From positions 3,157,001 through 3,221,000 of the forward strand of contig NZ_CP006587.1 of assembly GCF_000737515.1 (NCBI RefSeq): a DNA stretch of 64,000 nucleotides, read 5' to 3'. The notes under the pieces were generated by a model that worked only from the letters and a program-made list of their open reading frames with translations, searched no databases and had not been told where the DNA came from. Positions 1 to 64,000 of the stretch are shown one piece after another. Positions within the stretch are counted from its first letter, which is position 1. The number at the start of each line of letters is the position of its first letter. The stretch comes from Hymenobacter sp. APR13. GTDB taxonomy: Bacteria > Bacteroidota > Bacteroidia > Cytophagales > Hymenobacteraceae. Both the position numbers and the translations under genes were made by a program.

Positions 1-1
1 G

Positions 2-2923
2 GTGTACGCGGCGTCGTGGCTGTCGCCCTCGCTCGGCGACCTGTTCATCAACGCGCTACTGCTAGCGCTGGCGGCTTACTGCGGGCTACGGCTGTTCCGG
101 CACTACAACCCCACCCGCTGGGTGGAGCGCCTCACCAAAACCTCGGACCGCACGACGGTAGGCGTGGTGGCCGGGGTGCTGTTTTTTGTGCTGCTGGAGC
201 TGCAGTTTCAGTTCTATTCCAACAGCTTCAACAACTCGCGGGTCATTCTCGACATCACGCAGGATATTTCGGTATCGGGCCTCAAGCTGCTGCTGACGCT
301 GGCTATTGCCCTGCACACCGGGGCCTATCTGGTGGGGTACTATCTGGTGGCGCAGCTGTTCAGCGCCACGCTGGGTACCGGCAAAGGGCGGGAGGGCGTG
401 TTTGGCCTGGGTTTGGGGGCGCTGCTGTTTCTGCCGGTGGGCGTGGCACTGGGGCAGGTGCAGGTGATGCTGGTCGGCATCACGCTCTGGATTTTCCTGC
501 TGCTGCGCCTGACCGGGCTGCGGCGCGTGGCGGCCATGGGCACCTACCAGGTATATCTGTTCATCTTCCTGATGCTCAGTGTCAGCGCGGCCGTGGGGGC
601 GTTGGCGCTGTTCGAGCACTTCGACCGCCAGCTGGTGCAAAACAAGCAGAACCTGGCCGGCAACCTGCTCACCGACAACGACCTGCAGGGCGAGTTTCTG
701 CTTACGGAGCGGGCCCGCGAAATTGCGGCCGACCCGCTGATCCGCAAGGTGCTGGCTGGTCCGTTTGCCAACCCGGAAGTGGTGCGCCAGAAAATTGTGA
801 AGCATTATCTCGGCAACTACTTCGGCAAATACGAAGTCACGATATCGTTTTTTGATGCCGCCGGCCGGCCCATCGGGGCGGGGCAGGGGGCCGAAACCCT
901 GTCGCAGGCGCGGTACAGGCTGCTGCAGAACTCCACCCGCACCGACCAGCTCAACCTGTTTCTGGTGCGCGGCAGCAACTCGTTCAGCACCCGGCGCTAC
1001 GTGGATTTCGTGGCCGTGCCCGGGGCGGGGCAGGGTACCAACACTGTGCTGCTGGAGCTTAGCCTCAAGAAGCTGACCACCTACAGCGTGGTGCCCGAGC
1101 TGCTGGTCGACCAGAAGCTCTTTCAGCCTGGGCTGGGCGCCGAGCTGAGCTACGCCGGCTACGAGCAGGACCGGCTGGTGTACAGCGAAGGGGATTTCGA
1201 CTACGTGAACCGCCTGCGCCGTCAGCAGTACAACGACCCGCGCCTGTACCGCACGGGGCTGGTGGTGGGCCGCTTCCACCATTTGGCCGTGCGCGACGAA
1301 ACCCAGCACCGCACGGTGGTCGTCACCACGTCCACCTACAGCTTCTCCGACTGGCTGGCCAATTTCTCGTTTCTGTTTTTGCTGCACACCTTCTACTGGC
1401 TGCTGGCCATGGCACTGTACCTGCTGGTGCGCGGCGAGTACCTGGCCGTGCTGCGCACCAACTTCAGCACCAAGATTCAGCTGTTTCTCAACTTCGGGAT
1501 TCTGGTGCCGCTGGTGCTGGTGAGTATTGCCACGGCCAGCCAGGTAACGTCGTCGTATAAGCGCGACCTGCGCCGCACCTACGAGCGGCGCGGCCGCACC
1601 GTGCAGGACAACCTGCTGCAGAACCGCGTCCTGCTCACCGACTCGGCCGGCCGCCCCGCGCTGCTGGCCCTGGCCGACAACGTGGCCTCGCTCACCGAAA
1701 CCGACCTCAACCTCTACGACGCCCGCGGCCAGCTCATCGTCAGCAGCCAGCCCATCATGTTCGAGTCGGGGCTGCTGGGGCCGCTGATGAACCCGCAGGC
1801 CGTGGCGGCGCTCAAGGAGCGCGCCCAGCCGCGGGTGCTGCTGATGGAGCGGGCCGGCTCGCTGTCGTTCAACTCGCTGTATCTGCCGCTACGGGCCGCC
1901 GAAACCGAGGCCGGGCAGGCCGGGCGGGTGCTGGGCTACGTGGGCATTCCGTTCTTCGACTCCGAGAAAGAGCTGGACAACAAGCTGATTGAGCTGATTT
2001 CGACTCTGCTCAACATCTTCACGGGTATGTTCATCGTGTTTCTGGTGCTCACGTTTGTGGCCTCGCGCATGCTCACCAACCCGCTCAAGCTGCTCACCCA
2101 GAAGCTCCGCCAAACCACGCTCACCGGCCAGAACGAAACGCTCGACTACCAGTCGGACGACGAAATTGGGCTGCTGGTGCGCGAGTACAACGCCATGCTG
2201 CTCAAGCTGGAGGAAAGCAAGCTGGAGCTGGCCACCCAGGAAAAGGAAGCTGCCTGGCGCGAAATGGCCCGGCAGGTGGCCCACGAAATCAAGAACCCGC
2301 TAACGCCCATGAAGCTGAGCCTGCAGTTTCTGCAGCGCGCCATCCAGGACCAGCGCCCCAACCTCGACGAGCTGATTGCCAAGGTGTCGCAGACGCTCAT
2401 CACCCAGATCGACGTGCTGACCGACATTGCTACCTCGTTCAGCACCTTCACCAACCTGCCCGCCATGCGCCCTGAGCGCCTCGACGTGGCCCCGATTCTG
2501 CGCCGCTGCGTGGAGCTGCACCAGGGCAGCCGCCCCGACGCCCGTATCGAGCTGCACCTGCCCGAAGAAGAAACGCCTACCATCGTGTTTGCCGACGAAA
2601 ACCTGTTGGTGCGCACGTTCAATAATCTGCTCATCAACGCGCTGCAGGCCGTGCCGGAAGGCCGCGCCGCCCAGGTTTCGGCCCAGCTGAGCGTGCAGAG
2701 CAACAAGCGGGTGCAGATCAGCATCCAGGACAACGGCGCCGGCATCCCGGCCGACGTGCGCGAGAAAATCTTCATTCCCAACTTCACCACCAAAGCCACC
2801 GGCTCCGGTATCGGGCTGGCGGTGGCGCGCCGCGGCATCGAAAGCGCCGGCGGCAGCGTCTGGTTTGAGACGGAGGAAGGCACCGGCACTACGTTCTATA
2901 TCGAGCTGCCGCTGGCGGGGTAG
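2..2923 (+). CDS. Sensor histidine kinase, 5' truncated by window edge
   Basis: The reading frame is open to the first base, so the true start may lie upstream; 973 residues are visible. Seen: about five membrane helices in residues 8-205, a first extracytoplasmic region (about 206-455), two further helices (about 457-513), a second extracytoplasmic region (about 515-665), one helix (about 668-692), then a HAMP linker. The kinase core follows: phospho-acceptor His761 in AHEIKNPLTPMKLS, N-box around residues 873-883, G1 box DNGAG from Asp910, and a GSGIGLA G2 box. The H-box resembles NtrY-type kinases (family knowledge). It should autophosphorylate on His761 and pass phosphate to a response regulator, which is not in the window. 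The stop is followed at once by a long imperfect palindrome. The signal sensed is unknown. Confidence 0.9.
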   Translation: MYAASWLSPSLGDLFINALLLALAAYCGLRLFRHYNPTRWVERLTKTSDRTTVGVVAGVLFFVLLELQFQFYSNSFNNSRVILDITQDISVSGLKLLLTLAIALHTGAYLVGYYLVAQLFSATLGTGKGREGVFGLGLGALLFLPVGVALGQVQVMLVGITLWIFLLLRLTGLRRVAAMGTYQVYLFIFLMLSVSAAVGALALFEHFDRQLVQNKQNLAGNLLTDNDLQGEFLLTERAREIAADPLIRKVLAGPFANPEVVRQKIVKHYLGNYFGKYEVTISFFDAAGRPIGAGQGAETLSQARYRLLQNSTRTDQLNLFLVRGSNSFSTRRYVDFVAVPGAGQGTNTVLLELSLKKLTTYSVVPELLVDQKLFQPGLGAELSYAGYEQDRLVYSEGDFDYVNRLRRQQYNDPRLYRTGLVVGRFHHLAVRDETQHRTVVVTTSTYSFSDWLANFSFLFLLHTFYWLLAMALYLLVRGEYLAVLRTNFSTKIQLFLNFGILVPLVLVSIATASQVTSSYKRDLRRTYERRGRTVQDNLLQNRVLLTDSAGRPALLALADNVASLTETDLNLYDARGQLIVSSQPIMFESGLLGPLMNPQAVAALKERAQPRVLLMERAGSLSFNSLYLPLRAAETEAGQAGRVLGYVGIPFFDSEKELDNKLIELISTLLNIFTGMFIVFLVLTFVASRMLTNPLKLLTQKLRQTTLTGQNETLDYQSDDEIGLLVREYNAMLLKLEESKLELATQEKEAAWREMARQVAHEIKNPLTPMKLSLQFLQRAIQDQRPNLDELIAKVSQTLITQIDVLTDIATSFSTFTNLPAMRPERLDVAPILRRCVELHQGSRPDARIELHLPEEETPTIVFADENLLVRTFNNLLINALQAVPEGRAAQVSAQLSVQSNKRVQISIQDNGAGIPADVREKIFIPNFTTKATGSGIGLAVARRGIESAGGSVWFETEEGTGTTFYIELPLAG

Positions 2924-2924
2924 G

Positions 2925-3029
2925 GCTAAGCTCCGGCCTGGCGACGAGCCGCAGGCGAGTAGCCGGAACCGCGCCACTTGCGCTAGCGCGAGGTACTCGC
3001 TCCGCTCGTTCGCCAAGCTGGAGCTTAGC
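2925..3029. repeat. Imperfect inverted repeat, arms about 40 nt
   Basis: The left arm (2925-2964) and right arm (2992-3029) are reverse complements with a few substitutions and indels. Both ends carry GCTAAGCTCC / GGAGCTTAGC. It begins two bases after the kinase stop codon and precedes the outer-membrane protein gene. It could fold as a hairpin and end transcription, but it has no clean T-tract, so it looks more like a REP- or MITE-like intergenic palindrome. Confidence 0.7.
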
Positions 3030-3106
3030 GGTACAACAGGCTGGCACGAATCCACGCTATTTTTACGTTGAGCTACCGGCAGCCCGCCGGCGTGTATATC
3101 TTTTCT

Positions 3107-6100
3107 ATGAGTAGCAGCTTTCCGCCCCACTTTCTGCGCCTGTGCCTGCTGCTGGCGTGCGTGGTGGCGTGGGCGGGCGCGAAGGCCCAGCAGCGGCCCG
3201 AAACCCCGCCCAACACTCGCCGCTGCCTGTGGGTGCGCCTGCTGCCCGGTCGGGATACCACGGATTTTGCCTTGCCCGACACGCTCACCGTAGTGCCCAC
3301 TTCCGTGAGCATCAAGGGCCGCGCCGTGGCCTACGACGCCCGCCAGGACCGGTACCGCTACGTGGAGCCCGGCCGCCGCCTGCCCAGCCCCGAGCCCGGC
3401 CAGCCGGATATTGCCGTGCCCGGCCTCGATTCGGTGCTGGTGTGCTACCGGGTGCTGCCGCTGCGGCTGGCGGCGCCGGCGTTTCGGCGGCCGCGCGGTT
3501 TGCTGGATAGTCTGAGTTTCCCGCGCCGCACGTTCGGGCAGGAAGATTTCACGGTGAAAGAGCAGATTCTGAGCACACCGGGCATCAACAAAACCGGTAA
3601 TCTGGCCCGTGGCATCAGCTTCGGCAACGCCCAGAACGTGTTTGTGAACTCCTCGCTGAACCTGCAGCTCGAAGGCCGCCTCACCGACAACATCAACCTC
3701 ACGGCCGCCATCAGCGACCAGAACGTGCCCTTCCAGCCCGAAGGCAACACCCAGCAGCTGCAGGAATTCGACCGGATCTACATCACGCTCACCAGTCCGC
3801 GCTGGAACCTGACGGCTGGCGACGTGGTGATGCGCAACAAGCCCGACTACTTCCTGCGCTTCTACAAAAACGTGCAGGGCGCGGCCCTGGAAGTGAATCT
3901 GGGGCAGAATGCGGGCGGCCTCAGCGGCTTCAGCACGCCCCAGCTCACGCCCCTGAGCGGCTATCCGGGCGTCGGTTCAGGCTCGTATTCGACCACCACC
4001 ATCACCAACGGCGGGCAGCAGGGCGCCACCACCGCGCCCGGTAGCCCGCTGGCGCCGGTGGGTTTGGGCGTGCCGCAGGTGGCCGGCACTACCGTTTCAG
4101 GCGAAACCCGCGGCCGGTTCGGGCCCGTTCGGTCGTCTACCACGGTGGCGGGCGGTGTGGCCAAGGGCAAGTTCGCCAGCATTGATGTGGCCCCGATTGA
4201 GAACGTGCAGGGTCCGTACCGTTTGCGCGGGCCCAACGGCGAGCAGTTCATCATCGTGCTGGCCAACTCCGAGCGGGTGTACCTGGACGGGCGCCTGATG
4301 ACGCGCGGCTTCGACAACGACTACGTCATCGACTACAACCAGGCCGAAGTCACGTTCTCGCCCCAGCACCTGATTACCCGCAATTCGCGCATCAAGATTG
4401 ACTTCGAGTATTCCGATTTCAACTACGCCCGCTCGCTCTACCACGCCAGCCACTATCAGCAGGCGGGCCGCCTGAACGTGCACGCCAACTTCTACCGCGA
4501 AGCCGACAACCCCGACAACTCGCCCAACCTCCAGCTCGACAGCGTGGACCGCCGCCGCCTGCGCGAGCTGCCCGACAATGTGGCCCAGGCCAGCACGCCC
4601 GGCGGCGGCAGCCCCGTGGCCTACACCCGCACGCAGGTGCTCTACAACCGCGAAACGCGTACCATCAACGGTCTGCCCGTGGAGGTGTTCACGTACCCGG
4701 CCGACTCCACGCGCGACGTGTACAACGTGCGCTTCACGGAGGTGGGCCCCGGCAACGGCGACTACAACCTGAGCACCCGCTTTCCGGGCGCCAACGGGCG
4801 GGTGTTTGAGTTTGTGGAGCCGGTGGCCGGCGTGCCGCAGGGCCGCTACGCGCCCATCCGGCTGCTGCCGGCGCCGCTGCTTAAGCAAATTGTGTCCGGC
4901 GGGGCCAGCTTTCAGCTGGATTCCACGGCTTCGGTGTTCGTGGATGTGGCCGTGTCGGAGCTGGATCTGAACCGCTTTTCGCCGGCTTCCGACAAGGGCC
5001 AGGCCATGCGCGTGGGCTACGCCGTGCAGGACCGCCGCCTGCCCGGCCTGGGCTTCCTGCGCGACTACCGCTTCCGCAGCGCCCTCGACTACGAGTACAC
5101 CAGCAGCCGGTTCGCGCCCGTGGATCGGTTTCGCGACATCGAGTTTGACCGTAACTGGAGCACCGCCAGCACCGTGCAGGGCAACGCCACCCGCCGCGAG
5201 GCGCAGTCCGACAACATTCTGAACTTCGCGGTGGGCGCGGCCAAAGACGAAAACAACGCCGTCAACTACCGCCTCAGTCGTCGGTTTCGGGCGGGGGAGG
5301 TTAGCGGGCTGCAGCACTGGCTGGATGCCGCCCGCCAGATCGGGGACGTGCAGCTGCGTGGCAGCTTGTTTCTGCTGAGCTCGCAGGCGGGGCGCAAGGA
5401 GTCCCGGTGGGCGCGGGGCGAGGCGGCGGCGCGCTACGTGGGCGCGCCCATCGTGCCCGGCTACGCCTACCGCTTCGACAAAAACCGGGTGGCCCTGCCC
5501 GCCGGCGACTCCGTCACTTCGGCCAACTACTTCGACGAGCACAACGTGTTCCTGCAAAGCCAGGACTCGGCCCGCACCCGTTTCCGCGCCGACTATACCT
5601 TCCGCCGCGACCAGACGCCCAACCCCGAGCAAACCGCCATCCAGCCGCGCAGCACCGCCCAAACCTGGCAGGGCACCATGACCACGCGCCTCGGCAAAAG
5701 CCAGGACCTAGCCATCCTAGCCACCTACCGCAACCTGGCCGTGCGCGACAGCGCCCGCCAGCGCAACGTGCTGGCCAAAATCGACTGGAACGCCAGCTTG
5801 CTACAAAACCAGATTCGCTCCGAGCTGAGCTACCAGGTGGCTACCGGCCGCGAATTAAAACGTGATTACGCGTTCGTGGCCATGCCCAACGGCCAGGGCA
5901 CGCACTACTACGGCGGCGACACCAACGGCAACAACACCGAGGACCGCGACGAATTCCTGGAAGCCCAGACCTCGGACGCCGTCTACCGCACCCACATCAA
6001 GGTGTACCTGCCCACCGACGACTACATTCTGGCCTTCACCAACCGCTTCAGCTACCGCCTTACTACCAGCGCCCCGCGCGCCTGGCGCGAAGCCGGCGGC

Positions 6101-6886
6101 TGGCGGGCGGCTGCGGCCCGCTTCTCGGCCATCAGCACCGTCACGCTGGACCGCCGCACCACGGATAACAGCCTGTCGTCGCGCCTGAACCCGTTTGCGT
6201 TCCAGACCGAGGACTCGCTGCTGCTGAGCCTCAACAAGCTGCTGCGCAACACGCTGTACTTCAACCGGTCCAACCCCATCTTCGGGGCGGAAATGACCGT
6301 GCAGCAAACCCAGCAGAAGGTGCTGCTCACGCAGGGCTCCGACATCCGCAACCTGGCGGCGCAGAGCCTGCTGCTGCGCCGCACGCTGGCGCAGTCGTTT
6401 ACGGGCCGCCTGAACCTGAGCCGCACCATCCGGCAAAACAGCTCCACGTACCTGGAAACCCGCAATTTCCGGGTGCTGGCCTACGAGGTGGCGCCCGAAA
6501 TCAGCTACCAGCCCAACGGCACCTTTCGCTTCACCGGCACCTACCTGCGCACTGACAAAAACAACGTCGCGCCCATTAACGACGCCAACAAAGCTCGCGG
6601 CATCTTCGACGAGCTGGGTATCGAAACCCGCATCAGCCAGGTCAGCAAGCGCACCATCACGGCCACCACGCGCTACGTGCGCATCAGCTTCGATGGCGCC
6701 CAGGACTCGGTGGTGGGCCTGGAAATCCTGAACGCCCTGCGCCCCGGCAGCAACTTCACCTGGAACCTGAACGCCGAGCAGCGCCTCAGCAACGGCCTCA
6801 ACCTAAGCCTGGCCTACGACGGCCGCAAAGCCAACGGTATCGGCGCCGTGCACACCGGCCGCATGCAGGTGTCGGTGCTGTTTTAG
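3107..6886 (+). CDS. Large predicted outer-membrane beta-barrel protein, unknown function
   Basis: From the ATG at 3107 (preferred over an in-frame TTG at 3068 because it opens directly on the signal peptide) the product is 1259 residues. Seen: a hydrophobic signal (LCLLLACVVAWAGAKA), a conserved-looking stretch around residues 170-260 (TPGINKTGNLARGISFGN, then LNLQLEGRLTDNINLTAAISD), long alternating-hydrophobicity beta-rich sequence, and a C-terminal Phe as in many barrel proteins. The N-terminal motifs recall large Bacteroidota surface proteins of the SprA type, but the length is about half that of SprA and I do not assign it. No TonB plug, SusC or T9SS sorting domain is visible. Likely role: a structural or transport barrel in the outer membrane (inference). 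Confidence 0.8.
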   Translation: MSSSFPPHFLRLCLLLACVVAWAGAKAQQRPETPPNTRRCLWVRLLPGRDTTDFALPDTLTVVPTSVSIKGRAVAYDARQDRYRYVEPGRRLPSPEPGQPDIAVPGLDSVLVCYRVLPLRLAAPAFRRPRGLLDSLSFPRRTFGQEDFTVKEQILSTPGINKTGNLARGISFGNAQNVFVNSSLNLQLEGRLTDNINLTAAISDQNVPFQPEGNTQQLQEFDRIYITLTSPRWNLTAGDVVMRNKPDYFLRFYKNVQGAALEVNLGQNAGGLSGFSTPQLTPLSGYPGVGSGSYSTTTITNGGQQGATTAPGSPLAPVGLGVPQVAGTTVSGETRGRFGPVRSSTTVAGGVAKGKFASIDVAPIENVQGPYRLRGPNGEQFIIVLANSERVYLDGRLMTRGFDNDYVIDYNQAEVTFSPQHLITRNSRIKIDFEYSDFNYARSLYHASHYQQAGRLNVHANFYREADNPDNSPNLQLDSVDRRRLRELPDNVAQASTPGGGSPVAYTRTQVLYNRETRTINGLPVEVFTYPADSTRDVYNVRFTEVGPGNGDYNLSTRFPGANGRVFEFVEPVAGVPQGRYAPIRLLPAPLLKQIVSGGASFQLDSTASVFVDVAVSELDLNRFSPASDKGQAMRVGYAVQDRRLPGLGFLRDYRFRSALDYEYTSSRFAPVDRFRDIEFDRNWSTASTVQGNATRREAQSDNILNFAVGAAKDENNAVNYRLSRRFRAGEVSGLQHWLDAARQIGDVQLRGSLFLLSSQAGRKESRWARGEAAARYVGAPIVPGYAYRFDKNRVALPAGDSVTSANYFDEHNVFLQSQDSARTRFRADYTFRRDQTPNPEQTAIQPRSTAQTWQGTMTTRLGKSQDLAILATYRNLAVRDSARQRNVLAKIDWNASLLQNQIRSELSYQVATGRELKRDYAFVAMPNGQGTHYYGGDTNGNNTEDRDEFLEAQTSDAVYRTHIKVYLPTDDYILAFTNRFSYRLTTSAPRAWREAGGWRAAAARFSAISTVTLDRRTTDNSLSSRLNPFAFQTEDSLLLSLNKLLRNTLYFNRSNPIFGAEMTVQQTQQKVLLTQGSDIRNLAAQSLLLRRTLAQSFTGRLNLSRTIRQNSSTYLETRNFRVLAYEVAPEISYQPNGTFRFTGTYLRTDKNNVAPINDANKARGIFDELGIETRISQVSKRTITATTRYVRISFDGAQDSVVGLEILNALRPGSNFTWNLNAEQRLSNGLNLSLAYDGRKANGIGAVHTGRMQVSVLF

Positions 6887-7091
6887 GGCGGCTCGCTTCA
6901 AAGCGTATCTGTACTTTGGAGGGAGTTTAAAAGTGCCCTCGCAGAACTCACTGAGCGAAAAAGTGCGCCGGCCAGAAGTAAGTAAAACAGTAAAACTTGC
7001 TATTGCATATATACAGATGTCAGCAGCTTTTTGGTAGTTTTCCTGTGTCGTAGGACTGTAGAAAAATCATTCGTTAGTAAACACTCATTGT

Positions 7092-10000
7092 TTGGCTAAA
7101 ACATTTACTTCCGCCTTAATCCCCTATTGTCCTTTATCCACCGCATTTCCATCTGGCCGCTTCTGGCGGAACGTAGGAGTGGTTGTGGCAACAATGCTTA
7201 CCGGTGCTCAGACCGCGTCTGCTCAAATGGTGGTGTCAACTCGCCAGCCCACGCGTTCAGTTGTTTCGGCGCCGCGTGGTAGTGCTGTGGTAATAGGGTT
7301 CTCGCAACCTGTAACGGGCGCCACCGCCGCGGGTATGCGCGTGTACAGCCCGCTTCTGCAGGGTCGCCGCGCCGGAACCCTGACGGGCGGCAGCACTAGT
7401 ACGCTCACGTTTACGCCCATCAGGGCCTTCGCCCCGGGTGAATTGCTCTCGGTCAGCTTACCTTCAACCTTGCTTTCCACCAATGGTGCGGCGTTGCGGC
7501 GCGAGGTCTATCAGTTTCAGGCTGCTACCGGCGGCCCCGGCCGCGGGTTCTTCCTCGACACTACCATAGTGGGCAACACCACCACCCGCGACCAGGTGCT
7601 TGGCGACCTGGACAATGATGGCGACCTGGACCTGGTCACGACCGGCTCGCTGTACGGATGCCGCATTTTTCTGAATAACGGGGCCGGTCGGTTTGCTCTC
7701 AAATCCGGGCTGGTGACGGCCGAAGAGCCCAGCGGCGTAGCGCTGGCCGATGTCGATCAGGACGGTGACCTGGATATGCTGGTTAGCGACGCTGAAAATT
7801 CCACCGTGGCCGTGTGTCTCAATGATGGTACCGGGGAGTTCATCGGGTCAGTTGGTGGGGCGCAAAATGCGCCTGTAGGGGCGCGGCCGGTAGAAGTGGC
7901 TGCCGGCGACGTAGATGGCGACGGCGACCTGGATTTTGTAACGGCCAACGCCGACGACGGCTCAGCCACGGTGCGCTACAACAATGGCAGTCTGCCACTG
8001 CTATACACTGGCGTTACAACCGTGCCCATGGGCGCCGGCCCTACGTCCGTTGCGCTGGCCGACATCGACAATGATGGCGACCTGGACCTGCTGACAACCA
8101 ATGCTGGCACGCCGAGTGCGCCATCCGGAAGCGTGAGCGTAAGCCGCAATTCGGGGATGGGCGTCTTTGGGAGCTACACCAGCGTGACCGTGGGCCTACA
8201 GCCTTCTGATCTGGCTTTGGCCGATGTAGACGGTGATGGCGACCTGGACCTGCTGACGGCCAGCGTCGGAACAGCCAGTGTGAGTTTGCGGCTAAACAAT
8301 GGTAGCGGGACTTTCACGGGCACCACCACGTTGCCGCTGCCTGCGGGCAGTACTCCCAGTGGCTTGCGAACCGGTGACGTAGACGCCGACGGCGACCTGG
8401 ATGTAGTGGTGGCCCAGGGCCGTGGCGGGCGCGTACTGACGTTTCTGAACACGGCCGGCACGTTTGCGCAGCAGAGTCGGGCGCTACGCCTGAACCGTAC
8501 CCCAGCTACAATGGCCGTCACCACAGAAGGCGTAACGCTGGGCGACGTTGATGGTGACCTGGACCTCGACCTCATCACGTCCGACAACGAAGGCCACGTG
8601 CTACTGAGCCGGAACGAAGGCCCACCACCGCCATTGCCGTCGCCACGTGTTACCGGCCTGACACCCGAGCGGGGGCCGGTGGGCACGGTTGTTACCATCA
8701 CCGGTACTGCCCTGCTTGATATAGCTGCTGTGACGTTCAATGGTGTACCGGCCGTGGGGGCTGTGCCAAATGCTGCCGGCACTTCTCTGGACGTGACCGT
8801 GCCGGCCGGTGCCAGCACTGGTCCGGTGGTGGTCGTGACCGAGGAAGCCGGCACCGCCACCTCGCCTGCCAGCTATGAGGTTACGCTGCCCGTGCCGGTG
8901 CTGCTGACGGGGATTGTGCCCGCCCGCCACGCGGTGAATGCACCGGTTACCAGTCCTGTCACAGCGAGCTTCTCGGCTTCAGTTACGGCGGCTTCTGCCG
9001 GAAAAATGCAGATATTCAGCCGCTGGCGTGGGCGTAGAGCCGGTACGCTGGACGGTGCCGGCACCGCTACCCTTAGCTTCCGACCGGCGCAGCCCTTCGC
9101 AGCGGGTGAGCAGCTCAGCGTGAGTCTGCCGGCCAGTATGCAAGCCCCCGACGGCAACCAAGTGCGCAAACAGGTGGTGCAGTTTACTGCCGCCGTGGTC
9201 GGCACCGGGCGGCACGACTTCGTGACCAGAAGTGTACTGCCGGCCATTGAGACCAATCATTTCCGTGTGGGCGACCTAGACGACGACGGTGACCTGGACT
9301 TGGTGGTTCCCAGCGGCAACACAGGAATAGTGAGATATCTGAATGACGGGGCTGGTAATTTCACCAGTGCCTCCACCATCAGCGGCCCCGCCGCGGCCAA
9401 CCTGCTCGAACTTGGTGACCTGGATGCCGACGGCGACTTGGACCTGCTCAGCACAGCATACAATGGCCAGGCGGTAGTGTGGCGCAATAATGGTCCGGCC
9501 GGGTTCAGCATCGCCGGAAACTTGTATACCGGGGGCTACGCGGGCAACGCGCTGGTAGACGCAGATGCCGATGGCGACCTGGACCTGCTGGCTCTGCGGG
9601 GCAACGTAGTCAGTACTTTTTACAACAACGGCAGCGGTATTTTTTCGGCGCAGCAGGATTCCTATCCTGGGGTAGCAGGTACGAGCCTGCTTACCGGCGA
9701 TGTAGACAACGACGGAGATATTGATCTGCTGATTTTGGGTACTACCGGCGGTTCGAGCCAGCGGGTAGCCGGCATAGCCCTGAATGATGGTAATGGCGTG
9801 TTCAGCGCCTCCGCCAGCCTGCCGCCGGTGGCGGGCATTGCTGCCCAGGCCGCCCTGGCTGACCTGGATGCTGATGGCGACCTTGACCTGGTGACGAGTG
9901 TTGGCTATCAGGAGTCTCTCAACGTCCGGCTCAACGATGGGCAGGGCCGTTTCGGCAACAGTATTGCTACCCTGTCGCTGGTCTGTACGAGCTTGGCCAT

Positions 10001-13000
10001 AGCCGACGCGGATTCGGACGGCGATTTGGATATCATCACTCATGCCGGAGTGGCGCTCAACGATGGTGCCGCTCGCTTCCCCCGCATCGTGGCTACCCCG
10101 GAAGCCGGCCTTTCGGCCAGCCTAGCCCTGGTCGCCGACCTAGACGGCGACCAGGACCTGGACTTGCTTACCAATGATCAGCAGGGAGCTATCCGGGTCA
10201 AGCTGAACCGGCCCGGCCCACCGCCCACCGTTACGGAGTTGCAGCCAGGTAGTGGCCCGGTAGGGGGGCTAGCCCGCCTTGTCGGTGCCAACCTGCAGAC
10301 GGTGACGGGGGTGGTGTTCAACGGTGTGCCGGCTATCAGCTTCACGGCTATTTCGCCCACTCAGGTGCTGGCCACCGTGCCCGCCGGCGCCACCACCGGT
10401 CCGGTTGTACTCACCACACCAGCCGGTACCGCTACGGCTCCCGGTAGTTTTGTGGTGACGCAGCCGCTGGCCGTTACCGGATTGGCACCGCGCCTCAACG
10501 CCAATAATGTGGCCGCCAATACGCCCGTCACGGTGACGCTGTCCCGCGCTGCCGGGGCTGGTGCGGCCGCGGAGCTACACGTATTCGGCAACCGGCACGG
10601 TGGCCGCCGCCAGGGTACCACCACGGGCGGTGGCACCACCACCTTGGCCTTTACCGCTGCCCGGCCCTATGCCGCCGGCGAACTGGTGAGCGTTACGATT
10701 CCTGACCGCCTCACGGGCGCCGATGGCAGCCACGCGCTGCGCCAGACCCAGCAGTTTCGGATAGCGGCCACAGGCACGGGTACGGGGCTGATGATGCCGT
10801 TGCCCAACGGTCGTTCTGTGGCGGCTTACCAGTCGCGCTACGGGTTTGCCGTGGGCGACGTGGACAATGATGGAACCACAGATTTGCTTACCACGGCAGG
10901 TATGGTCCGCTTCAACGATGGAGAGGGCGGCTTTGCCGACAGCCTGGCATATGCGCTGTTCATTGGCGACAGTCCGCGCCAGGTAGCCCTGGCCGACGTG
11001 GACGCCGACGGTGACCTGGACCTGCTCTCTAGCAGTGGCCACCTATGCCTCAATACCGGCAGCCGTACGTTCGACCGGCAACCGCGTATCAGGGGCCTCT
11101 ACGAAGACACACCAGACTTTGCCTTGGGCGACCTTGATGCTGATGGCGACCTGGATATTGTGGCGCCGAACGCTGCTCGCGACAGTGTGCAGGCGTTGTT
11201 CAATGACGGGGCCGGGCACTTTGCCGCCCGGCTAGGAGTGGCAGTGGGGGGGCAGTCTGCTGGCATCAGCCTCGGCGACCTCGACAACGATGGCGACCTG
11301 GATTTTGTAGTGGCCAACGAAAGCGGACCAGGCACCGGCACCGGCAGTACGCTCAGCATCGGCCTCAACAACGGTACCGGCTGGTTTGCTCAGGTGCAAA
11401 CGGTGGGAGCGGGCACGGGCCTGACCCGCGTGGTGCTCGGAGACCTGGACAATGACTACGACCTCGACCTAGTGACCAACAACGGTCTGGTACTGCTCAA
11501 CAACGGCACCGGGGCGTTTGCAGGTGGCCCGGCCGCCCCCGCCGGAACCGGCCTAGCATTGGCCGACCTCGACGCGGATGGCGACCTGGATCTGGTAGTT
11601 ACGGCGGCGGCTGCAACGCTGGTGCGGCGTAACAACGGCCTGGGGCAGTTTAGTGGCAACGAAAGCCTGGCAGCAGGCGACCAGCTGCACGATCCCACCC
11701 TCGCCGACCTGGATGGCGACGGCGACCAGGATCTGCTCGTAGCTGATTCCGGTAGCCTACTGCTGCACAGCCTGCTCAACCAGCGTCTGGCAGCACCCGC
11801 CGGCATCAGCGTGTCGCCGACCAGCGACTTGCCGGGGGCTGTAGTGTTCGTGACGGGTGCTGACCTGATCGGCACAACCAGCGTAACTTTCAACGGAACT
11901 CCAGCGCCTGATTTTACCGTCCTGACAGCCTCTCGTTTGGCAGTGCGTGTGCCACCTGGGGCTTCTTCAGGCATCGTACAGGTTGTCAATACGGTAGGTG
12001 CGGCCAACTCAGCAGGCGTGTTCACGGTGCTTCAGCCGGTGGCAGTTGTCAGCACCAGTCCGTTGCGGCAGGCTACGGCTCCGCGCACGGCGCCGGTTGT
12101 AGTCGGTTTCGGGCAGGCCCAGCCGGTGCACACACCGGCAAACCTGGCGATATTCAGCCAGCGGCGCGGTGGCCTGCTGGCTGGTGCCCGCAGCGGGGCC
12201 GGCAGCTCTACGCTCACCTTTACGCCCACGCAGCCCTACGAGCCGGGTGAACGGATATCGGTGAGTGTGCCGCCGGCTACCGTTGCCGGCCAGAGCCGTG
12301 TTGTGAGGCGGGTATTTCAGTTTACGGCGGCCGTTGAAGGCACCGGCCGCGGATTTCTGGGGGCCGCCTCTGCAACTCAGGACGGCGACCGGCAGGTGCT
12401 GCCCGCTGATGTTGACAACGATGGCGACCAGGATCTGCTGCTGCTCGGCGAGCTGCAGGTGATGCTGAAGCGCAACAACGGCACCGGTACCTTTGGGCCG
12501 TCCACGCCCGTGCTGGTGAGTACGTCGCAAGCCGGATTGCTGGGCAATATGGCAGTAGGCGACATCGACGGCGACGGCGACCTTGATCTGGCCGTTACGA
12601 ATGCTAGCGCCGATGTGGTGCATCTCCGCCTCAACAACGGCAACGGAACATTTACCGCGGCCCCTGATGTGTCCGTAGCAGATCGGCCGATTCAGGTGGT
12701 GCTAGCTGATTTTGATGCTGATGGCGACCAGGATCTGCTAACAGCCAACTCCGGCGAGTTTGCCACCACCACCAGCCTGCGGCTCAACAATGGCAGTGGC
12801 AGCTTTGGCGGTACCACCAACGAGGTACTTTATCCAGATGGCTACGCGGCAGTTGGACTGATCCGAGTTGGCGACCTCGACAATGATGGCGACTTGGACT
12901 TGGTGATGACCTATAGCATCACTAACTACGTGCGGCTTAATGATGGGCAAGGGCACTTCACCTCCGCGGAGCGACTGCCCTTCTCGCAGGACATTGGCGC

Positions 13001-15320
13001 GTCGTCGCTGCATCTGGCCGACGCGGACAACGACGGCGACTTGGACGTGCTGGCGCTGAGCTGGCGCGACACTGTGGGCAATGTCCATCCGCTGGGGCAG
13101 TCCTGGCTGAACGTGGTCCGTAACGATGGCGCCGGCAACTTCCGGCCCGGCGGCTTTTGGGCGGGACGGGGTATGGACGGAATGACCGTGGGCGACCTGG
13201 ATGCCGACGGCGATACGGACCTGGTCACAATCAGCTCCGGCTTCAGCACCGCCGAGGTGCTTGCTAATGACGGTGCCGGTCGCTTTGCTTTGCGGCAAGG
13301 GCTGCCTACGCTCTCCCGGCAATACAACCCTACGCTGGCTGATATTGACCGTGACGGCGACCTGGATCTGCTCCAGACCTACCCATATTTTGTAGTGCAC
13401 CAGAACAATGTGCCGCCGTCCCCAACTATCACCAGTTTTACACCGGCTATCGGGCCCGAAGGCACCGTAGTACAGCTGACTGGCAGCAATTTCGTGGGGG
13501 TGTCGGCAGTGCGCTTCAATGGGGTAGTAGCACCGGGCTTCTTGGTAAACTCGGCAACGCAGCTTACCGTGAGGGTGCCCGCCGGAGCCTCCACGGGGCG
13601 GTTGACAGTGGTAACTGCGGGTGGCACGGCTACTTCCGCTAGTAATTTCACAGTGCAGGTGCTGGCTGTAACCAGCGGCTTGGTGCCTGGTCCCAATGCT
13701 GGTTCGGTGTCGCGCGCGGCTACTCTGAACCTCACATTTTCCGCCCCGATTACAGCCGCTACAGCCGGTAACATGCGGGTGTTCGGCAGTCAGTTACGTG
13801 GGCGCCGGCCTGGGGTAGTGATGGGCGGCGGCTCCGCCACGCTGCGCTTTGACCCAGACCAGGACTTTGCGGCGGGCGAACGGGTTAGTGTAAGCTTGCC
13901 GGCCAGCATGCAAACCACCACGGCTGGCATAGTACGCAAGCAAGTATATCAGTTCACCGCTGCTACGTCAGGAGCAGGGCGAGGCTTCTTCCGACCGGGC
14001 GTCGAGGTGCCACTACGGCCCTACACGTACGCGCTGGCCACCGGCGACCTCGACAATGATGGCGACCTGGATGTGCTTACTTCCACAGAAACCAACGGGG
14101 TATTCGGCGTTGGAGTGTTGCTTAACGATGGCCAAGCCCGCCTGCTGCCGGGACCAGTAATTAATACCGGCAACCGCACTGCAGTATGGCATATTGAGGC
14201 GGCTGATGTCGACGGCGACAGTGACTTGGACGTGGTAGCCAGCGCCGGTACACTCAGTCCGGTGGTATGTCTCAACAACGGCAACGCTACCTTCGCACCA
14301 CCCCGATTCATTACCATGAACTGCGACTGGTTTGCCTTGGGGGATATGGATGCCGATGGTGACCTGGACTTGGTAGCCGCTGCCTCTGGTGCCAACCTTC
14401 TGACGGTGGCCCTCAACGATGGACAAGGATATTTCACGGCCCTGCCGACCACGCTGTCCGCGCCTTCGGCCGTGATGGTGGTACTGGTCGACGTGGACCG
14501 GGACGGTGACCTGGATGCGCTGACGGCCAATCAGGCATCGGGTATGCAGCAGTTTCTTAATGATGGCGACGGGGTGCTGGTAGCTGGGACGTCGCCGCGC
14601 GTGCCGGGAGCACCGCAGAGCCTAGCCGTCGGCGACCTGGACAGTGATGGAGATGCAGACTTGGCTGTAGGCTACACTGACTTCACCTCCGGTGGGTGGG
14701 TAGCCATCCTTGCCAACAATGGCAGCGGAGAGTTTACGCGTACGGGTACGCCTCTGGCGGCAGGCAGCGTCGGTCAGATAGTGCTCGGCGACCTAGACCA
14801 GGATGAGGATTTGGATCTGGCCGTCACTGATGCCGGCAGTAGCCTTGTGCGGGTGCAACTTAATAATGGCGGAGGAAGCTTCAGCACGTCGCAGAGCGTA
14901 GCCGTGCCCGGCAACCCGGCCCGCTTGCTGTTAGCCGACTTCGACACGGATGGTGACTTGGACTTGGGTGCACTACCAGCTACCAGCAGTGCTTCGCAAT
15001 TGTCAATCCGACTCAATGAAGCACAGCCTTTATCTGGGCTGGCTGCCAAACCCAAAGCACACGTGTTGACGTTGTATCCTAACCCGGCGCACAGCGAATT
15101 TACTCTCATCGTTCCAGATAGTCAGCGTCGAAATACGGTGAATACTGTGGCTGTGGTCCGTCTGTATAATACGGTTGGCAACCTCGTGTTGGAACAGGAA
15201 GTGCCAGCATCAGCAAGTGGTCGGCACACGATGCAGGTGGCACATTTGCCGGCCGGGATGTATGCAGTACACCTGATAGTGAAAGGCGAGGCAGCTGTGA
15301 GTAAGATCGTGCTTCGCTAG
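7092..15320 (+). CDS. Giant secreted FG-GAP/VCBS repeat protein: five Ig-propeller modules, IPT linkers, T9SS sorting domain
   Basis: The product is 2742 residues from a TTG start; no ATG lies between the upstream in-frame stop and the signal peptide, which ends near TASAQ. Five modules each hold a bacterial Ig-like domain (ending VYQFQAATG or a variant) followed by seven calcium-binding motifs of the DxDxDGDLD type, 35 in all. First and last motif positions per module are about 170-483, 726-1014, 1254-1550, 1771-2093 and 2317-2625. Four IPT/TIG domains (about 517-596, 1042-1120, 1570-1646, 2110-2191) join the modules. The C-terminus (about 2656-2742) is a type A T9SS sorting domain starting LTLYPNPAHSEF and ending KIVLR. 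Seven FG-GAP repeats are expected to close one integrin-like beta-propeller. It is predicted to be exported and surface-attached or released. Function is probably adhesion or glycan binding, without enzymatic motifs (inference). Confidence 0.93.
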   Translation: MAKTFTSALIPYCPLSTAFPSGRFWRNVGVVVATMLTGAQTASAQMVVSTRQPTRSVVSAPRGSAVVIGFSQPVTGATAAGMRVYSPLLQGRRAGTLTGGSTSTLTFTPIRAFAPGELLSVSLPSTLLSTNGAALRREVYQFQAATGGPGRGFFLDTTIVGNTTTRDQVLGDLDNDGDLDLVTTGSLYGCRIFLNNGAGRFALKSGLVTAEEPSGVALADVDQDGDLDMLVSDAENSTVAVCLNDGTGEFIGSVGGAQNAPVGARPVEVAAGDVDGDGDLDFVTANADDGSATVRYNNGSLPLLYTGVTTVPMGAGPTSVALADIDNDGDLDLLTTNAGTPSAPSGSVSVSRNSGMGVFGSYTSVTVGLQPSDLALADVDGDGDLDLLTASVGTASVSLRLNNGSGTFTGTTTLPLPAGSTPSGLRTGDVDADGDLDVVVAQGRGGRVLTFLNTAGTFAQQSRALRLNRTPATMAVTTEGVTLGDVDGDLDLDLITSDNEGHVLLSRNEGPPPPLPSPRVTGLTPERGPVGTVVTITGTALLDIAAVTFNGVPAVGAVPNAAGTSLDVTVPAGASTGPVVVVTEEAGTATSPASYEVTLPVPVLLTGIVPARHAVNAPVTSPVTASFSASVTAASAGKMQIFSRWRGRRAGTLDGAGTATLSFRPAQPFAAGEQLSVSLPASMQAPDGNQVRKQVVQFTAAVVGTGRHDFVTRSVLPAIETNHFRVGDLDDDGDLDLVVPSGNTGIVRYLNDGAGNFTSASTISGPAAANLLELGDLDADGDLDLLSTAYNGQAVVWRNNGPAGFSIAGNLYTGGYAGNALVDADADGDLDLLALRGNVVSTFYNNGSGIFSAQQDSYPGVAGTSLLTGDVDNDGDIDLLILGTTGGSSQRVAGIALNDGNGVFSASASLPPVAGIAAQAALADLDADGDLDLVTSVGYQESLNVRLNDGQGRFGNSIATLSLVCTSLAIADADSDGDLDIITHAGVALNDGAARFPRIVATPEAGLSASLALVADLDGDQDLDLLTNDQQGAIRVKLNRPGPPPTVTELQPGSGPVGGLARLVGANLQTVTGVVFNGVPAISFTAISPTQVLATVPAGATTGPVVLTTPAGTATAPGSFVVTQPLAVTGLAPRLNANNVAANTPVTVTLSRAAGAGAAAELHVFGNRHGGRRQGTTTGGGTTTLAFTAARPYAAGELVSVTIPDRLTGADGSHALRQTQQFRIAATGTGTGLMMPLPNGRSVAAYQSRYGFAVGDVDNDGTTDLLTTAGMVRFNDGEGGFADSLAYALFIGDSPRQVALADVDADGDLDLLSSSGHLCLNTGSRTFDRQPRIRGLYEDTPDFALGDLDADGDLDIVAPNAARDSVQALFNDGAGHFAARLGVAVGGQSAGISLGDLDNDGDLDFVVANESGPGTGTGSTLSIGLNNGTGWFAQVQTVGAGTGLTRVVLGDLDNDYDLDLVTNNGLVLLNNGTGAFAGGPAAPAGTGLALADLDADGDLDLVVTAAAATLVRRNNGLGQFSGNESLAAGDQLHDPTLADLDGDGDQDLLVADSGSLLLHSLLNQRLAAPAGISVSPTSDLPGAVVFVTGADLIGTTSVTFNGTPAPDFTVLTASRLAVRVPPGASSGIVQVVNTVGAANSAGVFTVLQPVAVVSTSPLRQATAPRTAPVVVGFGQAQPVHTPANLAIFSQRRGGLLAGARSGAGSSTLTFTPTQPYEPGERISVSVPPATVAGQSRVVRRVFQFTAAVEGTGRGFLGAASATQDGDRQVLPADVDNDGDQDLLLLGELQVMLKRNNGTGTFGPSTPVLVSTSQAGLLGNMAVGDIDGDGDLDLAVTNASADVVHLRLNNGNGTFTAAPDVSVADRPIQVVLADFDADGDQDLLTANSGEFATTTSLRLNNGSGSFGGTTNEVLYPDGYAAVGLIRVGDLDNDGDLDLVMTYSITNYVRLNDGQGHFTSAERLPFSQDIGASSLHLADADNDGDLDVLALSWRDTVGNVHPLGQSWLNVVRNDGAGNFRPGGFWAGRGMDGMTVGDLDADGDTDLVTISSGFSTAEVLANDGAGRFALRQGLPTLSRQYNPTLADIDRDGDLDLLQTYPYFVVHQNNVPPSPTITSFTPAIGPEGTVVQLTGSNFVGVSAVRFNGVVAPGFLVNSATQLTVRVPAGASTGRLTVVTAGGTATSASNFTVQVLAVTSGLVPGPNAGSVSRAATLNLTFSAPITAATAGNMRVFGSQLRGRRPGVVMGGGSATLRFDPDQDFAAGERVSVSLPASMQTTTAGIVRKQVYQFTAATSGAGRGFFRPGVEVPLRPYTYALATGDLDNDGDLDVLTSTETNGVFGVGVLLNDGQARLLPGPVINTGNRTAVWHIEAADVDGDSDLDVVASAGTLSPVVCLNNGNATFAPPRFITMNCDWFALGDMDADGDLDLVAAASGANLLTVALNDGQGYFTALPTTLSAPSAVMVVLVDVDRDGDLDALTANQASGMQQFLNDGDGVLVAGTSPRVPGAPQSLAVGDLDSDGDADLAVGYTDFTSGGWVAILANNGSGEFTRTGTPLAAGSVGQIVLGDLDQDEDLDLAVTDAGSSLVRVQLNNGGGSFSTSQSVAVPGNPARLLLADFDTDGDLDLGALPATSSASQLSIRLNEAQPLSGLAAKPKAHVLTLYPNPAHSEFTLIVPDSQRRNTVNTVAVVRLYNTVGNLVLEQEVPASASGRHTMQVAHLPAGMYAVHLIVKGEAAVSKIVLR

Positions 15321-15378
15321 CCACTGAGCAGACATACGCTGTACTCACTAAGCAGTGCTGAAACCAGCCTGTTCCATA

Positions 15379-15456
15379 TACACAGTAGCCCTGAAAAGCG
15401 CGCGGCCTGCCAGCAGTTATCCGCTGGCAGGCCCGGCTTTTCAGGGCTACTGTGTA
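15379..15456. terminator. Bidirectional hairpin between convergent genes
   Basis: Arms 15379-15399 and 15436-15456 are perfect complements (TACACAGTAGCCCTGAAAAGC and its reverse complement). An inner stem, 15404-15414 with 15423-15433, is also perfect. It sits between the convergent propeller-protein and hexosaminidase genes, so it probably terminates both. The stem is much longer than a standard intrinsic terminator. Confidence 0.75.
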
Positions 15457-15493
15457 TTGGGCGCAAGGGCCTGAATTTAGAAGTGGCAACTTA

Positions 15494-17566
15494 TCAGGGA
15501 GCCAGCAGCTTCCGGAACCCGGCCACAACCGCCAGCTCTGTCTGGCCGGCCGGTACTTTGGCGGCGTCCAGCTGCTTCTGGGCAGCGGCCAGCCACGCAG
15601 CCGACGGCACGGTGCCGCGCTCCAGCTGCGTGAGGCGCTCCAGGCCCAGCGCGGCCAGCAGGCGCAGCTGCCCGGAAAGCGGGGCGTACTCGGTGAGGGT
15701 GGGGGAGGTGAGCAGCAGCGGCTGCAGGCGCGGGTCGTTGGTTTGCCAGAGCTCCAGCTGCGTGCGCAGGCGCTTGTGCAGGTCGCGCGCGGCGGCGGTG
15801 CGGGGCAGGGCGGCGGTTTTGGCGGGGCGCAGGGCCAGCAGCGAATCCACGCGCCAGCTGAACTGCCGCGCCACGTCCGATTCGGCCGGCGCGGCGTCAA
15901 CGAGGCGGGTTAGGGGCGTACTGGGGGTATAACTGAAGCCCTGGAAGTGGCGCTTGTATTCCTTCACGGGCTCCAGCACGGCCGCGAAGGTGCGCAGCGG
16001 CGCCAGCATGGCTGGGTCGGGCCCGGCGAGCTGCCGGAGCAGCTGCAGCGGCGCGCGGCGGTGCTGCAAGCCCAGCTTCTCCAGCTGCCCCGCCACGGCC
16101 TCCAGCCGGCGGTACATATCCGGCACGTCCTGCACCGTGCGCGCCGACCACAGCCGCTCGGCCACGGCCGCGCCGCGCGGCCAGATGCGCGAATCGATAA
16201 CCACGCTGTCGGCAAACTCGCTCCACATCGTGGCCTCGCCGCCCAGAATCAGGGCCTGCTGCTCGGGCGTGAGCGGGTTGTCGGCGGGGAGCGGGTCGGT
16301 GAGGTAGCTGCTGGCGGCCGTCAGGTAGAGGTCGAGGTAGTAGCCGCTGGACAGCAGGGCCGGGTTGCCGGCTTTGGCGGCATCGTAGAGGCCCTTTTTG
16401 CCGCGCCAACTTTGGATAACGGCATTCTGCGGCAGGCCGGGGCCCAGGATTTCGTCCCAGCCCACCATCTTCTTGCTGTACTTCGTGACGATGGCCAGCA
16501 CCCGGCGGTTGAAGTAGGTCTGCAGAGCGTGCTTGTCGAGCGTCTTATCGGCTTTCAGCATGCCATTGACGCGAGCAAACTCCATGATGCGCGCACTTTT
16601 GCGCCACTGCCGCCCGTCGTTTTCGTCGCCGCCGATGTGGAAATACGGGTCCGGAAACAGCGCCGTCATTTCCCGAAACAGCGTGTCGAGCAGCGCGTAG
16701 GTGGTTTCCTTGGTGGGGTCGATGGCGAGGTTGGCGGTGCGCCAGCTCTGGTACACGCCGTAGATGGAGTCGTTGGAGGCCAGCTGCGGGTAGGCCGCCA
16801 TCCAGGCAATGGTGTGGCTGGGCACGTCGAACTCGGGCAGCACCCGGATGCCGCGGGCGGCGGCGTAGCGCAGCACCTCGCGCACCTGCGCCTGGCTGTA
16901 GTGCTGCCCGCTGACTTCGTGCAGACGCGGCAGCGTGCGGCTTTCCACCCGAAAGCCCTGGTCGTCGGCGAGGTGCCAGTGCAGCACGTTCAGCTTCACG
17001 GCGGCCATGGCGTCGAGGTTGCGCTTGATGACCGACACCGGCATGAAGTGGCGGGCCGCGTCAATCAGCAAGCCCCGCCACACAAAGCGCGGCTGGTCCT
17101 GGATGTCCACTTCGGGCAGCACCGTGCGGCGGCCGTCGGGCTGCGGCAGCTGCTCCAGCGTGGCCAGGGCCCGCAGCACGCCCAGCGTGGTGGGCGCGTC
17201 AATCAGTACGCCGGTGGGCGTCACGCGGAGGCTGTAGCGCTCCTCGTCCTGCTGTTCGGGCAAGCCCACGCGGCCGTAGCGAATCTGCAAAGGCGCGGCG
17301 GCCGGGCTGCCGGCGGGCAGGGCGCTGCCGTTGCGGCGCAGCCGGTCCAGCGTGCGCCCGACGGCAGCCTTCAGCACCGGGTCGGCGGGGCCGGTAAGCA
17401 GGGGCCGCAGCGCCAGCCTGGCGCCCAAACTGCCAGAGCCCCAGCGTACGGAGGTAGGCACCGGCAGCAGATTGCGGGTAGCGGCCGGGGCAACGGCCTG
17501 CGCCTGCAGCAGGCCGGCGGGCACCAGCGCGGTCAGCAGCAGCACAGCGAAAAAGCGGAAAAGCAT
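15494..17566 (-). CDS. Beta-N-acetylhexosaminidase, GH20
   Basis: The product is 690 residues from the ATG at 17566; a TTG nine bases upstream is less likely. A signal peptide (MLFRFFAVLLLTALVPAGLLQAQ) is followed by the small GH20b domain (NLLPVPTSVRW...) and the catalytic TIM barrel. Visible landmarks are RGLLIDAARHFMP, LNVLHWHLADDQGFR and the GH20 signature HIGGDEND, whose Asp314-Glu315 pair is the expected polarising/acid pair of substrate-assisted catalysis. The C-terminal 190 residues beyond the barrel are helical and unassigned. It should remove terminal GlcNAc or GalNAc from chitin fragments, peptidoglycan pieces or glycans, in the periplasm or outside. No PUL-type SusC/D pair is adjacent. 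Confidence 0.93.
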   Translation of the reverse strand: MLFRFFAVLLLTALVPAGLLQAQAVAPAATRNLLPVPTSVRWGSGSLGARLALRPLLTGPADPVLKAAVGRTLDRLRRNGSALPAGSPAAAPLQIRYGRVGLPEQQDEERYSLRVTPTGVLIDAPTTLGVLRALATLEQLPQPDGRRTVLPEVDIQDQPRFVWRGLLIDAARHFMPVSVIKRNLDAMAAVKLNVLHWHLADDQGFRVESRTLPRLHEVSGQHYSQAQVREVLRYAAARGIRVLPEFDVPSHTIAWMAAYPQLASNDSIYGVYQSWRTANLAIDPTKETTYALLDTLFREMTALFPDPYFHIGGDENDGRQWRKSARIMEFARVNGMLKADKTLDKHALQTYFNRRVLAIVTKYSKKMVGWDEILGPGLPQNAVIQSWRGKKGLYDAAKAGNPALLSSGYYLDLYLTAASSYLTDPLPADNPLTPEQQALILGGEATMWSEFADSVVIDSRIWPRGAAVAERLWSARTVQDVPDMYRRLEAVAGQLEKLGLQHRRAPLQLLRQLAGPDPAMLAPLRTFAAVLEPVKEYKRHFQGFSYTPSTPLTRLVDAAPAESDVARQFSWRVDSLLALRPAKTAALPRTAAARDLHKRLRTQLELWQTNDPRLQPLLLTSPTLTEYAPLSGQLRLLAALGLERLTQLERGTVPSAAWLAAAQKQLDAAKVPAGQTELAVVAGFRKLLAP

Positions 17567-17655
17567 AAGCGGCAAAAGAGCAGGGTGGGGGCGAAAGATA
17601 CGGCACCCGCCGAATCAGCCGAGGCTATCTGCACCATTCGTGCCGGGCTTGAACG

Positions 17656-17773
17656 GCGGTAGCGCGAAGCCTTTGCTTCGCGTACCCTCGGACAATTGAC
17701 TTATGCGTCGCACACTCACTGTGCGCGGCGCCTACGTGCCGTGGTGCGCAAAGCAAAGGCTTCGCGCTACAGC
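17656..17773. repeat. Imperfect palindrome, GCGCGAAGC...GCTTCGCG family
   Basis: Arm 17656-17682 (core TAGCGCGAAGCCTTTGCTTC) and arm 17746-17773 are complementary with few mismatches. Each arm is itself partly palindromic (GCGAAGC / GCTTCGC). It lies in the 291-bp gap between the divergent hexosaminidase and GT-C-like genes. A second member of the family is at 40228-40328. Confidence 0.7.
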
Positions 17774-17857
17774 GGTCCGGCCTCAGCCGCAACTCATGCG
17801 TGCAAAGGCGCGGGCTTTTCCGCAATTTGCGGCAGCGTATTCCTATTGTTCCTATTC

Positions 17858-19660
17858 ATGATTTCTCCTTCCCGATGGGCGGCTTGGGTTTGCACGGCGC
17901 TGCTGCTGGTGCTGGCTTGGTGGTATTATCCGGCCCCGCAGAGTGGCAATAAGTCGCCGGTGCTGAATTGGGATGCTTCCGGCTACTACCTATACCTGCC
18001 GGCCACCTTCATCTACCACGACCTGCGCGAGCTGAACTTTCGCGACGCCTACCTGCGCGACTACGCGCCCACGCCCGATTTCTACCAGGCTTACCGCGAC
18101 TCCGCCAGCGGCCATTTCGTGCTGAAATATCCGGCGGGCCTAGCTTTGCAGGAGCTGCCGTTTTTTCTGGCGGCCCACGCCGTGGCAGCCCCGCTCGGCT
18201 ACCTGCCCGACGGCTTTTCGGCGCCGTATCAGCTGGCCGTGAAGCTGGGCAGTCTGCTGGTGTCGGTGCTGGGGTTCTGGCTGATTCGGCGGGCGCTGCT
18301 GCCGCGGTTTGGCGAGTGGCCCACGGCGGGCGCGCTGCTGATTTTGCTGCTCGGTAGCAACTACCTCACCTACAGCGGCGCTGGCCACGCCGGCATGACG
18401 CATAGCTGGCTGCTGACCTGGTACGCCGCCTTGCTGCTGCTTACGCCCGCCTTCTACGCGCGGCCTGGCTGGGTGCGGGCCGCTGGTATCGGGGCCATTA
18501 TCGGGCTGATGACGCTCACGCGGCCTACGGCGCTGCTGGCCGTAGTGCTGCCGCTGCTCTGGGGCCTGACTTCGCTGGTGGCGCTACGGGAGCGGCTCAC
18601 GTTCTGGCGGCGGCACTGGCTTTTGCTGCTGGGGGCGGCGGTGGCCGGCGGCGCGCTGCTGAGTCTGCAGCCGCTGTACTGGCACTATGCCACCGGCCGC
18701 TGGATTGTGTACAGCTACCAGGAACAGGGCTTCAACTGGCTGAAACCGCACCTGTTCGAGGGCATCTTCAGCTTCCGGACGGGCTGGCTGCTGTATTCGC
18801 CGCTGCTGGTGGTGGCGCTGCTGGGCTTCGGGCCGCTGCGGCGGCAGCAGCCGGCGGCGTTCTGGCCGCTGCTGGTGTTCATGGTGCTGTTCACCTACGT
18901 CACGTTTGCCTGGAACGAGTGGCTGTACGGCGGCGGACTGGGTGCACGCGCCATGATTGACAGCTACGCCGTGCTGGCCTGGCCGCTGGCCGCCGCGCTG
19001 AGCTGGCTGCTGGCCCGGCCGCGCTGGGCAGTGGCTGCGGCGCCGCTGCTGCTGTTGGGCTGCGCCTACGGCTACTGGCTGACGCAGATGGCCATTCCCG
19101 GCGGCCAAGGCCTGCTGGCGGCCGGCGACATGAACCGCACCTACCTGCGCCGCATCCTGTTCCGCTACGAAGTGCCCCCAGAAACCCGCCTGCTGCTCGA
19201 CAGCAACTCCGAATTCACGGGCGAGGCCCGCAACACGCGTGTGCTCTGGCAGCAGGATTTCGAGCAGCCTGCGCCGGGCCTGTGCGGCACGCCGGCCCTG
19301 CAAGGCGCCTGCTCCCTGGCCCTCGACGCCCAGCACCCGCACAGCACCGAATGGACGGTGCCGGTCCAGCCCGGCCAGTTCACCTGGGTGCGCGCCTCCG
19401 CCCAGGCCCGCGCCGACCAGACCGAGTGGGACATGAACCGCATGACGCAATACGTGGTGCGCTTCCGCCGCGGCCAGGAGGTGGTGAAGGAGCGCACCGT
19501 GCGCCTGCAACGGGCCCTGGAAGGCGGCTGGCCCCGTGACCTGCACTTCGACATGCGCCCCCCGCAAGCCGATTTCGACAACGTCTCCATCACCTTCCTC
19601 TACTACGGCACCAGCGCCAACCTGCTCCTCGACAACGCCCGGCTGGAGGCTTTCGACTAA
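17858..19660 (+). CDS. Polytopic membrane protein, GT-C glycosyltransferase-like
   Basis: The ATG at 17858 starts directly on a membrane helix (MISPSRWAAWVCTALLLVLAWW). The longer in-frame extension upstream runs through a palindromic repeat and is not believed. The 600-residue product has about ten membrane spans in residues 5-450 and a soluble C-terminal domain of roughly 150 residues that looks beta-rich. An acidic loop after the first helix (NWDASGYYLYLPA) is where GT-C enzymes carry catalytic acid residues, so a lipid-linked-sugar transferase is plausible. There is no diagnostic signature and no partner gene. The stop codon lies inside a 30-bp inverted-repeat arm. Confidence 0.75.
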   Translation: MISPSRWAAWVCTALLLVLAWWYYPAPQSGNKSPVLNWDASGYYLYLPATFIYHDLRELNFRDAYLRDYAPTPDFYQAYRDSASGHFVLKYPAGLALQELPFFLAAHAVAAPLGYLPDGFSAPYQLAVKLGSLLVSVLGFWLIRRALLPRFGEWPTAGALLILLLGSNYLTYSGAGHAGMTHSWLLTWYAALLLLTPAFYARPGWVRAAGIGAIIGLMTLTRPTALLAVVLPLLWGLTSLVALRERLTFWRRHWLLLLGAAVAGGALLSLQPLYWHYATGRWIVYSYQEQGFNWLKPHLFEGIFSFRTGWLLYSPLLVVALLGFGPLRRQQPAAFWPLLVFMVLFTYVTFAWNEWLYGGGLGARAMIDSYAVLAWPLAAALSWLLARPRWAVAAAPLLLLGCAYGYWLTQMAIPGGQGLLAAGDMNRTYLRRILFRYEVPPETRLLLDSNSEFTGEARNTRVLWQQDFEQPAPGLCGTPALQGACSLALDAQHPHSTEWTVPVQPGQFTWVRASAQARADQTEWDMNRMTQYVVRFRRGQEVVKERTVRLQRALEGGWPRDLHFDMRPPQADFDNVSITFLYYGTSANLLLDNARLEAFD

Positions 19661-19794
19661 TCACGGATTTTTGCGGATTAAACGGATTAATCGGATTTCG
19701 TGGACGGCGTGCTGTGGTAGGGTTCTGCTACTTCTATAGGTGCTGACGACTATAAAATCCGACCAATCCGTTTAATCCGCAAAAATCCGTGATT
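19659..19794. repeat. Perfect 30-bp inverted repeat (AATCCG...CCGTGATT type)
   Basis: Arms 19659-19688 and 19765-19794 are exact reverse complements (ends AATCACGG / CCGTGATT, internal GCGGATTAAACGG). They lie between convergent genes, and each arm supplies part of the neighbouring stop codon: TAA at 19658-19660 on plus, and TAA at 19795-19793 on minus. I recognise this as a sequence type that recurs across unrelated bacterial genomes. It may end transcription from both sides. Confidence 0.85.
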
Positions 19795-21148
19795 ATATCA
19801 GCCCCCGAGCCTTGAATTCCAGGTATTTGTTGATGGTGTTCACCGTCAGGTTTTGTGGGGCCGTGAGCAGGGCGTGGATGCCGTAGCGGTTCAGCTCGCG
19901 CACAATCTGGCGCTTTTCCTGCGCGAATTTATCGGCAATGGTTTGGTTGTAGACGTCCTGCGGGGTGGCGGCGGGGGCGTCCAGAAACTCGCGCAGCTCG
20001 GTGTTTTCAAAGAACACCACCAGCAGCAGGTGGTCTTTGGCGAGGCGGCGCAGGTAAGGCAGCTGGCGCTGCATGCCGCTCAGCGTCTCGAAGTTAGTGA
20101 ACAGAATCAGCAGGCTGCGCTGTCGGACGTTGTTCCTGACGCTGATGTACAGCCGCTCGTAGTCGGTTTCAAGGTACTTGGTGCGCTGGCGGTAGAGCAC
20201 TTCCAGCAGCTTGCGCATATGGCCGCCACGCCGGTCGGCGGGCAGCACCGCGCCGGGCTGGTGCGAGAAGGTAATCAGGCCGGCCTTGTCGTGCTTGAGG
20301 ATGGCAATGTTGCTGACGACCAGGGTAGCGTTGATGGCGTAATCCAGCAAACTCAGGCCCTCAAACGGCATACGCATCACGCGGCCCTTATCAATCAGGC
20401 AGTACACCTGCTGGGCGCGCTCGTCCTGAAAGTGGTTGACCACCAGCGAGTCGGCGGTGTGGCCGGTGGTGGTGCGACGGGCGGTGGCTTTCCAGTTGAT
20501 GGAGCGCGGGTCGTCGCCGGGCACGTAGGGCCGGATCTGCTCGAACTCCATGCTGTGCCCGACCCGCCGGATGCGCTTCACGCCCACTTCCGTCAGGCGG
20601 TTGCTGATGGCCAGCAGCTCGTACTGCCGCATCTGCAGAAACGACGGATACACCGGCACCACCCGTTTCTCATCAAACTGAAAGCGCCGCCGCACCAGCC
20701 CCAATGGCGAGGCCACGTACACGTTCAAGGCCCCAAACTCGTACTCGCCGCGCTTCACCGGCCGCAGCTGATACCGGATTACCTGCGTCTCGCCCGGCCG
20801 GATAGCAGCCCGAAACAGCACGTCGCGGCGCTGAAACTGGTGCGGAATCTCGTCGATGGTTTCGGTGCTGACCGGGAAGCGGTAGTGGTTTTCGAGGTAG
20901 AGGCTGATGTCGTTGTCGGAGCCGTTGGCCAGCTTGTCGCCCAGCACGCGCCGCCCGAACAGGTGGCCGGCGCCGCCTTTGGCCGGGGCGTAAAGCAGCA
21001 GAACATCCAGCGCCAGCAGCACCAACAGCAAGCCCAGCGCCAGCTGCACCGGTGCCAGCCAGCCCGGCAGAAAAAACGCCACCACCAGCCCCAGGATAAG
21101 AGCGGCAAGTAGCAGAAAGAAGCGGCGGGTGAGAAAGAAGGATTTCAT
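19793..21148 (-). CDS. DUF58 membrane protein of the MoxR operon
   Basis: The product is 451 residues. Two N-terminal membrane helices (about 8-28 and 32-52) are followed by a beta-rich region and the DUF58 signature near residues 200-225 (EFEQIRPYVPGDDPRSINWK). The C-terminal part is von Willebrand A-like (CLIDKGRVM, LLILFTNFETLSG). DUF58 proteins are almost always next to MoxR AAA+ ATPases and are thought to be their clients or membrane partners. Here the moxR gene is upstream on the same strand, but a GIY-YIG cassette of about 490 bp separates them. The ATG at 21148 is clear, with the repeat arm of the cassette beginning five bases upstream. Confidence 0.9.
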   Translation of the reverse strand: MKSFFLTRRFFLLLAALILGLVVAFFLPGWLAPVQLALGLLLVLLALDVLLLYAPAKGGAGHLFGRRVLGDKLANGSDNDISLYLENHYRFPVSTETIDEIPHQFQRRDVLFRAAIRPGETQVIRYQLRPVKRGEYEFGALNVYVASPLGLVRRRFQFDEKRVVPVYPSFLQMRQYELLAISNRLTEVGVKRIRRVGHSMEFEQIRPYVPGDDPRSINWKATARRTTTGHTADSLVVNHFQDERAQQVYCLIDKGRVMRMPFEGLSLLDYAINATLVVSNIAILKHDKAGLITFSHQPGAVLPADRRGGHMRKLLEVLYRQRTKYLETDYERLYISVRNNVRQRSLLILFTNFETLSGMQRQLPYLRRLAKDHLLLVVFFENTELREFLDAPAATPQDVYNQTIADKFAQEKRQIVRELNRYGIHALLTAPQNLTVNTINKYLEFKARGLI

Positions 21149-21152
21149 GGAT

Positions 21153-21195
21153 TGTCATTGCGAGCGGAGCGAAGCAATCCTTCCTCTCTAAGCTC
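21153..21195. repeat. Left terminal inverted repeat of the GIY-YIG cassette
   Basis: It begins TGTCATTGCGAGCGGAGCGA and continues GAAGCAATCC, then CTTCCTCTCTAAGCTC. It is the imperfect reverse complement of 21591-21636. The CATTGCGAG...GAAGCAATCC core belongs to a repeat type seen widely in bacterial genomes (recall, not searched). It lies five bases from the DUF58 start codon. Confidence 0.8.
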
Positions 21196-21239
21196 AAAAC
21201 GCCCCTTCAAGACAAGCTCTCCGGATGAAGGTGTACTAC

Positions 21240-21530
21240 TCAAATCGTGTCAAATAAGTCCAGCCAGCCAGAATTATTCATTTCAATCAAGGCTATTTTC
21301 TTCGCCCGTGAACCGCCCTTCAATCGTTTCTCGCGCGCAATAGCGGCTTTCACATCCTGATAATGCTCGAAATAGACCAGCTTATTCAGGTTGTATTTCT
21401 GCGTGAAGCCGGGCTGCTTGCCTTCTTTGTGCTCAGAAACGCGCCGGCGTAAATCGTTGGTGACGCCGATGTAGAGCGTAGTATGATTGGCGTTGGTGAG
21501 GATGTAGACGTGATAATTATGCTCACGCAT
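21240..21530 (-). CDS. Small GIY-YIG nuclease-domain protein
   Basis: The product is 96 residues and consists only of the GIY-YIG fold. Seen: VYILTN (residues 8-13), YIG at 20-22, the Arg-rich NDLRRRVSEH (catalytic Arg expected around 28-30), the expected catalytic Glu67 in IAREKRLKGGSRAKKI, and a C-terminal SGWLDLF. It belongs to the stand-alone UPF0213/YhbQ-like group. Such genes are often multicopy in Bacteroidota (general knowledge). It is flanked on both sides by inverted copies of one palindromic repeat and interrupts the moxR-DUF58 pair in the same orientation. That suggests a mobile or formerly mobile unit in which the nuclease nicks or cleaves DNA (inference). Confidence 0.93.
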   Translation of the reverse strand: MREHNYHVYILTNANHTTLYIGVTNDLRRRVSEHKEGKQPGFTQKYNLNKLVYFEHYQDVKAAIAREKRLKGGSRAKKIALIEMNNSGWLDLFDTI

Positions 21531-21590
21531 AGCGAACAGCGGTTAACCAGTAAGCTGGCGACGGAGACCTTTGCGCTTAGGATGGCTTAG

Positions 21591-21660
21591 AGCTCAGAGA
21601 GGAAGGATTGCTTCGTCGTGCCTCCTCGCAATGACAACTAGGATACTTCTCGCAATGACA
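21591..21660. repeat. Right terminal inverted repeat plus partial third copy
   Basis: 21591-21636 mirrors the left arm: GAGCTCAGAGAGGAAGGATT, then GCTTCG and CTCGCAATGACAA, with a few mismatches and short indels. A further partial copy, CTTCTCGCAATGACA, follows at 21646-21660 and abuts the moxR stop codon. Looser similarity may extend each arm inward by about 30 bases. Confidence 0.75.
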
Positions 21661-21661
21661 G

Positions 21662-22729
21662 CTACCGCGGAACCTCAATCTGCTGCAGAATCTGCTTCAC
21701 GATGTCGTCGGGGGTGCTGCCTTCCATTTCGCGCTCGGGCGTGAGCTGGATGCGGTGGCGCAGTACTGGGGCGGCCAGATACTGCACGTCTTCGGGCGTT
21801 ACGAAGTCGCGGCCGCGGAGGGCGGCCAGTGCCTTGGCACCGTTGAGCAGGGCCAGCGAGGCGCGGGGGGATGCGCCGAGGTAGAGGCCTTTGTGGGCGC
21901 GGGTCTGGCCTACCACCCGGGCAATGTACTCCAGCAGCTTGGGCTCGACGTGCTGGCGGCGCACCTGCTCGCGCAGGCTACGCAGGTCGTCGGCGCTGAG
22001 CACGGCCTGCACCGCTTCCAGCGGCGTGCCGCCAAAACCGGCGTGGTGGCCCTGCAGAATGGCAATTTCCTCTTCCATGGTGGGGTAGCCCACATGCAGC
22101 TTGAACAGGAACCGGTCGAGCTGGGCTTCGGGCAGGCGGTAGGTGCCTTCCTGCTCGATGGGGTTTTGGGTGGCCAGCACCACGAACGGCTCCGGCACGG
22201 CGTAGCGGGTGCCGTCCTGGGTCACCTGGCGCTCCTCCATCACCTCAAACAGCGCCGACTGCGTTTTGGCCGGCGCCCGGTTAATCTCGTCAATCAGCAC
22301 GATGCTGGCGAAGATGGGACCGGGCCGGAACTCAAACTCGGCCTTGTTAGGGCGGAAAATGGAGGTGCCTAGCACGTCGGAGGGCATGAGGTCGGGCGTG
22401 AACTGCAGGCGGCTGAAGGGCACGTCGAGGGTGCGGGCCAGCAGCTTGGCGGTGAGGGTCTTGGCCACGCCAGGCACGCCTTCCAGCAGAATGTGCCCGT
22501 CGGCGAGGATGGCGGTCAGCAGCAGCTCGGCCAAGGGCTGCTGCCCTACAATCACCTTGCTGAGCTGCTGCCGGATGGCTTCGGCATGGCGGCTGAGGGC
22601 GCTCAGGTCGGTGCGGGCGGCGAAGGGGGCGGCGGTGTCCGGTGCGGCGGCAGCTTCGGCAGTCGGCTCCGGGGCGGGCTGGGCGTGGGGCTGGGGGAAT
22701 TCGTTTTCAGGCGTCAGATTATTTTCCAT
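21662..22729 (-). CDS. MoxR-family AAA+ ATPase
   Basis: From the ATG at 22729 (a TTG four codons upstream is also open) the product is 355 residues. A Pro/Ala-rich N-terminal tail of about 45 residues precedes the AAA+ core. Walker A GVPGVAKT is near residues 84-91, Walker B IVLIDEINRA near 141-150, and the sensor-1 stretch is VVLATQNPIEQEGTYRLPEAQ. MoxR ATPases act as chaperones or remodellers for partner proteins, often with vWA/DUF58 proteins. Upstream on the strand is the DUF4350 gene after a 166-bp AT-rich gap; downstream is the GIY-YIG cassette, then DUF58. Confidence 0.93.
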   Translation of the reverse strand: MENNLTPENEFPQPHAQPAPEPTAEAAAAPDTAAPFAARTDLSALSRHAEAIRQQLSKVIVGQQPLAELLLTAILADGHILLEGVPGVAKTLTAKLLARTLDVPFSRLQFTPDLMPSDVLGTSIFRPNKAEFEFRPGPIFASIVLIDEINRAPAKTQSALFEVMEERQVTQDGTRYAVPEPFVVLATQNPIEQEGTYRLPEAQLDRFLFKLHVGYPTMEEEIAILQGHHAGFGGTPLEAVQAVLSADDLRSLREQVRRQHVEPKLLEYIARVVGQTRAHKGLYLGASPRASLALLNGAKALAALRGRDFVTPEDVQYLAAPVLRHRIQLTPEREMEGSTPDDIVKQILQQIEVPR

Positions 22730-22741
22730 CTTGGCAGTCAA

Positions 22742-22895
22742 AAGCAGGAAGAAGCGAATTGGGAGAAAGAGGTGTAGCGGGATAATGTCATAGAGGTTAT
22801 TCTATGTGTAGAGAAAATGCGTGTTTAGTGCGTTATATCAGGTATATTGTAATAGTTATAAAAGGAAAAATTCAACTATAACCCATAGTGCAATT
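22742..22895. other. AT-rich spacer inside the MoxR operon
   Basis: This gap between the DUF4350 stop and the moxR start is far richer in A and T than either gene, while the other junctions upstream in the operon are 14-50 bp. It may carry a separate promoter for moxR. I find no exact TAnnTTTG box and no long hairpin, only short CATAG/CTATG symmetry near 22790-22806. Confidence 0.4.
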
Positions 22896-24311
22896 TTAAG
22901 CGGCGGCTTTCCTGAACTCGTTGAGGGCCTTATTGAGAGCCAGCAACTCCGCATCGGAAACGCGCGGGGCGGTGAGCAGGAAATTGATGCGGCGCACCAG
23001 CGCGTCGACTTCGGCGCGGGCAATACCGGTTTTCTGGGCCAGCCTCTCGCGGGCGGCTTCGTCGTTGAGGTCGAGGCCGGGCTCGTGGAAACGGGTGCGC
23101 AGATGCTCCAGAAACAGCTGAATCTTTTTCTCGGCAATGGGCGCGTGGCTGTTGCCCTGGCGGTAGAGGCTGGCCACGGTGCGCGTAAACAGCAGCGTGG
23201 TGTTGGGTAGCGGCCGCAGAATCGGGATGATGCGCTGCCGCCGCCGGGCTTCCACGCCCACAAACAGCAAGGCGCCCAGCAAACTCAGGTACAGCGCCCA
23301 GCGCAGGGCATCGTGGGCCAGCAGCACCCGCAGCAACGACTGTTCCTCCAGCCGGCCCTGCTTCTGGTACTCGTCCCACCACACCGGCCGGCCCGTGGGC
23401 AGGTACGACAGCGCCGCAAACGCAAAGTTGCTGGTGGCCGGCTGCAGCACAAAGTAGTTGGTGAAGGCCAGCGGCACGGTGCACAGGTAGAGGTGGCCCC
23501 GGCCGTGCGGCACGCGCACCAGCACGGCCCGCCCGGCGGTGTCGGCCGCGAGTTGGGTGGCGCGCATGGTGCTATCGGGCAGCAGGCGGTAGGAGGCGCC
23601 CAGGGCTGGCAGCCGGAAGTAGGGGCGGCGGGTCTGGCGGGCCAGCCCGGCGTTGCTGAGCTGCAGCTGCACAGAATCGTTGAGCAGTTCCTCTGTTGAG
23701 GCCTTCTTCAGGCGCGGCCGCTGCACGAAGGGCGCCGTGCGAAAGCCCAGCGTGTCGGCAAACTGCCGGTCGAACTGCTCGGCGGCAATGAACACATCGT
23801 TGCCGCGGGCCACGTGACGCAGCAGGGAGCGGCAGTCGGAGCTGCTGAGCGTGAATTCATCGTCCACGAACACGTAGGTGGCTTTGGGAAAGCCGGATTC
23901 CGCGAGGCCCGCCATGTAGTCGGCGTCGCCGGTTTCCACGGTTTCGGTGGCGCTGCGCTCGGGCGTGGCGGCGGTGCTGGCGGTAGCGTCTTCGGAGGAA
24001 ATGGTATCGGCTGCGCTGAAGGATTCGGTGGAGTCGGCTGCTTCGGCCGTGGTGTCCTCGGCGGCTGCGGTGGGTTCGTCTTCGCCCTCAATCTGGTTGT
24101 AGATGGGCACGCGCACGGCTTTCACCTCGCGCTTGGCCACGCCCATCACCTCGGGCAGCACGTCGTAGAGCACGTAGGTGCCGTACGGAATCTTGTCTTT
24201 GTTCTGGAAGGTGGGCGTCCAGTCGAGCGGCTTGGGGCGGTAGTATTCCACGGCCACGTAGGCCCCGAAGAGCAGCGCCAACCCCAGCAGATACCAGCGG
24301 AAAGTGGTCAT
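22896..24311 (-). CDS. DUF4350 domain membrane protein
   Basis: The ATG at 24311 opens on a membrane helix (MTTFRWYLLGLALLFGAYVAVEYY); the frame extends upstream only by overlapping the DUF4129 gene. The product is 471 residues. It has one N-terminal helix, an acidic Ala/Glu/Thr-rich insert around residues 65-125, a DUF4350-type domain (TYVFVDDEFTLSSSDCRSLLRHV, then GNDVFIAAEQF), and a second helix near 350-370 followed by a charged cytoplasmic tail. DUF4350 proteins occur with MoxR/DUF58 and DUF4129 genes in several phyla; their biochemical role is not known. The start is 14 bases from the DUF4129 stop, consistent with co-transcription. Confidence 0.85.
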   Translation of the reverse strand: MTTFRWYLLGLALLFGAYVAVEYYRPKPLDWTPTFQNKDKIPYGTYVLYDVLPEVMGVAKREVKAVRVPIYNQIEGEDEPTAAAEDTTAEAADSTESFSAADTISSEDATASTAATPERSATETVETGDADYMAGLAESGFPKATYVFVDDEFTLSSSDCRSLLRHVARGNDVFIAAEQFDRQFADTLGFRTAPFVQRPRLKKASTEELLNDSVQLQLSNAGLARQTRRPYFRLPALGASYRLLPDSTMRATQLAADTAGRAVLVRVPHGRGHLYLCTVPLAFTNYFVLQPATSNFAFAALSYLPTGRPVWWDEYQKQGRLEEQSLLRVLLAHDALRWALYLSLLGALLFVGVEARRRQRIIPILRPLPNTTLLFTRTVASLYRQGNSHAPIAEKKIQLFLEHLRTRFHEPGLDLNDEAARERLAQKTGIARAEVDALVRRINFLLTAPRVSDAELLALNKALNEFRKAAA

Positions 24312-24325
24312 GGGTGAGGGGGAAA

Positions 24326-25120
24326 TCAGGCGGCGCGGCGGCCGGTGGAAAGGAGTTGCTGGAAGGCCAGCCGCGTAGCGCGGGCCTGGGCGTAGTGGCC
24401 GGGCGTGAGGTCGTCCTGCTCGCCGTACCACACGTAGTCGAACTGCCGGGTCAGCTCCCGGAAGGCGTCGGGCAGCGGGCCCGGGGGCAGCTCGAACAGG
24501 TAGTCGTGGTTGGTTTTGTCGGGCTGCCACCGGATCAGGCCCTGGTCGGTGAGCTGCTTAAGCACCTGCAGGTAGCCCAGGCGCACGGCCAGGCGGTAGT
24601 TGCCGGCTGTTTCGGCGGCCGTTATCAACTCGTCAAACTGCAGACCGTGGATGTCCTCGCTCTCCACATCGTAGGGCAGGGCCGCGGCGCGCGGGGCCCG
24701 GCCAAAGGCGCGGGTGAAATCAATCTGCAGCAGCTTGAGCACCACGAATACCAGCGCCACCACCAGCCCGGCGTAGATGCCGTATTTCCAGACCACCTGC
24801 CCGGAGCGGGTATCCAGGAGCTCGGCCAGCCAACGCCAAAACCGCACCCAGAATAAATCCCAGGCGCTTTGCTCGCTTTTCACCTCCACGTACTGAAACT
24901 CGCGCTGCTTGCGGAAGTCGCGTAGCCGGGCCGGGACCGGCTGGCGCAACGTGGGGGCGCCTGTTCGGTCGGTCGGGAGTTGAAGGGTGGCCGCCTCGTT
25001 GCGCACCGGCGTGCGGGCCACAACGGGCCCGCCGGCCCAAAGCAGCACCAGCGCCAAAGCCAGCAGCCACCGGCGGCAGCGGCCTGTTATCAGCAAGGAA
25101 AAGGGGTTGGCAGCAACCAC
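24326..25120 (-). CDS. DUF4129 domain membrane protein
   Basis: The product is 264 residues from a GTG start. A signal or anchor helix lies near residues 18-36 and a second helix near 113-131. The C-terminal DUF4129 domain follows (EDIHGLQFDELITAAETA, then YRLAVRLGYLQVLKQL and WYGE). DUF4129 domains are also found at the C-terminus of transglutaminase-like membrane proteins, but no transglutaminase domain is present here. It is part of the minus-strand operon running from the SpoIIM-like gene to DUF58; no specific reaction can be assigned. Confidence 0.82.
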   Translation of the reverse strand: MVAANPFSLLITGRCRRWLLALALVLLWAGGPVVARTPVRNEAATLQLPTDRTGAPTLRQPVPARLRDFRKQREFQYVEVKSEQSAWDLFWVRFWRWLAELLDTRSGQVVWKYGIYAGLVVALVFVVLKLLQIDFTRAFGRAPRAAALPYDVESEDIHGLQFDELITAAETAGNYRLAVRLGYLQVLKQLTDQGLIRWQPDKTNHDYLFELPPGPLPDAFRELTRQFDYVWYGEQDDLTPGHYAQARATRLAFQQLLSTGRRAA

Positions 25121-25160
25121 GAACAGGACAGAAAAGCGGGGTAGATATTGAGTAGCGGGC

Positions 25161-26144
25161 CTAGTACTCGCCTTCGTCGTCGGGGCGGTGGGCGTGGCTG
25201 TAGGCCACCGGGGCCGGGCCGGTGCCCAGGCTATCTACCAGGTTGCGCAGGCCTACTCCTTCCTTGCGCTCCACCAGGTTGAAATACTGAAACGCCAACG
25301 CCAGCAGCAGCACCGGATACGTGAGCATGGCGCCCGCCACGTACAGGCACTGCGCGGCCATGCCCACCACATCGGAGCCCAGCACGGGCACCTTCAGCAT
25401 TTTGCCGAACATCACGGCGTACTGCGGCAGCGCAAACAGAATCGTGAGCATACCCTGAATCATCCCGGCCACGACAACCAGCCCCAGCGTCGACCACCAC
25501 TTGCCACGGGCCAGCACGAAGCAGCGCCGCAAGGCCGCCAGCACGCCGCCTTCTTCCAGCAGCAACACCGGGAAATACAGCATCAGTGGCACGCCCACGT
25601 ACATCAGGGCCGGAAACAGCACCAGCATCAGCACAAACGACATTTTTTGCAGCACCGCTATCAGCCCCACAAACACGCCGACAAATGCCAGATACAGCCC
25701 CATGAACAAAGCAAACGACAGCAGAATCCGGCCAATACGCTGCTTCATCAGATGCCAGACCTGCGCGGGCGTCGGCGGCGCCTGTGGCTCGGTGGTGAGC
25801 AGCAGGCGCACGTAGCTGTACACGGTGCTCATCACGGCCACAAACGAGAGCATGCTGCCGATCATCACCAGGCCCATGCCGGAAAAGTAGGAGGCTCCGA
25901 ACATGTCGGACGGGTCGCGCATAGCTTGCGGGTTGGACTGCATCTTGCCCATCAGGTTGAACATGTTGTTCATAACCAGGCCCAGCCCGATGCCCATCAC
26001 CAGCGACACCGGCAGTACGAAGTAGAGCAGGCACTTGCCCAGCGGCCGCCAGTGAGCTCCCAGAAACTCAAACGTGGCCCCGATTTTGGCCCCAAAATCC
26101 CGCTCCTGGCGGAAATCGGCTTCGCGGGTAAATTTTGCTTGCAT
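25161..26144 (-). CDS. Polytopic membrane protein of the MoxR operon, unknown function
   Basis: The ATG at 26144 gives 327 residues; an upstream extension would overlap the SpoIIM-like gene and is rejected. A soluble N-terminus of about 30 residues (MQAKFTREADFRQERDFGAK) is followed by about six membrane helices, including VSLVMGIGLGLVM, FALFMGLYLAFVGVFVGLIA and LGLVVVAGMIQGMLTIL. A Met-rich loop lies around residues 65-90. No catalytic motif is recognised. Its fixed place between the SpoIIM-like and DUF4129 genes makes it a likely subunit of the same membrane assembly (inference). Confidence 0.75.
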   Translation of the reverse strand: MQAKFTREADFRQERDFGAKIGATFEFLGAHWRPLGKCLLYFVLPVSLVMGIGLGLVMNNMFNLMGKMQSNPQAMRDPSDMFGASYFSGMGLVMIGSMLSFVAVMSTVYSYVRLLLTTEPQAPPTPAQVWHLMKQRIGRILLSFALFMGLYLAFVGVFVGLIAVLQKMSFVLMLVLFPALMYVGVPLMLYFPVLLLEEGGVLAALRRCFVLARGKWWSTLGLVVVAGMIQGMLTILFALPQYAVMFGKMLKVPVLGSDVVGMAAQCLYVAGAMLTYPVLLLALAFQYFNLVERKEGVGLRNLVDSLGTGPAPVAYSHAHRPDDEGEY

Positions 26145-26176
26145 ACTGTAGTAGTTAATAACGAAGGGAAGGAAAG

Positions 26177-27130
26177 TCAGGCGGGCACCTGGCCGGCGCG
26201 CTTCAGGCGCAGCGGGTACAGGATGAAGTACCAGACAATGAAAGCCGCCGACGAGCCGATGATGCCCAGACTCAGCCACAGCGGCATGCCGGTGTGCCGG
26301 GTTACGAAGCCTTCCAGAAAGCCGGCCACGATGAAGATGGGCACCAGCCCGAGGGCCAGCTTCAGGCCGTCGCGGGCGGCCTGGCGAAAGGCGTCAGTGC
26401 GGGAGTAGGTGCCGGGGAAGAGCAGGCCGCGCGCCATCACAAAGCCCGCGCCGCCGGCCAGCACAATGGCCGAGATTTCCAGCGTGCCATGGATCCAGAT
26501 GGTGAGCAGCGAGGGCAACAGCACGCCTTTCTGGTAGAAAAAATACTGAAACGAGCCCAGCATCATGCCATTGCGGAACAGCGCGTACACGGTGCCCAGC
26601 CCCAGCGTGGCGCCCAGGGCGTAGGCCGTAAGGGCCACGTAGATGTTGTTGGCGGTGATGGCCAGAAACATGGGCGTTTCGCTCATGCCCTTGTAGACGG
26701 CCATCGGGTCGCCGCGCTCAATGTTTTCCAGGGTTTTGTTGACGTAGGCGTCGCCGAGCACCACGCGCACAAACGTGTCGTCGTAGGCCGCCGACAGCGC
26801 CCCCAGCAGCGTGAACACCGTGAACAGCACCAGCGAAACCGCCAGCGGGCGGTGGTGGCGGGCCACCAGCAGCGGCAGCTCCTGCCGCCAGAAGTGGGCG
26901 AAGCGGTTGGTGGTTTCGGGCTTGTTCTGGTAGATGGCCTGGTGCTGCTTGGCGGCCAGGTCGTTGAGGTAGCGGGTGGTGGGGGAGGTGGGGTAGAAGG
27001 TCTGGGCGTAGGCCAGGTCGTCGGTCAGCTCCACGAAGCGGGCGGCCAGCTCGTCGGGCCCGGCGGGCGGCTGCAGCTCATACTGCTTCCATTTGGCCTC
27101 ATTCACCCGCAGAAACACGGCCTCACGCAT
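26177..27130 (-). CDS. Stage II sporulation protein M (SpoIIM/DUF95)-like membrane protein
   Basis: The product is 317 residues, ATG at 27130. A soluble N-terminal region (residues 1-90, rich in aromatic and acidic residues) is followed by about five helices. The SpoIIM-like hallmarks are ITANNIYVALTAYALGATLGLGTVYALFRNG (positions about 165-195) and LTIWIHGTLEISAIVLAGGAGF. In spore formers SpoIIM is part of an engulfment complex; in non-sporulating Bacteroidota the family sits in MoxR operons with unknown function. It is the first gene of the minus-strand operon and diverges from the RDD gene. Confidence 0.88.
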   Translation of the reverse strand: MREAVFLRVNEAKWKQYELQPPAGPDELAARFVELTDDLAYAQTFYPTSPTTRYLNDLAAKQHQAIYQNKPETTNRFAHFWRQELPLLVARHHRPLAVSLVLFTVFTLLGALSAAYDDTFVRVVLGDAYVNKTLENIERGDPMAVYKGMSETPMFLAITANNIYVALTAYALGATLGLGTVYALFRNGMMLGSFQYFFYQKGVLLPSLLTIWIHGTLEISAIVLAGGAGFVMARGLLFPGTYSRTDAFRQAARDGLKLALGLVPIFIVAGFLEGFVTRHTGMPLWLSLGIIGSSAAFIVWYFILYPLRLKRAGQVPA

Positions 27131-27321
27131 ACGGATACCTGTTGAAAAGAAGAAGCAGCAACCAAGATAGAATAAGCCGCGCGGAAGTGGCCGGAATGTG
27201 GGCAGAACCCGTAATTTGCGGCTTTCCGGACGGGGCGAAGATGGCCAATTTTTCTGACCCCGCTGCTATTCGTTCCGCCTTATAAATTCCGGCCGGCCCG
27301 GCGGCCGGTTTCCGCTACCTC
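27131..27321. promoter_or_regulatory. Divergent promoter region, SpoIIM-like operon / RDD gene
   Basis: This 191-bp gap separates the start codons of two divergent genes whose families are usually linked. It should hold promoters for both. It contains a GC-rich palindromic stretch (GGCCGGCCCGGCGGCCGG, near 27290-27307). I cannot name a convincing -7 box. Confidence 0.4.
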
Positions 27322-28041
27322 ATGAGTACCATCCGCGTCCAGACGGCCCAGAACGTCACCCTCGAATACGAAGTCGCCAGCGTGGGCGAGCGAATTGTGG
27401 CCGCCCTCATCGACGGCCTGATTTTGGTGGCTTGGGTGCTGTTTTGGCTGCTGCTGTTCGATTTGTTGGGCTCCAACAAGGTTCTGGCAGCAATACTGAT
27501 TATCGTGGCAGGTGTGCCGGCCGTGTTCTACCACCTGCTGTGCGAGCTGTTTTTCAACGGCCAGAGCCTGGGCAAGAAAGCCCGTCACATCAAAGTCATC
27601 CGCCTCGACGGCACCCGCCCCGGCTTCGGCGACTACCTGTTGCGCTGGATTTTGCGCATCGTGGACACCGGCATTATGAGCGGGCTGATTGCGGTGGTCG
27701 TGATTCTGGCCAACGGCCGCGGGCAGCGTCTCGGCGACTTGGCCGCTGGCACATCGGTGGTGAGCACCCGCCCCCGCCAGCAAGGCGGCCCGCTGGCCCC
27801 CGCCTTCACCGACACCGACTACATGGTGGTATTTCCGCAGGCCGCTGCCCTCCAGGACCACGACGTGGCCACCATCCGGCAGCTGCTCTACAAAGGGCTG
27901 GAGCACGAAAACTACGAGCTGCTCAACGAAGTCGCCAACAAAGTGAAGGCCCTCACCAGCATCCAGACCCAGCTGCCCGACGAAGCCTTCCTGCGCACCG
28001 TCCTGCGCGACCACGCCCACCTGGCCGCCGCGCAGGCGTAG
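27322..28041 (+). CDS. RDD family membrane protein
   Basis: The product is 239 residues, ATG at 27322. The RDD domain spans about residues 18-155: the Arg-Asp pair appears in VGERIVAALIDGLIL, and the C-terminal signature in GQRLGDLAAGTSVV. Helices lie near 27-48, 53-76 and 118-140. The last 85 residues are soluble and helical (PDEAFLRTVLRDHAHLAAAQA). RDD proteins are proposed transporters or membrane scaffolds. It diverges from the SpoIIM-like gene and completes the MoxR cluster. Confidence 0.88.
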   Translation: MSTIRVQTAQNVTLEYEVASVGERIVAALIDGLILVAWVLFWLLLFDLLGSNKVLAAILIIVAGVPAVFYHLLCELFFNGQSLGKKARHIKVIRLDGTRPGFGDYLLRWILRIVDTGIMSGLIAVVVILANGRGQRLGDLAAGTSVVSTRPRQQGGPLAPAFTDTDYMVVFPQAAALQDHDVATIRQLLYKGLEHENYELLNEVANKVKALTSIQTQLPDEAFLRTVLRDHAHLAAAQA

Positions 28042-28078
28042 GCGTCCGGTATCAACCCGGCAGGTTCAAACAAAAAAA

Positions 28079-28126
28079 AGCCTCCGCAACGGGCATCTCA
28101 CTGCGAGATGCCCGTTACGGAGGCTT
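28079..28126. terminator. Bidirectional intrinsic terminator
   Basis: A 22-bp stem with one mismatch (AAGCCTCCG...CGGAGGCTT), bounded by an A8 run on the left and TTGTTGTTT on the right. It serves the convergent RDD and DUF4394 genes. Confidence 0.9.
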
Positions 28127-28143
28127 GTTGTTTCAGGCGAAAC

Positions 28144-30123
28144 CTATTCCGTCACGACAGCCTGGCGGGTGCCGGCGGGCTGGTTGTCGAAGCGCAGGTT
28201 CAGGAAGTAAGTGCCGGCGGCGCGGCCTTTGCTGTCCCATTTCACCACTTGAGGGCCAGCATTCCGCAGGCCTGCGTCTACCGTGTCTACGGTGCGGCCC
28301 AGCGCATCCGTCACGGTCATGGTGACGCGGGCGGCGCGGGGCAGCCCAAAGCTGACGCTGGCAATGCCGCGTACCGGGTTGGGGTAGAGGGCCAGATTGG
28401 TGGCCAGCTCGGCCCGACGCACACCCGTTACGCCGGCAGCTCCAGCCACCGCAATGTCACGGATGGCGCTACCGTTGCCGATGGTGCCTACCGGGGTAGT
28501 AGCGCCGTTGCTGGTATTGAGGGTATACAGCGTGCTGTTGCCGTTGGTGGCGGCGTTGGCCACCAGGTAAGCCGTGTTAGTAACGCCGGCCGTGTAAATA
28601 TCCATGTCCACGTCGCGGGCGGCGGTGGCCGTAAGGCCGGTGGTGCCCAGCGTGTTCAGCGTGCCTTCGTTTGGTGGGTTCTGCAGGGCCAGTACGTTGC
28701 GGGCCTCGTCGTACACAAACAACTGAGTGGCCGTGGCGGTGGCTACGCTGTTGGTGTAGGCTGCTGCCCCTACGGAGGGCGTGTTGGCGGCATTCGCGTC
28801 GCCGGCGGCGTAGGTGAGCTGGCCGTCGGTGGCGGCTACGGTGCCGTCAACGGGGTTGAGGCGGAAGTTGGCGCGGTTGGCGCCCACCACCCGGATGCGG
28901 TCGACGGTGGGGTTGAAGTCGAAGCCGATGCTGCCGGTGCCCAGCGCCAGCGCCACCGGCGTAGCATTAATGGCCCGCGCCGCGCCCGTTGCGGCATTGA
29001 TGGTATACACGGTAGCCGTCTGGGCCGTGGCGTTGTAGCCCAGCGCGTACAGCGAGTTGGTGGCCGGCCGCACATCGAGGCCCACCAGTGTCTGGGTGGC
29101 GTCTACGCCCGTAATGCCAACGGCGGCCCGGATCAGGCTGGGGTTGGCCGAGTCAAACGTAATCAGGTTGGTGCCGCCCAGGCCGTACACCAGCTGGCCC
29201 GTAATGGCTGGCAGCGAAGCAGGTCGTTCGATGGCCACCGCCAGGTCAATAAACGTGACATTGGTGGCGCTGCCCAGCGTACCGGCGGCCGTAGCCACGC
29301 CGGAAGCCAGGTTGATGGTATACAGCTGGTTGCTGACCGTGAAAGTCGGCGAAGCCGTAGACAGCGACATGTAGGCAGCGTTCTGCCCGGTGGTTGGGTT
29401 GAAATAAATGTCCAGATCAGCAATCTGCAGGTTGCTGTTGGTACTCACCCCCAATGGCCCCACGGTGTTGAGCGTGCCGTCGTTTGGCGGAATCTGGGTG
29501 ACGAGGCGGCTAAAGGCCTCGTCGATATTGTAGAGCGTGGTAGCGGTGCTGCCGATGTAGGAGTTGGTGTAGGCCGACGAGCCGACGCCGGGCGTCTGGG
29601 CTGCGTTAGGGTCGGCAGTGGCATAGGTCAGGTTGCCATCAGTAGCGGCAATCCCGCCCGTAACGGGGTTGAGGCGGAAGTTGGCGCGGTTGCCGGCCGT
29701 CACCCTGATCCGGTCCACGGTAGGGTTGAAGTCGAAGCCGATACGCGTGAAATCAGTGCCCAACGCCAGCGTCACGGGGCTGCCCACGGGCGTAAGCACA
29801 CCAGTGGTGGCCAGCGTGTAGAGCTGCGCGTTGTTGGTGGTTGCTCCGGCGTTGTAGCCCAGCGCAAACAGCTGGCCGGTGTTCGGGCGCGTGTCGATGC
29901 CCACCACCCGCTGGCCGGTCGTTATACCAGTAATCGGTACCGTAGCGGTGAAAGTGCCGGGGGCCGTCAGCTGAAAAGTAACCAGCCGATAATCCCCTAA
30001 CAGGTCTGCGGTTATGCCATAGGCCGTTTGGGCCTGGGCGGCGCCGGCGGAAAGGCCGAGTGCGGCCAAACCCAGGAAGGCAGAGCGCCAGGAAGAAGTG
30101 CGCGAAGTAGTTTTCTGAAGCAT
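28144..30123 (-). CDS. Secreted tandem DUF4394 protein with T9SS sorting domain
   Basis: The ATG at 30123 starts the signal peptide (ending GLSAGAAQAQ); an upstream in-frame ATG at 30189 gives an extra hydrophobic stretch and is less likely. The product is 659 residues. Two DUF4394 units stand in tandem, about residues 33-280 and 285-560. The near-identical segments IGFDFNPTVDRIRV, NRANFRLNPV and AATDG appear once in each unit. The C-terminus (about 575-659) is a T9SS type A sorting domain (LALYPNPVRG ... GTYFLNLRF). DUF4394 is expected to form a beta-propeller-like fold; ligand and role are unknown. Confidence 0.9.
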   Translation of the reverse strand: MLQKTTSRTSSWRSAFLGLAALGLSAGAAQAQTAYGITADLLGDYRLVTFQLTAPGTFTATVPITGITTGQRVVGIDTRPNTGQLFALGYNAGATTNNAQLYTLATTGVLTPVGSPVTLALGTDFTRIGFDFNPTVDRIRVTAGNRANFRLNPVTGGIAATDGNLTYATADPNAAQTPGVGSSAYTNSYIGSTATTLYNIDEAFSRLVTQIPPNDGTLNTVGPLGVSTNSNLQIADLDIYFNPTTGQNAAYMSLSTASPTFTVSNQLYTINLASGVATAAGTLGSATNVTFIDLAVAIERPASLPAITGQLVYGLGGTNLITFDSANPSLIRAAVGITGVDATQTLVGLDVRPATNSLYALGYNATAQTATVYTINAATGAARAINATPVALALGTGSIGFDFNPTVDRIRVVGANRANFRLNPVDGTVAATDGQLTYAAGDANAANTPSVGAAAYTNSVATATATQLFVYDEARNVLALQNPPNEGTLNTLGTTGLTATAARDVDMDIYTAGVTNTAYLVANAATNGNSTLYTLNTSNGATTPVGTIGNGSAIRDIAVAGAAGVTGVRRAELATNLALYPNPVRGIASVSFGLPRAARVTMTVTDALGRTVDTVDAGLRNAGPQVVKWDSKGRAAGTYFLNLRFDNQPAGTRQAVVTE

Positions 30124-30307
30124 AACGAAAAAAAGGAAAATGGGTAAAAAAAGAAAGCAGATCAGGAACGGATAGGCCCCTGCTTCCATTCCCTACGGGC
30201 AGATAAACGGCTTTGGCTGATTTTAACGCGCTTTTAATGGTTTTGCCACGAGGCGCCGGCCCGTTGCGGCCGCGGCTGGCGCGCCGGCGGTGGGCCGCCA
30301 AAACAAA

Positions 30308-30337
30308 AAGGATGACCTTTTCGCAAAGGTCATCCTT
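30308..30337 (-). terminator. Intrinsic terminator of the SDR gene
   Basis: Stem AAGGATGACCTTT / AAAGGTCATCCTT with a three- to four-base loop. On the minus strand it is followed by TTTTTGTTTTGG. It is about 75 bases past the SDR stop. Confidence 0.85.
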
Positions 30338-30410
30338 GTCAGGCTTCAGTTTGCTGGCGTGCGGTCTACCAGGGCACAAACTTGTTTTGCCAAGTCACGA
30401 AGCTGCCGTT

Positions 30411-31085
30411 TTACTCGTCGTGCAGCTGCTCGGCGAGGCGCAGGATGCCCTTGGCCGCCACGGCCGGATCCTGGGCCGCAGTGGTGCCGCCCATGCCGGT
30501 GCGCACCCAGCCCGGGTCCACCAGCATCGACAGCACGCCGTACTGCCCGATTTCAGCGGCCAGGGCCCGCATGTACATGTTCAGGGTGGCTTTGCTGGCG
30601 CTGTAGTGGTACGGGTCGCCGGCGGCTTTCCAGGTAATTGAGCCCTGCCCTGACGACAGGCTGAGGATGCGCGGCTTGGTGCCGGCGCGCAGCAAATCCA
30701 GAAACGCCTGCGCCACCAGCAGTGGCCCCACGGCATTCACGCGCAGCACCTGCAGCGCCACATCGGCCGTGAACTGCCCCAGGCGCTGGTTTTCGGGGTC
30801 TTCGGGCCCCGCGCCCGGATACACGCCGGCGTTGTTGATGAGCAGATCGAGGCTAGCGGTAGCCGATTCGACGGCCGCGTGGGCCGCCCGGATGCTGGCT
30901 TCGTCGGTAACGTCGAGGGCGACGACCGTCAGGCGGTCGGGGTAATGCCCGGTCAGCGCGTGCAGGTCGGTAGCGGATTCGGGCCGGCGGCAGGTAGCGA
31001 ATACCAGGTCGCCGCGCTCCAGTGCCTGCCGGGTGAGCTCCAGGCCCAGGCCGCGGTTGGCCCCAGTAATGAGGACGCGTTTCAT
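30411..31085 (-). CDS. Short-chain dehydrogenase/reductase
   Basis: The product is 224 residues, a classical SDR without extensions. Seen: the nucleotide-binding TGANRGLG at residues 7-14, CRRPE after beta-2 (suggesting NADP(H) preference), LDVTD, the NNAG motif, a catalytic Ser in LSLSSGQGS, and the YSASK active-site Tyr/Lys. The substrate is unknown; the closest feel is to C-factor/carbonyl-reductase-like SDRs. It stands alone on the minus strand with its own terminator. Confidence 0.9.
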   Translation of the reverse strand: MKRVLITGANRGLGLELTRQALERGDLVFATCRRPESATDLHALTGHYPDRLTVVALDVTDEASIRAAHAAVESATASLDLLINNAGVYPGAGPEDPENQRLGQFTADVALQVLRVNAVGPLLVAQAFLDLLRAGTKPRILSLSSGQGSITWKAAGDPYHYSASKATLNMYMRALAAEIGQYGVLSMLVDPGWVRTGMGGTTAAQDPAVAAKGILRLAEQLHDE

Positions 31086-31184
31086 AAGAAGAGAAAAATG
31101 AAAGGGTACATTATGGGGGGAGGGGCCCGCAGTTTAGCGAAAAACCGCCAGGCCCGCGCGCCAACCCCGAATTCTGCACCACGC

Positions 31185-31217
31185 AAAACGGCCCGCCAGG
31201 TTCTGGCGGGCCGTTTT
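31185..31217 (-). terminator. Intrinsic terminator of the TonB-domain gene
   Basis: A perfect 15-bp stem (AAAACGGCCCGCCAG and its complement) with a three-base loop, 22 bases past the minus-strand stop at 31240. The symmetric A/T ends would also let it stop transcription from the other side. Confidence 0.88.
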
Positions 31218-31239
31218 CAAAGGCAGGTCGCACCTAGTG

Positions 31240-31989
31240 CTACTGCGGCCGACTACGGATTGGAGTGGTCGTGCGCGTAACCCCAAAGGCCGTCACGACC
31301 ACTTCATCCACGTATGGTGGGCGCCGGGCCGGCGCGGCAGCGGAGTCCGGCTGAGTAGCCGCCGCCAGCGCGGCCTGCTTGCGGGCATTGGCCGGATTGA
31401 ACGGGCTGTTTTTAATCTCAAATGTCACCTTGAGATAAAAGCGTGTATCCACCGGCTGGCCCTTATAAATGGCGGGTATCCAGGTGTCGGGCAACTGCTG
31501 TACTGCTTTCCAGACTTCCTCCGTGCAGCCACCGCCCACGCCACTGACCACGGTATAGTCGCGGCTAAGGCCGTTGGCTCCTACGGTGTAGGCCAGCACC
31601 ACGGTGCCCTGCAACTGCTGCTGGAGTGCCGCCAGCGGGTAGCGAATCTGCTTTGCCAGCATCATCATCCGGTGTTCCTTGCTGCCCAGAATGCGGGGCG
31701 GCCGGCTCATGGCCGTCAGGGCCCACTGGTCGCCGCCGCTGAGCATGGCGTAGCGGGCCGTATCGGAGGGCAGGAAGCTGATGCGGCTGGAGTCGTAGTC
31801 GAACGCCAGCTCAAGTTGGTGCTTGTCGTCGTAGAAATTCCACTTGCCCACCCGGCGGCCGTCTGTTCCAGTCGTGCCCTGCTCCAGCGCCGCCTGCGTG
31901 GTATCCGACGATTTATTCTTCTTTTTCTGTGCCTGCGCGGTGGTACCAGTCAGCAGGATGGCCCCCAGCAGGACCAATAAATTCTTCAT
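31240..31989 (-). CDS. TonB C-terminal-domain protein with SusC-plug-like tail
   Basis: The ATG at 31989 gives 249 residues; the upstream extension has no signal and is rejected. Residues 1-20 are a signal peptide (NLLVLLGAILLTGTTAQA), not the uncleaved anchor of a classical TonB. A MORN-like stretch (RRVGKWNFYDD) lies at about 45-55. The TonB C-terminal fold is at about 112-195 (QGTVVLAYTVGANGL, then VWKAVQQLPDTWIPA). Residues 228-239 read DEVVVTAFGVTR, very like the DEVVVTALGIKR/GYG motif at the start of SusC-type TonB-dependent receptors. Role: probably a periplasmic protein related to energy transduction; it may not energise a receptor because no ExbB/D-interacting helix is seen. Confidence 0.82.
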   Translation of the reverse strand: MKNLLVLLGAILLTGTTAQAQKKKNKSSDTTQAALEQGTTGTDGRRVGKWNFYDDKHQLELAFDYDSSRISFLPSDTARYAMLSGGDQWALTAMSRPPRILGSKEHRMMMLAKQIRYPLAALQQQLQGTVVLAYTVGANGLSRDYTVVSGVGGGCTEEVWKAVQQLPDTWIPAIYKGQPVDTRFYLKVTFEIKNSPFNPANARKQAALAAATQPDSAAAPARRPPYVDEVVVTAFGVTRTTTPIRSRPQ

Positions 31990-32083
31990 TGCAGAGAAGC
32001 TATAGCGGTATAAGGATTGCCAAATGTAACAGAAGTAGCGCAAGGCACAGCGCACTGATAGCGGCGGCGGCCACGGCACAAAA

Positions 32084-32114
32084 AAAGCGCCCTACCTGGA
32101 TGGTAGGGCGCTTT
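32084..32114 (-). terminator. Intrinsic terminator of the GNAT-nitrilase gene
   Basis: A perfect 13-bp stem AAAGCGCCCTACC with a five-base loop. On the minus strand it is followed by TTTTTT, 35 bases past the stop. Confidence 0.9.
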
Positions 32115-32148
32115 AGTCAGGCAATAAACAACGTCAGCAATACCGCCT

Positions 32149-33843
32149 TTACCCCGCCGATACGGCCTTGCGCTTGCTGGCGGTTTTGGGGGCGCGCTCC
32201 TCGCCCTGGGCCAGCAGCTCGTCGTCGCGCTCGGTCTTCTTCGACCAGCTCAGCGAGTACAGATCCTTGCGCCGGTCGCGCAGGTTGCGCACCGCGCCGC
32301 TGGTGTTCAGGTCCTTCAGCAGGTCCAGGTCGAGGTCGGCAATAAGGGTCATTTCCGTGTTCGGCGTGGCCTCGGCCACAATGGCGTCGTGGGGGAAGGC
32401 GAAGTCAGAGGGGCTGAACACGGCCGACTGCGAGTACTGGATGTCCATGTTCTCTACGCGCGGCAGGTTGCCCACCGAGCCGGTAATGGCCACGTAGCAC
32501 TCGTTTTCGATGGCCCGGGCCTGGGCGCAGAGGCGCACGCGCTGGTAGGCGTTCTTGGTATCGGTCCAGAACGGCACGAACAGGATTTTCATGCCCTCGT
32601 CGCTCAGCATACGGCTCAGCTCCGGAAACTCCACGTCGTAGCAGATCAGGATGCCGATTTTACCGAAATCCGTGTCGAAGCAGCGCAGCTTGTCGCCGCC
32701 GCGCATGCCCCAGTAGCTGGCCTCGTCGGGCGTCACGTGCAGCTTGTACTGCTCGTCCACGGTGCCGTCGCGGCGGCAGAGGTACGATACGTTGTAGAGC
32801 TTACCGTCTTCGTAGAGCGGCATCGAGCCGGCAATGACGTTGATGTTGTAGCTCACGGCCAGCTCCATCATCTTGGTTTTGATGGGCTCGGTGAAGGCCG
32901 CCATCGAGCGGATGGCCACCGATGGCGACTCCTCGTTGGTGAGGGCCATCATGGGCGCGTTGAAGAACTCCGGGAACAGCACGCAGTCGGCCTTGTAGCC
33001 CGATACGGTATCCACGAAAAACTCAATCTGCTGGAAAAAGTCCTCCAGGTTCTTGGTGGCGCGCATCTGCCACTGTACAATGCCGATGCGCACGTTGCTC
33101 TTCTGGTTGCCGATGAGCTTGTCAAATTCCTCGTCGTAGTACACGTTGATCCACTCCAGCAGCGTGGCGTAGGCCTTGCTTTCGGAGTCGTAGGGCAGGT
33201 ACCCGCGGATGATTTTGCGGACGTAGAAGTCGTTGGAGAGCTGGAAGGTGAGGATGGGGTCGGTGAGCTCCTTGTTGCGCACCATCTCCACGTACTTGGC
33301 AGGCGTCATTTCCTCGGCGTACTGGTTGTAGCCGGGAATGCGGCCGCCGGCCACCATGGCGCGCAGGTTCAGGTTTTCGCACAGCTCCTTGCGGGCATCA
33401 TAGAGGCGGCGGCCCAGGCGCAGCGAGCGGTACTCGGGGTCCACGAACACGTCCACGCCATAGAGCGTGTCGCCGTCGGAGTTGTGGGTGTCGAACTTGC
33501 CGTGGCCCGTGATTTTGGCGTAGGTGTGCCGGTCGCCGAAGTCGGAGTACTGCACGATGATGGCCAGCGCGGCCGCCACCACCTGCCCGTTGTCCTCGAT
33601 GCAGATCTGGCCCTCGGGGAATTTCTTGAGCAGGTTGTTGTACTCCTCCTGCGACCAGGCGCCCTCCATGTTGGAGTACACCTTGTCCATGATTTCCTGG
33701 ACTACCTTGAAATCAGAGCGTTTCAGGGTGCGCAGTACCAGTTTGTGCGCGGGTACGGCCGTGGGCGTGAGGCGCTCAGTAGCAGCGGCAGCGCCCTTTT
33801 TGGCGTGGCTACCGCCCGTTTTGCCAGTGGAGTTCGTGGCCAT
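32149..33843 (-). CDS. GNAT-carbon/nitrogen hydrolase (nitrilase) fusion
   Basis: The product is 564 residues. A basic low-complexity N-terminus of about 34 residues is followed by a GNAT acetyltransferase-like domain (about 35-215; LYGVDVFVDPEYRSLRLGRRL holds the acetyl-CoA loop region). A nitrilase-superfamily amidohydrolase follows (about 250-515). The catalytic triad is visible: Glu292 in LFPEFFNAP, Lys367 in YKLHVTPDE and Cys401 in ICYDVEFPE. Such fusions are known in Bacteroidota and other phyla. They would hydrolyse an amide or carbamoyl bond, with the GNAT part acetylating or binding a related substrate; neither substrate is known. The gene has its own terminator and is monocistronic. 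Confidence 0.92.
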   Translation of the reverse strand: MATNSTGKTGGSHAKKGAAAATERLTPTAVPAHKLVLRTLKRSDFKVVQEIMDKVYSNMEGAWSQEEYNNLLKKFPEGQICIEDNGQVVAAALAIIVQYSDFGDRHTYAKITGHGKFDTHNSDGDTLYGVDVFVDPEYRSLRLGRRLYDARKELCENLNLRAMVAGGRIPGYNQYAEEMTPAKYVEMVRNKELTDPILTFQLSNDFYVRKIIRGYLPYDSESKAYATLLEWINVYYDEEFDKLIGNQKSNVRIGIVQWQMRATKNLEDFFQQIEFFVDTVSGYKADCVLFPEFFNAPMMALTNEESPSVAIRSMAAFTEPIKTKMMELAVSYNINVIAGSMPLYEDGKLYNVSYLCRRDGTVDEQYKLHVTPDEASYWGMRGGDKLRCFDTDFGKIGILICYDVEFPELSRMLSDEGMKILFVPFWTDTKNAYQRVRLCAQARAIENECYVAITGSVGNLPRVENMDIQYSQSAVFSPSDFAFPHDAIVAEATPNTEMTLIADLDLDLLKDLNTSGAVRNLRDRRKDLYSLSWSKKTERDDELLAQGEERAPKTASKRKAVSAG

Positions 33844-33986
33844 ATGGATTCAGCAAAATGAAAGTCGGAAGAAAGCGCAAAGGTACCAGCGCCGGCGAAC
33901 CGGCTGCTGCTAGTACGGCGGCACAACAACTTCGGGGGCAAAAAAGCTCAGTGGTACGTATTGCCCGGCCACCCGGAGCGGGGGCG

Positions 33987-35105
33987 CTACTCCCGCACCA
34001 CGCGCCGCACGGCCACGCCGGCCTCCGTTTGCACCCGCAGCACCGCCACGCCCCGAAAGCCGCCGAACAGCGCCGCCGGTAGCTCGGTTTGCAGCGCCGC
34101 CGGGGGCAGCACATACCGGAACAGCTGCCGCCCGGCCAGGTCGGTAGCCGTGACGGTGGCGGCCCCGGCCTCTGTGCGCATCAGGTGCAGCGGCCCCTGC
34201 GCATTGCCCGGATTGGGATACACCTGCACCGCGGCGGCGGCCAGCGCCGGGCGGTTGCTCAGCACAAGGCGGCGGTATACGTCGCGGTATTCTACGCCCG
34301 ACACCACTTCCTGCGCCCCCACCTGGGTGGTGGTAATGGTGAGGAGCGGCACGTGCTGGCCGGGAGTTAGCCACTTGTACTCGCGCCGCACCGGCAAATC
34401 AAACCCCTGGCTCGTAGTACCTACCGACACGCTGTCGTGGTCTTCGAGGCGTGTCACGACGCGCACCGTGGCAAACGTGCCGAAGGGCGTGGTGAGCGTG
34501 CCCCAGGCGTCGGGCCGGTTCACGCGCTTGCGCTTCTGGCTAAGGTAGCCGGCGCCGGGTACGCTGATGCTGAAAAAGGAATTGCTGGAATCGGGGGCGC
34601 TGGCGTAGCTGAGCGGAAACCGGTAGAGTATGTCCTGCTGGGCGGGGCTGGCATACGTCACGGGTACGGCCGTGCCGGCCAGCGTGCCGCCGTAGCCCAC
34701 CGAGCGGAAGTCGGCGGCGGAGGCGTTGAAGAACTGGTACGGGTCGGTGATGGGCAGCGTGAAGCCGGGCGGCAGCGGCACGCTTTGCGGCGAGGCCACC
34801 GTAGCGCGGCTGGGCAGGTTCAGCGGCGAGTTGAACGTGAGCAGGTACAGCGGCTGGGCGGGCACCCCGGTGAAGCGCGCTACATTTTGGGCGGTAGCCA
34901 CCAGGGCGCCGTAGTTCCAGGTCTGGTTGGGGCCGCGCTGGCTCAGGGGCGGGGCGCTGGCCGGCAGCTGCACGGCGGCCGTGCTCTGGCGTAGCGTGTC
35001 TGTAGGCACCGGCATGTCGGCGCGGGTGAGCGTGGGGGAGGTGGTGGTTTGGGCCTGAGCGGTAAGCGCCGACACGGCAAGTAACAGAAAGTAGCAGTAG
35101 CGCAT
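33987..35105 (-). CDS. Secreted protein with T9SS-type C-terminal domain, unknown function
   Basis: The product is 372 residues. A signal peptide (MRYCYFLLLAVSALTAQAQ) is followed by a beta-rich, Ser/Thr/Pro-rich body. It includes QTWNYGALVATAQNVARF and a repeated-looking DAWGTLTTPFGTFATVRVVTR region. The C-terminal 80 residues look like a T9SS sorting domain (VQVYPNPGNAQGPLHL ... VAVRRVVRE). No catalytic motif is recognised. It diverges from the 35190 gene with an 84-bp gap. Confidence 0.8.
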   Translation of the reverse strand: MRYCYFLLLAVSALTAQAQTTTSPTLTRADMPVPTDTLRQSTAAVQLPASAPPLSQRGPNQTWNYGALVATAQNVARFTGVPAQPLYLLTFNSPLNLPSRATVASPQSVPLPPGFTLPITDPYQFFNASAADFRSVGYGGTLAGTAVPVTYASPAQQDILYRFPLSYASAPDSSNSFFSISVPGAGYLSQKRKRVNRPDAWGTLTTPFGTFATVRVVTRLEDHDSVSVGTTSQGFDLPVRREYKWLTPGQHVPLLTITTTQVGAQEVVSGVEYRDVYRRLVLSNRPALAAAAVQVYPNPGNAQGPLHLMRTEAGAATVTATDLAGRQLFRYVLPPAALQTELPAALFGGFRGVAVLRVQTEAGVAVRRVVRE

Positions 35106-35189
35106 AGCGACGGGAGATACGGCGAAACCTCAATATAGCGCATGCGCAGTTCTGAGTGGCATCCGGGCGCGCCGTCGTACCTTGCGGGC

Positions 35190-35666
35190 ATGCTTCCGCC
35201 CGAAGAACGCCGCCTCCAGACCCTGGGCCGTCTGCTTGCTCAGCCCGCCGGGTTTCCGCCCACGGCCTGGCTGTGCGCTCCGCCCGACGCCAGCCGCTGG
35301 CAGCCCGATATGCCCGCGGCCGTGCTGCTGGTAGCGGCCGCCGGCCAGCTGGTGCCCGCGCCGCCCGGCCTGGTGCGCACCCTGTTCATGGACGAAGTGC
35401 AACTGGTGATGGAGCGCCTGCTCACCCAGGTGCCGGGCGCCTCGCCCGAGCTGCGCGTAAACGTGCTGGCCAGCTACAAGCTGCAGCACGAGTTTCCGGC
35501 CCTCACCGGCCACCCCGACCAGCTGGCCGACCACCTCGCCGACGCCGTGCGGGCCGGCGGCCTCAGCCCCGCTGCCGCACTGTCCCACTTGCGCCGCTAC
35601 TTCGGCCATTTCACGGCAGAAGCCGCCGAGCGCATCATGGCGCAGGCGTTTCGGCGGTTGAAGTGA
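35190..35666 (+). CDS. Hypothetical protein, helical, 158 aa
   Basis: The ATG at 35190 gives 158 residues; it is preceded by TACCTTG about ten bases upstream, which resembles a -7 box. No known domain is recognised. The sequence is helical and Leu/Ala-rich, with MDEVQLVMERLLTQVPGASP in the middle and a C-terminal HLRRYFGHFTAEAAERIMAQ. No signal or membrane segment is seen. Codon use matches its neighbours, and it reads better than the overlapping frame starting near 35156, so I call it real but uncharacterised. Confidence 0.65.
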   Translation: MLPPEERRLQTLGRLLAQPAGFPPTAWLCAPPDASRWQPDMPAAVLLVAAAGQLVPAPPGLVRTLFMDEVQLVMERLLTQVPGASPELRVNVLASYKLQHEFPALTGHPDQLADHLADAVRAGGLSPAAALSHLRRYFGHFTAEAAERIMAQAFRRLK

Positions 35667-35675
35667 TTTTTTAAG

Positions 35676-35889
35676 GTGATGAAGTGATGGGGTGATGAGG
35701 CGAATGGTACGTCATGCAGACGCACGCGCAGCCGAAGCATCTCGCGTGGCCTCACCCCCCGACCCCCTCTCCCGTGGAGAGGGGGAGCCTGACGCTCTTT
35801 CTCCGGCGGCAGAGTTTTTTTGGGGTTAGCCTGCGGGCGAGATTCCTCGCGCTGCTCGGAATGACGTTCTTACCTCATCACCTCATCCC
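35676..35889. repeat. Three nested inverted repeats between convergent genes
   Basis: Outermost: GGTGATGAAGTGATGGGGTG at 35676 (to 35701) against CCTCATCACCTCATCCC (35873-35889). Middle: 35709-35745 (ACGTCATGCAGACG...GAAGCATCTCGC) against 35837-35867 (GCGAGATTCCTCGC...GAATGACGT). Innermost: a CCCCCTCTCC/GGAGAGGGGG hairpin within about 35760-35790. Each layer is a different repeat type that occurs, or has relatives, elsewhere in the window. It fills the gap between the 35190 gene and the CoA-transferase B gene. Confidence 0.75.
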
Positions 35890-35892
35890 AAC

Positions 35893-36549
35893 TCACACCC
35901 CAGTCATTTCCGGGATTTCGCCGCGCACGACCAGCTTGCCGGCGGTAGCGGCCTGAATCTGCTCCACGGTCACGCCGGGGGCCCGCTCGCGCAGCACAAA
36001 GCCGTCGGGCGTCACGTCGATGACGGCCAGCTCCGTTACGATTTTCTTCACGCAACGCAGGCCGGTGATGGGCAGGGTGCAGGCGGGCAGCAGCTTGCTG
36101 CTGCCGTCGCGGGCCACGTGCTGCATGGCCACGATGATGTTTTTGGCCGAGGCCACCAGGTCCATGGCCCCGCCCATGCCCTTCACCATCTTGCCCGGAA
36201 TCTTCCAGTTGGCAATGTCGCCGTTCTCGGAAACCTCCATGGCGCCCAGAATGGTCAGGTCCACGTGCTCGCCCCGAATCATTCCGAACGAGTCGGCGGA
36301 GCTGAAGATGCTGGAACCGGGCAGGGTGGTGACGGTTTGCTTGCCGGCGTTGATGAGGTCGGGGTCTACCTGGTCTTCGGTGGGGAAGGGGCCCATGCCC
36401 AGCAGGCCGTTTTCGCTCTGCAGCTCCACGTTGATGCCTTCCGGGATGTAGTTGGCCACCAGCGTCGGGATGCCGATGCCGAGGTTGACGTAGGAGTTGT
36501 TCTGGACTTCCTGCGCAATGCGCCGGGCAATGCCGTGTTTATCTAACAT
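35893..36549 (-). CDS. scoB: 3-oxoacid CoA-transferase subunit B
   Basis: The ATG at 36549 gives 218 residues, the normal subunit B size; the upstream extension runs into a repeat. Seen: the N-terminal [29 protein letters not shown] and the [10 protein letters not shown] motif carrying the catalytic Glu that forms the CoA thioester. [11 protein letters not shown] follows, and the conserved C-terminal region reads [16 protein letters not shown]. With subunit A it moves CoA from succinyl-CoA to acetoacetate or a related 3-oxoacid. It is co-directional with scoA; the 105-bp gap between them holds a long inverted repeat that begins at the base next to the start codon. Confidence 0.93.
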
Positions 36550-36661
36550 GGGGTAATGAGGTAAAAGGTGATGAAGTGATGAGGTTGAAAAGGACGTTTC
36601 GGGAAAGCTGAGGATGGATTTGGCCACCTCATTACGTTTCCCTTCATCACCTCATTACCCC
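36550..36661. repeat. Inverted repeat filling the scoA-scoB junction
   Basis: Arm 36550-36584 starts GGGGTAATGAGGTAAAAGGT and arm 36627-36661 ends CCTTCATCACCTCATTACCC C; they pair with few mismatches. On the minus strand the first arm covers the scoA stop codon and the second ends at the scoB start codon, so the hairpin would include the scoB ribosome-binding region. It is related in sequence to the outer arms at 35676-35889. Confidence 0.78.
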
Positions 36662-37353
36662 TGCCGAACTGTTCGCTGCTCGATGCGCTTTTCGTAGTTT
36701 TTGCCTTCGAAAATGCGCTGCACGAAGATGCCGGGCGTGTGAATCTGGTTGGGGTCCAGCTCGCCGGCGGGCACCAGCTCCTCCACTTCGGCCACCGTGA
36801 TTTTGCCGGCCGTGGCCATCATGGGGTTGAAGTTGCGGGCCGTACCCTTGAAGATGAGGTTGCCGGCCGTGTCGCCGCGCCAGGCTTTCACGAAGGCATA
36901 ATCGGCGTGCAGGGCGGTTTCGAGCAGGTACATCTTGCCGTTGAACTCGCGGCTTTCCTTACCCTCGCCCACCTCCGTACCGTAACCGGCCGGCGTGTAG
37001 AAGGCCGGAATGCCCGCGCCACCGGCCCGGCACCGCTCGGCCAGCGTGCCCTGCGGAATCAGCTCCACTTCCAGCTCGCCCGACAGCAGTTGGCGCTCAA
37101 ACTCGGCGTTTTCGCCCACGTAGCTGGAAATCATCTTGCGCACCTGCTTGGTCTGCAGCAGCCGCCCGATGCCGAAATCATCGACGCCGGCGTTGTTGCT
37201 GATGCAGGTGAGGTTGCGCACGCCCAGGCGCAGGATTTCCTCAATGCTGTTTTCGGGGATGCCGCACAGGCCGAAGCCGCCCAGCATCAGGGTCATGCCG
37301 TCCGTCAGGCCCTGCAGGGCTTCCTGCGGGCCGCTTACTACTTTATTAATCAT
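36655..37353 (-). CDS. scoA: 3-oxoacid CoA-transferase subunit A
   Basis: The ATG at 37353 gives 232 residues; the longer frame would pass through a palindrome. Seen: the glycine-rich [19 protein letters not shown] loop, [19 protein letters not shown], the CoA-binding region [20 protein letters not shown] and [13 protein letters not shown]. It pairs with the downstream B subunit as the AB unit of SCOT-type transferase, in ketone-body or branched-chain/fatty-acid catabolism. No thiolase gene is adjacent. Confidence 0.93.
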
Positions 37354-37395
37354 GGGGAATTGGGTGGGGTTTGGGCCGGCAAGGTAAAGTATCTC

Positions 37396-37487
37396 GCAGT
37401 GTTTCGCAGTGAAAAAGCGCGGTGTTGGGCAGTGCTCCAGCGTCAGAACACTGCGCAACACCGCGCTTTTTCACTGCGAAACACTGC
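37396..37487. repeat. Perfect 32-bp inverted repeat
   Basis: Arms 37396-37427 and 37456-37487 are exact reverse complements. Each contains two GCAGTG units (GCAGTGTTTCGCAGTG) and AAAAAGCGCGGTGTTG. It lies between ribF and scoA, both on the minus strand, eight bases past the ribF stop side. It could terminate transcription from scoA's upstream neighbour or simply be an inserted palindrome. Confidence 0.85.
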
Positions 37488-37494
37488 AAGAAAC

Positions 37495-38442
37495 CTATAA
37501 AAGTGCCGCCTGCGCTGCTTCGGCGTCCAGCGCCAGCTGGGCTTTCAGCTCGTCGAGGCCGTTGAACTTCTGCTCGGCGCGGAGGCGGGCCACAAACTGT
37601 ACGGTCAGGGGCTGGTCGTATAGGTCGCCTTCGAAGTCCAGCAGGTGGGCTTCCACGGTCTGGGCCAGGTCGCCGCCGATGGTGGGGCGCACCCCGATGT
37701 TGAGCATGGCCGGGTGGTGGGTGCCGGCGGCCGTAGTGGCCAGCACGGCGTACACGCCGCGCGCCGGAATCAGCTTCAGCGGCTCCTCACACACGATATT
37801 GGCCGTGGGCCAGCCGATGGTGCGGCCCAGCTGCCGGCCCTTCACCACCAAGCCGGTCAGCGGATAGGGGTAGCCGAGGTAGCGGTTGGCGGTGGCCACG
37901 TCGCCGCTTTCCAGGGCCCGCCGGATGCGGGTGCTGCTCACGCCCACAGCGTCCACGTCTTCGCGCGGAATCTCCTCCACGCTCATGCCGTAGCGGTCGG
38001 CGTGCAGGCTGAGGTAGTCGAAGCCGCCTTCCCGGTTTTTGCCGAAGCGGTGGTCGTAGCCAATCACCAGCTTGCGCGTGCCCACGGTGCGCAGCAGAAT
38101 GTTCTGGATGTACTCTTCCGACGTCCACTGCGCAAACTCGCGGGTGAAGGGCACCACCAGCAGGTAGTCGACGCCGAACTCGGCCAGCTTGGCGGCCCGC
38201 TCTTCCAGGGTGCTGAGCAGGCGCAGTTCCAGCAGCTCGGGGTGGGAGGGCGGCGGCCCCAGCACCAGCCGCGGGTGGGGCCAGTAGGTGATAACCACGG
38301 CTGGGCCGGCGCTGTGGCGGGCCACTTCGCACAGCCGCCGCAGAATCTGCTGGTGCCCGATGTGCACGCCGTCAAAGGTGCCGCTGGTCACGACGGCATT
38401 GCCGAGGTGCGGGAATTGCGCCGGGTCGTGGATGACGTGCAT
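37495..38442 (-). CDS. ribF: Bifunctional riboflavin kinase / FAD synthetase
   Basis: The product is 315 residues, the usual length. The N-terminal FMN adenylyltransferase domain carries GTFDGVHIGH (residues 21-30) and the STRIRRAL motif (Ser-Ser-Thr-x-Ile-Arg). The C-terminal flavokinase domain carries GRQLGRTIGWPTANI and LNIGVRPTIGG. It phosphorylates riboflavin to FMN and adenylates FMN to FAD in the cytoplasm. It lies 28 bp past truB on the same strand, the common truB-ribF pair. Confidence 0.97.
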   Translation of the reverse strand: MHVIHDPAQFPHLGNAVVTSGTFDGVHIGHQQILRRLCEVARHSAGPAVVITYWPHPRLVLGPPPSHPELLELRLLSTLEERAAKLAEFGVDYLLVVPFTREFAQWTSEEYIQNILLRTVGTRKLVIGYDHRFGKNREGGFDYLSLHADRYGMSVEEIPREDVDAVGVSSTRIRRALESGDVATANRYLGYPYPLTGLVVKGRQLGRTIGWPTANIVCEEPLKLIPARGVYAVLATTAAGTHHPAMLNIGVRPTIGGDLAQTVEAHLLDFEGDLYDQPLTVQFVARLRAEQKFNGLDELKAQLALDAEAAQAALL

Positions 38443-38470
38443 AGCTCGCTGATTTGCGCTGATGAAGAGG

Positions 38471-39286
38471 CTAGGCCTGCCCGGGGGTGGTGGCGTCGGC
38501 GGGTGGCGGGGTATCGGTTTGAGTGGCCGAGAAGAACTCCAGGCCGGCGCGGCGCTCGGGGCGGGGCTGGCGCTGGCGGCGGGGCCGCTCGGTTTCGCCT
38601 TCTAGGCGCGGCGGGCGCAGGGCTTCCACGGCCTCCATGGTCAGGGCATCCGGCAGGCGGTACTCGCCGATGCGGGTGCGCACCAGCTTGGTGAGGTGGG
38701 CGCCGCAGCCCAGGGCCAGGCCAAAGTCGCGGGCGAGGCTGCGGATGTAGGTGCCTTTGGAGCAGGTCACGCGGAAGTCCACCTCGGGCAGCGCGATGCG
38801 CGTGAGCTCAAACTCGCGGATGGTGACCTGCTTGCTCTTGATGTCGGCCTCGCCGCCGCGGCGGGCCACTTCGTAGGCCCGCTCGCCGTTCACCTTCACG
38901 GCCGAAAACAGCGGCGGCGTCTGGGTAATCAGCCCCACAAACTGCGCGGTGGCCGCCCGGATTTCGTCTTCGGTGAGGTGCTGGTAGGGCAGCTCGGCGT
39001 CCACGGGCGTTTCCAGGTCGAAGCTGGGCGTGGTCTGGCCGAGGCGGAAGGTGCCAGTGTACTCCTTTTCTTGGGCCTGAATCAGGTCGATTTCCTTGGT
39101 TTTTTTGCCGGTGCACAAAATCAGCAGGCCGGTGGCCAGCGGGTCGAGGGTGCCGGCGTGCCCGATTTTCTTGATGCGCAGCGTGTTCTTCACCTTGCGC
39201 ACCACGTCGAACGACGTCCAGGTGAGCGGCTTGTCCATCAGCAGTACTTCGCCGGCTTCAAAGTCGAATGAGCGGGGATTTTCCAA
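38471..39286 (-). CDS. truB: tRNA pseudouridine(55) synthase
   Basis: The product is 271 residues. Seen: LLMDKPLTWTSFDVV, the catalytic-loop signature KIGHAGTLDPLATG with nucleophile Asp48, QTPPLFSAVKVNGERAYEVAR, and GTYIRSLARDFGLALG. It converts U55 of the tRNA T-loop to pseudouridine. The C-terminal tail of about 40 residues is charged and Pro/Thr-rich. ribF follows at once; upstream lies uppP after a 142-bp repeat-rich gap. Confidence 0.97.
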   Translation of the reverse strand: MENPRSFDFEAGEVLLMDKPLTWTSFDVVRKVKNTLRIKKIGHAGTLDPLATGLLILCTGKKTKEIDLIQAQEKEYTGTFRLGQTTPSFDLETPVDAELPYQHLTEDEIRAATAQFVGLITQTPPLFSAVKVNGERAYEVARRGGEADIKSKQVTIREFELTRIALPEVDFRVTCSKGTYIRSLARDFGLALGCGAHLTKLVRTRIGEYRLPDALTMEAVEALRPPRLEGETERPRRQRQPRPERRAGLEFFSATQTDTPPPADATTPGQA

Positions 39287-39302
39287 AGGAGTGGTTGGTA
39301 TT

Positions 39303-39427
39303 GAGTACTGAGTAGTTGGTATTTGGTGGCTGGTACTGAGAAGTTGGTGTTGAGTGCTAGCACCGCTTTTAGGGTTGCCGACTCGCGTCTGAATTCTCAG
39401 TACTCACTACTAGCTACTCTATACTGA
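39303..39427. repeat. Low-complexity GAGTACTGAGTAG / CTCAGTACTCA repeats
   Basis: Between truB and uppP several short copies of (T)GGTA(C/T)T and GAGTACTGAG stand in opposite orientations, e.g. TGGTACTGAGAA at 39331-39342 against TTCTCAGTACTCA at about 39393-39405. The pairing is imperfect and the units look like degenerate direct and inverted repeats. Confidence 0.5.
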
Positions 39428-39428
39428 G

Positions 39429-40217
39429 TTAAATCAGCTGCATCGGAATGCCCAGCGCAATCATCACCAGTATGATGACGCCCACGATGATGCGGTAGAA
39501 GCCGAACGCCCGGAAGCCGAAGCGCGACACGAAATTCACAAACGACTTCACGGCCAGCAGCCCCACGATAAAGGCCACCACGTTGCCGAACAGCAGCAGC
39601 TTGAGGTCCTCAACGCCGGGCGCGTCGACTTTGTAGGTTTTGTAGAGCTGGTAGGCCGTAATAACGACCATAGTCGGCACGGCCAGCAGAAACGAGAAGT
39701 CGGCGGCCGAGCGGCGGTCGAAGCCCTGGGCTAGGCCGCCCACGATGGTAGCGGCCGAGCGGCTCACGCCGGGCACCAGCGCCAGACACTGAAACAGCCC
39801 GATGCGCAGCGCCTGGCCCAAGCTGGGCGTGGTAACCGCCTTGCGGGTGCCGGAAAACCAGCGGTCCACGAACAGCAGAATCACGCCACCCACTACCAAT
39901 GATATAGCCACTACCGTCACGCTTTTCAGCAGCTCCTGAATCACGTCTTTCAGCAGAAAACCCAGCACGCCAAATGGCAGAAAGGCCACCAGCAGCTTCA
40001 CGTAAAAGTCGAAGCTCTGCAGAAACCGCCGCCAGTACAGCACCACCACCGACAGGATGGCGCCCAGCTGAATGGAGGTGATGAAAGTTTCGGTAAAGGG
40101 CAACTGCCCGATGCCGAGCAGGTTGGCCACAATAATCATGTGCCCGGTGCTGGAAACCGGCAGAAATTCCGTCAGGCCTTCGACGATAGCCAGAATCAGG
40201 GCGTACCAGTAGTTCAT
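39429..40217 (-). CDS. uppP: Undecaprenyl-diphosphate phosphatase
   Basis: The product is 262 residues with about eight helices. The BacA/UppP motifs are present: EGLTEFLPVSSTGH near residues 13-26 and PGVSRSAATIVGGLAQG in the middle. It recycles undecaprenyl pyrophosphate to the monophosphate carrier lipid for cell-wall synthesis at the inner membrane. Its neighbours ftsX, DUF3098, truB and ribF form a commonly conserved Bacteroidota cluster. Confidence 0.97.
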   Translation of the reverse strand: MNYWYALILAIVEGLTEFLPVSSTGHMIIVANLLGIGQLPFTETFITSIQLGAILSVVVLYWRRFLQSFDFYVKLLVAFLPFGVLGFLLKDVIQELLKSVTVVAISLVVGGVILLFVDRWFSGTRKAVTTPSLGQALRIGLFQCLALVPGVSRSAATIVGGLAQGFDRRSAADFSFLLAVPTMVVITAYQLYKTYKVDAPGVEDLKLLLFGNVVAFIVGLLAVKSFVNFVSRFGFRAFGFYRIIVGVIILVMIALGIPMQLI

Positions 40218-40227
40218 GGGCAGAAAG

Positions 40228-40328
40228 TAGCGCGAAGCTTCTGCTTCGCGCCTAGTTGCACGAGGTAAATAGAACTGGCCCGGAAAGGCTGTTCAACGAA
40301 GCGCAAAGCAAGTGCTTTGCGGCGCTAC
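40228..40328. repeat. Imperfect palindrome, GCGCGAAGC...GCTTCGCG family (second copy)
   Basis: Arm 40228-40251 (GTAGCGCGAAGCTTCTGCTT CGCG) and arm about 40301-40328 (GCGCAAAGCAAGTGCTTTGC GGCGCTAC) pair imperfectly. The right arm reaches the DUF3098 stop codon and the left arm lies 10 bases from the uppP start. It shares its core with 17656-17773. Confidence 0.7.
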
Positions 40329-40648
40329 TACCGCTTATAAGTAGGAGCGACGTATGTGGCCGGCGCGGCCGGCGTAGGCTGCTGGGCCAGCGTTTCGCGG
40401 GTGGTGGGGTCCTGGGCTACCGGGGCCGGGCCGCCGGGCTTGGCCATGATGGCCCAGAACTCAATCAGGAAGCCGATAACCAGCAGAATGGGGCCGAGCG
40501 TGATGCCCAGGAATCCTTCGCCGTAGTCGGCGGTGTCCAGCGTCATGGTGATGAAGCCGGCCGCCAGCACGGCCAGGCCCACGAACATCAGGCGGTAGTT
40601 GCGGGGCCCGAAGGCGAAGCGGGGAGTTTGCGGGGAAGTAGGTTCCAT
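40328..40648 (-). CDS. DUF3098 small membrane protein
   Basis: The product is 106 residues with two helices (about 20-37 and 45-66: LMFVGLAVLAAGFITMTL and LGITLGPILLVIGFLIEFWAIM). The N-terminus FAFGPRNYRLMFVG is typical of DUF3098, a short Bacteroidota family encoded between ftsX and uppP. The C-terminus is Pro/Ala-rich and ends on a repeat arm. Function unknown; location suggests a link to division or envelope synthesis. Confidence 0.9.
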   Translation of the reverse strand: MEPTSPQTPRFAFGPRNYRLMFVGLAVLAAGFITMTLDTADYGEGFLGITLGPILLVIGFLIEFWAIMAKPGGPAPVAQDPTTRETLAQQPTPAAPATYVAPTYKR

Positions 40649-40670
40649 ATAAGGGTCGTTTTAGAAAAGC

Positions 40671-40786
40671 ACGTTATGCAGAACGAAGCATCTCGCCAGA
40701 GGCTATCTTCTTTTCGTTCTCCAGCGCCGGGATGCTGGTGGTTACTACACTGGCGAGATTCCTCGCGTTGCTCGGAATGACGTTCT
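40671..40786. repeat. Diverged palindrome of the GTCAT-n-C family
   Basis: The right arm 40748-40786 (ACTGGCGAGATTCCTCGCGT, then TGCTCGGAATGACGTTCTA) is well preserved. The left arm 40671-40700 (ACGTTATGCAGAACGAAGCA TCTCGCCAGA) is shortened and diverged. It lies between ftsX and DUF3098. The right arm is nearly identical to the arms at 41729-41819. Confidence 0.7.
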
Positions 40787-40793
40787 ACGATGG

Positions 40794-41687
40794 TTAATAC
40801 AATTCATCCAGCGACATGCCCAGGTACTTGCGCACGGCGCGGTAGGAGCTCAAAAAGCCAATGCCGCAGCCCAGCGCCACCATCACCAGCAGCAGCGCCC
40901 CAATCAGGCGGTCGTCGCGGAGGGCGCGCAGGTCGGCTACCTGCAGGTAGGCGTATTGCAGTAGCGCCAGCAGCAGCAGGCTCGCCAGGATGCCGCTCAC
41001 GAGGCCCTGCCATGTGGCCCGGTTCAGGAAGGGGCGCTGAATGAAAAACGAGGTAGCGCCCACCAGCTGCATGCTCCGGATGAGGAAGCGCTGCGAGAAG
41101 AGGGCCAGCTTGATGGTGTTGTTGATGAGCACCGTCACGACGAACGTGAGCACCACCGCAAAGCCCAGTAGCACCAGGCTCAGCTTGCGCACATTCTGGT
41201 TGATGGAGCTGATGAGGCTCTGTACGTACTGCACCTCGTGCACGCCCGGCTCGGCTTTCAGCTCCCGCTCAATGCGGCCCATCTGCAGCGAATCGGAATA
41301 TTCGGCGTTGATTTTCAGGATGTAGGCGTCGCGCAACGGGTTGTCGCCGAGGAACTGCTGGAAGTCTTCGCCGGTCTGCTCGATGAACTGCTTGGCGCCT
41401 TCTTCCTTGCTCAGGAACCGCACCTGCGCCTGGCCGTCGCGCTGTGCTATGTAGGGCTTGCGGGCGAAGTCCTGCTGCAGCCGCAGCAGCTCGGTGGGCG
41501 GCAGGTCGCGGTCCAGGTACACCTGCATTTCGATGTTCTCCTTCACGAGGTTGGAGAGCTTGTGCGCATGAATCAGCAGCAGCCCGAACAGCCCAATAAC
41601 CAGCAACGCCAGCGTGATGCTGAACACTACCATCGTGTGCGGGTAGCTGCCTAGCTTCTTCTTGCGGGTCGGGCGGGGTTGGGCCAT
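40794..41687 (-). CDS. ftsX: Cell division protein FtsX
   Basis: From the ATG at 41687 the product is 297 residues (a TTG three codons upstream is open). TM1 is near residues 20-42. The extracytoplasmic loop (about 45-165) carries MQVYLDRDLPPTELLRLQ and YILKINAEYSDS. Three helices follow in the FtsX fold, with a cytoplasmic loop FSQRFLIRSMQLVGA. FtsX works with the ATPase FtsE to control septal peptidoglycan hydrolases; no ftsE is in the window. Confidence 0.93.
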   Translation of the reverse strand: MAQPRPTRKKKLGSYPHTMVVFSITLALLVIGLFGLLLIHAHKLSNLVKENIEMQVYLDRDLPPTELLRLQQDFARKPYIAQRDGQAQVRFLSKEEGAKQFIEQTGEDFQQFLGDNPLRDAYILKINAEYSDSLQMGRIERELKAEPGVHEVQYVQSLISSINQNVRKLSLVLLGFAVVLTFVVTVLINNTIKLALFSQRFLIRSMQLVGATSFFIQRPFLNRATWQGLVSGILASLLLLALLQYAYLQVADLRALRDDRLIGALLLVMVALGCGIGFLSSYRAVRKYLGMSLDELY

Positions 41688-41728
41688 AGAGGGCAAAGGT
41701 AATAAAGGCGCAAAGGTAAATCAGAGAA

Positions 41729-41819
41729 AGAACGTCATTCCGAACGCAGTGAGGAATCTCGCCAGTGTGGTGATTTACTATACTGGCGAGATTCCTCACT
41801 GCGTTCGGAATGACGTTCT
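41729..41819. repeat. Perfect 38-bp inverted repeat, GTCAT-n-C family
   Basis: Arms 41729-41766 and 41782-41819 are exact reverse complements with a 15-base spacer (AGAACGTCATTCCGAACGCA at the left end). It fills the gap between tamB (stop 41832) and ftsX. As RNA it would form a very stable hairpin separating the two transcripts. The perfect match of both arms suggests recent arrival or conversion. Confidence 0.9.
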
Positions 41820-41831
41820 ACCATTATTCAT

Positions 41832-44800
41832 TCACATACTCGTCCGCGGGTCGTCGTCGACGTTGAGGACTTCGCGGGCTTTGCGGGCGTTCTGCTGCTT
41901 GCGCGTGAGGTGCTTGCGGGCAAACAGCTCCGTGAGCGAGTCGAACTGCTCGGTGTGCAGCAGCGAGATACCAGCCCGGGCCTGGTTCTGGCCGTTGCTC
42001 AGGGCGCTCAGGTCGCGCGGGGTGGTTTCGTAGCGCAGCTTCGCCCGGAACTTGCCGTCGGCGCGCAGGTAGTACTCCAGCGTCAGGTCGCCGATGATGG
42101 ACGAGTTGTTGGCCACTGTAGTGGTAGCGCCGGTGTTGGCGTCGGTCACCACGCCGTTGTTGAAGCCGCCTTCGCGCGTGACGCGCAGCCGGCCGTTCAG
42201 GAACGAGTAGCTCAGGCGCACCTGCAGGGCCTGCAGCTGCTCGGCTGAAAGCCCGTTGAAGTTGAAGCTGATTTCCAGGTTAGGGTCGAGCTGCGAGGTG
42301 AGGGCGCCGAGCTGGGTGCTGATAATCTGGCCCAGGCTGTTGCCGAAGGCGTTGTTCTGGCCCTGAAAAGAGGTAATCGACGACAAGGAAGCCGCCGGAG
42401 CCAGCTGCCGGAACACCACCAGACTGAACACCTGCCGGCTCAGCTCCTGCTCGTCGTTGCGCAACGACGACAGGAACGGCACCAGGTCGCTTTCCAGCGA
42501 CGACGGAATGTCGTTGAATTCCAGGTTGAGCTTGATGACGGGCAGCAGCAGCGGCCCGGTCAGGTTCATGACGGCCGTTACGGGCACCACGGCGTTGTTG
42601 GTGGCCAGGATGGGTGCCAGGGACGTGCGCTGAGTGTAGGCGGCCGTCACGTTCATCTCGCCGGCCAGCGGGTCGCCGTTCCAGGCAATAGTGCCGCCGG
42701 GCCGCACCACAAACTCCTTGTTTACTAGGCCCTGCAAGGTGAAATTGTAGGCCCCGCGCACAATCTCAATCTGCCCGAACATGTTGAAGTCGCCGCGGGT
42801 GTCGATGTTGAGGCGCAGCCGCCCGGCGGCCGTGCCCCGGATAACGTCGCCGGTGCTTTCGTCCAGCAGAATCTCTACGTAAGCGTCGGGCGTCACCTCC
42901 AGGTTCATGTTCAGCCGGATGCCCGACAGGTCCACCTTTTCCTGCGCGCCCACCGGAATGGGGGTTCGGGCCGTGTCGGTGAGGTTGCGGTTAACGAAGC
43001 GGATGTAGCTGGCTTTTTCGGCGCGGGCGGCATTGTCGAGTGGCAGCGAGAGGCGCGTGCCGGGTTCCGACTTGGCCTGCACGTTCACCACCAGGTTGTT
43101 GGCGGGCCCGTTTACGCGAGCCGAGCCGGTGGCGTAGGCCGTGCCGAAGTACAGTTCGTTGTCTTTACGGGTGGTGTTGAGCACCAGGAGCTTACGGAAC
43201 GACGCCTCCAGCGCCAGCCGCATATTCTGGAATCCATCATGGAAAATGTCGCCCGTAATCACGCCGGTGTTGCCCAGCGGGTCCTTCATCCGGATGTCGC
43301 GCAACGCAATCCGGTCGTCGGCAAACCGGATTCGGTCGGAGAAGGTGTAGGTGGTGCCCAGGTAGATGAACGTCAGCTGCCCATCGCTCACGTCGAGGGT
43401 GCCGGTGAGGTGGGGCTGGCTGAAGCGGCCCGCCAGGCGCAGCGTGCCTACGGCTGTGCCGCCAATATCCTTGAACAGGGTTTTCAGGAAGGGCTCGGCC
43501 AGCTTTACGGGAGCCTTGTCGAGGGTGGCCGTGAGGTTGAGCTGCTCGTTTTCGCGCGAAGGCGCAATGCTGCCCGCCACGCGCACCACGCGGCTGCCGT
43601 CGCGCAGCACGTCCAGGTCCACGAGGGCCTGCTTGGCGCGGTTGTCCCAATTGCTTTTGCCGGCCACGTTGCCAATCAGCACCTTATCCAGCGTCAGCGA
43701 ATCGACGGTGAGCGTGGAGCTGATGGAGAGCGGGCCGTACACGCCGCTCACGGTGCCGGCGGCATTCACGCGGCCGGTCATGTTCTGGGAGGTGAGGGCC
43801 GTGAGGGTAGCCAGCTCCAGGTCGCGCACCGTGAGCTGCAGCTCCTTGGCCGGGTTCTGCGAGATGAAGCCCTGCGCACTCACGCTCTGGGCGCCGTTGC
43901 TGAGGCTCAGATTCTGGATGTCAAACTCTTTGCCCTGCTTGGAGATGATAACGGAGTTGTCCTGCGCAATCGTCCAGTCCTTGCCCAGCAAATTCACGCC
44001 CGACTGCCGGAACACCACCTGCACCGCGTCGGGCAGGAAGCTGAGCGCGCCGTTGATCTGGGCCTTATTGGTGGTGTTGGTCTGGGCCAGGGCCGTGGAG
44101 AAGTTGATGCGCTCCTGGTCCCAGACGCCTTCCACGTAGAAGCCCTCGGTGCGGCCCAGCCCCGGCAGCACCTGCCGCTCCGACGTTACGTTGGCCTGGG
44201 CCAGCACTTCGGGCCGGTAGGGCAGCTTGGAGGTGTTGAATTCGAAGGCCGTGCGGTAGGTGCGCACGCTGTCCACGATGAGCGTGTCGAAGCTGCCGCC
44301 CAGCTGCAGAATCGAGGTCTGCCCGTTGCGAAACGAGCCGTCGATGCGCGAATAGTTGGCCACCTGCAGGCCCGGCATAAACAGGCGCAGCAGCGGGTTG
44401 GGCTTCTTCAGGTACAGATCCAGGTCGATGGCGTACTCCGGAATGGCACGCTGGCGCTTGCGGCGGTAGTAGTCGGCAATGGCGGCGTCGTTGCTCTCGA
44501 AGTTGAGGCGGTACTCGGTCAGCAGCACCTCCGTGCTCCGGATAACCTCCGTGAAATCGAAGTTGCCGGTGGCCGTCAGGTTGAGTGCCTCCGAGCGAAC
44601 CGCCAGGCGGCGCTGGGTTGCCGTGCGGGAGCTCACCACGTCCAGCGTGTCCACGGCCACGGTGCGGCCGGCGTAGCCCACGCGCGAGCTGCGCAGCTGA
44701 ATCCGCCCAATCAACTCATCGAGGCGCAAACCCCGGAACTTTACGTCGGCGGTGGTGGCCACCACCACGCTTTGCTTGGTGAGGCCCAGGGCGCGCAGGT

Positions 44801-46409
44801 CGGCGCGGCGCACGCGGGCCCGCACGTCAAAGGCCTGGCGCTGCCGGTTCAGGTCGATGCTGCCGTCGGCGTCGAACTGCAGGTTGGGGTCGTTGGCGGC
44901 AATCTTGCCCGTAAACGACTCGCGGCTGAAGCGGCCGTTGGTGGTGATGTTGCGGTAGCGGTAGCCGTTCAGCCAGATGCTTTGCACGGTGGCGTTGGCC
45001 GTGAGGCGGGCGCCTTCGGGCGTGAAGCCCACGCCTTCCACCCGGCCGCTGAAGGTCACGTCGCGCACTACGTTTTCCTGCCCCAGCAGCTTGCCCAGCT
45101 GAAAGCCCGTAGTCCGGATGTCGCCTTCATAAGACGAAAACCGCGGGTCATCCTTGAACTTCAGGTTGACGTCGCTCACCACCGAGCCCAGCGCCGTCTG
45201 GAACGAGCCGTTGGCCACAAAGTCGTTGTAGAAGCCCAGAAACTGGCCTTTCAGCTTCACGACGCCCAGCCGCTGGACGTAAGGCCAGCCCGAGGCCGGA
45301 ATGAACTTGCGGATGTCGCGCCCGTCCACCACCGAAGGCTGCAGGCGCATCTCCACGAAGCTCTCCTTCAGGTTGGGCAGCCCCTCGACGTTGATATTGC
45401 CCACCACCCGCGTGTTGCGGCCGTAGGTGATGTCGAGGTTTTTGGTTGTGAAGTTGCGCACGTAGCCTTTGGCCTCGCCCGCAATCAGCACCGTTTCCTT
45501 CAGCTCGCGCATGAAGGGCTGGGGCGCAAACAGGGCAATGTCGTCAGAGTAAATGCGCGAGGGCTGCAGGCGGGCCACCACCCGCACCGAGTCGTTGAAG
45601 CTGGTGAAAGCCAGGAAGCGCGGGTACTCAAACCGCAGGTAGTCGTGCAGCTGGCTGTTGCCCACGCGCAGGTTCAGGCCGCCGAATTCCCAGAACTTGC
45701 CGGCGTAGGTCATGTTGGCCGTCAGCTCGCGCAGGCGGGTTTTCGACGGCAGATCTACGGCCCGCAGCCCGTCAATCTGGGAATGGATGGTGTCGCCGCG
45801 CAACCAGATCTGCGAAAAGTCGCCGTAGATGCTGTCCACGCGCATATGGCCGTAGTCCATCGAGCGGCCGTAGTACGGCTCGCGGGGCTTGTCCTGGCGG
45901 TCCAGCACAAAGCGCCCGTTGCGCAGGCTGATGGCTTCAATCTTGAAGTCGAAGGGCTTACCGGCCTTGGTGGTGTCGGAGGGGTCCACCAGCCGTTTGA
46001 TGGCGGCCAGAAACTCGGAGAGGTTGGTGGTGTCGGGCCGGTCTTTGTAGGTGACGAGGGCAAAGCGCGGCTCCTCCAGCGTGAGCTTGCCCACGTGCAG
46101 GCGGTCGGGGCTCAGCACGCTGAACAGCGTAATGTCAGCGTCGGCGCGGCCCACGCTGAACAGCTCGTCGCCGCGGCGGTCCAGCACCCGGATGCCTTCC
46201 AGCAGCACCCGCGAAAACGGGCGGATGTCCACCCGGCCCACGGTCACGCGCTGGCCTAGCTTGTCGGTGAGCACCTGGGCGGCCTTCTGGGCCAGGCGCG
46301 TTTGCACGCTGGGCACGCGCAGGGCCACCAGCGCCCCTACCACGGCCAGCACCACCACCAGCACGAGGCCCAGCAGCACTTTCAGCAGAACGGAGACGAA
46401 ACGGGGCAC
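41832..46409 (-). CDS. tamB: TamB-like translocation/assembly protein (DUF490)
   Basis: The product is 1525 residues from a GTG start. One N-terminal membrane anchor (FVSVLLKVLLGLVLVVVLAVVG) is followed by an AsmA-like start (VPSVQTRLAQKAAQVLTDKLGQRVTVGRVDI) and about 1,100 residues of beta-repeat sequence. The C-terminal TamB domain (about 1080-1450) contains LRLNIDTRGDFNMFGQIEI, GAYNFTLQGLVNKEF and FVVRPGGTIAWNGDPLAGE. Such proteins bridge inner and outer membranes and move phospholipids or help barrel assembly. It diverges from tsaD, a pairing common in this phylum. A charged tail follows the domain. Confidence 0.93.
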   Translation of the reverse strand: MPRFVSVLLKVLLGLVLVVVLAVVGALVALRVPSVQTRLAQKAAQVLTDKLGQRVTVGRVDIRPFSRVLLEGIRVLDRRGDELFSVGRADADITLFSVLSPDRLHVGKLTLEEPRFALVTYKDRPDTTNLSEFLAAIKRLVDPSDTTKAGKPFDFKIEAISLRNGRFVLDRQDKPREPYYGRSMDYGHMRVDSIYGDFSQIWLRGDTIHSQIDGLRAVDLPSKTRLRELTANMTYAGKFWEFGGLNLRVGNSQLHDYLRFEYPRFLAFTSFNDSVRVVARLQPSRIYSDDIALFAPQPFMRELKETVLIAGEAKGYVRNFTTKNLDITYGRNTRVVGNINVEGLPNLKESFVEMRLQPSVVDGRDIRKFIPASGWPYVQRLGVVKLKGQFLGFYNDFVANGSFQTALGSVVSDVNLKFKDDPRFSSYEGDIRTTGFQLGKLLGQENVVRDVTFSGRVEGVGFTPEGARLTANATVQSIWLNGYRYRNITTNGRFSRESFTGKIAANDPNLQFDADGSIDLNRQRQAFDVRARVRRADLRALGLTKQSVVVATTADVKFRGLRLDELIGRIQLRSSRVGYAGRTVAVDTLDVVSSRTATQRRLAVRSEALNLTATGNFDFTEVIRSTEVLLTEYRLNFESNDAAIADYYRRKRQRAIPEYAIDLDLYLKKPNPLLRLFMPGLQVANYSRIDGSFRNGQTSILQLGGSFDTLIVDSVRTYRTAFEFNTSKLPYRPEVLAQANVTSERQVLPGLGRTEGFYVEGVWDQERINFSTALAQTNTTNKAQINGALSFLPDAVQVVFRQSGVNLLGKDWTIAQDNSVIISKQGKEFDIQNLSLSNGAQSVSAQGFISQNPAKELQLTVRDLELATLTALTSQNMTGRVNAAGTVSGVYGPLSISSTLTVDSLTLDKVLIGNVAGKSNWDNRAKQALVDLDVLRDGSRVVRVAGSIAPSRENEQLNLTATLDKAPVKLAEPFLKTLFKDIGGTAVGTLRLAGRFSQPHLTGTLDVSDGQLTFIYLGTTYTFSDRIRFADDRIALRDIRMKDPLGNTGVITGDIFHDGFQNMRLALEASFRKLLVLNTTRKDNELYFGTAYATGSARVNGPANNLVVNVQAKSEPGTRLSLPLDNAARAEKASYIRFVNRNLTDTARTPIPVGAQEKVDLSGIRLNMNLEVTPDAYVEILLDESTGDVIRGTAAGRLRLNIDTRGDFNMFGQIEIVRGAYNFTLQGLVNKEFVVRPGGTIAWNGDPLAGEMNVTAAYTQRTSLAPILATNNAVVPVTAVMNLTGPLLLPVIKLNLEFNDIPSSLESDLVPFLSSLRNDEQELSRQVFSLVVFRQLAPAASLSSITSFQGQNNAFGNSLGQIISTQLGALTSQLDPNLEISFNFNGLSAEQLQALQVRLSYSFLNGRLRVTREGGFNNGVVTDANTGATTTVANNSSIIGDLTLEYYLRADGKFRAKLRYETTPRDLSALSNGQNQARAGISLLHTEQFDSLTELFARKHLTRKQQNARKAREVLNVDDDPRTSM

Positions 46410-46657
46410 GGCGGGCAGAGATGAAAGAGAATATCCGAGCGAAGATACAGGGTTGGCAGTTGCCCGACAGACGCCGGCGGCCGGGCAACCGTTGCCGCAA
46501 CAACGAAGCAGCGCGGGTGCAGGTTAGCAGTTTTAACGAACTTTGTAGCCGGTTACGTCTGCCGAAGCGCCCGGTATCCGCTTCCGGTTGCGGCCGTACC
46601 GCCTAGTTTCTTCGTCCAACGCTTCGCTCAGCCGGCGCCTTGCGCTACCTTGTCTAT
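46410..46657. promoter_or_regulatory. Divergent promoter region tamB / tsaD
   Basis: This 248-bp gap is between divergent starts. On the plus strand AACTTTGTAG (near 46539-46548) and TACCTTG (46645-46651, seven bases before the tsaD ATG) resemble Bacteroidota -7 boxes but neither is an exact TAnnTTTG. Confidence 0.35.
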
Positions 46658-47668
46658 ATGCAGCAGCCTACCATCCTCGCCATCGAATCTTCCTGCGACG
46701 ACACTTCCGCAGCCGTGCTGGTGGCCGGCGAAATCCGGGCCAACGTGGTGGCCACCCAGCAGGTACACGAGCAATACGGCGGCGTAGTGCCCGAGCTGGC
46801 CTCACGCGCCCACCAGCAGCACCTCATTCCGGTGGTGAATGCCGCTCTGCAAAAGGCCGGCATCCGCAAGCAGGACCTCGACGCCGTGGCCTTCACCCAG
46901 GGGCCGGGCCTGCTGGGCTCCTTATTAGTAGGCGGCATGTTCGCCAAAACCCTGGCCCTGGCCCTGAACAAGCCGCTGATTGCCGTCAACCACATGCGGG
47001 CCCACATTCTGGCGCACTTCATCGAGGAGCCGCGGCCGGTGTTTCCGTTTCTGTGCCTTACCGTGAGCGGCGGCCACACCCAGCTGGTGGTGGTGAAGTC
47101 GGCGCTGGAAATGGACATCATCGGCCAGACCATCGACGACGCGGCCGGCGAAGCCTTCGACAAAACCGCCAAGCTGCTGGGGCTGCCGTACCCCGGCGGC
47201 CCGCACCTCGATAAGCTGGCGCGCGAAGGCAACCCCACGCGCTTCCCGTTTCCGGTGGGCGCCATGCCCGCCTACGACTTCAGCTTCAGCGGCCTGAAAA
47301 CCTCGGTGCTGTACTTCCTGCGCAAGGAAACCGCCCAGAACCCCGATTTCGTGCAGCAGAATCTGCCCGACCTCTGCGCCAGCATTCAGTACACCATCAT
47401 CCAGACGCTGCTACGCCAGCTGCGCCGCGCCGCCGCCGACCAGGGCCTGACCCAGATTGCGCTGGCCGGCGGGGTGGCCGCCAACTCGGGTCTGCGCCAG
47501 GCGCTGCAGGACGAGGCCGCCGCCCAGGGCTGGCAGGTGTTCATCCCGGCCTTCCAGTTCTGCACCGACAACGCCGGCATGGTGGCCAAAACCGCCGAGT
47601 TCCAGTACCAGGCCGGCGACTTCGCCGACCAGCTTGTCAGCTCCGACCCGCGCCTGAAGCTCATGTAG
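46658..47668 (+). CDS. tsaD: tRNA N6-threonylcarbamoyladenosine transferase
   Basis: The ATG at 46658 gives 336 residues and matches the family start (MQQPTILAIESSCDDTS). The metal-binding His112 and His116 are in NHMRAHILAH. Also seen are LTVSGGHTQLV, IGQTIDDAAGEAFDKTAKLLGLPYPGGP and ALAGGVAANSGLR. It transfers the threonylcarbamoyl group to A37 of ANN-decoding tRNAs with TsaB and TsaE. A TTG six codons earlier is less likely. Confidence 0.97.
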   Translation: MQQPTILAIESSCDDTSAAVLVAGEIRANVVATQQVHEQYGGVVPELASRAHQQHLIPVVNAALQKAGIRKQDLDAVAFTQGPGLLGSLLVGGMFAKTLALALNKPLIAVNHMRAHILAHFIEEPRPVFPFLCLTVSGGHTQLVVVKSALEMDIIGQTIDDAAGEAFDKTAKLLGLPYPGGPHLDKLAREGNPTRFPFPVGAMPAYDFSFSGLKTSVLYFLRKETAQNPDFVQQNLPDLCASIQYTIIQTLLRQLRRAAADQGLTQIALAGGVAANSGLRQALQDEAAAQGWQVFIPAFQFCTDNAGMVAKTAEFQYQAGDFADQLVSSDPRLKLM

Positions 47669-47678
47669 CAGCCGTTCA

Positions 47679-47840
47679 TGTAGCATACGCTTTAGCTTGT
47701 GCCGACTCAAGCTACGCGGCTTGGTACTCGCGCCAGCCTGCTGGCCCGGGCCATTCGGGTCAGCCGCTCGCCGGCTACTTTGCGTACCAGTGCGAGAAAC
47801 ACCTTATTCCTTTCCGGCACAGGCTAAAGCCTATGCTACA
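47679..47840. repeat. Imperfect inverted repeat between tsaD and smpB
   Basis: Arm 47679-47705 (TGTAGCATACGCTTTAGCTT GTGCCG) and arm 47814-47840 (ends GGCTAAAGCCTATGCTACA) differ at two or three positions. Inner partial symmetry (GGTACTCGCGCC / GCGTACCAGTGCGAG) is present. The right arm runs into the smpB promoter box. Confidence 0.72.
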
Positions 47841-47844
47841 TTTG
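47837..47844 (+). promoter_or_regulatory. TAnnTTTG -7 box for smpB
   Basis: TACATTTG matches the Bacteroidota -7 consensus exactly and lies only seven bases before the smpB ATG (47852), so the transcript may have almost no leader. No good TTG -33 element is seen about 20 bases upstream, where the repeat arm sits. Confidence 0.45.
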
Positions 47845-47851
47845 CCGTTCT

Positions 47852-48325
47852 ATGGCTTCCAAAAAAGACGACGCGCCCAAGCGCATTAACATCCAGAACC
47901 GCCGCGCCAGCCACGAATACGCTTTCCTGGTGAAGTATGATGCCGGCATCATGCTGCAGGGCACCGAAATCAAGAGCATCCGCGAGGGCAGCGTGCAGCT
48001 GCAGGACGGCTTCTGCACCTTCCACACCGACGGCAGCCTGTGGCTCAACCAGGTCACCATCGCCAAGTACACCGAGGGCACCTACAACAACCACGAGCCC
48101 ATGCGCGCCCGCAAGCTGCTGCTTAACAAGCGCGAGCTGAAGCAGCTGGCCCACAAAAACCAGGAGCAGGGCCTCACCATCATCCCGCTGCGCATGTACG
48201 TCAGCGACCGGGGATTTGCCAAGGTGGAAATTGCGCTGGCCAAGGGCAAAAAGCTCTACGACAAGCGCGACGACCTCAAGGCCAAAGACCAGAAGCGCGA
48301 AATGGACCGCGCCCGCGACTACTAG
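47852..48325 (+). CDS. smpB: SsrA-binding protein
   Basis: The product is 157 residues. Seen: INIQNRRASHEYAFLVKYDAGIMLQGTEIKS (the SmpB N-terminal OB-fold region, about residues 11-41), HEPMRARKLLLNKRELKQL, and a basic C-terminal tail KLYDKRDDLKAKDQKREM. It binds tmRNA and brings it to stalled ribosomes. The tmRNA gene itself is not in the window. A 23-bp perfect hairpin follows 38 bases after the stop. Confidence 0.97.
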   Translation: MASKKDDAPKRINIQNRRASHEYAFLVKYDAGIMLQGTEIKSIREGSVQLQDGFCTFHTDGSLWLNQVTIAKYTEGTYNNHEPMRARKLLLNKRELKQLAHKNQEQGLTIIPLRMYVSDRGFAKVEIALAKGKKLYDKRDDLKAKDQKREMDRARDY

Positions 48326-48363
48326 CGCTGGGTATATAGAGTGTTATGCCTGATCTGACGTCC

Positions 48364-48433
48364 GCGAAGCCGAAGCATCTCTACTGTGAGCTAATCAAAA
48401 ATTAGTTTGGCAGTAGAGATGCTTCGGCTTCGC
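48364..48433. repeat. Perfect 23-bp inverted repeat, GTCAT-n-C family
   Basis: Arms 48364-48386 (GCGAAGCCGAAGCATCTCTA CTG) and 48411-48433 are exact complements, with an inner CTAAT/ATTAG stem. The outer ends TGACGTC / CAGCATGACGTT show the same degenerate core as the palindromes at 35709, 40748 and 41729. It lies between smpB and the NlpC/P60 gene and may terminate smpB. Confidence 0.85.
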
Positions 48434-48493
48434 TCAGCATGACGTTCTTTGTATTATCAAGCCACGAATCCATTAACCCACCAATCCACCACT

Positions 48494-49297
48494 TTGGAAC
48501 ACGGAATCTGCGCGCTGAGCGTTGTGCCGGTGCGCGCTGAGGCCACCGATAAAGCCGAAATCGTCACCCAGCTCATCTTCGGCGAGTGCTACTCCATTCA
48601 GCTCACCCAGGGCATGTGGATCCAGATCCGGACCGCCGCCGACCAGTACGTGGGCTGGATGGACCTCAAGCAGCACACGCCCGTGAGCCCCGAGTATCTG
48701 GCGGCGTGGCAAGCCCAGGACCACCCGCGCACGCTCGACGTGGTGCAGATGGTGAGCTGCCCCAACACGCGCATTCCGGTGCAGCTGGGCTCAAGGCTGC
48801 CGTTTTTTGATGGCATGACCCTGCGCGTGGGCGACCGGCAGATGTTTTACAACGGAGCCGCCACCAATCCGCAGAACGGCCACGGCCCGCACGGCCCCAT
48901 CGACCAGCGGCTGCGGCTGCTGCAGAAAATGGCCCTCACGTACCTGAAAGCGCCCTACCTGTGGGGCGGTAAAAGCCTGTTCGGCATCGACTGCTCGGGG
49001 CTGATGCAGCAGCTCTACGGCCTGATTGGGGTGCAGCTTCCGCGCGACGCCCGCCAGCAGATCCACCTCGGCCAGCCCGTGCATTTCGTGGCCCAGACCC
49101 AGCCCGGCGACCTGGCCTTCTTCGACAACGCCGACGGCAACATCGTGCACGTAGGCCTGCTGCTGGAGGATCAGCAGATTCTGCACGCCAGCGGCGAAGT
49201 CCGCATCGACCCGCTCGACCACAACGGCATCTTCCACCGCGACCGGCAGAAGTATACTCACAAGCTGCGCCTGATTAAGCGCCTGCTGGCCGAGTAA
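48494..49297 (+). CDS. NlpC/P60 cysteine peptidase with N-terminal SH3 region
   Basis: I choose the TTG at 48494 (MEHGICALSVVPVRAE) because relatives open with this GICxLSxVPxRAE block. A TTG at 48449 would add 15 residues coming from the repeat edge. The product is 267 residues. The SH3-like region is about 5-60 (SIQLTQGMWIQIRTAADQYVGW). The NlpC/P60 domain is about 140-265 with catalytic Cys167 in GIDCSGLMQQ, His219 in IVHVGLLL and a third polar site at His231. It likely cleaves gamma-D-glutamyl-diaminopimelate bonds in peptidoglycan fragments. No signal peptide is seen, so it may act in the cytoplasm during recycling. Confidence 0.9.
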   Translation: MEHGICALSVVPVRAEATDKAEIVTQLIFGECYSIQLTQGMWIQIRTAADQYVGWMDLKQHTPVSPEYLAAWQAQDHPRTLDVVQMVSCPNTRIPVQLGSRLPFFDGMTLRVGDRQMFYNGAATNPQNGHGPHGPIDQRLRLLQKMALTYLKAPYLWGGKSLFGIDCSGLMQQLYGLIGVQLPRDARQQIHLGQPVHFVAQTQPGDLAFFDNADGNIVHVGLLLEDQQILHASGEVRIDPLDHNGIFHRDRQKYTHKLRLIKRLLAE

Positions 49298-49308
49298 GTG
49301 GCAAAGAG

Positions 49309-49746
49309 CTAAGGCATGCTTCGGAGCCAGTCTACGGCTACGTCATACTCTTCGAAGGTCAGCGTCAGCGGCCAAATATTTTTCGTCATGGCTCCATCGG
49401 CCATAGCACGTGCATGCATGTCGGGGGCATAAATCCAGGCTACGTAATGCAGGCCGTTGGTATAAAGCTGTTTAAGGCCGTTGCTACGATACCAGTCGGC
49501 GGGTGTTACGCGTAGCGCAGTGAGGTAGCGGTTGTCGTTGAGCAGCTTGGAAAGGCCGTTTTCCTGCGCGATGCGCACTATCACTTCTACCCCTTTGTAT
49601 AAATCAGCTTGCGCTATTTCGCCCAGCCAACAAGCGTACAGCCACGAGTTCTGCACGTCGATGGCCACTTGCAGGTAGTGGCTGTCATACAATAGTCGAG
49701 CCGTGGCCGGCATGACGTAAGGCAAGGTTTCAGGCAAAAGAGGCAT
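49309..49746 (-). CDS. STAS-like hypothetical protein
   Basis: From the ATG at 49746 the product is 145 residues (an ATG at 49713 is also possible). Seen: YLQVAIDVQNSWLYACWLGE, GLSKLLNDNRYLTALRVTPADW, GLHYVAWIYAPD and a C-terminal FEEYDVAVDWLRSM. This pattern recalls small STAS/SpoIIAA-like proteins common in Hymenobacter relatives, but I cannot prove the family. No signal peptide. It has convergent orientation with the NlpC/P60 gene, only 11 bases apart. Confidence 0.65.
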   Translation of the reverse strand: MPLLPETLPYVMPATARLLYDSHYLQVAIDVQNSWLYACWLGEIAQADLYKGVEVIVRIAQENGLSKLLNDNRYLTALRVTPADWYRSNGLKQLYTNGLHYVAWIYAPDMHARAMADGAMTKNIWPLTLTFEEYDVAVDWLRSMP

Positions 49747-50027
49747 ATGGCATAGTAAAGGATGGCTGCCAGTGCAAGTGCTCAACGCAGCATAAACGGG
49801 TAGTAATATCTGCCTTCGCCGGAATATTTACTAGCTCAACAGTATCCGTAGCCACTCGGGCCAGTAGGTGGCGGCTAGCTGGAGTGCCTAGCTCAGGAGT
49901 GTTGCCTGCCTGCCAATGCCGGCCGAAAACCAGTCCGTAGTGTCGGAAACTAAACTTCCGGGCTGTTGTTAATGCGCTAAGAATCATCTAGCTTTCGCTG
50001 TACCCGATGATTCCACCCCAAGCGCGT
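49747..50027. other. Intergenic region with a doubtful small frame
   Basis: A minus-strand frame 49987-49730 (85 aa, ATG start) overlaps the STAS-like start and has no recognisable domain; it may be chance. Promoters for the STAS-like gene (minus) and HNH gene (plus) should lie here, but no exact -7 box was found. Confidence 0.35.
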
Positions 50028-50525
50028 ATGGATCAAAAAGTCTTAGTCCTGAATGGCGACTATACCGCCATAACGCTGTGCAGCGTACAGAAAGCCTTCG
50101 TCCTGCTGTTTCTCGACAAAGCCGAGATGATAGCCCGGTCGGAGAGTGGCGTATTGCGCACCGTGAGCACCTCGTATCCCAAGCCCAGCATCATCCGGTT
50201 GCAGCGCTACGTGCGGGTGCCTTATAAAGGTATTGCCCTGAGCCGCCACAATATTATGAAGCGCGACCATTTCGAGTGTCAGTATTGCGGTTCTACCAAA
50301 AACCTCACCCTCGACCACGTGTTGCCCCGCTCCCGAGGCGGCGACAGCAGCTGGGGCAACCTGCTTACGGCCTGCGCCCGCTGCAACCATGCCAAAGGGC
50401 ACCGTACGCCGCAGGAGGCCGGCCTCACTATCAGGCAGCAGCCCAAAAAGCCCACCTTATCGGGGTTCCTCAGGCTCAGTGCCGGTACCATCGACCAGAA
50501 CTGGCACGCCTATCTCACCCATTAA
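50028..50525 (+). CDS. HNH endonuclease
   Basis: The ATG at 50028 (MDQKVLVLNGDYTAITLCS) fits the family start better than the ATG seven codons upstream; it gives 165 residues. An N-terminal region (about 1-85) precedes the HNH domain: CQYC zinc knuckle half, LDHVLPRSRGG (His of the beta-beta-alpha metal fold), then NLLTACARCNHAKG. Stand-alone HNH proteins of this type are widespread and chromosomal. No methylase, phage or intron context is visible, so its target is unknown. A terminator follows directly. Confidence 0.92.
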   Translation: MDQKVLVLNGDYTAITLCSVQKAFVLLFLDKAEMIARSESGVLRTVSTSYPKPSIIRLQRYVRVPYKGIALSRHNIMKRDHFECQYCGSTKNLTLDHVLPRSRGGDSSWGNLLTACARCNHAKGHRTPQEAGLTIRQQPKKPTLSGFLRLSAGTIDQNWHAYLTH

Positions 50526-50553
50526 GCCGGTAGCAGTTGCTACCGGCTTTTTT
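50524..50553 (+). terminator. Intrinsic terminator of the HNH gene
   Basis: Stem AAGCCGGTAGCA (50524-50535) with TGCTACCGGCTT (50538-50549), two-base loop, then a run of T. It overlaps the stop codon region. Confidence 0.92.
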
Positions 50554-50651
50554 GTGCGTTTGTGCCAGCTCATTAGTGGCCGATAGCCAGCGTACTTGCA
50601 ACCGTTTTTCAGCGTGTGGGCTCCCCTGAGCGTACCTACACTATACCTAAT

Positions 50652-51029
50652 ATGAAAAACCCGTTGCTGTTTCTGAGTTTGATGCTGAGTTGCGTGGCCT
50701 GCCAAAAAGACGACGATGCCAGCCCGAAAGGCGTAACCATCCGGGTACGCAATGCCAGTCCTTACGCCTTCGAAAGCGTGCTTGTGAATACCAACGACGG
50801 AGAGCAAACCTATGGAGCGCTGGCCATGGGGCAGAGCACCACCTACAAGTCTTTCACCAGCGCCTACAGATATGCTTATGTGAAGGTGGTGACCAACGGC
50901 CAGACGGTAGAGTGGCAACCGATAGACTATGTAGGTGAGAAGAAGCTGGAAGACGGCAAATACACCTACGTACTGAACATCGAAGACCTGGCCAACCGGC
51001 GCATCAGTCTGCAGCTTGAGAAAAACTAG
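50652..51029 (+). CDS. Small surface-type lipoprotein, unknown function
   Basis: The ATG at 50652 gives 125 residues; the upstream extension is unlikely. The lipobox is LSCVAC with lipidated Cys17. The following QKDDD closely matches the lipoprotein export signal (Q/K-rich then Asp/Glu) described in Capnocytophaga and other Bacteroidota for transport to the cell surface. The body is beta-rich (GVTIRVRNASPYAFESVLVN, then TYVLNIEDLANRRISLQL). It may be a small single-domain fold. No partner is adjacent. Confidence 0.78.
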   Translation: MKNPLLFLSLMLSCVACQKDDDASPKGVTIRVRNASPYAFESVLVNTNDGEQTYGALAMGQSTTYKSFTSAYRYAYVKVVTNGQTVEWQPIDYVGEKKLEDGKYTYVLNIEDLANRRISLQLEKN

Positions 51030-51030
51030 T

Positions 51031-51088
51031 GTATTGTCAACAGAAAGGCCCGGTTTCTTCGGAAACCGGGCCTTTCTGTTGACAATAC
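51031..51088. terminator. 27-bp perfect hairpin with TTCG loop, bidirectional
   Basis: Arms 51031-51057 and 51062-51088 are exact complements around the loop TTCG closed by C-G (C-UUCG-G in RNA). It lies two bases past the lipoprotein stop and 16 bases from the hydrolase stop. It should terminate both convergent genes. Confidence 0.9.
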
Positions 51089-51103
51089 GCATTTACGTAA
51101 TTA

Positions 51104-51967
51104 CTAGCTGTTCTCGCCGCTACGAACGTTGCCGCTAATGGCAAAATCAACCAAGTCGCGGTTCAGCTTGTCTTTTTCGGTGATGAACAGACCGTGTGGG
51201 GCGCCATCGTAGGTGATGTACGTAGCGTGCTTGAGGTGCTGGTTCATCCGGTCGCCGCTGTTCTTGATTGGCACCGTTTTGTCGTCGTCGCCGTGGATGA
51301 CCAATGCGGGCACGCTGATGGTTTCCAGGTCGCGGCGGAAGTCGGTTTCGGCAAAGGCTTTGGCACAGCCCAGCGTGGCCTGCTGCGAACCCAAAGTCGC
51401 CATTCCAAACGACCAGTCAAGGACAGCCTGACTTACCGGGTGACTAATGGCACTTACGCCGTAGAAGTCTTTACCAAACGACTGCAGGAAGCCGAAACGG
51501 TCGTCCTTCATCTGCTTGGTCATATCCTCGAACACCGACTTGTCTACGCCGTCAGGGTTATCGTCGGTTTTGAGCAGGTAGGGCGTTACGGCCGATACGA
51601 ACACTACTTTAGCCACGCGGGCACCGCCGTGGCGGCTCATATAGCGGGCTACTTCGCCGCCACCCATCGAGAAGCCCACCAGCGTTACGTTTTGCAGGTC
51701 CAGCTCGTCGAGCACGGCTTTCAGGTCGTCGGCCAGGGTGTCGTAGTCGTAGCCTTCAAACGGCTTGCTGGAGTTGCCGAAGCCGCGGCGGGTGTAGGCC
51801 ACCACGCGCAGGCCGTGCTTGGGCAGCTCGCCCAGCTGGTAGTTCCAGGCTTCGTGGTTTTGGGGCCAGCCATGAATCAGCACTACCGGCTGGCCGGTGC
51901 CCTGGTCGGTGTAATGCAGTTTGATGTCGTTGCCGTTGGCATCCTGGCCGGCTTTGATGTAGCTCAT
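51104..51967 (-). CDS. Alpha/beta hydrolase, non-heme haloperoxidase/esterase type
   Basis: The ATG at 51967 gives 287 residues. Seen: the oxyanion HGWPQNHEAW region, RRGFGNSSKP, the nucleophile elbow GFSMGGGE, the acid in VIHGDDDKTVP, and the catalytic His in GAPHGLF. The pattern TRRGFGxSSKP with GFSMGGGE is typical of the perhydrolase/arylesterase group once called non-heme chloroperoxidases. The in vivo substrate is unknown. Monocistronic; no signal peptide. Confidence 0.93.
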   Translation of the reverse strand: MSYIKAGQDANGNDIKLHYTDQGTGQPVVLIHGWPQNHEAWNYQLGELPKHGLRVVAYTRRGFGNSSKPFEGYDYDTLADDLKAVLDELDLQNVTLVGFSMGGGEVARYMSRHGGARVAKVVFVSAVTPYLLKTDDNPDGVDKSVFEDMTKQMKDDRFGFLQSFGKDFYGVSAISHPVSQAVLDWSFGMATLGSQQATLGCAKAFAETDFRRDLETISVPALVIHGDDDKTVPIKNSGDRMNQHLKHATYITYDGAPHGLFITEKDKLNRDLVDFAISGNVRSGENS

Positions 51968-52085
51968 AAGAGTAAGATTGAACGTGGTTGGGAGAGTAAT
52001 GCTCGTACATACGCCTGATTGAGCTATTGGATAGAGGGGCGCCAAGATTTTGTACGCTGCCGCCGAATGTGTTTCCTTTGGCCCG

Positions 52086-53327
52086 ATGCGCTATTCTTTC
52101 TCCTCTGTTTTGTCGGCTTCCCGCCTGGCGGGCCTGCTATTTGGGGCCAGTCTGGCCGCCTGCCAGTCCAACTCCTCCGACAAGGCCACTACCGCCGATA
52201 AACCCGCTGCCGAGGTTTCTGCCGCCACTACCGCTCCACCCGATTCGCCGGGCACCTGGTACCGGCAGTACCGTGGTGTGCTGCCCGGCAGCCCCACCGA
52301 TACCATCACGCTGCACCTGCAGGTGTGGCCCGCCGGAACCGAGTTTGGCGGCCTGGCCGCCAGCTACGCCGGCCCCGACGGCCACCCGTTCGACCTAAGT
52401 GGCTCGGCCGGCCCCGCCGACAGCCTCATGTTGCAGGACTACGCGCCCGAGCACGGCGCTAGTGGCAGCCAGCCAATCGTGTGGCGGCTTCGGCAGCAGG
52501 GCAGCCTGCTCACGGGCACCGTCGGCGGCCGCCCCATACAGCTCCGGCAGGCCCAGCCCGTTGGGAGTATCTCGCTAGGGTCGACCTATTTTCAGGATTC
52601 TGTAGCCGCTTTTCCTGAACTACCGGGCACGCCCTACGCCCAGCAGCGCCTGCTGGCTTTGCTGCCCACTTCGGTACCCGCCTACCGAACTCTGCACGAC
52701 AACCTGCTACGCGGCCTGCGCGCCGATACCGTGGATGCTCAGCCGGCCCCGACACTGCCGAAACTCTGGCAGCAGCGCCTCCGGCAATTCACCGACGACT
52801 ACCGCCAGGACGCCGCCGGCAGCCGCCCCGAGCCCGGCGACACTTCCTCACCGGCCTTCGGCATCGGCCTCCGCTACGACGAGCAGCAGCTGATGCACGT
52901 ACTCTGGAACCAGGCCCCGCTGCTCAGCATCGGGTATTTTGGCTACAGCTACACCGGCGGCGCCCACGGCATGTATGGCACCAGCGCCGCCACCTTCGAC
53001 ACCCGCACCGGCCGCCGCCTCCGCTACGACGACATCTTCCGGGCCGGCACCCAGCCCCAACTGGTGGCCCTGCTCGACCAGGCCGCCCGCCGCATGCTGG
53101 GTTTGGCGCCCGGCGCTTCGCTGGAAGGCCCGCTGTTTGTAAAACACCTGCCCGCCACCCGCAATGTCTTCCTGACCAGCGGTGGGGCCGTGTTCATCTA
53201 CTCTCCTTATGAAATAGCCTCGTATGCGCAGGGCGAAATCCGGGTGTTCGTGCCGTTGGCGGAGCTGCGGCCGTTGCTGCGGCCGGGGCTGCCGGTAGCG
53301 GGTGGGGGCGAGGTGACCCGGCCGTAG
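52086..53327 (+). CDS. DUF3298 (RsiV-like) lipoprotein
   Basis: The ATG at 52086 gives 413 residues with a lipobox LAAC (Cys around residue 26) followed by QSNSSDK. An N-terminal half (about 60-200) of unknown beta fold is followed by the DUF3298 region. It carries SYTGGAHGMYGTSAATFDTRTGRRLRYDDIF (about residues 295-325) and, near the end, YEIASYAQGEIRVFVPLAEL. The family includes the sensor part of anti-sigma factor RsiV, which binds lysozyme, but no sigma factor is adjacent here. Likely periplasmic or outer-membrane anchored. Confidence 0.87.
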   Translation: MRYSFSSVLSASRLAGLLFGASLAACQSNSSDKATTADKPAAEVSAATTAPPDSPGTWYRQYRGVLPGSPTDTITLHLQVWPAGTEFGGLAASYAGPDGHPFDLSGSAGPADSLMLQDYAPEHGASGSQPIVWRLRQQGSLLTGTVGGRPIQLRQAQPVGSISLGSTYFQDSVAAFPELPGTPYAQQRLLALLPTSVPAYRTLHDNLLRGLRADTVDAQPAPTLPKLWQQRLRQFTDDYRQDAAGSRPEPGDTSSPAFGIGLRYDEQQLMHVLWNQAPLLSIGYFGYSYTGGAHGMYGTSAATFDTRTGRRLRYDDIFRAGTQPQLVALLDQAARRMLGLAPGASLEGPLFVKHLPATRNVFLTSGGAVFIYSPYEIASYAQGEIRVFVPLAELRPLLRPGLPVAGGGEVTRP

Positions 53328-53428
53328 TTGCCAAGCTCCAGCGTACATAATCCCGGGATATGGACCGTTCGTCGGTCGGCTCGGGTTATGAAGCGGTATA
53401 TTTACCGCATTCCTATTCTCTGCTCTTC

Positions 53429-54493
53429 ATGCACGCACCCAAATTTGCCGCTTCCCGCTCCTTTCATAAAGAGCTGAAGCTTCGCACCAACGCCTACTTC
53501 GCCGAAGCCGGCAAAGACACCACCGGCGACGCCCGCCTGTTCGCCAAAGCCATCATCCTCACGGTGGCTTTCGTGGCCGTGTATCTGCACCTCGTGTTCC
53601 TGACGCCGCCCACGTGGCTGGCGCTGGCTGAGTGCGCCTTGCTGGGCCTCATCGGCTCGGCCATTGGCTTCAACGTCATGCACGACGGCGCCCACGGCTC
53701 GTTCAGCAAGTCCAAGTGGATCAACCAGTTTGCCTCCTTCACCCTGAACGTGCTGGGCGGCAACAGCTTCATGTGGAACGTGAAGCACAACCTCATCCAC
53801 CACATGTACACCAACGTCGACGGCGTAGATGACGACCTCGACGCCCAGCCCTGGCTGCGTTTGAGCAGCACCCAGACGCGCCACCGTTTCCACCGGTTCC
53901 AGCATCTGTACTTCTGGTTTTTCTACGCCCTGCTCTTCATTGCCTGGATCTTCTTCATGGACTACCAGAAGTACTTCAAAGGCAAAATCGGGGAGATGCC
54001 CATCAAGAAAATGACCGCCACCGACCAGGGCGTATTCTGGGGCTTCAAGGCGTTGCACCTGTTCCTGTTCGTGGCCCTACCCATCTACACCGTGGGCTTC
54101 GTGGCCTGGATTCTGGGCTTCCTGGTGTTTGCCACGGTAGTCGGTTTCACCATGAGCATCGTGTTCCAGCTGGCGCACACTGTCGAGCACGCGGCCTTCC
54201 CCATGCCCCACGAAATCACCAACAAGTTGGAAGACGAGTGGGCCATCCATCAGATCAAGACCACCGCCAACTTCGCTACCGATAGCAAAGTCATCAGCTG
54301 GCTGGTCGGCGGCCTCAACTTCCAGGTAGAGCACCACCTGTTCCCCACCATCTCGCACGTCCATTACCCCGCCCTCAACAAAATCATCCGCCAGGCCTGC
54401 CTGGAGTTCGGCGTGGAGTACAACGAGTACCCCAAGATGCGCTACGCTGTAGCCTCCCACGTGGCGCATTTGCGCGAGATGGGTCGGGCGTAG
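53429..54493 (+). CDS. Membrane fatty-acid (acyl-lipid) desaturase
   Basis: The ATG at 53429 gives 354 residues. The three histidine boxes are present: His85-His89 in MHDGAHGSF, His120-His124-His125 in KHNLIHHMYTN, and QVEHHLFP with His302-His303. Four or so helices surround them (AIILTVAFVAVYLHLVFL, YFWFFYALLFIAWIFF, LFLFVALPIYTVGFVAWILGF). The QxxHH third box is typical of front-end or acyl-lipid desaturases; no cytochrome b5 domain is fused. It should introduce a double bond into membrane acyl chains, a usual cold-adaptation step. Confidence 0.94.
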   Translation: MHAPKFAASRSFHKELKLRTNAYFAEAGKDTTGDARLFAKAIILTVAFVAVYLHLVFLTPPTWLALAECALLGLIGSAIGFNVMHDGAHGSFSKSKWINQFASFTLNVLGGNSFMWNVKHNLIHHMYTNVDGVDDDLDAQPWLRLSSTQTRHRFHRFQHLYFWFFYALLFIAWIFFMDYQKYFKGKIGEMPIKKMTATDQGVFWGFKALHLFLFVALPIYTVGFVAWILGFLVFATVVGFTMSIVFQLAHTVEHAAFPMPHEITNKLEDEWAIHQIKTTANFATDSKVISWLVGGLNFQVEHHLFPTISHVHYPALNKIIRQACLEFGVEYNEYPKMRYAVASHVAHLREMGRA

Positions 54494-54518
54494 AGTTGAC
54501 CACCTACAGCATAATCAT

Positions 54519-54557
54519 AACAGAAAAGGCCTACTTCTATAGTAGGCCTTTTCTGTT
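54519..54557. terminator. Bidirectional intrinsic terminator
   Basis: A perfect 17-bp stem AACAGAAAAGGCCTACT with a five-base loop between the convergent desaturase and AT-rich lipoprotein genes, three bases before the latter's stop. Confidence 0.92.
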
Positions 54558-54559
54558 TA

Positions 54560-55102
54560 TTACTGAGTCGGATGAGTCCTTTTTTGCCAAGGCGCCACAA
54601 GGCCAGTCGTACCGTCTTGGATGGCTAATGTTAGCTCAGGGTGCAAAGCGTATGATTTGCCCATCAGGGTATTAAAATGACTTTCACCTATTAGTTGCTT
54701 CTCCGGAATTTTGAATATCTGAAGTCTTGTCCACGCATTATAACGCGGCGTTCCTCGTAGCGTGCCATAGCTTTTAAGCATTAGTTCGGCATGTACTATA
54801 GCTTGGTATCTACTATTTTGAAAGAACTCGTTCGCATTTTTCAAGACAGCTTCTGCTTCGCCAATGTATGTGACGCGCCAGCCAGTTGCCGTGGCGAGCT
54901 TGGTGGCTAGCTCCTTTACGAATACGGAATCAGCTTGCTGAGCAGAGACACCAGTAGGCAGCGATACCGAAGAAGTGGTCAGCGCAACGTCGGTAATACC
55001 GGTAATCGGAACAGATGCGTTGAACTTGGATTTCGAGCCTAGCGCGGCGCATCCCGACAATGTAGCAATAACAATAGGAGTGAGTAGAAAAGAGAACTTC
55101 AT
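54560..55102 (-). CDS. AT-rich small lipoprotein, unknown function
   Basis: The product is 180 residues with a lipobox (TLSGC, Cys18). The body contains SVFVKELATKLATATGWRVTYIGEAEAVL, a helical segment at residues about 58-86, and TRLQIFKIPEKQLIGE near 125-140. No family is recognised. Its base composition stands out: sampled 60-base lines are about 35-58% GC, well below the roughly 63% of neighbours, and codons ending in A or T are frequent. This suggests acquisition from a lower-GC source or weak selection. It lies between the desaturase terminator and the rpsA promoter. Confidence 0.7.
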   Translation of the reverse strand: MKFSFLLTPIVIATLSGCAALGSKSKFNASVPITGITDVALTTSSVSLPTGVSAQQADSVFVKELATKLATATGWRVTYIGEAEAVLKNANEFFQNSRYQAIVHAELMLKSYGTLRGTPRYNAWTRLQIFKIPEKQLIGESHFNTLMGKSYALHPELTLAIQDGTTGLVAPWQKRTHPTQ

Positions 55103-55180
55103 TTTGGAAGACAGACTGTTTTAACTAGGATTTGGTATTCAATATAGGTGGTGTTCAGTACAAACTCACTCCAAACTCCG

Positions 55181-55188
55181 TATCTTTG
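55181..55188 (+). promoter_or_regulatory. TAnnTTTG -7 box for rpsA
   Basis: TATCTTTG matches the Bacteroidota -7 consensus exactly. It predicts a leader of about 105 bases before the rpsA ATG. The -33 element is weak (TTC about 24 bases upstream). Confidence 0.6.
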
Positions 55189-55299
55189 CCGCCCCGCCAG
55201 GGTGGTGGGCCGGCGCGTTTGCGCTGTGTATCAAACAAAAACGCGTTCCGGAGGCGGGCCCTGCGCCGGACGTGTACATGAGGGCCACTGCACAACACT
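55189..55299 (+). promoter_or_regulatory. rpsA 5' leader with alternative hairpins
   Basis: CGCGTTT (55214-55220) can pair with AAACGCG (55239-55245). The overlapping CCGGCGC (55210-55216) can instead pair with GCGCCGG (55263-55269). The two pairings exclude each other, as in an autoregulated ribosomal-protein leader. S1 autoregulation through its own leader is known in gammaproteobacteria; here it is only suggested. Confidence 0.35.
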
Positions 55300-57387
55300 A
55301 TGGCAGAAGTAGTAGACAATTTCGACTGGGACAACGTTGGAGCCAGCGGCTTCGGTGGTAACTATACCGCTGAGCAGCGCGCCGAAATGGAGCAGATGTA
55401 CAGCGACACGCTGACCACTGTCCAGGAGGAAGAAGTAATCAAAGGCACCGTGGTAGGCATCACCGACCGCGACGTAATCCTGAACATCGGCTTCAAATCC
55501 GATGGTTTGGTGCCCCTGTCGGAATTCCGCGACCTGACCGACCTCAAAATCGGTGACGAGGTAGAGGTGTTCATCGAAGACCAGGAGGATGCTAACGGCC
55601 AGCTGATCCTGAGCCGTAAGAAAGCCAAAATCAAGCAGGCCTGGAAGTCCATCTACGACGCCCTGGAGAACGACACCGTTCTGGAAGGCGTAGTAAAGCG
55701 TCGCACGAAAGGCGGCCTGATCATGGACCTGGACGGCGTAGAAGCCTTCCTGCCCGGCTCGCAGATCGACGTGAAGCCAATCCGTGACTTCGACATCTAT
55801 GTGGGTCGTCGCATGGAAGTGAAAGTGGTGAAAATCAACGCCGCTTTCGACAACGTGGTAGTTTCGCACAAAGTCCTGATCGAGAAAGACCTCGAGAAGC
55901 AGCGCGAAGCCATCCTCAACAACCTGGAGAAAGGCCAGATCCTGGAGGGCGTTATCAAGAACATGACCAACTTCGGCGTGTTCATCGACCTCGGCGGCGT
56001 AGACGGCCTGCTGCACATCACCGACATTTCGTGGGGCCGTATCGCTCACCCGAGCGAAGTACTGCAACTCGATCAGAAGCTGAACATCGTAGTTCTGGAC
56101 TTCGACGAAGCCAAGAAGCGTATCAGCCTCGGCCTGAAGCAGCTGACTCCTCACCCATGGGATTCGCTCGGCGCCGACATGGGCGTTGGCTCGAAAGTGA
56201 AAGGCCGCATCGTGAACGTAGCTGACTATGGCGCGTTCATGGAAATCATCCCCGGCGTAGAAGGCCTGATCCACGTTTCGGAGATGTCCTGGAGCCAGCA
56301 CCTGCGCAACCCGCAGGACTTCATCAAGCAGGGCGACGTAGTAGAGGCTCAGATCCTGACCCTCGACCGCGAAGACCGCAAGATGAGCCTCGGCATCAAG
56401 CAGCTCAGCGAAGATCCATGGACTCGTGGCGACTTCTCCGAGAAGTATGCTATCGGCAGCAAGCACAACGGCTTGGTGCGCAACCTGACCAACTTCGGCC
56501 TGTTCGTAGAACTGGAAGAGGGTGTAGACGGCCTAGTGCACGTGTCGGACCTGTCGTGGACCAAGAAAGTGAAGCATCCTTCGGAAGTCGTGAAAGTTGG
56601 CGACCGTCTGGACGTAGTGGTACTGGAGCTCGACGTGAACAACCGTCGTCTGGCCCTGGGCCACAAGCAGCTGGAAGAAAACCCATGGGATACGTTCCAG
56701 ACGGTGTTCACTCCCGGCTCGGTTCACAAAGCCACCATCACCGAGAAAACCGACCGTGGTGCCGTGCTCGAGCTGCCGTACGGCATCGAAGGCTTCGCGT
56801 ATCCTAAGTCGCTGCAGAAGGAAGATGGCTCGCAGGCTGAAAACGGCGAATCGCTGGACTTCCGTGTGGTAGAATTCTCGAAAGAGGATCGCCGCATCGT
56901 GCTGTCGCACAACGCTGTGTACAACCAGCAGGCTGAGGAAGAAGGCCGCGCTTCGAAGTTCACGAAGAAGAAGCCAGCCGGCGCCGCTGGTGCTTCGGCC
57001 CAGGGCGAAGGCAAACTGAGCGACCTCAAGAAGCCCGCAACGGCTGAGAAGTCGACCCTCGGTGACCTGGACGCTCTGAGCGCTCTGCGCGACAAGATGA
57101 TGGGCAACGAGCGTCAGGCTGGTGAGCAGAAGCTCTCGGGCAAGGCTGCTCCAAAAGCTGAGGCTGCTGAGGCTCCCGCCGAAGGTGGTATCCTGTCGGC
57201 TGTAACGGGTGCTGCTTCGGCTGCCTTCGACAAAGCCAAAGAAGTGGTAGGCGACGCCGTAGAGGCTGCCTCGCACTCCGAAGCTTTCGAGAAAGCCAAA
57301 GAAGTTGCTGGCGACGTAGTTGACTCGGTGAAAAACGCCCTGTCGAGCGACGAAGCTGCTGACAAGAAAAACGAGGAGAAAGCCTAA
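55300..57387 (+). CDS. rpsA: 30S ribosomal protein S1 with long C-terminal tail
   Basis: The product is 695 residues with six S1 domains at about 43-107, 124-190, 212-280, 297-367, 384-454 and 471-537. Domains 3-5 show the strongest RNA-binding signature (e.g. NMTNFGVFIDLGGVDGLLHI). S1 delivers mRNA to the 30S subunit. The tail (541-695) is Lys/Ala/Glu-rich, and two similar amphipathic units, AFDKAKEVVGDAVEA (642-656) and AFEKAKEVAGDVVDS (662-676), resemble LEA-type helices. Codon use is the biased pattern of a highly expressed gene (CGT, GTA and GAA more frequent than in neighbours). It has an exact -7 box, its own leader and a terminator. Confidence 0.97.
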   Translation: MAEVVDNFDWDNVGASGFGGNYTAEQRAEMEQMYSDTLTTVQEEEVIKGTVVGITDRDVILNIGFKSDGLVPLSEFRDLTDLKIGDEVEVFIEDQEDANGQLILSRKKAKIKQAWKSIYDALENDTVLEGVVKRRTKGGLIMDLDGVEAFLPGSQIDVKPIRDFDIYVGRRMEVKVVKINAAFDNVVVSHKVLIEKDLEKQREAILNNLEKGQILEGVIKNMTNFGVFIDLGGVDGLLHITDISWGRIAHPSEVLQLDQKLNIVVLDFDEAKKRISLGLKQLTPHPWDSLGADMGVGSKVKGRIVNVADYGAFMEIIPGVEGLIHVSEMSWSQHLRNPQDFIKQGDVVEAQILTLDREDRKMSLGIKQLSEDPWTRGDFSEKYAIGSKHNGLVRNLTNFGLFVELEEGVDGLVHVSDLSWTKKVKHPSEVVKVGDRLDVVVLELDVNNRRLALGHKQLEENPWDTFQTVFTPGSVHKATITEKTDRGAVLELPYGIEGFAYPKSLQKEDGSQAENGESLDFRVVEFSKEDRRIVLSHNAVYNQQAEEEGRASKFTKKKPAGAAGASAQGEGKLSDLKKPATAEKSTLGDLDALSALRDKMMGNERQAGEQKLSGKAAPKAEAAEAPAEGGILSAVTGAASAAFDKAKEVVGDAVEAASHSEAFEKAKEVAGDVVDSVKNALSSDEAADKKNEEKA

Positions 57388-57409
57388 GCTTCTCCACCGT
57401 TAGCTTAAG

Positions 57410-57441
57410 AAGGGCCCCGGCGCAAGCTGGGGCCCTTTTTT
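57410..57441 (+). terminator. Intrinsic terminator of rpsA
   Basis: Stem AAGGGCCCC / GGGGCCCTT with a ten-base loop followed by a T run, 23 bases past the stop. Confidence 0.92.
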
Positions 57442-57592
57442 TGTGGCCGGCCGCCCTGGCGCTTCGGCTGTGGCTTGGGGCGGGGCCAGGTGTTTGCCCG
57501 ATTAGATAGCCGCGAAGCAGGTAGTCTGCAGAAAATTTTCCGCACGATGCCAGCCACTTACCGCGCTGACCGCGAAAACCTGGCGGCCGACC

Positions 57593-57623
57593 TTGGCAGA
57601 AGCCGGAATATGCCGTATGTTTG
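57593..57623 (+). promoter_or_regulatory. Bacteroidota-type promoter of tRNA-Cys
   Basis: TTG at 57593-57595, 20-base spacer, then TATGTTTG at 57616-57623: an exact match to the TTG-N19-21-TAnnTTTG arrangement of the Bacteroidota primary sigma factor. The tRNA begins 16 bases downstream. Confidence 0.8.
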
Positions 57624-57638
57624 CATCCTCAAAGCCCT

Positions 57639-57709
57639 GGTGACGTGACCGAGCGGCTAGGTAGAGGTCTGCAAAACCTCGTACAGCGGTTCGAATCCGC
57701 TCGTCACCT
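57639..57709 (+). tRNA. tRNA-Cys (GCA)
   Basis: The cloverleaf can be folded by hand: acceptor GGTGACG/CGTCACC, D stem ACC/GGT, anticodon stem GAGGT/ACCTC around loop CTGCAAA (anticodon GCA at 57671-57673), and T arm AGCGG-TTCGAAT-CCGCT. The discriminator is T, the identity base of Cys tRNAs. CCA is not encoded. Confidence 0.95.
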
Positions 57710-57718
57710 CTAGTTCAG

Positions 57719-57760
57719 CAACCCCCGCTATAGCCTTCAGGCTGGTAGCGGGGGTTGTTT
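57719..57760 (+). terminator. Intrinsic terminator of tRNA-Cys
   Basis: Stem CAACCCCCGCTA (57719-57730) with TAGCGGGGGTTG (57746-57757) and a T-rich tail, ten bases after the tRNA. Confidence 0.88.
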
Positions 57761-57889
57761 CGTTATGGCGAAAGCGCAACTTATTGTTTCCACTGAATCG
57801 TTGCGTATCCTGCCGGCTTACCCGCCCGCAGCCAGCCACTGGCGCTGGATTCAGACTTCAAGCAGACCTCAGGCATTACTTTGTATTCA

Positions 57890-58699
57890 ATGAAAGCAGT
57901 CTTTTCTCGCTGGGCGCTGGTGGCTGCGCTGGCTACTGCCCCGCTTGCCCAAACGGTGGCCCAGGTGGCACCGGCACCGGCCGACACTACCCGCAAGTTT
58001 GAAAATCCCGGCGGCGTGCCGGCCGCTGTGAAGCAGCCCTGGTACAAAGGCAAGCTGGTGAAAGCCACTATTGTGCCGGCTGTGCTGATCGGCTATGGCG
58101 CCTACACGGCCGGGGGGGGCGGTTTCTACACCAACCAGGAAGCCCGCCGCGACATCCAACGCCTGTTCCCGACTTACCGCACCCGCCTCGATGACCTCCT
58201 GATTCTGGCGCCGTACGTGGAGCTGGGCGTGGTGGCGCTGGCCGGCGTGGAGTCGCGCAACGACCGGCTGAACGTGGGGCTGGTGGTGCTCAAGAGCGAG
58301 CTGTTCATGCTCGGAACGGTCTTCGCCGTGAAAAACCTTACCCGCAACCCCCGCCCTGATGGCTCCGACAACCAGTCGTTTCCGTCGGGGCACACGGCGC
58401 AGGCGTTTCTGGCCGCGAGCATCGTGCACACCGAGTTCCGCGACAAAAGCCAGTGGTACGGGGTAGGCGCCTACACCATTGCGACCAGCGTGGCGGCCCT
58501 GCGCATGATCAACAACAAGCACTGGCAGAGCGACGTGGTAGCGGGGGCCGGCTTCGGCATTCTGGCGGCGCACGTAGGCTACCTCACGCACCGTAACCGC
58601 TGGGGCCGCAAGCCAGGCTTGCCCAAGGGCATGAGCCTGACGCCAACGTGGCAGCCCGGGGGCGGCATGGGGATGGGCATGGTGTGGCAGCTGCAGTAG
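57890..58699 (+). CDS. PAP2-family phosphatase, exported
   Basis: The ATG at 57890 gives 269 residues; a TTG three codons before is unlikely. Signal peptide MKAVFSRWALVAALATAPLAQTVAQ. The three PAP2 motifs are seen: KNLTRNPRP, SFPSGHTAQAF, and the C-terminal block SVAALRMINNKHWQSDVVAG, where the usual Ser-Arg before the His is Leu-Arg. It should remove phosphate from a lipid (phosphatidate or undecaprenyl type) at the periplasmic side. The C-terminus is Gly/Met-rich. TACTTTG lies eight bases before the ATG and may be a degenerate -7 box. Confidence 0.9.
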   Translation: MKAVFSRWALVAALATAPLAQTVAQVAPAPADTTRKFENPGGVPAAVKQPWYKGKLVKATIVPAVLIGYGAYTAGGGGFYTNQEARRDIQRLFPTYRTRLDDLLILAPYVELGVVALAGVESRNDRLNVGLVVLKSELFMLGTVFAVKNLTRNPRPDGSDNQSFPSGHTAQAFLAASIVHTEFRDKSQWYGVGAYTIATSVAALRMINNKHWQSDVVAGAGFGILAAHVGYLTHRNRWGRKPGLPKGMSLTPTWQPGGGMGMGMVWQLQ

Positions 58700-59018
58700 C
58701 GCCATGCGGGCCGTGGGTGCCTCCAACGAGGCATAGCACCGCCGCAGTACCTCCACTGGACTAGATGTTGGCCCGACGCCTGGCCGGTGCGCCGGCTAGG
58801 CGTCTGTGTCAGGCACAGAAAAATATCTTGGATGCCCTATTTTTTTGCCAGGCGGCAGGCAGTGAGGTCAGAGGGGAAGGTGCTGATAACCTGCTCGTAA
58901 GGCTGCTAAGACTGCGGATGGGGTAAAAAGCGGTGGCCGCTGGCATTGCAGGCTCAAATCCCTACATTTAACTCCAGCGTACAATCCGCTCGACTCTGTT
59001 TCCACCCCTTTCGTTTTT
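58700..59018. other. 319-bp intergenic region, PAP2 / cphA
   Basis: It holds two hairpins: GTGCCTC/GAGGCA near 58716-58738, and a 13-bp stem with one mismatch at 58775-58804 (GACGCCTGGCCGG, loop TGCG). The latter is a weak terminator candidate for the PAP2 gene because no T run follows directly. TACATTTA (58963-58970) differs at one base from the TAnnTTTG box and could serve cphA. No gene is seen. Confidence 0.5.
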
Positions 59019-61649
59019 ATGAAGATTATTGACCTCCGCACCATGCGCGGGCCCAGCTTTTGGTCCGTCAAGCACTACAAGCTGATTGTCCTGAAAGTAG
59101 ATATGCAGGAGCTGGCCGACTCCTGGTCGAACAATTTCCCGGCCCTGGCCGAGCGCCTGCCGCAGCTGCTGCCCGAACTGGGACAGCCCCAGCCCAACGA
59201 GGTCGGCAAAGCCGCCCACAAGCACCCGCCCCTGACAGCCGAGCAGCTGCAGGACGGCGAGCCGCTGGGCCACGTGATTCAGCACGTGGCGCTGGCGCTG
59301 CAGCGCATGGCCGGCATGCCGGTGTACTGGGGTAAGTCGTACCCGGCGCATCAGGAAGGGGTGGAGTTTGTGGTGTTCAGCTACCAGGAGGAGCGCGCCG
59401 GCCGCATGGCCGCCGAGGCTGCTGTGCAACTGGTAGAAGACCTCTGCGAGGGCCGCGACGTGAACGTGAAGGCCATTGTGGATGAGTTGCACGAAATCCG
59501 GGAAGAAGAGTTTTTCGGGCCCAGCACCTGGAGCATTGTGTCGGAGGCGGCTTCGCGCAACATCCCGTATATCCAGCTCAAAAACAGCAGCATCATCCAG
59601 CTCGGCTACGGCGTCAACCAGAAGCGCATCTGGGCCACTACCACCAGCTACACCTCGCACGCCGGGGTGGAGGTGGCCGGCAACAAGAACCGCACCAAGG
59701 CCATGCTCAAGGACTCGGGCGTGCCCGTGCCCAACGGCACCACTGTGTACTCGGAGGACGGCCTGCGCGACGCCGTGGAGGAGTTGGGCTTTCCCATCGT
59801 GACCAAGCCGCTCGACGGCAACCACGGCAAGGGCGCCACCATCCGCATCATGAACTGGGACGATGCTGTGGAAGGCTTCAAGGCGGCTCAGAAATACTCC
59901 CGCGCCGTCATCGTGGAGCAGTTCATCCAGGGCGACGACTACCGCATGCTGGTGGTGGCCGGCAAGCTGATTGCAGTGGCCAAGCGCACCCCGGCTGCCG
60001 TGAAGGGCGACGGCAGCAGCACCATTCAGCAGCTGATTGATAAGGTCAACGAAGACCCGCGCCGCGGCTTCGGCCACGAAAAGGTGCTCACCAGCATCAA
60101 AGCCGACCAGCACACCATCGACCTGCTCAAAAACCAGGACCTGACGCTGGACAGCGTGCTGCCAGCCGGCCAAGAGCTGTACCTGAAAAGCACCGCCAAC
60201 ATCAGCACCGGCGGCACCGCCACCGACGTGACCGACCTGGTGCACCCCTACAACCTGCTGCTCGCGGAGCGCGTGGCCGGCATCGTGGGCCTCGACATCT
60301 GCGGCATCGATTTGCTGACCTCCGACATTGCCATTCCGCTCAACGAAACCCGCGGCGCCGTGATTGAAGTGAATGCGGCTCCCGGCTTCCGGATGCACAT
60401 TTCGCCCACCGAAGGCCTGCCGCGCAACGTGGCCGCTCCGGTGGTGGACATGCTGTTTCCGCAGGGCAGCACCGCCCGGATTCCGATTTTCGCGGTGACC
60501 GGCACCAACGGCAAAACTACCACCACGCAGCTGCTGTCGCACATTGTGGCCTCCAAAGGCTACAAAGTGGGCCACACCACCACCAACGGCATCTACATCC
60601 AGGGCGTGCAGCTGCAAAGCGGCGACTGCACCGGCGGCCAGAGCGCCGAGTTTGTGCTGAAAGACCCGACCGTGAACTTCGCGGTGCTGGAAACGGCCCG
60701 CGGCGGTATGCTCCGCTCGGGCCTGGGCTTCCACACCTGCGACGTGGCCGTGGTAACCAACGTGGCGGCCGACCACCTGGGTATGCGCGACATCTACACG
60801 GTGGAGGAAATGGCCGCCGTGAAGGGCGTGCTGCCCCGCACGGTGCGCAAAAACGGCTGGGCCGTGCTCAACGCCGACGACGACCTGGTGTACGCTATGC
60901 GCGAGAAGCTGGAGTGCCGCGTGGCGCTGTTCAGCATGAACGAGCACAGCCCCCGCATCCGGGAGCACGCCGAAAACGGCGGGCTGGCGGCCGTGTACGA
61001 GGAAGGCTACATCACCATCTACAAGAACAGCTACAAGCTCCGCATCGACCGGGCCGCGGAGTTCCCGATTACGCTGGGCGGCCGCGCCACGTTCAACATC
61101 GAAAACTCGCTGGCGGCGGCCCTGGCCTGCTACTGCTACGGCTTCGACAAAGACGATATCAAGCTGGCCCTGCGCACGTTTGTGCCGTCGGCTACCAAAA
61201 CGCCGGGCCGCATGAACGTGTACAGGTTCCCGACCTTCGAGGTGATTGTAGACTACGCCCACAACACCCACGGCATCGAGAAATTCGCCCAGTTCCTGGA
61301 CGCCACCGAGGCCACCCACAAAGTGGGCGTCATCTCGGGCCTCGGCGACCGGCGCGACGAAGATACGCTGGGCTTTGCGCGCATTGCCGGCCGCATCTTC
61401 GACGAGATTGTGCTGCGCCAGGACCGCGACCTGCGCGGCAAAACGGCAGAGCAGCTGAAGGAAATCATGGAGCGCGGCCTGCGCCTCGACACGCCGGACC
61501 TGCCCATCACCTACATCGAAAACGAGATGGACGCCATCGACCACGTGCTGGCCACCGCTAAGCCGGGCTCGGTAGTCGTGATGTTCACCGAGAACATCAA
61601 GGCCACCCTGAAAAAGCTGGATGACTTTGAGGCTTCGCTGGCGCAATAA
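59019..61649 (+). CDS. cphA: Cyanophycin synthetase
   Basis: The product is 876 residues, the usual CphA1 size. The N-terminal domain (about 1-160) is followed by an ATP-grasp domain (about 215-475; FPIVTKPLDGNHGKGATIRI, EFIxGDDYRML-like QFIQGDDYRML, CGIDLL, EVNAAPGFRMH). The C-terminal Mur-ligase domain has the P-loop GTNGKTTTTQ (about 493-502), ETARGGMLRSGLGF, NVAADHLGM and VDYAHNTHGIEKF. It polymerises Asp and Arg into cyanophycin (multi-L-arginyl-poly-L-aspartate), an intracellular nitrogen store, using ATP. No cyanophycinase or isoaspartyl dipeptidase gene is in the window. A 15-bp terminator follows. Confidence 0.96.
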   Translation: MKIIDLRTMRGPSFWSVKHYKLIVLKVDMQELADSWSNNFPALAERLPQLLPELGQPQPNEVGKAAHKHPPLTAEQLQDGEPLGHVIQHVALALQRMAGMPVYWGKSYPAHQEGVEFVVFSYQEERAGRMAAEAAVQLVEDLCEGRDVNVKAIVDELHEIREEEFFGPSTWSIVSEAASRNIPYIQLKNSSIIQLGYGVNQKRIWATTTSYTSHAGVEVAGNKNRTKAMLKDSGVPVPNGTTVYSEDGLRDAVEELGFPIVTKPLDGNHGKGATIRIMNWDDAVEGFKAAQKYSRAVIVEQFIQGDDYRMLVVAGKLIAVAKRTPAAVKGDGSSTIQQLIDKVNEDPRRGFGHEKVLTSIKADQHTIDLLKNQDLTLDSVLPAGQELYLKSTANISTGGTATDVTDLVHPYNLLLAERVAGIVGLDICGIDLLTSDIAIPLNETRGAVIEVNAAPGFRMHISPTEGLPRNVAAPVVDMLFPQGSTARIPIFAVTGTNGKTTTTQLLSHIVASKGYKVGHTTTNGIYIQGVQLQSGDCTGGQSAEFVLKDPTVNFAVLETARGGMLRSGLGFHTCDVAVVTNVAADHLGMRDIYTVEEMAAVKGVLPRTVRKNGWAVLNADDDLVYAMREKLECRVALFSMNEHSPRIREHAENGGLAAVYEEGYITIYKNSYKLRIDRAAEFPITLGGRATFNIENSLAAALACYCYGFDKDDIKLALRTFVPSATKTPGRMNVYRFPTFEVIVDYAHNTHGIEKFAQFLDATEATHKVGVISGLGDRRDEDTLGFARIAGRIFDEIVLRQDRDLRGKTAEQLKEIMERGLRLDTPDLPITYIENEMDAIDHVLATAKPGSVVVMFTENIKATLKKLDDFEASLAQ

Positions 61650-61682
61650 TCTGCCCTGCGCATCCTGCCTCCGGCAGCATAG

Positions 61683-61720
61683 AAACGAGCGCCGACCATC
61701 AGGTCGGCGCTCGTTTTTAT
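61683..61720. terminator. Bidirectional intrinsic terminator
   Basis: A perfect 15-bp stem AAACGAGCGCCGACC around ATCA, flanked by T runs, between convergent cphA and the GNAT gene. Confidence 0.93.
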
Positions 61721-61756
61721 TCATGCGAATAAGTGAATTGCTTGTTGCCAAATAGC

Positions 61757-62308
61757 TTAAGAGCCGACCGGACGAGCTGTCCATTCTTGCTTCGTGATTG
61801 CAAACACGAAGTTCAGCTTCGCCGGCTCCCCGTAGTACGCCACTTCCTGCTCGGCGACTTTGCGGGAACCCAGGCGCTGGATGGCAATCTGTGAGCGGAC
61901 GTTTTCGGCCCCGATGTGAAAGCGGACGGTATCCACGAATTGAAACGCATAGTCCAGAAGCAGCCTTTTCACGGCCAGATTGATGCCCTTGCCCCAGGAC
62001 TGGGTGCCGTAGAAGGTGTAGCCGATGAGGAGGCTGTTGTCTTCGGCACTGTAGTCATAGAGCCGGGTGCTGCCCAGAGTGGCCCCAGTGGCCTTGTCCA
62101 CGATTCTGAAAGCGCCTTGGCTCTGGATGGCGCCTTCGAAGAAGTTCAGGAACACCGGCCGCTGCCATCGGTCTTTGTTGGGGTGCTGCTCCCACACCTT
62201 GGGGTCGGCGGCAACGGCGTATAACTCGGCAAAATCAGCTTCCTGCAGCGGGACCAGCCGGAGGGAGTCGGTTTCCAGCGTGGGCTGCAGGGAAAAGGGG
62301 GTCGTCAT
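61757..62308 (-). CDS. GNAT N-acetyltransferase, RimJ/RimL-like
   Basis: The product is 183 residues. Seen: TDSLRLVPLQEADFAELYAV, FRIVDKATGATLGSTRLYDY, LLIGYTFYGTQSWGKGINLAVKRL (acetyl-CoA binding loop with Q-x-W-G-K-G), and FHIGAENVRSQIAIQRLGSRK. This layout matches ribosomal-protein-type or amino-acid acetyltransferases of the RimJ/RimL group. Substrate unknown. Single gene, sharing the terminator with cphA. Confidence 0.92.
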   Translation of the reverse strand: MTTPFSLQPTLETDSLRLVPLQEADFAELYAVAADPKVWEQHPNKDRWQRPVFLNFFEGAIQSQGAFRIVDKATGATLGSTRLYDYSAEDNSLLIGYTFYGTQSWGKGINLAVKRLLLDYAFQFVDTVRFHIGAENVRSQIAIQRLGSRKVAEQEVAYYGEPAKLNFVFAITKQEWTARPVGS

Positions 62309-62394
62309 GGGGCAATAGATAGGCTTGGGATGGTAGGCGAAGTGTCACGACCGGCCAGTTGTCGGCGGCCGAATACGGACGCTTCTTGAAACGA

Positions 62395-62424
62395 AAAAGC
62401 GCCGGCCCGTAGACCGGCGCTTTT
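62395..62424 (-). terminator. Intrinsic terminator of the coiled-coil protein gene
   Basis: Stem AAAAGCGCCGG / CCGGCGCTTTT with an eight-base loop, 30 bases past the minus-strand stop, ending in TTTTT on that strand. Confidence 0.87.
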
Positions 62425-62454
62425 GAAAAACGCGTGGTAGCGGCTCGTGGCTGC

Positions 62455-63402
62455 CTATTTCAGCGTGAAGGTCGTCTTGCCGATCATCACGCCACCTTCG
62501 TACAGCTCGATGGTGTGCAGGCCCACTTTGTAGGCGGCACCCTTGGCGTACAGGAACTGCACGGGCTGGCGGGTGTTGTCGTACACGAGGTCCTGCTTGG
62601 CGGTATAGAAAGCTTCCGAGCCGTCGATCATGAACGTGCCGCCGCCGGTGCTCAGGTTGTAGAGCGCGGCGCCGTCGGGCTCAATCAGGCGCAGCATAAT
62701 CTGCTTGGTTTCCTTCGGCGACACGTCGTTGCGGCCCAGGTTGAAGCTGATCTTGATTTTCTCGACGCGCTTGGCCTTGAACTCGTTGTCGTCGTCGTCT
62801 TTCTCCTTGTTGCGCGAGTTCACTACGCCCACCCGGATGTTCTCGGCCTGCAGGCGCGAGGCCACGGCCACTTTCTCGGTCAGCTCCTGGTTGGTGCGGG
62901 CGATGGTCGTGATGGTGTCGGTGAGCTTGTTCTGGCGCTCCTTCAGCGTGGTCGCCTCAGTGTAGAGGGCCTCGTTGTCGGCTTTCAGCTGGGCGATTTC
63001 GTCGTCCTTTTTGCGCAGCTGCGACTCCAGATTCTGGGCGCGGGCCTTGAAGCGGCGCTGCTCGGCCACCGAGAAGCTGCTCGACTTGAATGAGCGCAGC
63101 TTCAGCAGGTCGGCGTTGATAGAGGCGATTTTAGCTTCCAGCGAGTCGTTCGACAAGCCCATGCTCTGCACTTCCTGGCTTTGGCGCTCGAAATCAGCCT
63201 TCAGCTTCTCATACTCGGCGATTTGCGTTTTCAGCCGATCGTCCTTTTCTGCTACCTGCGTGGTGAGCTGCTCATTCTCCGCGCTTTTCTGCCGGTTCAT
63301 CCAGTACAATACGCCGTTGATGCCCAGCAAGACCAGAAACAGGGCGGCAATGAGCAGGATACGACTGTTGTTGCGGGGTTCAGGGCTTTGGGTTGGTTCC
63401 AT
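62455..63402 (-). CDS. Single-span membrane coiled-coil protein, unknown function
   Basis: The ATG at 63402 gives 315 residues; a longer frame upstream overlaps the methyltransferase region and is rejected. One helix (ILLIAALFLVLLGINGVLYW, residues about 15-34) is followed by a long coiled coil (about 38-190) rich in Lys, Glu, Gln and Leu. An acidic KEKDDDDNEF linker leads to a beta-rich C-terminal domain (about 215-315; ISFNLGRNDVSPKETKQIML, IMLRLIEPDGAALYN). The domain would lie in the periplasm if the N-terminus is inside. No enzyme motif. It may act as a scaffold or spacer (inference). Confidence 0.82.
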   Translation of the reverse strand: MEPTQSPEPRNNSRILLIAALFLVLLGINGVLYWMNRQKSAENEQLTTQVAEKDDRLKTQIAEYEKLKADFERQSQEVQSMGLSNDSLEAKIASINADLLKLRSFKSSSFSVAEQRRFKARAQNLESQLRKKDDEIAQLKADNEALYTEATTLKERQNKLTDTITTIARTNQELTEKVAVASRLQAENIRVGVVNSRNKEKDDDDNEFKAKRVEKIKISFNLGRNDVSPKETKQIMLRLIEPDGAALYNLSTGGGTFMIDGSEAFYTAKQDLVYDNTRQPVQFLYAKGAAYKVGLHTIELYEGGVMIGKTTFTLK

Positions 63403-63516
63403 TGCGAGCGGGGTTAAATGAAGACCGGCTGGGCCGGTGCGTGCGTTACCTTTACGCACAAACAAACGAAAATTTAAAACAAAACCGGTTTTGCTGCCGG
63501 CCAGCAGTGACCCAAA

Positions 63517-64000
63517 ATGTACGGAACGCCTATGAAATCTGCCGTTTCCTTCGACGAAAACTACTGGCGCGGCCGCTACGCCACGGGGCGCACTGGCTGG
63601 GATGCCGGAGCCGTAACGCCGCCTTTGCGCGATTATTTCAATCAGCTGGGCCCCGATTATGCCCGCCGTATCCTCATTCCGGGGGCCGGCAACGCCTACG
63701 AGGCTGAGTACCTGCATGGTCTGGGCTTCTCGCAGGTGTTCGTGGCCGATCTGGCGCCGGAGCCGCTGGCGGCCCTGCAGCAGCGCGTGCCCGGGTTTCC
63801 GGCAGCTCACCTGCTGCAGCAGGATTTTTTTGAGTTGCCGGCCACCCCGCCCTACGACCTGATAGTGGAGCAAACTTTCTTCTGCGCCCTGGCCCCGCAC
63901 CTGCGCCCCGCATACGCCCGCCAGTGCGCCCATCTGCTGCAACCCGGCGGCACGCTGGCCGGCCTGCTCTTCGATACCGACTTCGGGCCCGCTACGGAGC
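63517..64000 (+). CDS. SAM-dependent methyltransferase, TPMT-like, 3' truncated by window edge
   Basis: The frame opens at ATG 63517 or at a second ATG five codons later (63532) and runs off the window without a stop. About 160 residues are visible: ENYWRGRYATGRTGWDAG (the entry motif of thiopurine-methyltransferase-like enzymes), RRILIPGAGNAYEAEYL (motif I, SAM binding), VFVADLAPEPL (motif II acid), YDLIVEQTFFCAL and the post-motif LLQPGGTLAGLLFD. It probably methylates a small thiol, halide or metalloid; the substrate is open. It diverges from the coiled-coil gene. Confidence 0.9.
   Translation, partial: MYGTPMKSAVSFDENYWRGRYATGRTGWDAGAVTPPLRDYFNQLGPDYARRILIPGAGNAYEAEYLHGLGFSQVFVADLAPEPLAALQQRVPGFPAAHLLQQDFFELPATPPYDLIVEQTFFCALAPHLRPAYARQCAHLLQPGGTLAGLLFDTDFGPATE

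Follow-up and report, generated by a model that had tools for sequence, protein, structure and literature searches.

A GIY-YIG nuclease gene enclosed by the arms of a class-matched repeat family in Hymenobacter, a candidate enzyme for CGTC-tagged repeats

Results

The window, a stretch of 64,000 nucleotides from the 5.01-Mb genome (G000) of Hymenobacter sp. APR13, carries a cassette of 484 bp (21153-21636) that occupies the gap between moxR and DUF58 (Table 1). Both genes are intact despite the cassette between them, and the spacers that remain are short: 4 bases on the side of the DUF58 start codon (21146-21148), while on the other side the end of moxR (21662) is 25 bases away. This agrees with the preliminary description of a 96-aa GIY-YIG gene between inverted repeats, placed between two unbroken genes: the ORF matches PF01541 with an E-value of 7e-17, and aligned arms stand on both sides of it. 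PF01541 and PF10544 are the only Pfam matches of the protein, and no added domain beyond the nuclease is found in this search. The window protein is a small stand-alone GIY-YIG domain with its motif residues intact. Residues Y9, Y20, G22, R30, H34, E67 and N86 are invariant in a 14-relative alignment and are all kept in the window protein, and we take them to have the catalytic roles. Its predicted structure (model pLDDT 92) is closest to the UPF0213 protein 1zg2 among solved structures, followed by Slx1 and UvrC domains.

Table 1. Features at the moxR-DUF58 junction (window positions)
Feature	Position	Strand	Basis
DUF58 gene, downstream neighbour	19793..21148	-	ORF + PF01882
Left arm, TGC class, TGTCATTGCGAG...GAAGCAATCC, tag outward	21153..21180	+	
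Left half of full gene-less element, arm included	21154..21238	+	aligned to L013 positions 0-84
GIY-YIG nuclease ORF, 96 aa	21240-21530	-	ORF list + PF01541
Right half of gene-less element, arm included	21559..21636	-	aligned to L013 positions 90-169
Right arm, TGTCATTGCGAGGAGGCACGACGAAGCAATCC	21605..21636	-	
Isolated arm tip, CTCGCAATGACA	21649..21660	-	
moxR gene, upstream neighbour	21662..22741	-	ORF + PF07726

The inverted arms are perfect over 13 nt (21152-21164 and 21625-21637) and 76% identical over a further stretch of 54 nt (21170-21223 and 21562-21615), and TGTCAT is present at either end of the cassette. Arms of 43-46 bp had been proposed. The inverted arms stand, but not that length as their limit, as homology to the repeat element reaches 21238 and 21559. 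The third partial copy beside the right arm was seen correctly, with arm tips on this side at 21625-21636 and 21649-21660; the isolated tip is possibly the scar of an older element. The proposed arm hairpin turned out to be weak. The left arm of the window folds with a 5-bp outer stem at -2.7 kcal/mol, no better than shuffles, and none of the seven Hymenobacter arms folded, three TGC arms included, forms a hairpin stronger than shuffles. Folding thus gives no support for a strong arm hairpin in Hymenobacter. Among the eight arms folded, an 8-bp stem is found solely in the arm of L203, from a Neisseria MAG.

We name the arm classes by the three bases after TCAT (NNN), with GCT and GCA pooled as GCW. 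Other arms in the window are a TCC head-to-head pair, single TCC arms and one GCT arm (41733-41815, 40782, 35866 and 48444). The gap after DUF58 (window 19660-19793) holds a different palindrome (ATCACGGATTTTTGCGGATT ... inverse), and one resembling it stands at the L028 site in G012, the closest relative of the source genome.

Exact copies of the arm number 42 in the 5.0-Mb genome and 0 for the reversed-pattern control, so the arms are more frequent than expected by chance. Thirty of the 42 are paired head to head with tags outward, and 12 stand without an exact partner. Fourteen of the pairs are spaced 125-140 bp start to start and are gene-less, and one pair, 450 bp apart, contains the nuclease gene. 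The gene-less elements measure about 165 bp, and twelve of them, extracted, measure 154-177 bp. As RNA, one whole gene-less element has a very strong fold in which a long hairpin occupies the centre (z -14.4), which makes a terminator role plausible for the gene-less element in this folding model.

Among the twelve gene-less elements aligned to the cassette, L013 is the best. The cassette matches it along both halves, which places the GIY-YIG gene in the central loop of a full repeat element. The inner part scores beyond all 100 shuffles for 3 of the 12 elements on each cassette side. In a pool of 19 elements, the best score for the 60 nt inside the left arm is 29.5 and for the right inner stretch 25.0, each against a shuffle maximum of 14.0. 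The interior was also analyzed in 27 TGC-clade cassettes with 40 shuffles each; 42 of their 54 sides were testable and 12 untestable. On 24 of the 42 testable sides the score against gene-less elements exceeds that of every one of the 40 shuffles. On the other 18 it is not above shuffles, and eight of these sides belong to the shared site of L054-L059, where the arms are close to the gene. In G012, a TGC arm pair (L268, G012:C1:616300-617300) is 302 bp apart as compared with the usual ~136 bp, and no ORF is seen in the extra sequence of its left half.

The source genome has, among the matches listed, two stand-alone GIY-YIG genes, one of the TGC clade and one of the GCW clade; the TCC-clade nuclease is absent from these two. 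Arms of other classes are abundant in this genome (142 TCC and 50 CCT). Several CATGCTGAG...GAAGCATCTC arms in mixed orientations are observed around the second gene (L001, ~1360-1935) and also around its G012 counterpart (L107). A tail, CTCGCGTGCT, is common to arms with GCT, GTC, GCA, TCA or TCC as NNN (L001, L115, L120, L136 and two G012 sites), and because it occurs with different NNN it may mark a super-class that crosses the NNN classes.

Nuclease relatives at an E-value of 0.001 or better are present in 99 of 120 genomes, and we read 91 Hymenobacter loci (30 by rank, L001, and the 60 next-ranked). Inverted repeats with a score of at least 12 span the nuclease gene in 75 of the 91, compared with 0 of 30 control moxR loci; for cross-paired flanks the count is 261 of 903. 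GIY-YIG genes of this genus are thus enriched for flanking arms, which agrees with the preliminary reading of nuclease and repeat as one unit. Of the 16 loci without a spanning inverted repeat, ten belong to one site cluster of 11 loci. Direct repeats at the same score span 40 of the 91 genes because several sites hold repeat clusters. Head-to-head arms are recovered at 55 of 91 loci by a pattern search, which misses decayed and rarer arms.

Arm class follows the nuclease tree closely. A class was assigned to 78 loci (TGC 26, GCW 27, CCT 15 and TCC 10), and for these labelled loci the four classes require 3 changes on the tree, the minimum possible. The 13 unlabelled loci lie outside this count, and some of them are armed: L115 has arms of class GTC, and L064, L120, L139, L140 and L150 are unlabelled yet have spanning inverted repeats. 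When the unlabelled loci are taken as a fifth group, 12 changes are needed versus a shuffled mean of 51.9, and 0 of 200 shuffles are as low. Within Hymenobacter most class information resides at nuclease positions 35, 15, 47, 41, 48 and 49.

The association is also seen at the level of whole genomes, in tests that ignore shared ancestry. Exact TGC arms are present in 27 of 27 genomes with a TGC nuclease among the matches listed (median 25 arms, 1 to 139) and in 48 of 93 genomes without a listed one (median 1; U-test p 3e-9). For TCC and CCT arms the TGC nuclease has no predictive value (p 0.36 and 0.52), and the TCC and CCT nucleases among the loci read predict their own arms (p 5e-4 and 1e-3). 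G095 is counted among the 93; it has a contig-edge nuclease between TGC arms with an interrupted reading frame, and its moxR gap also contains TGC arms. Arm sub-types are consistent with this association: counts of GCAATCCTTCCTCT are 39 in the source genome, 37 in G095, 21 in G084 and 15 in G012, and at most 7 in the others. Furthermore, all seven genomes that share one nuclease site contain a GCACC arm sub-type, compared with 10 of 113 others; the own arms of two of these seven cassettes (L054 and L057) are of another type.

The TGC-clade nuclease is present once per genome in each of 27 genomes among the matches listed, a count that would miss a second, much weaker copy. By common flanks the 91 loci form 38 clusters, where diverged flanks may split one site, and close relatives often have the nuclease at the same site. 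Within shared sites the median dN/dS is 0.06-0.12 (pairs with finite dS; many pairs are saturated). For the window gene versus that of G084 it is 0.077. An internal stop occurs in 6 of the 91 copies. The 11-locus cluster that contains the ten loci mentioned above, several of them armed on one side, has a median dN/dS of 0.06 with decayed arms, so the gene can be kept when its arms decay. A self-copying transposon was considered for the TGC-clade gene and rejected, since the nuclease is single-copy among the matches listed for the 27 genomes and under purifying selection.

A comparison of the moxR-DUF58 junction was made with the 30 best moxR matches of the 120 genomes, own genome included, and the printed junctions were read by eye. 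The cassette is found at 2 of 30 junctions (G000 and G084) rather than in all relatives; it is thus not an ancestral feature of the whole set, nor is it unique to the source genome. A single arm is left in G012, the closest relative. Short TGTCATTGC scars, which can be compared with the isolated tip in the window, are found in four relatives and a degenerate one in G060. G110 has a TGC element without nuclease gene, and five genomes have elements of other classes. The remaining junctions hold other palindromes, other ORFs or short spacers. In G070, G036, G030 and G088 (among L073, L077, L079, L081 and L088) the gap is taken by an ORF that we take by eye to be NADAR-like, and the ORF in the gap of G112 presumably resembles a four-helix-bundle protein, also by eye.

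The flanks of 12 elements of the source genome were further compared with G012, at a flank identity of 82-97%. G012 has an element of the same class at 2 of these sites and of another CGTC-like class at 7; of the other three sites, two hold another palindrome and one an unrelated ORF. A clean empty site with both boundaries was not found among the 12. Repeat elements thus replace one another at gene ends whose position is fixed. The turnover demonstrates dynamics, short of proof of transposition or of insertion boundaries, and recombination with relatives bearing other elements would give the same exchange.

A scan of named genomes with the window protein family gave at least 580 stretches, and the best 80 of at least 566 relatives were analyzed, three of them from Hymenobacter. 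Spanning inverted repeats with a score of at least 12 are present at 49 of these best 80 loci. Among shifted windows from these contigs they occur in 6 of 272, and among cross pairs in 143 of 787; at a score of 14 the numbers are 36 of 80 versus 1 of 272 shifted windows. Among the 49 are repeats of another type than CGTC or of low complexity (L162, L167 and L190). Judged by record titles, the 49 loci presumably come from about a dozen phyla, which we take to include Pseudomonadota, Chloroflexota, Cyanobacteriota, Planctomycetota, Bacillota, Myxococcota, Fibrobacterota and Gemmatimonadota. A homologue from a Neisseria MAG shares 54% identity with the window protein, and at L203, from a Neisseria MAG, units that fit the description of CGTC-tagged REPs stand beside the GIY-YIG gene.

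In 171 loci, the complement of the NNN follows in 284 of 390 inward half-arms (200 shuffles: mean 87.5, maximum 105) and in 117 of 204 outward ones; the GCA class is mostly without it (2 of 20). What is conserved is therefore pairing or a dyad, and the letters themselves vary. On a tree of 77 non-Hymenobacter proteins, 68 of them labelled, class requires 22 changes where 200 shuffles gave at least 28. The fit of class to tree across phyla is thus real but loose, and no clean pan-bacterial residue code for class was found across phyla among these 77 proteins.

Discussion

Enclosure of the gene by arms, congruence of class and tree, one listed copy per genome and purifying selection are direct observations, as are the class-specific genome association, with ancestry ignored, and the turnover at element sites. 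We have high confidence that the partnership of nuclease and repeat is real and recurrent. Recognition of the arms, their cutting, and cutting as the driver of spread are what we infer. The nuclease likely acts on its arms, and whether it spreads its repeats is, in our view, an even bet. The preliminary description suggested that nuclease and repeat may be one mobile unit comparable to REP/RAYT pairs. The unit is borne out by 75 of 91 loci in the genus, by the congruence of 78 labelled loci and by the loci in other phyla. An actively jumping cassette is not, given one copy per genome among the matches listed, shared sites and purifying selection.

By a slight preference we read the cassette as the enzyme-bearing member of its repeat family, whose nuclease would read and nick arms of its own class and let the elements spread. 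The GIY-YIG nuclease would recognize an arm of the form [CT]GTCAT-NNN-GA ... NNN'-AY, where NNN' complements NNN, and would nick it near the tag; its substrate would probably be DNA that is single-stranded while it is being replicated, repaired or taken up. Over long times elements with two arms would be copied, swapped or deleted, and intergenic regions would come to hold paired elements, solo arms and short scars. The gene in the central loop would remain single-copy, mostly inherited in place and kept by selection. Such a system would resemble a REPIN-RAYT pair in the way it works, with an enzyme that is unrelated to RAYT.

The related enzymes with matching repeats in many bacteria suggest that the nuclease may maintain or spread its repeat type. 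We tentatively extend this to a broader proposal, to which we give somewhat less than an even chance: GIY-YIG nucleases would be the missing enzymes of CGTC-type repeats and define a second, HUH-independent class of REP-like systems in roughly a dozen phyla, and a few residues (15, 35, 41 and 47-50 in this genus) would set which repeat class is read and propagated.

Instead of spreading the repeats, the nuclease could police them. It would cut them as markers, which could for instance limit DNA uptake or recombination at these sites, and the repeats would multiply otherwise. A Neisseria homologue, Ssn, is said to modulate natural transformation via its repeat, and purifying selection at fixed sites, even where the spanning inverted repeat is gone, and one nuclease per genome among the matches listed would suit this role. 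We nevertheless consider it rather unlikely, as it leaves unexplained why the gene lies inside the repeat with its class matched in 78 labelled loci and why copies of the matching class are more numerous when the enzyme is present. In addition, the genome has two Y1_Tnp matches, and the locus of the better one, L265, lacks an exact TGC arm tip.

A free-standing homing endonuclease might also have invaded the loop of an older repeat. It would cut the gene-free repeats and enter them as a copy during their repair, the repeat being its target and not its cargo. The position of the gene at the centre of an otherwise complete element fits this origin, and so does the distribution of the 91 genus loci over 38 flank clusters, some of which may be single sites split by diverged flanks. 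Many gene-free copies should then be filled, yet the 27 genomes have one TGC-clade nuclease each among the matches listed along with 1 to 139 exact arms, and the protein of 96 aa has no added Pfam domain, which makes homing improbable to us. That nuclease genes and repeats gather in permissive gaps with no functional link is disfavoured and seems very improbable, because class congruence, the gene at the element centre and class-specific association do not follow from such hot spots, even if the moxR-DUF58 gap of relatives hosts unrelated palindromes and other ORFs and the sequence of G012 is unrelated at 3 of the 12 element sites.

A class-matched nuclease inside its repeat is a concrete enzyme candidate for CGTC-tagged repeats, and it offers a specificity code with four natural classes in one genus. 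If the nuclease spreads the repeats, REP-like systems would have a second, unrelated chemistry; if it only polices them, this would explain why both stay together. Repeat classes that replace each other at a given gene end would also bear on the evolution of terminators and operons.

The best solved relative of the nuclease is the UPF0213 protein 1zg2 (BH0048), in the sequence profile search (E 9e-8) as well as in the fold comparison (E 1.2e-4, TM 0.59), and it is listed as a hypothetical protein. The GIY-YIG family Ssn, reportedly described from Neisseria in 2025, is said to cleave single-stranded DNA site-specifically, at a repeat. Like the window protein, it would be a small stand-alone GIY-YIG enzyme tied to a multi-copy repeat. 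In titles and abstract starts of CC-licensed PMC papers we found none that links a GIY-YIG nuclease to REP-like repeats. If the Ssn survey covers flanking repeats elsewhere, which is uncertain, the association described here would add a member to it and would not be a discovery in its own right.

CGTC-tagged REPs were described from five phyla, and that paper presents them as apparently without a dedicated transposase and equates the Neisseria dRS3 repeats with them (Di Nocera 2013, PMC3733652). As in Hymenobacter, their outer tag is CGTC or TGTC with AT as the first stem bases, head-to-head pairs predominate, and many phyla carry them (PMC3733652). They differ in having a stem of 8-9 bp and a loop of 4-5 nt, compared with the 5-bp stem of the window left arm, and in that no dedicated enzyme was found for them (PMC3733652), whereas a GIY-YIG nuclease is the candidate here. 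The REPIN-RAYT system (PMC8049555) also combines a single-copy, vertically inherited enzyme with repeats in inverted pairs, and there too the repeats are commoner with the enzyme, yet present without it. RAYT is a tyrosine transposase that goes with GTAG repeats, whereas the enzyme here is a GIY-YIG nuclease and the tag is different. The nuclease lives in the way described for domesticated RAYTs (PMC8049555), and not as a self-copying transposon would. Beside these systems, the gene-in-element layout, the gene-less partners, the congruence of class and tree, the single-copy inheritance and the exchange of classes at fixed sites may be new.

What the first reader, a model, noticed from the sequence alone, without database searches (positions are those of the whole stretch)
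21151..21660. GIY-YIG nuclease gene boxed by inverted repeats inside a conserved moxR-DUF58 operon
Seen: a 96-aa GIY-YIG gene lies between about 43-46-bp imperfect inverted repeats (21153-21195 and 21591-21636), with a third partial copy at 21646-21660. The unit sits exactly between moxR and DUF58, which are normally adjacent, and does not break either gene. Known: stand-alone GIY-YIG proteins can be multicopy in Bacteroidota, and CATTGCGAG...GAAGCAATCC repeats are widespread. Inference: the nuclease and the repeat may be one mobile unit, like REP/RAYT pairs but with a GIY-YIG enzyme. This is my best candidate for an under-described system.
Basis: partly seen in the sequence, partly recalled or inferred. 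Interest (0 to 1): 0.78.

Follow-up and report, generated by a model that had tools for sequence, protein, structure and literature searches.

The report
Nuclease gene boxed by REP hairpins
A tiny GIY-YIG nuclease gene sits between two copies of a dispersed hairpin repeat, and across many bacterial phyla the type of hairpin follows the type of nuclease, so this nuclease family may be the long-missing dedicated enzyme of a large class of bacterial repeats.

Summary
A 96-aa GIY-YIG gene (21240-21530, -) lies between inverted arms GTCATTGCGAG...GAAGCAATC (21154-21179, 21606-21635), between intact moxR and DUF58. The same arms form 22 short facing doublets elsewhere in the genome; one further doublet carries the gene, in the place of its central loop. 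Of 73 relatives retrieved by protein alone from many phyla, 43 are boxed by inward-facing GTCAT-stem hairpins within 330 bp; outer windows of the same loci give 0, and S23 genes in repeat-bearing genomes 0 of 20. GIY-YIG subclades, even within one genome, wear different stems (ATTGC, ATGTC, ATGCA, ATTCC). Stem type follows the protein tree (13 changes against 25 shuffled), and in several genomes the dispersed repeats match it. The arms largely fit the CGTC-tagged REPs of Di Nocera 2013, described as lacking a dedicated transposase. I propose that this GIY-YIG family is that enzyme: a counterpart of RAYT/REP with an unrelated nuclease. Association and specificity are shown. Binding, nicking and mobilisation are inferred: no clean empty site or target duplication was found, and 30 of 48 relatives with ATTGC repeats lack the cognate subclade.

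The parts
21153..21636 (.). whole boxed element, TGTCATTGCGAG ... CTCGCAATGACA (484 bp)
   Evidence: ends match the ends of the short doublets elsewhere in the genome
21240..21530 (-). GIY-YIG nuclease gene, 96 aa, UPF0213-like
   Evidence: Y9, Y20, G22, R29, E67, N86 invariant in the 18 aligned sequences; AlphaFold2 mean pLDDT 93; best PDB match 1zg2, UPF0213
21154..21179 (+). arm 1 (ATTGC-type REP hairpin), GTCATTGCGAGCGGAGCGAAGCAATC
21606..21635 (-). arm 2 (ATTGC-type REP hairpin), GTCATTGCGAGGAGGCACGACGAAGCAATC
21649..21659 (-). third, partial arm GTCATTGCGAG
21180..21241 (+). arm-1 inner half (CTTCCTCTC box, then AAGCTCTCCGG...), similar to the inner part of the gene-less doublets
   Evidence: scores above shuffles (at most 2 of 100 as high) in 11 of 13 doublets tested
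21562..21605 (-). arm-2 inner half, the mirror part
   Evidence: above shuffles (at most 1 of 100 as high) in 5 of 13 doublets; not clearly above in the other 8
21662..22741 (-). moxR (AAA_3), intact neighbour upstream
19793..21148 (-). DUF58, intact neighbour downstream

Best explanation
The GIY-YIG gene and its two arms are one genetic unit, comparable to a REPtron. The protein is the dedicated enzyme of a CGTC-tagged REP hairpin. It recognises its cognate hairpin (tag YGTC, stem beginning AT, subclade-specific next bases) when this is extruded as a cruciform or in single-stranded replicating DNA, and nicks near the tag. That would let the boxed unit and, in trans, the gene-less REP doublets be copied or moved, with host enzymes doing the joining. 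Shown: boxing, inward orientation, agreement between enzyme subclade and stem, gene-less doublets of the same type in the same genome, purifying selection, invariant catalytic residues. Inferred: binding, nicking, transposition.
For: Own genome: 22 short doublets (142-177 bp start to start), 10 unpaired copies, and one 471-bp doublet holding the gene; the gene sits where the central loop is. Boxed inward: 16/18 nearest clade, 4/12 and 15/39 other GIY-YIG genes of the family, 43/73 across phyla, 11/30 in the alphaproteobacterial set. Controls, inward: 0 in six outer windows (n = 50-64); S23 genes 0/30 and 0/20 in repeat-bearing genomes; moxR-anchored loci 0/30; shuffles 0/1500. The two arms share the 5-mer stem in 57/78 (shuffled mean 16.7, maximum 27 of 5000). 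Stem label on the protein tree: 13 changes (least possible 9) against 25.2 shuffled, as low in 0 of 200; 6 changes for 33 rows of one family with six types. All 18 genomes with the nearest clade have ATTGC repeats, against 30 of the other 132 (P = 1e-4 within the two genera that hold the repeat, kinship ignored). The five genomes known to have ATGTC-boxed genes hold 57-174 ATGTC repeats, while 104 of 150 genomes hold none. A third stem pair not used in detection is Watson-Crick in 213/232 arms (0.92 against 0.56 expected). dN/dS is 0.04-0.10 in the 5 of 9 gene pairs where dS could be estimated. The 18 nearest-clade loci plus L056 lie at nine sites.
Against: No biochemistry. No clean empty site and no target duplication: at the two own doublet positions that are not shared with G140, other hairpin doublets lie there instead. 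Of 48 genomes with ATTGC repeats, 30 lack the nearest clade by the 110-bit cut, among them G026 with 131 copies; five of the 30 (G070, G074, G112, G142, G144) have no hit to the window protein at E <= 1e-3. G112 and G124 hold 63 and 58 ATGTC repeats, also without a hit; G035 (79), G040 (58), G119 (44) and others hold many although I have not shown an ATGTC-boxed gene in them. Of the seven genomes only that of L170 matches its boxed gene clearly: L174 is mixed, L176's genome has more ATTCC/ATTTC than ATCCT repeats, and the others gave few or unlisted places. 30 of 73 cross-phylum loci are not boxed inward. Single arms do not fold better than shuffles. Known GIY-YIG chemistry (recalled) is hydrolytic, with no covalent intermediate for strand transfer. 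Near-copies inflate the tree statistic.
Confidence: 0.62

Rival explanations
1. Passenger: the gene rides in REP doublets that are moved by another enzyme, such as a RAYT/IS200-type transposase.
For: Y1_Tnp genes occur in 119 of 150 genomes of the family. Many repeat-bearing genomes lack the cognate GIY-YIG.
Against: Ten genomes with ATTGC repeats show no Y1_Tnp match (G053, G059, G062, G074, G086, G102, G120, G126, G141, G142). The four Y1_Tnp loci read have no such arms (0/4). A passenger would not be expected to follow stem type subclade by subclade. Di Nocera 2013 found no CGTC repeats flanking tyrosine transposase genes (PMC3733652, section 16 read).
Confidence: 0.12
2. Homing: the nuclease cuts gene-less REP doublets and the gene is copied in by recombination across the arms; the repeats themselves spread by other means.
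For: The gene sits in the place of the doublet's centre. GIY-YIG is a classical homing-endonuclease fold (recalled; PMC1564403, passages seen).
Against: Only 1 of 23 exact-arm doublets in the own genome is filled. The gene stays at one site between distant relatives (nine sites for 19 loci). Leaves the origin of the repeats and their stem specificity unexplained.
Confidence: 0.12
3. House-keeping: the protein processes hairpins or cruciforms formed by the dense REPs (Slx1-like) or is regulated by its arms, and does not move anything.
For: The fold matches UPF0213 and, weakly, Slx1 (E 0.0065 and above). Strong purifying selection and long residence at one site.
Against: Does not explain why the gene itself is boxed by facing arms, nor its occurrence at nine different sites in one family.
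Confidence: 0.12
4. Coincidence: repeats gather in the gaps around any small accessory gene.
For: The moxR-DUF58 junction takes up varied small inserts, including ATGCT-type hairpin arms in G086, G128, G141 and G150.
Against: S23 genes 0/50 over two sets, outer windows 0, shuffles 0/1500.
Confidence: 0.02

Closest known systems
CGTC-tagged REPs (Di Nocera, De Gregorio, Rocco 2013, PMC3733652), said there to include Neisseria dRS3 and Rickettsia RPE-4/6
   Same: YGTC tag, AT at the first two stem positions, high copy, facing dimers; alphaproteobacterial arms here (such as GTCATGCCCGGGCTTGTCCCGGGCATC) have the long uninterrupted stem described there
   Different: The paper reports no associated enzyme; here a GIY-YIG gene is boxed by them. 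The ATTGC and ATTCT types have a 5-bp stem plus a GA-rich internal loop instead of an 8-9 bp stem; the tail is often CT rather than CCA
RAYT / GTAG-REP (REPtrons, REPINs)
   Same: Single gene flanked by REPs, gene-less REP doublets dispersed, repeat-specific enzyme types
   Different: Enzyme is GIY-YIG (PF01541), not an HUH tyrosine transposase (PF01797)
UPF0213 stand-alone GIY-YIG proteins (PDB 1zg2, 1ywl)
   Same: Same size and fold; profile E 5e-8 to 1zg2
   Different: No function or repeat association turned up in the papers I searched
IS element with MITE derivatives
   Same: Inverted ends, one coding copy, many short gene-less copies
   Different: No DDE or HUH transposase, no target duplication seen
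GIY-YIG homing endonucleases
   Same: Catalytic domain
   Different: No intron or intein seen, no NUMOD domain in the Pfam scan, own inverted arms

Membership tests
CGTC-tagged REP | terminal tag CGTC or TGTC | tested here: met
   214 of 232 arms have T or C before GTC (GTC itself was required by the search)
CGTC-tagged REP | AT at stem positions 1-2 | tested here: inconclusive
   imposed by my search; the unconstrained flank comparison shows GTCAT-type arms in 22 of its 23 strong pairs (all but L140)
CGTC-tagged REP | stem of 8-9 bp | tested here: not met
   ATTGC and ATTCT types have a 5-bp stem and a GA-rich internal loop; alphaproteobacterial types look compatible
CGTC-tagged REP | tail CCA | tested here: inconclusive
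   CCA in 33 of 232, CTC in 71 of 232
CGTC-tagged REP | many copies, facing dimers | tested here: met
   22 short facing pairs in the own genome
RAYT REPtron | HUH tyrosine transposase | tested here: not met
   Pfam scan gives GIY-YIG and overlapping T5orf172 only
RAYT REPtron | gene flanked by REPs of its own type | tested here: met
IS/MITE | target-site duplication | tested here: inconclusive
   none seen by eye at 10 own doublets; no clean empty site
GIY-YIG homing endonuclease | intron or intein host, NUMOD domains | tested here: not met
   intergenic between intact genes, single domain
GIY-YIG superfamily | catalytic Tyr, Tyr, Arg, Glu, Asn | tested here: met
   Y9, Y20, R29, E67, N86 invariant in 18 sequences; assignment of roles recalled
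Mobile element in action | movement observed or recent empty site | not testable with these tools
   no strain series; one search gave replaced, not empty, sites

The most novel reading that the evidence does not exclude
A whole phylum-spanning class of mobile hairpin repeats is driven by a 90-100-aa GIY-YIG nuclease alone, with a readable stem code: each enzyme subclade nicks one hairpin stem (ATTGC, ATGTC, ATGCA, ATTCC, ATTCT, ATCCT...). This would be a non-HUH, non-DDE route of DNA mobility and the missing counterpart to RAYTs.
Probability: 0.45. Interest if true: 0.95.

Novelty: new variant of a known kind. Interest (0 to 1): 0.88.

Why it matters
Di Nocera and colleagues concluded in 2013 that CGTC REPs, which they found in five phyla and in genera such as Neisseria and Rickettsia, 'apparently lack a dedicated transposase' (PMC3733652: abstract, passages, sections 6 and 16 seen). 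This result names a candidate enzyme family with cognate specificity, which makes the question testable at the bench.

Tried and rejected
Narrow motif: my first count used the exact CATTGCGA motif and seemed to show that the other GIY-YIG genes were unboxed (1 of 12); the generic hairpin test showed this to be wrong, since they wear other stems. In the generic test L051 (divergent arms) and L056 (arms ending GAAGCAAGC) fail although by eye they are boxed; L046 has no right arm. RAYT as the mover: checked and set aside. Clean empty site: sought at the moxR junction and at three own doublets; found a solo arm, other-type doublets and one shared doublet. Single-arm folding: not exceptional. Defence and phage libraries: only weak GIY-YIG domain hits. 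Literature: ten searches of the held library listed no paper joining GIY-YIG to REPs; and one search listed 30 of 150 and 30 of 214 papers holding the sequence words, 20 of 87, 15 of 33 and 3 of 538. Preprints and most subscription journals were not searched, so absence in print is not shown. Seen: PMC3733652 (abstract, passages, sections 6 and 16); PMC1564403 (passages). Others: search listings only.

Counting notes. In one search two loci cut by contig ends (L314, L329) were measured at the wrong place; one search repeats the count correctly (again 11 of 30, with L329 in and L314 out). These 30 are the best loci of 150 genomes, 91 of which had a match. Seven of 80 loci were dropped for short flanks; three of the 80 (L129, L130, L132) are the same loci as L036, L039, L043: they were counted but removed. 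One search looked at 147 loci, 78 of which had inward arms on both sides. One search uses only loci with both arms of one type and no stop (56 of 57). The S23 set came mostly from genomes without ATTGC repeats, hence the second set. The 39 paralogues were chosen by me from the list, most of them in genomes with ATTGC repeats.

Full report
What is there. The window lies in a 5.01-Mb genome whose nearest named relatives are Hymenobacter. A 96-aa GIY-YIG gene at 21240-21530 (-) sits between moxR and DUF58, both intact. It is boxed by facing arms GTCATTGCGAG...GAAGCAATC at 21154-21179 and 21606-21635, with a third partial copy at 21649-21659.

The arms are a dispersed repeat. GTCATTGCGAG occurs 57 times in the genome (1 for the backwards control). 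I count 22 facing pairs 142-177 bp apart, 10 unpaired copies, and the one 471-bp pair plus third copy around the gene. Some unpaired copies are doublets with one diverged arm (L009, L016, L031). Most short pairs read carry an inner hairpin of the form AAGCCCTCCGGC...GCCGGAGGGCTT. The gene's element has related inner halves on both sides of the gene: the left half beats shuffles in 11 of 13 doublets tested, the right half in 5 of 13. The gene thus takes the place of the doublet's loop.

The junction. All 101 genus genomes searched have a match to the moxR query, a few (such as G026, G041, G154, G187, G190) only a weak partial one. Of the 30 best junctions read, only G000 and G062 (84% protein identity) have the cassette. 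The closest by moxR, G140 (95%), has a solo arm hairpin there; the rest have short gaps or other inserts, among them ATGCT- or ATGCC-type arms in G086, G128, G141 and G150.

Enrichment. I collected 80 relatives by protein alone from the named species collection. An unconstrained comparison of left and right flanks gave inverted repeats above the 99th percentile of mismatched pairs in 23 of 80. These showed that the arms belong to a superfamily: YGTC, AT, a few variable bases, a loop, and the complement ending in ATC. With a test for that form (GTCAT N1N2 ... complement ATC), 52 of 73 loci have arms on both sides within 330 bp and 43 have them facing inward. Six outer windows (n = 64, 62, 60, 58, 55, 50) gave 0 inward. 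In the own family: 16 of 18 nearest-clade genes, 4 of 12 and 15 of 39 other GIY-YIG genes. In 30 loci from the order around a Rhodoplanes genome, 11 are boxed inward, with arms such as GTCATGCCCGGGCTTGTCCCGGGCATC; outer windows gave 0, 1 and 0 of 28. Controls, inward: S23 genes 0 of 30 and 0 of 20 in repeat-bearing genomes; moxR-anchored loci 0 of 30, Y1 transposase loci 0 of 4, shuffled flanks 0 of 1500.

Real hairpins. A third stem pair that the test does not use is Watson-Crick in 213 of 232 arms (0.92, against 0.56 expected from base make-up), and in 160 of 172 distinct arms. 214 of 232 have T or C before GTC. Against this, single arms do not fold better than shuffles; the whole element does (z = -6.05).

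Specificity. Of 147 loci examined, 78 have inward arms on both sides, and both arms share the 5-base stem in 57 of the 78 (shuffled mean 16.7, maximum 27 of 5000). Many of the others differ by one transition that keeps the pair. On a tree of 56 proteins the stem label needs 13 changes (least possible 9; shuffled mean 25.2, as low in 0 of 200); 33 proteins of one family with six stem types need 6. The tree is weakly resolved and near-copies help the statistic. Within single genomes different paralogues wear different stems: G020, G025, G004 and G102 each have an ATTGC-boxed and an ATGTC-boxed gene; G140 has ATTCC and ATGCA.

Dispersed copies. All 18 genomes with nearest-clade genes have ATTGC repeats, against 30 of the other 132; within the two genera that hold the repeat (74 genomes) P = 1e-4, ignoring kinship. 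The five genomes known to have ATGTC-boxed genes (G135, G102, G020, G025, G004) hold 82, 174, 152, 67 and 57 ATGTC repeats, while 104 of 150 hold none. In the listed places of G102 the loop is mostly of CTTG or CTGG type, in G135 mostly CGNAG, as in the arms of their own boxed genes. In the genome of L170 most listed repeats are of the boxed gene's ATTCT type, and its exact 25-mer arm is the commonest sequence listed. The same search was less clear elsewhere: L174's genome has ATTCT and ATCCT mixed, L176's has more ATTCC and ATTTC than ATCCT, L164's and L188's have 2 and 5 matches, and the places of the two ATTGC genomes (16 and 12 matches) were not listed.

Constraint and movement. For nine pairs of genes, dN/dS was 0.04-0.10 in the five pairs where dS could be estimated; dS was saturated in four. 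The 18 nearest-clade loci plus L056 fall at nine sites; at a shared site the gene is inherited. This looks like long residence with rare moves. At three own doublets, G140 shares one and has other hairpin doublets in the place of the two others. That argues for shared intergenic slots and leaves target choice open.

Results against. Thirty of 48 ATTGC-repeat-bearing genomes lack the nearest clade by my 110-bit cut (G026 has 131 copies; L247 in G030 shows that the cut misses at least one). Five of the 30 have no hit to the window protein at all, and G112 and G124 hold about 60 ATGTC repeats with no hit; G035, G040, G119 and others hold many ATGTC repeats although I have not shown an ATGTC-boxed gene there. 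Loss of the enzyme would explain part of this, as Di Nocera reports for some RAYT REPtrons, but it was not tested. 30 of 73 cross-phylum loci are not boxed inward.

What it is. The arms fit the CGTC-tagged REPs of Di Nocera 2013 in tag, AT start, copy number and facing dimers. The Bacteroidota ATTGC and ATTCT types have a shorter, interrupted stem, and the tail is often CT rather than CCA. [quoted passage not shown] the string GIY does not occur in its held text. The structure model (pLDDT 93) matches UPF0213 1zg2 and, weakly, Slx1. I conclude that the GIY-YIG gene is most likely the dedicated enzyme of these REPs. The anatomy parallels RAYT/REP; membership among RAYTs fails, since the enzyme is unrelated. 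Nicking of the cognate hairpin and mobilisation are inference from anatomy and covariation.

None of these moved the odds.

Noticed in passing
moxR-DUF58 junction, loci L099-L128: The junction is an insertion hot spot: a NADAR/YbiA-like gene in G104, G124, G183; an S23-like gene in G044, G100 (both names recalled, not scanned); ATGCT- or ATGCC-type hairpin arms in G086, G128, G141, G150.
   Followed up: partly
L209 1560-1746 and 8090-8253 against L259, L260: The same intergenic slot holds an ATTGC doublet in the own genome but ATCCT-, ATGCA- or ATGCC-type doublets in relatives: slots are shared or elements replaced.
   Followed up: partly
L209 3332-3428: A roughly 100-bp repeat of another family with many matches in G140 and G062.
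   Followed up: no
L001 (G000:C1:3665010-3665273): Second small GIY-YIG gene of the own genome, with hairpin arms on both sides but not both facing inward.
   Followed up: partly
L005-L029 doublets: The doublets' inner hairpin AAGCCCTCCGGC...GCCGGAGGGCTT resembles a two-way transcription terminator.
   Followed up: no
G026, L071: 131 ATTGC arms, the listed ones mostly doublets about 130 bp apart, yet no nearest-clade GIY-YIG: a good place to look for another or a lost enzyme.
   Followed up: no
7092-15320: 2742-aa ORF of FG-GAP-like repeats with a sorting-type C-terminus (recalled, not scanned), at the edge of the region looked at.
   Followed up: no
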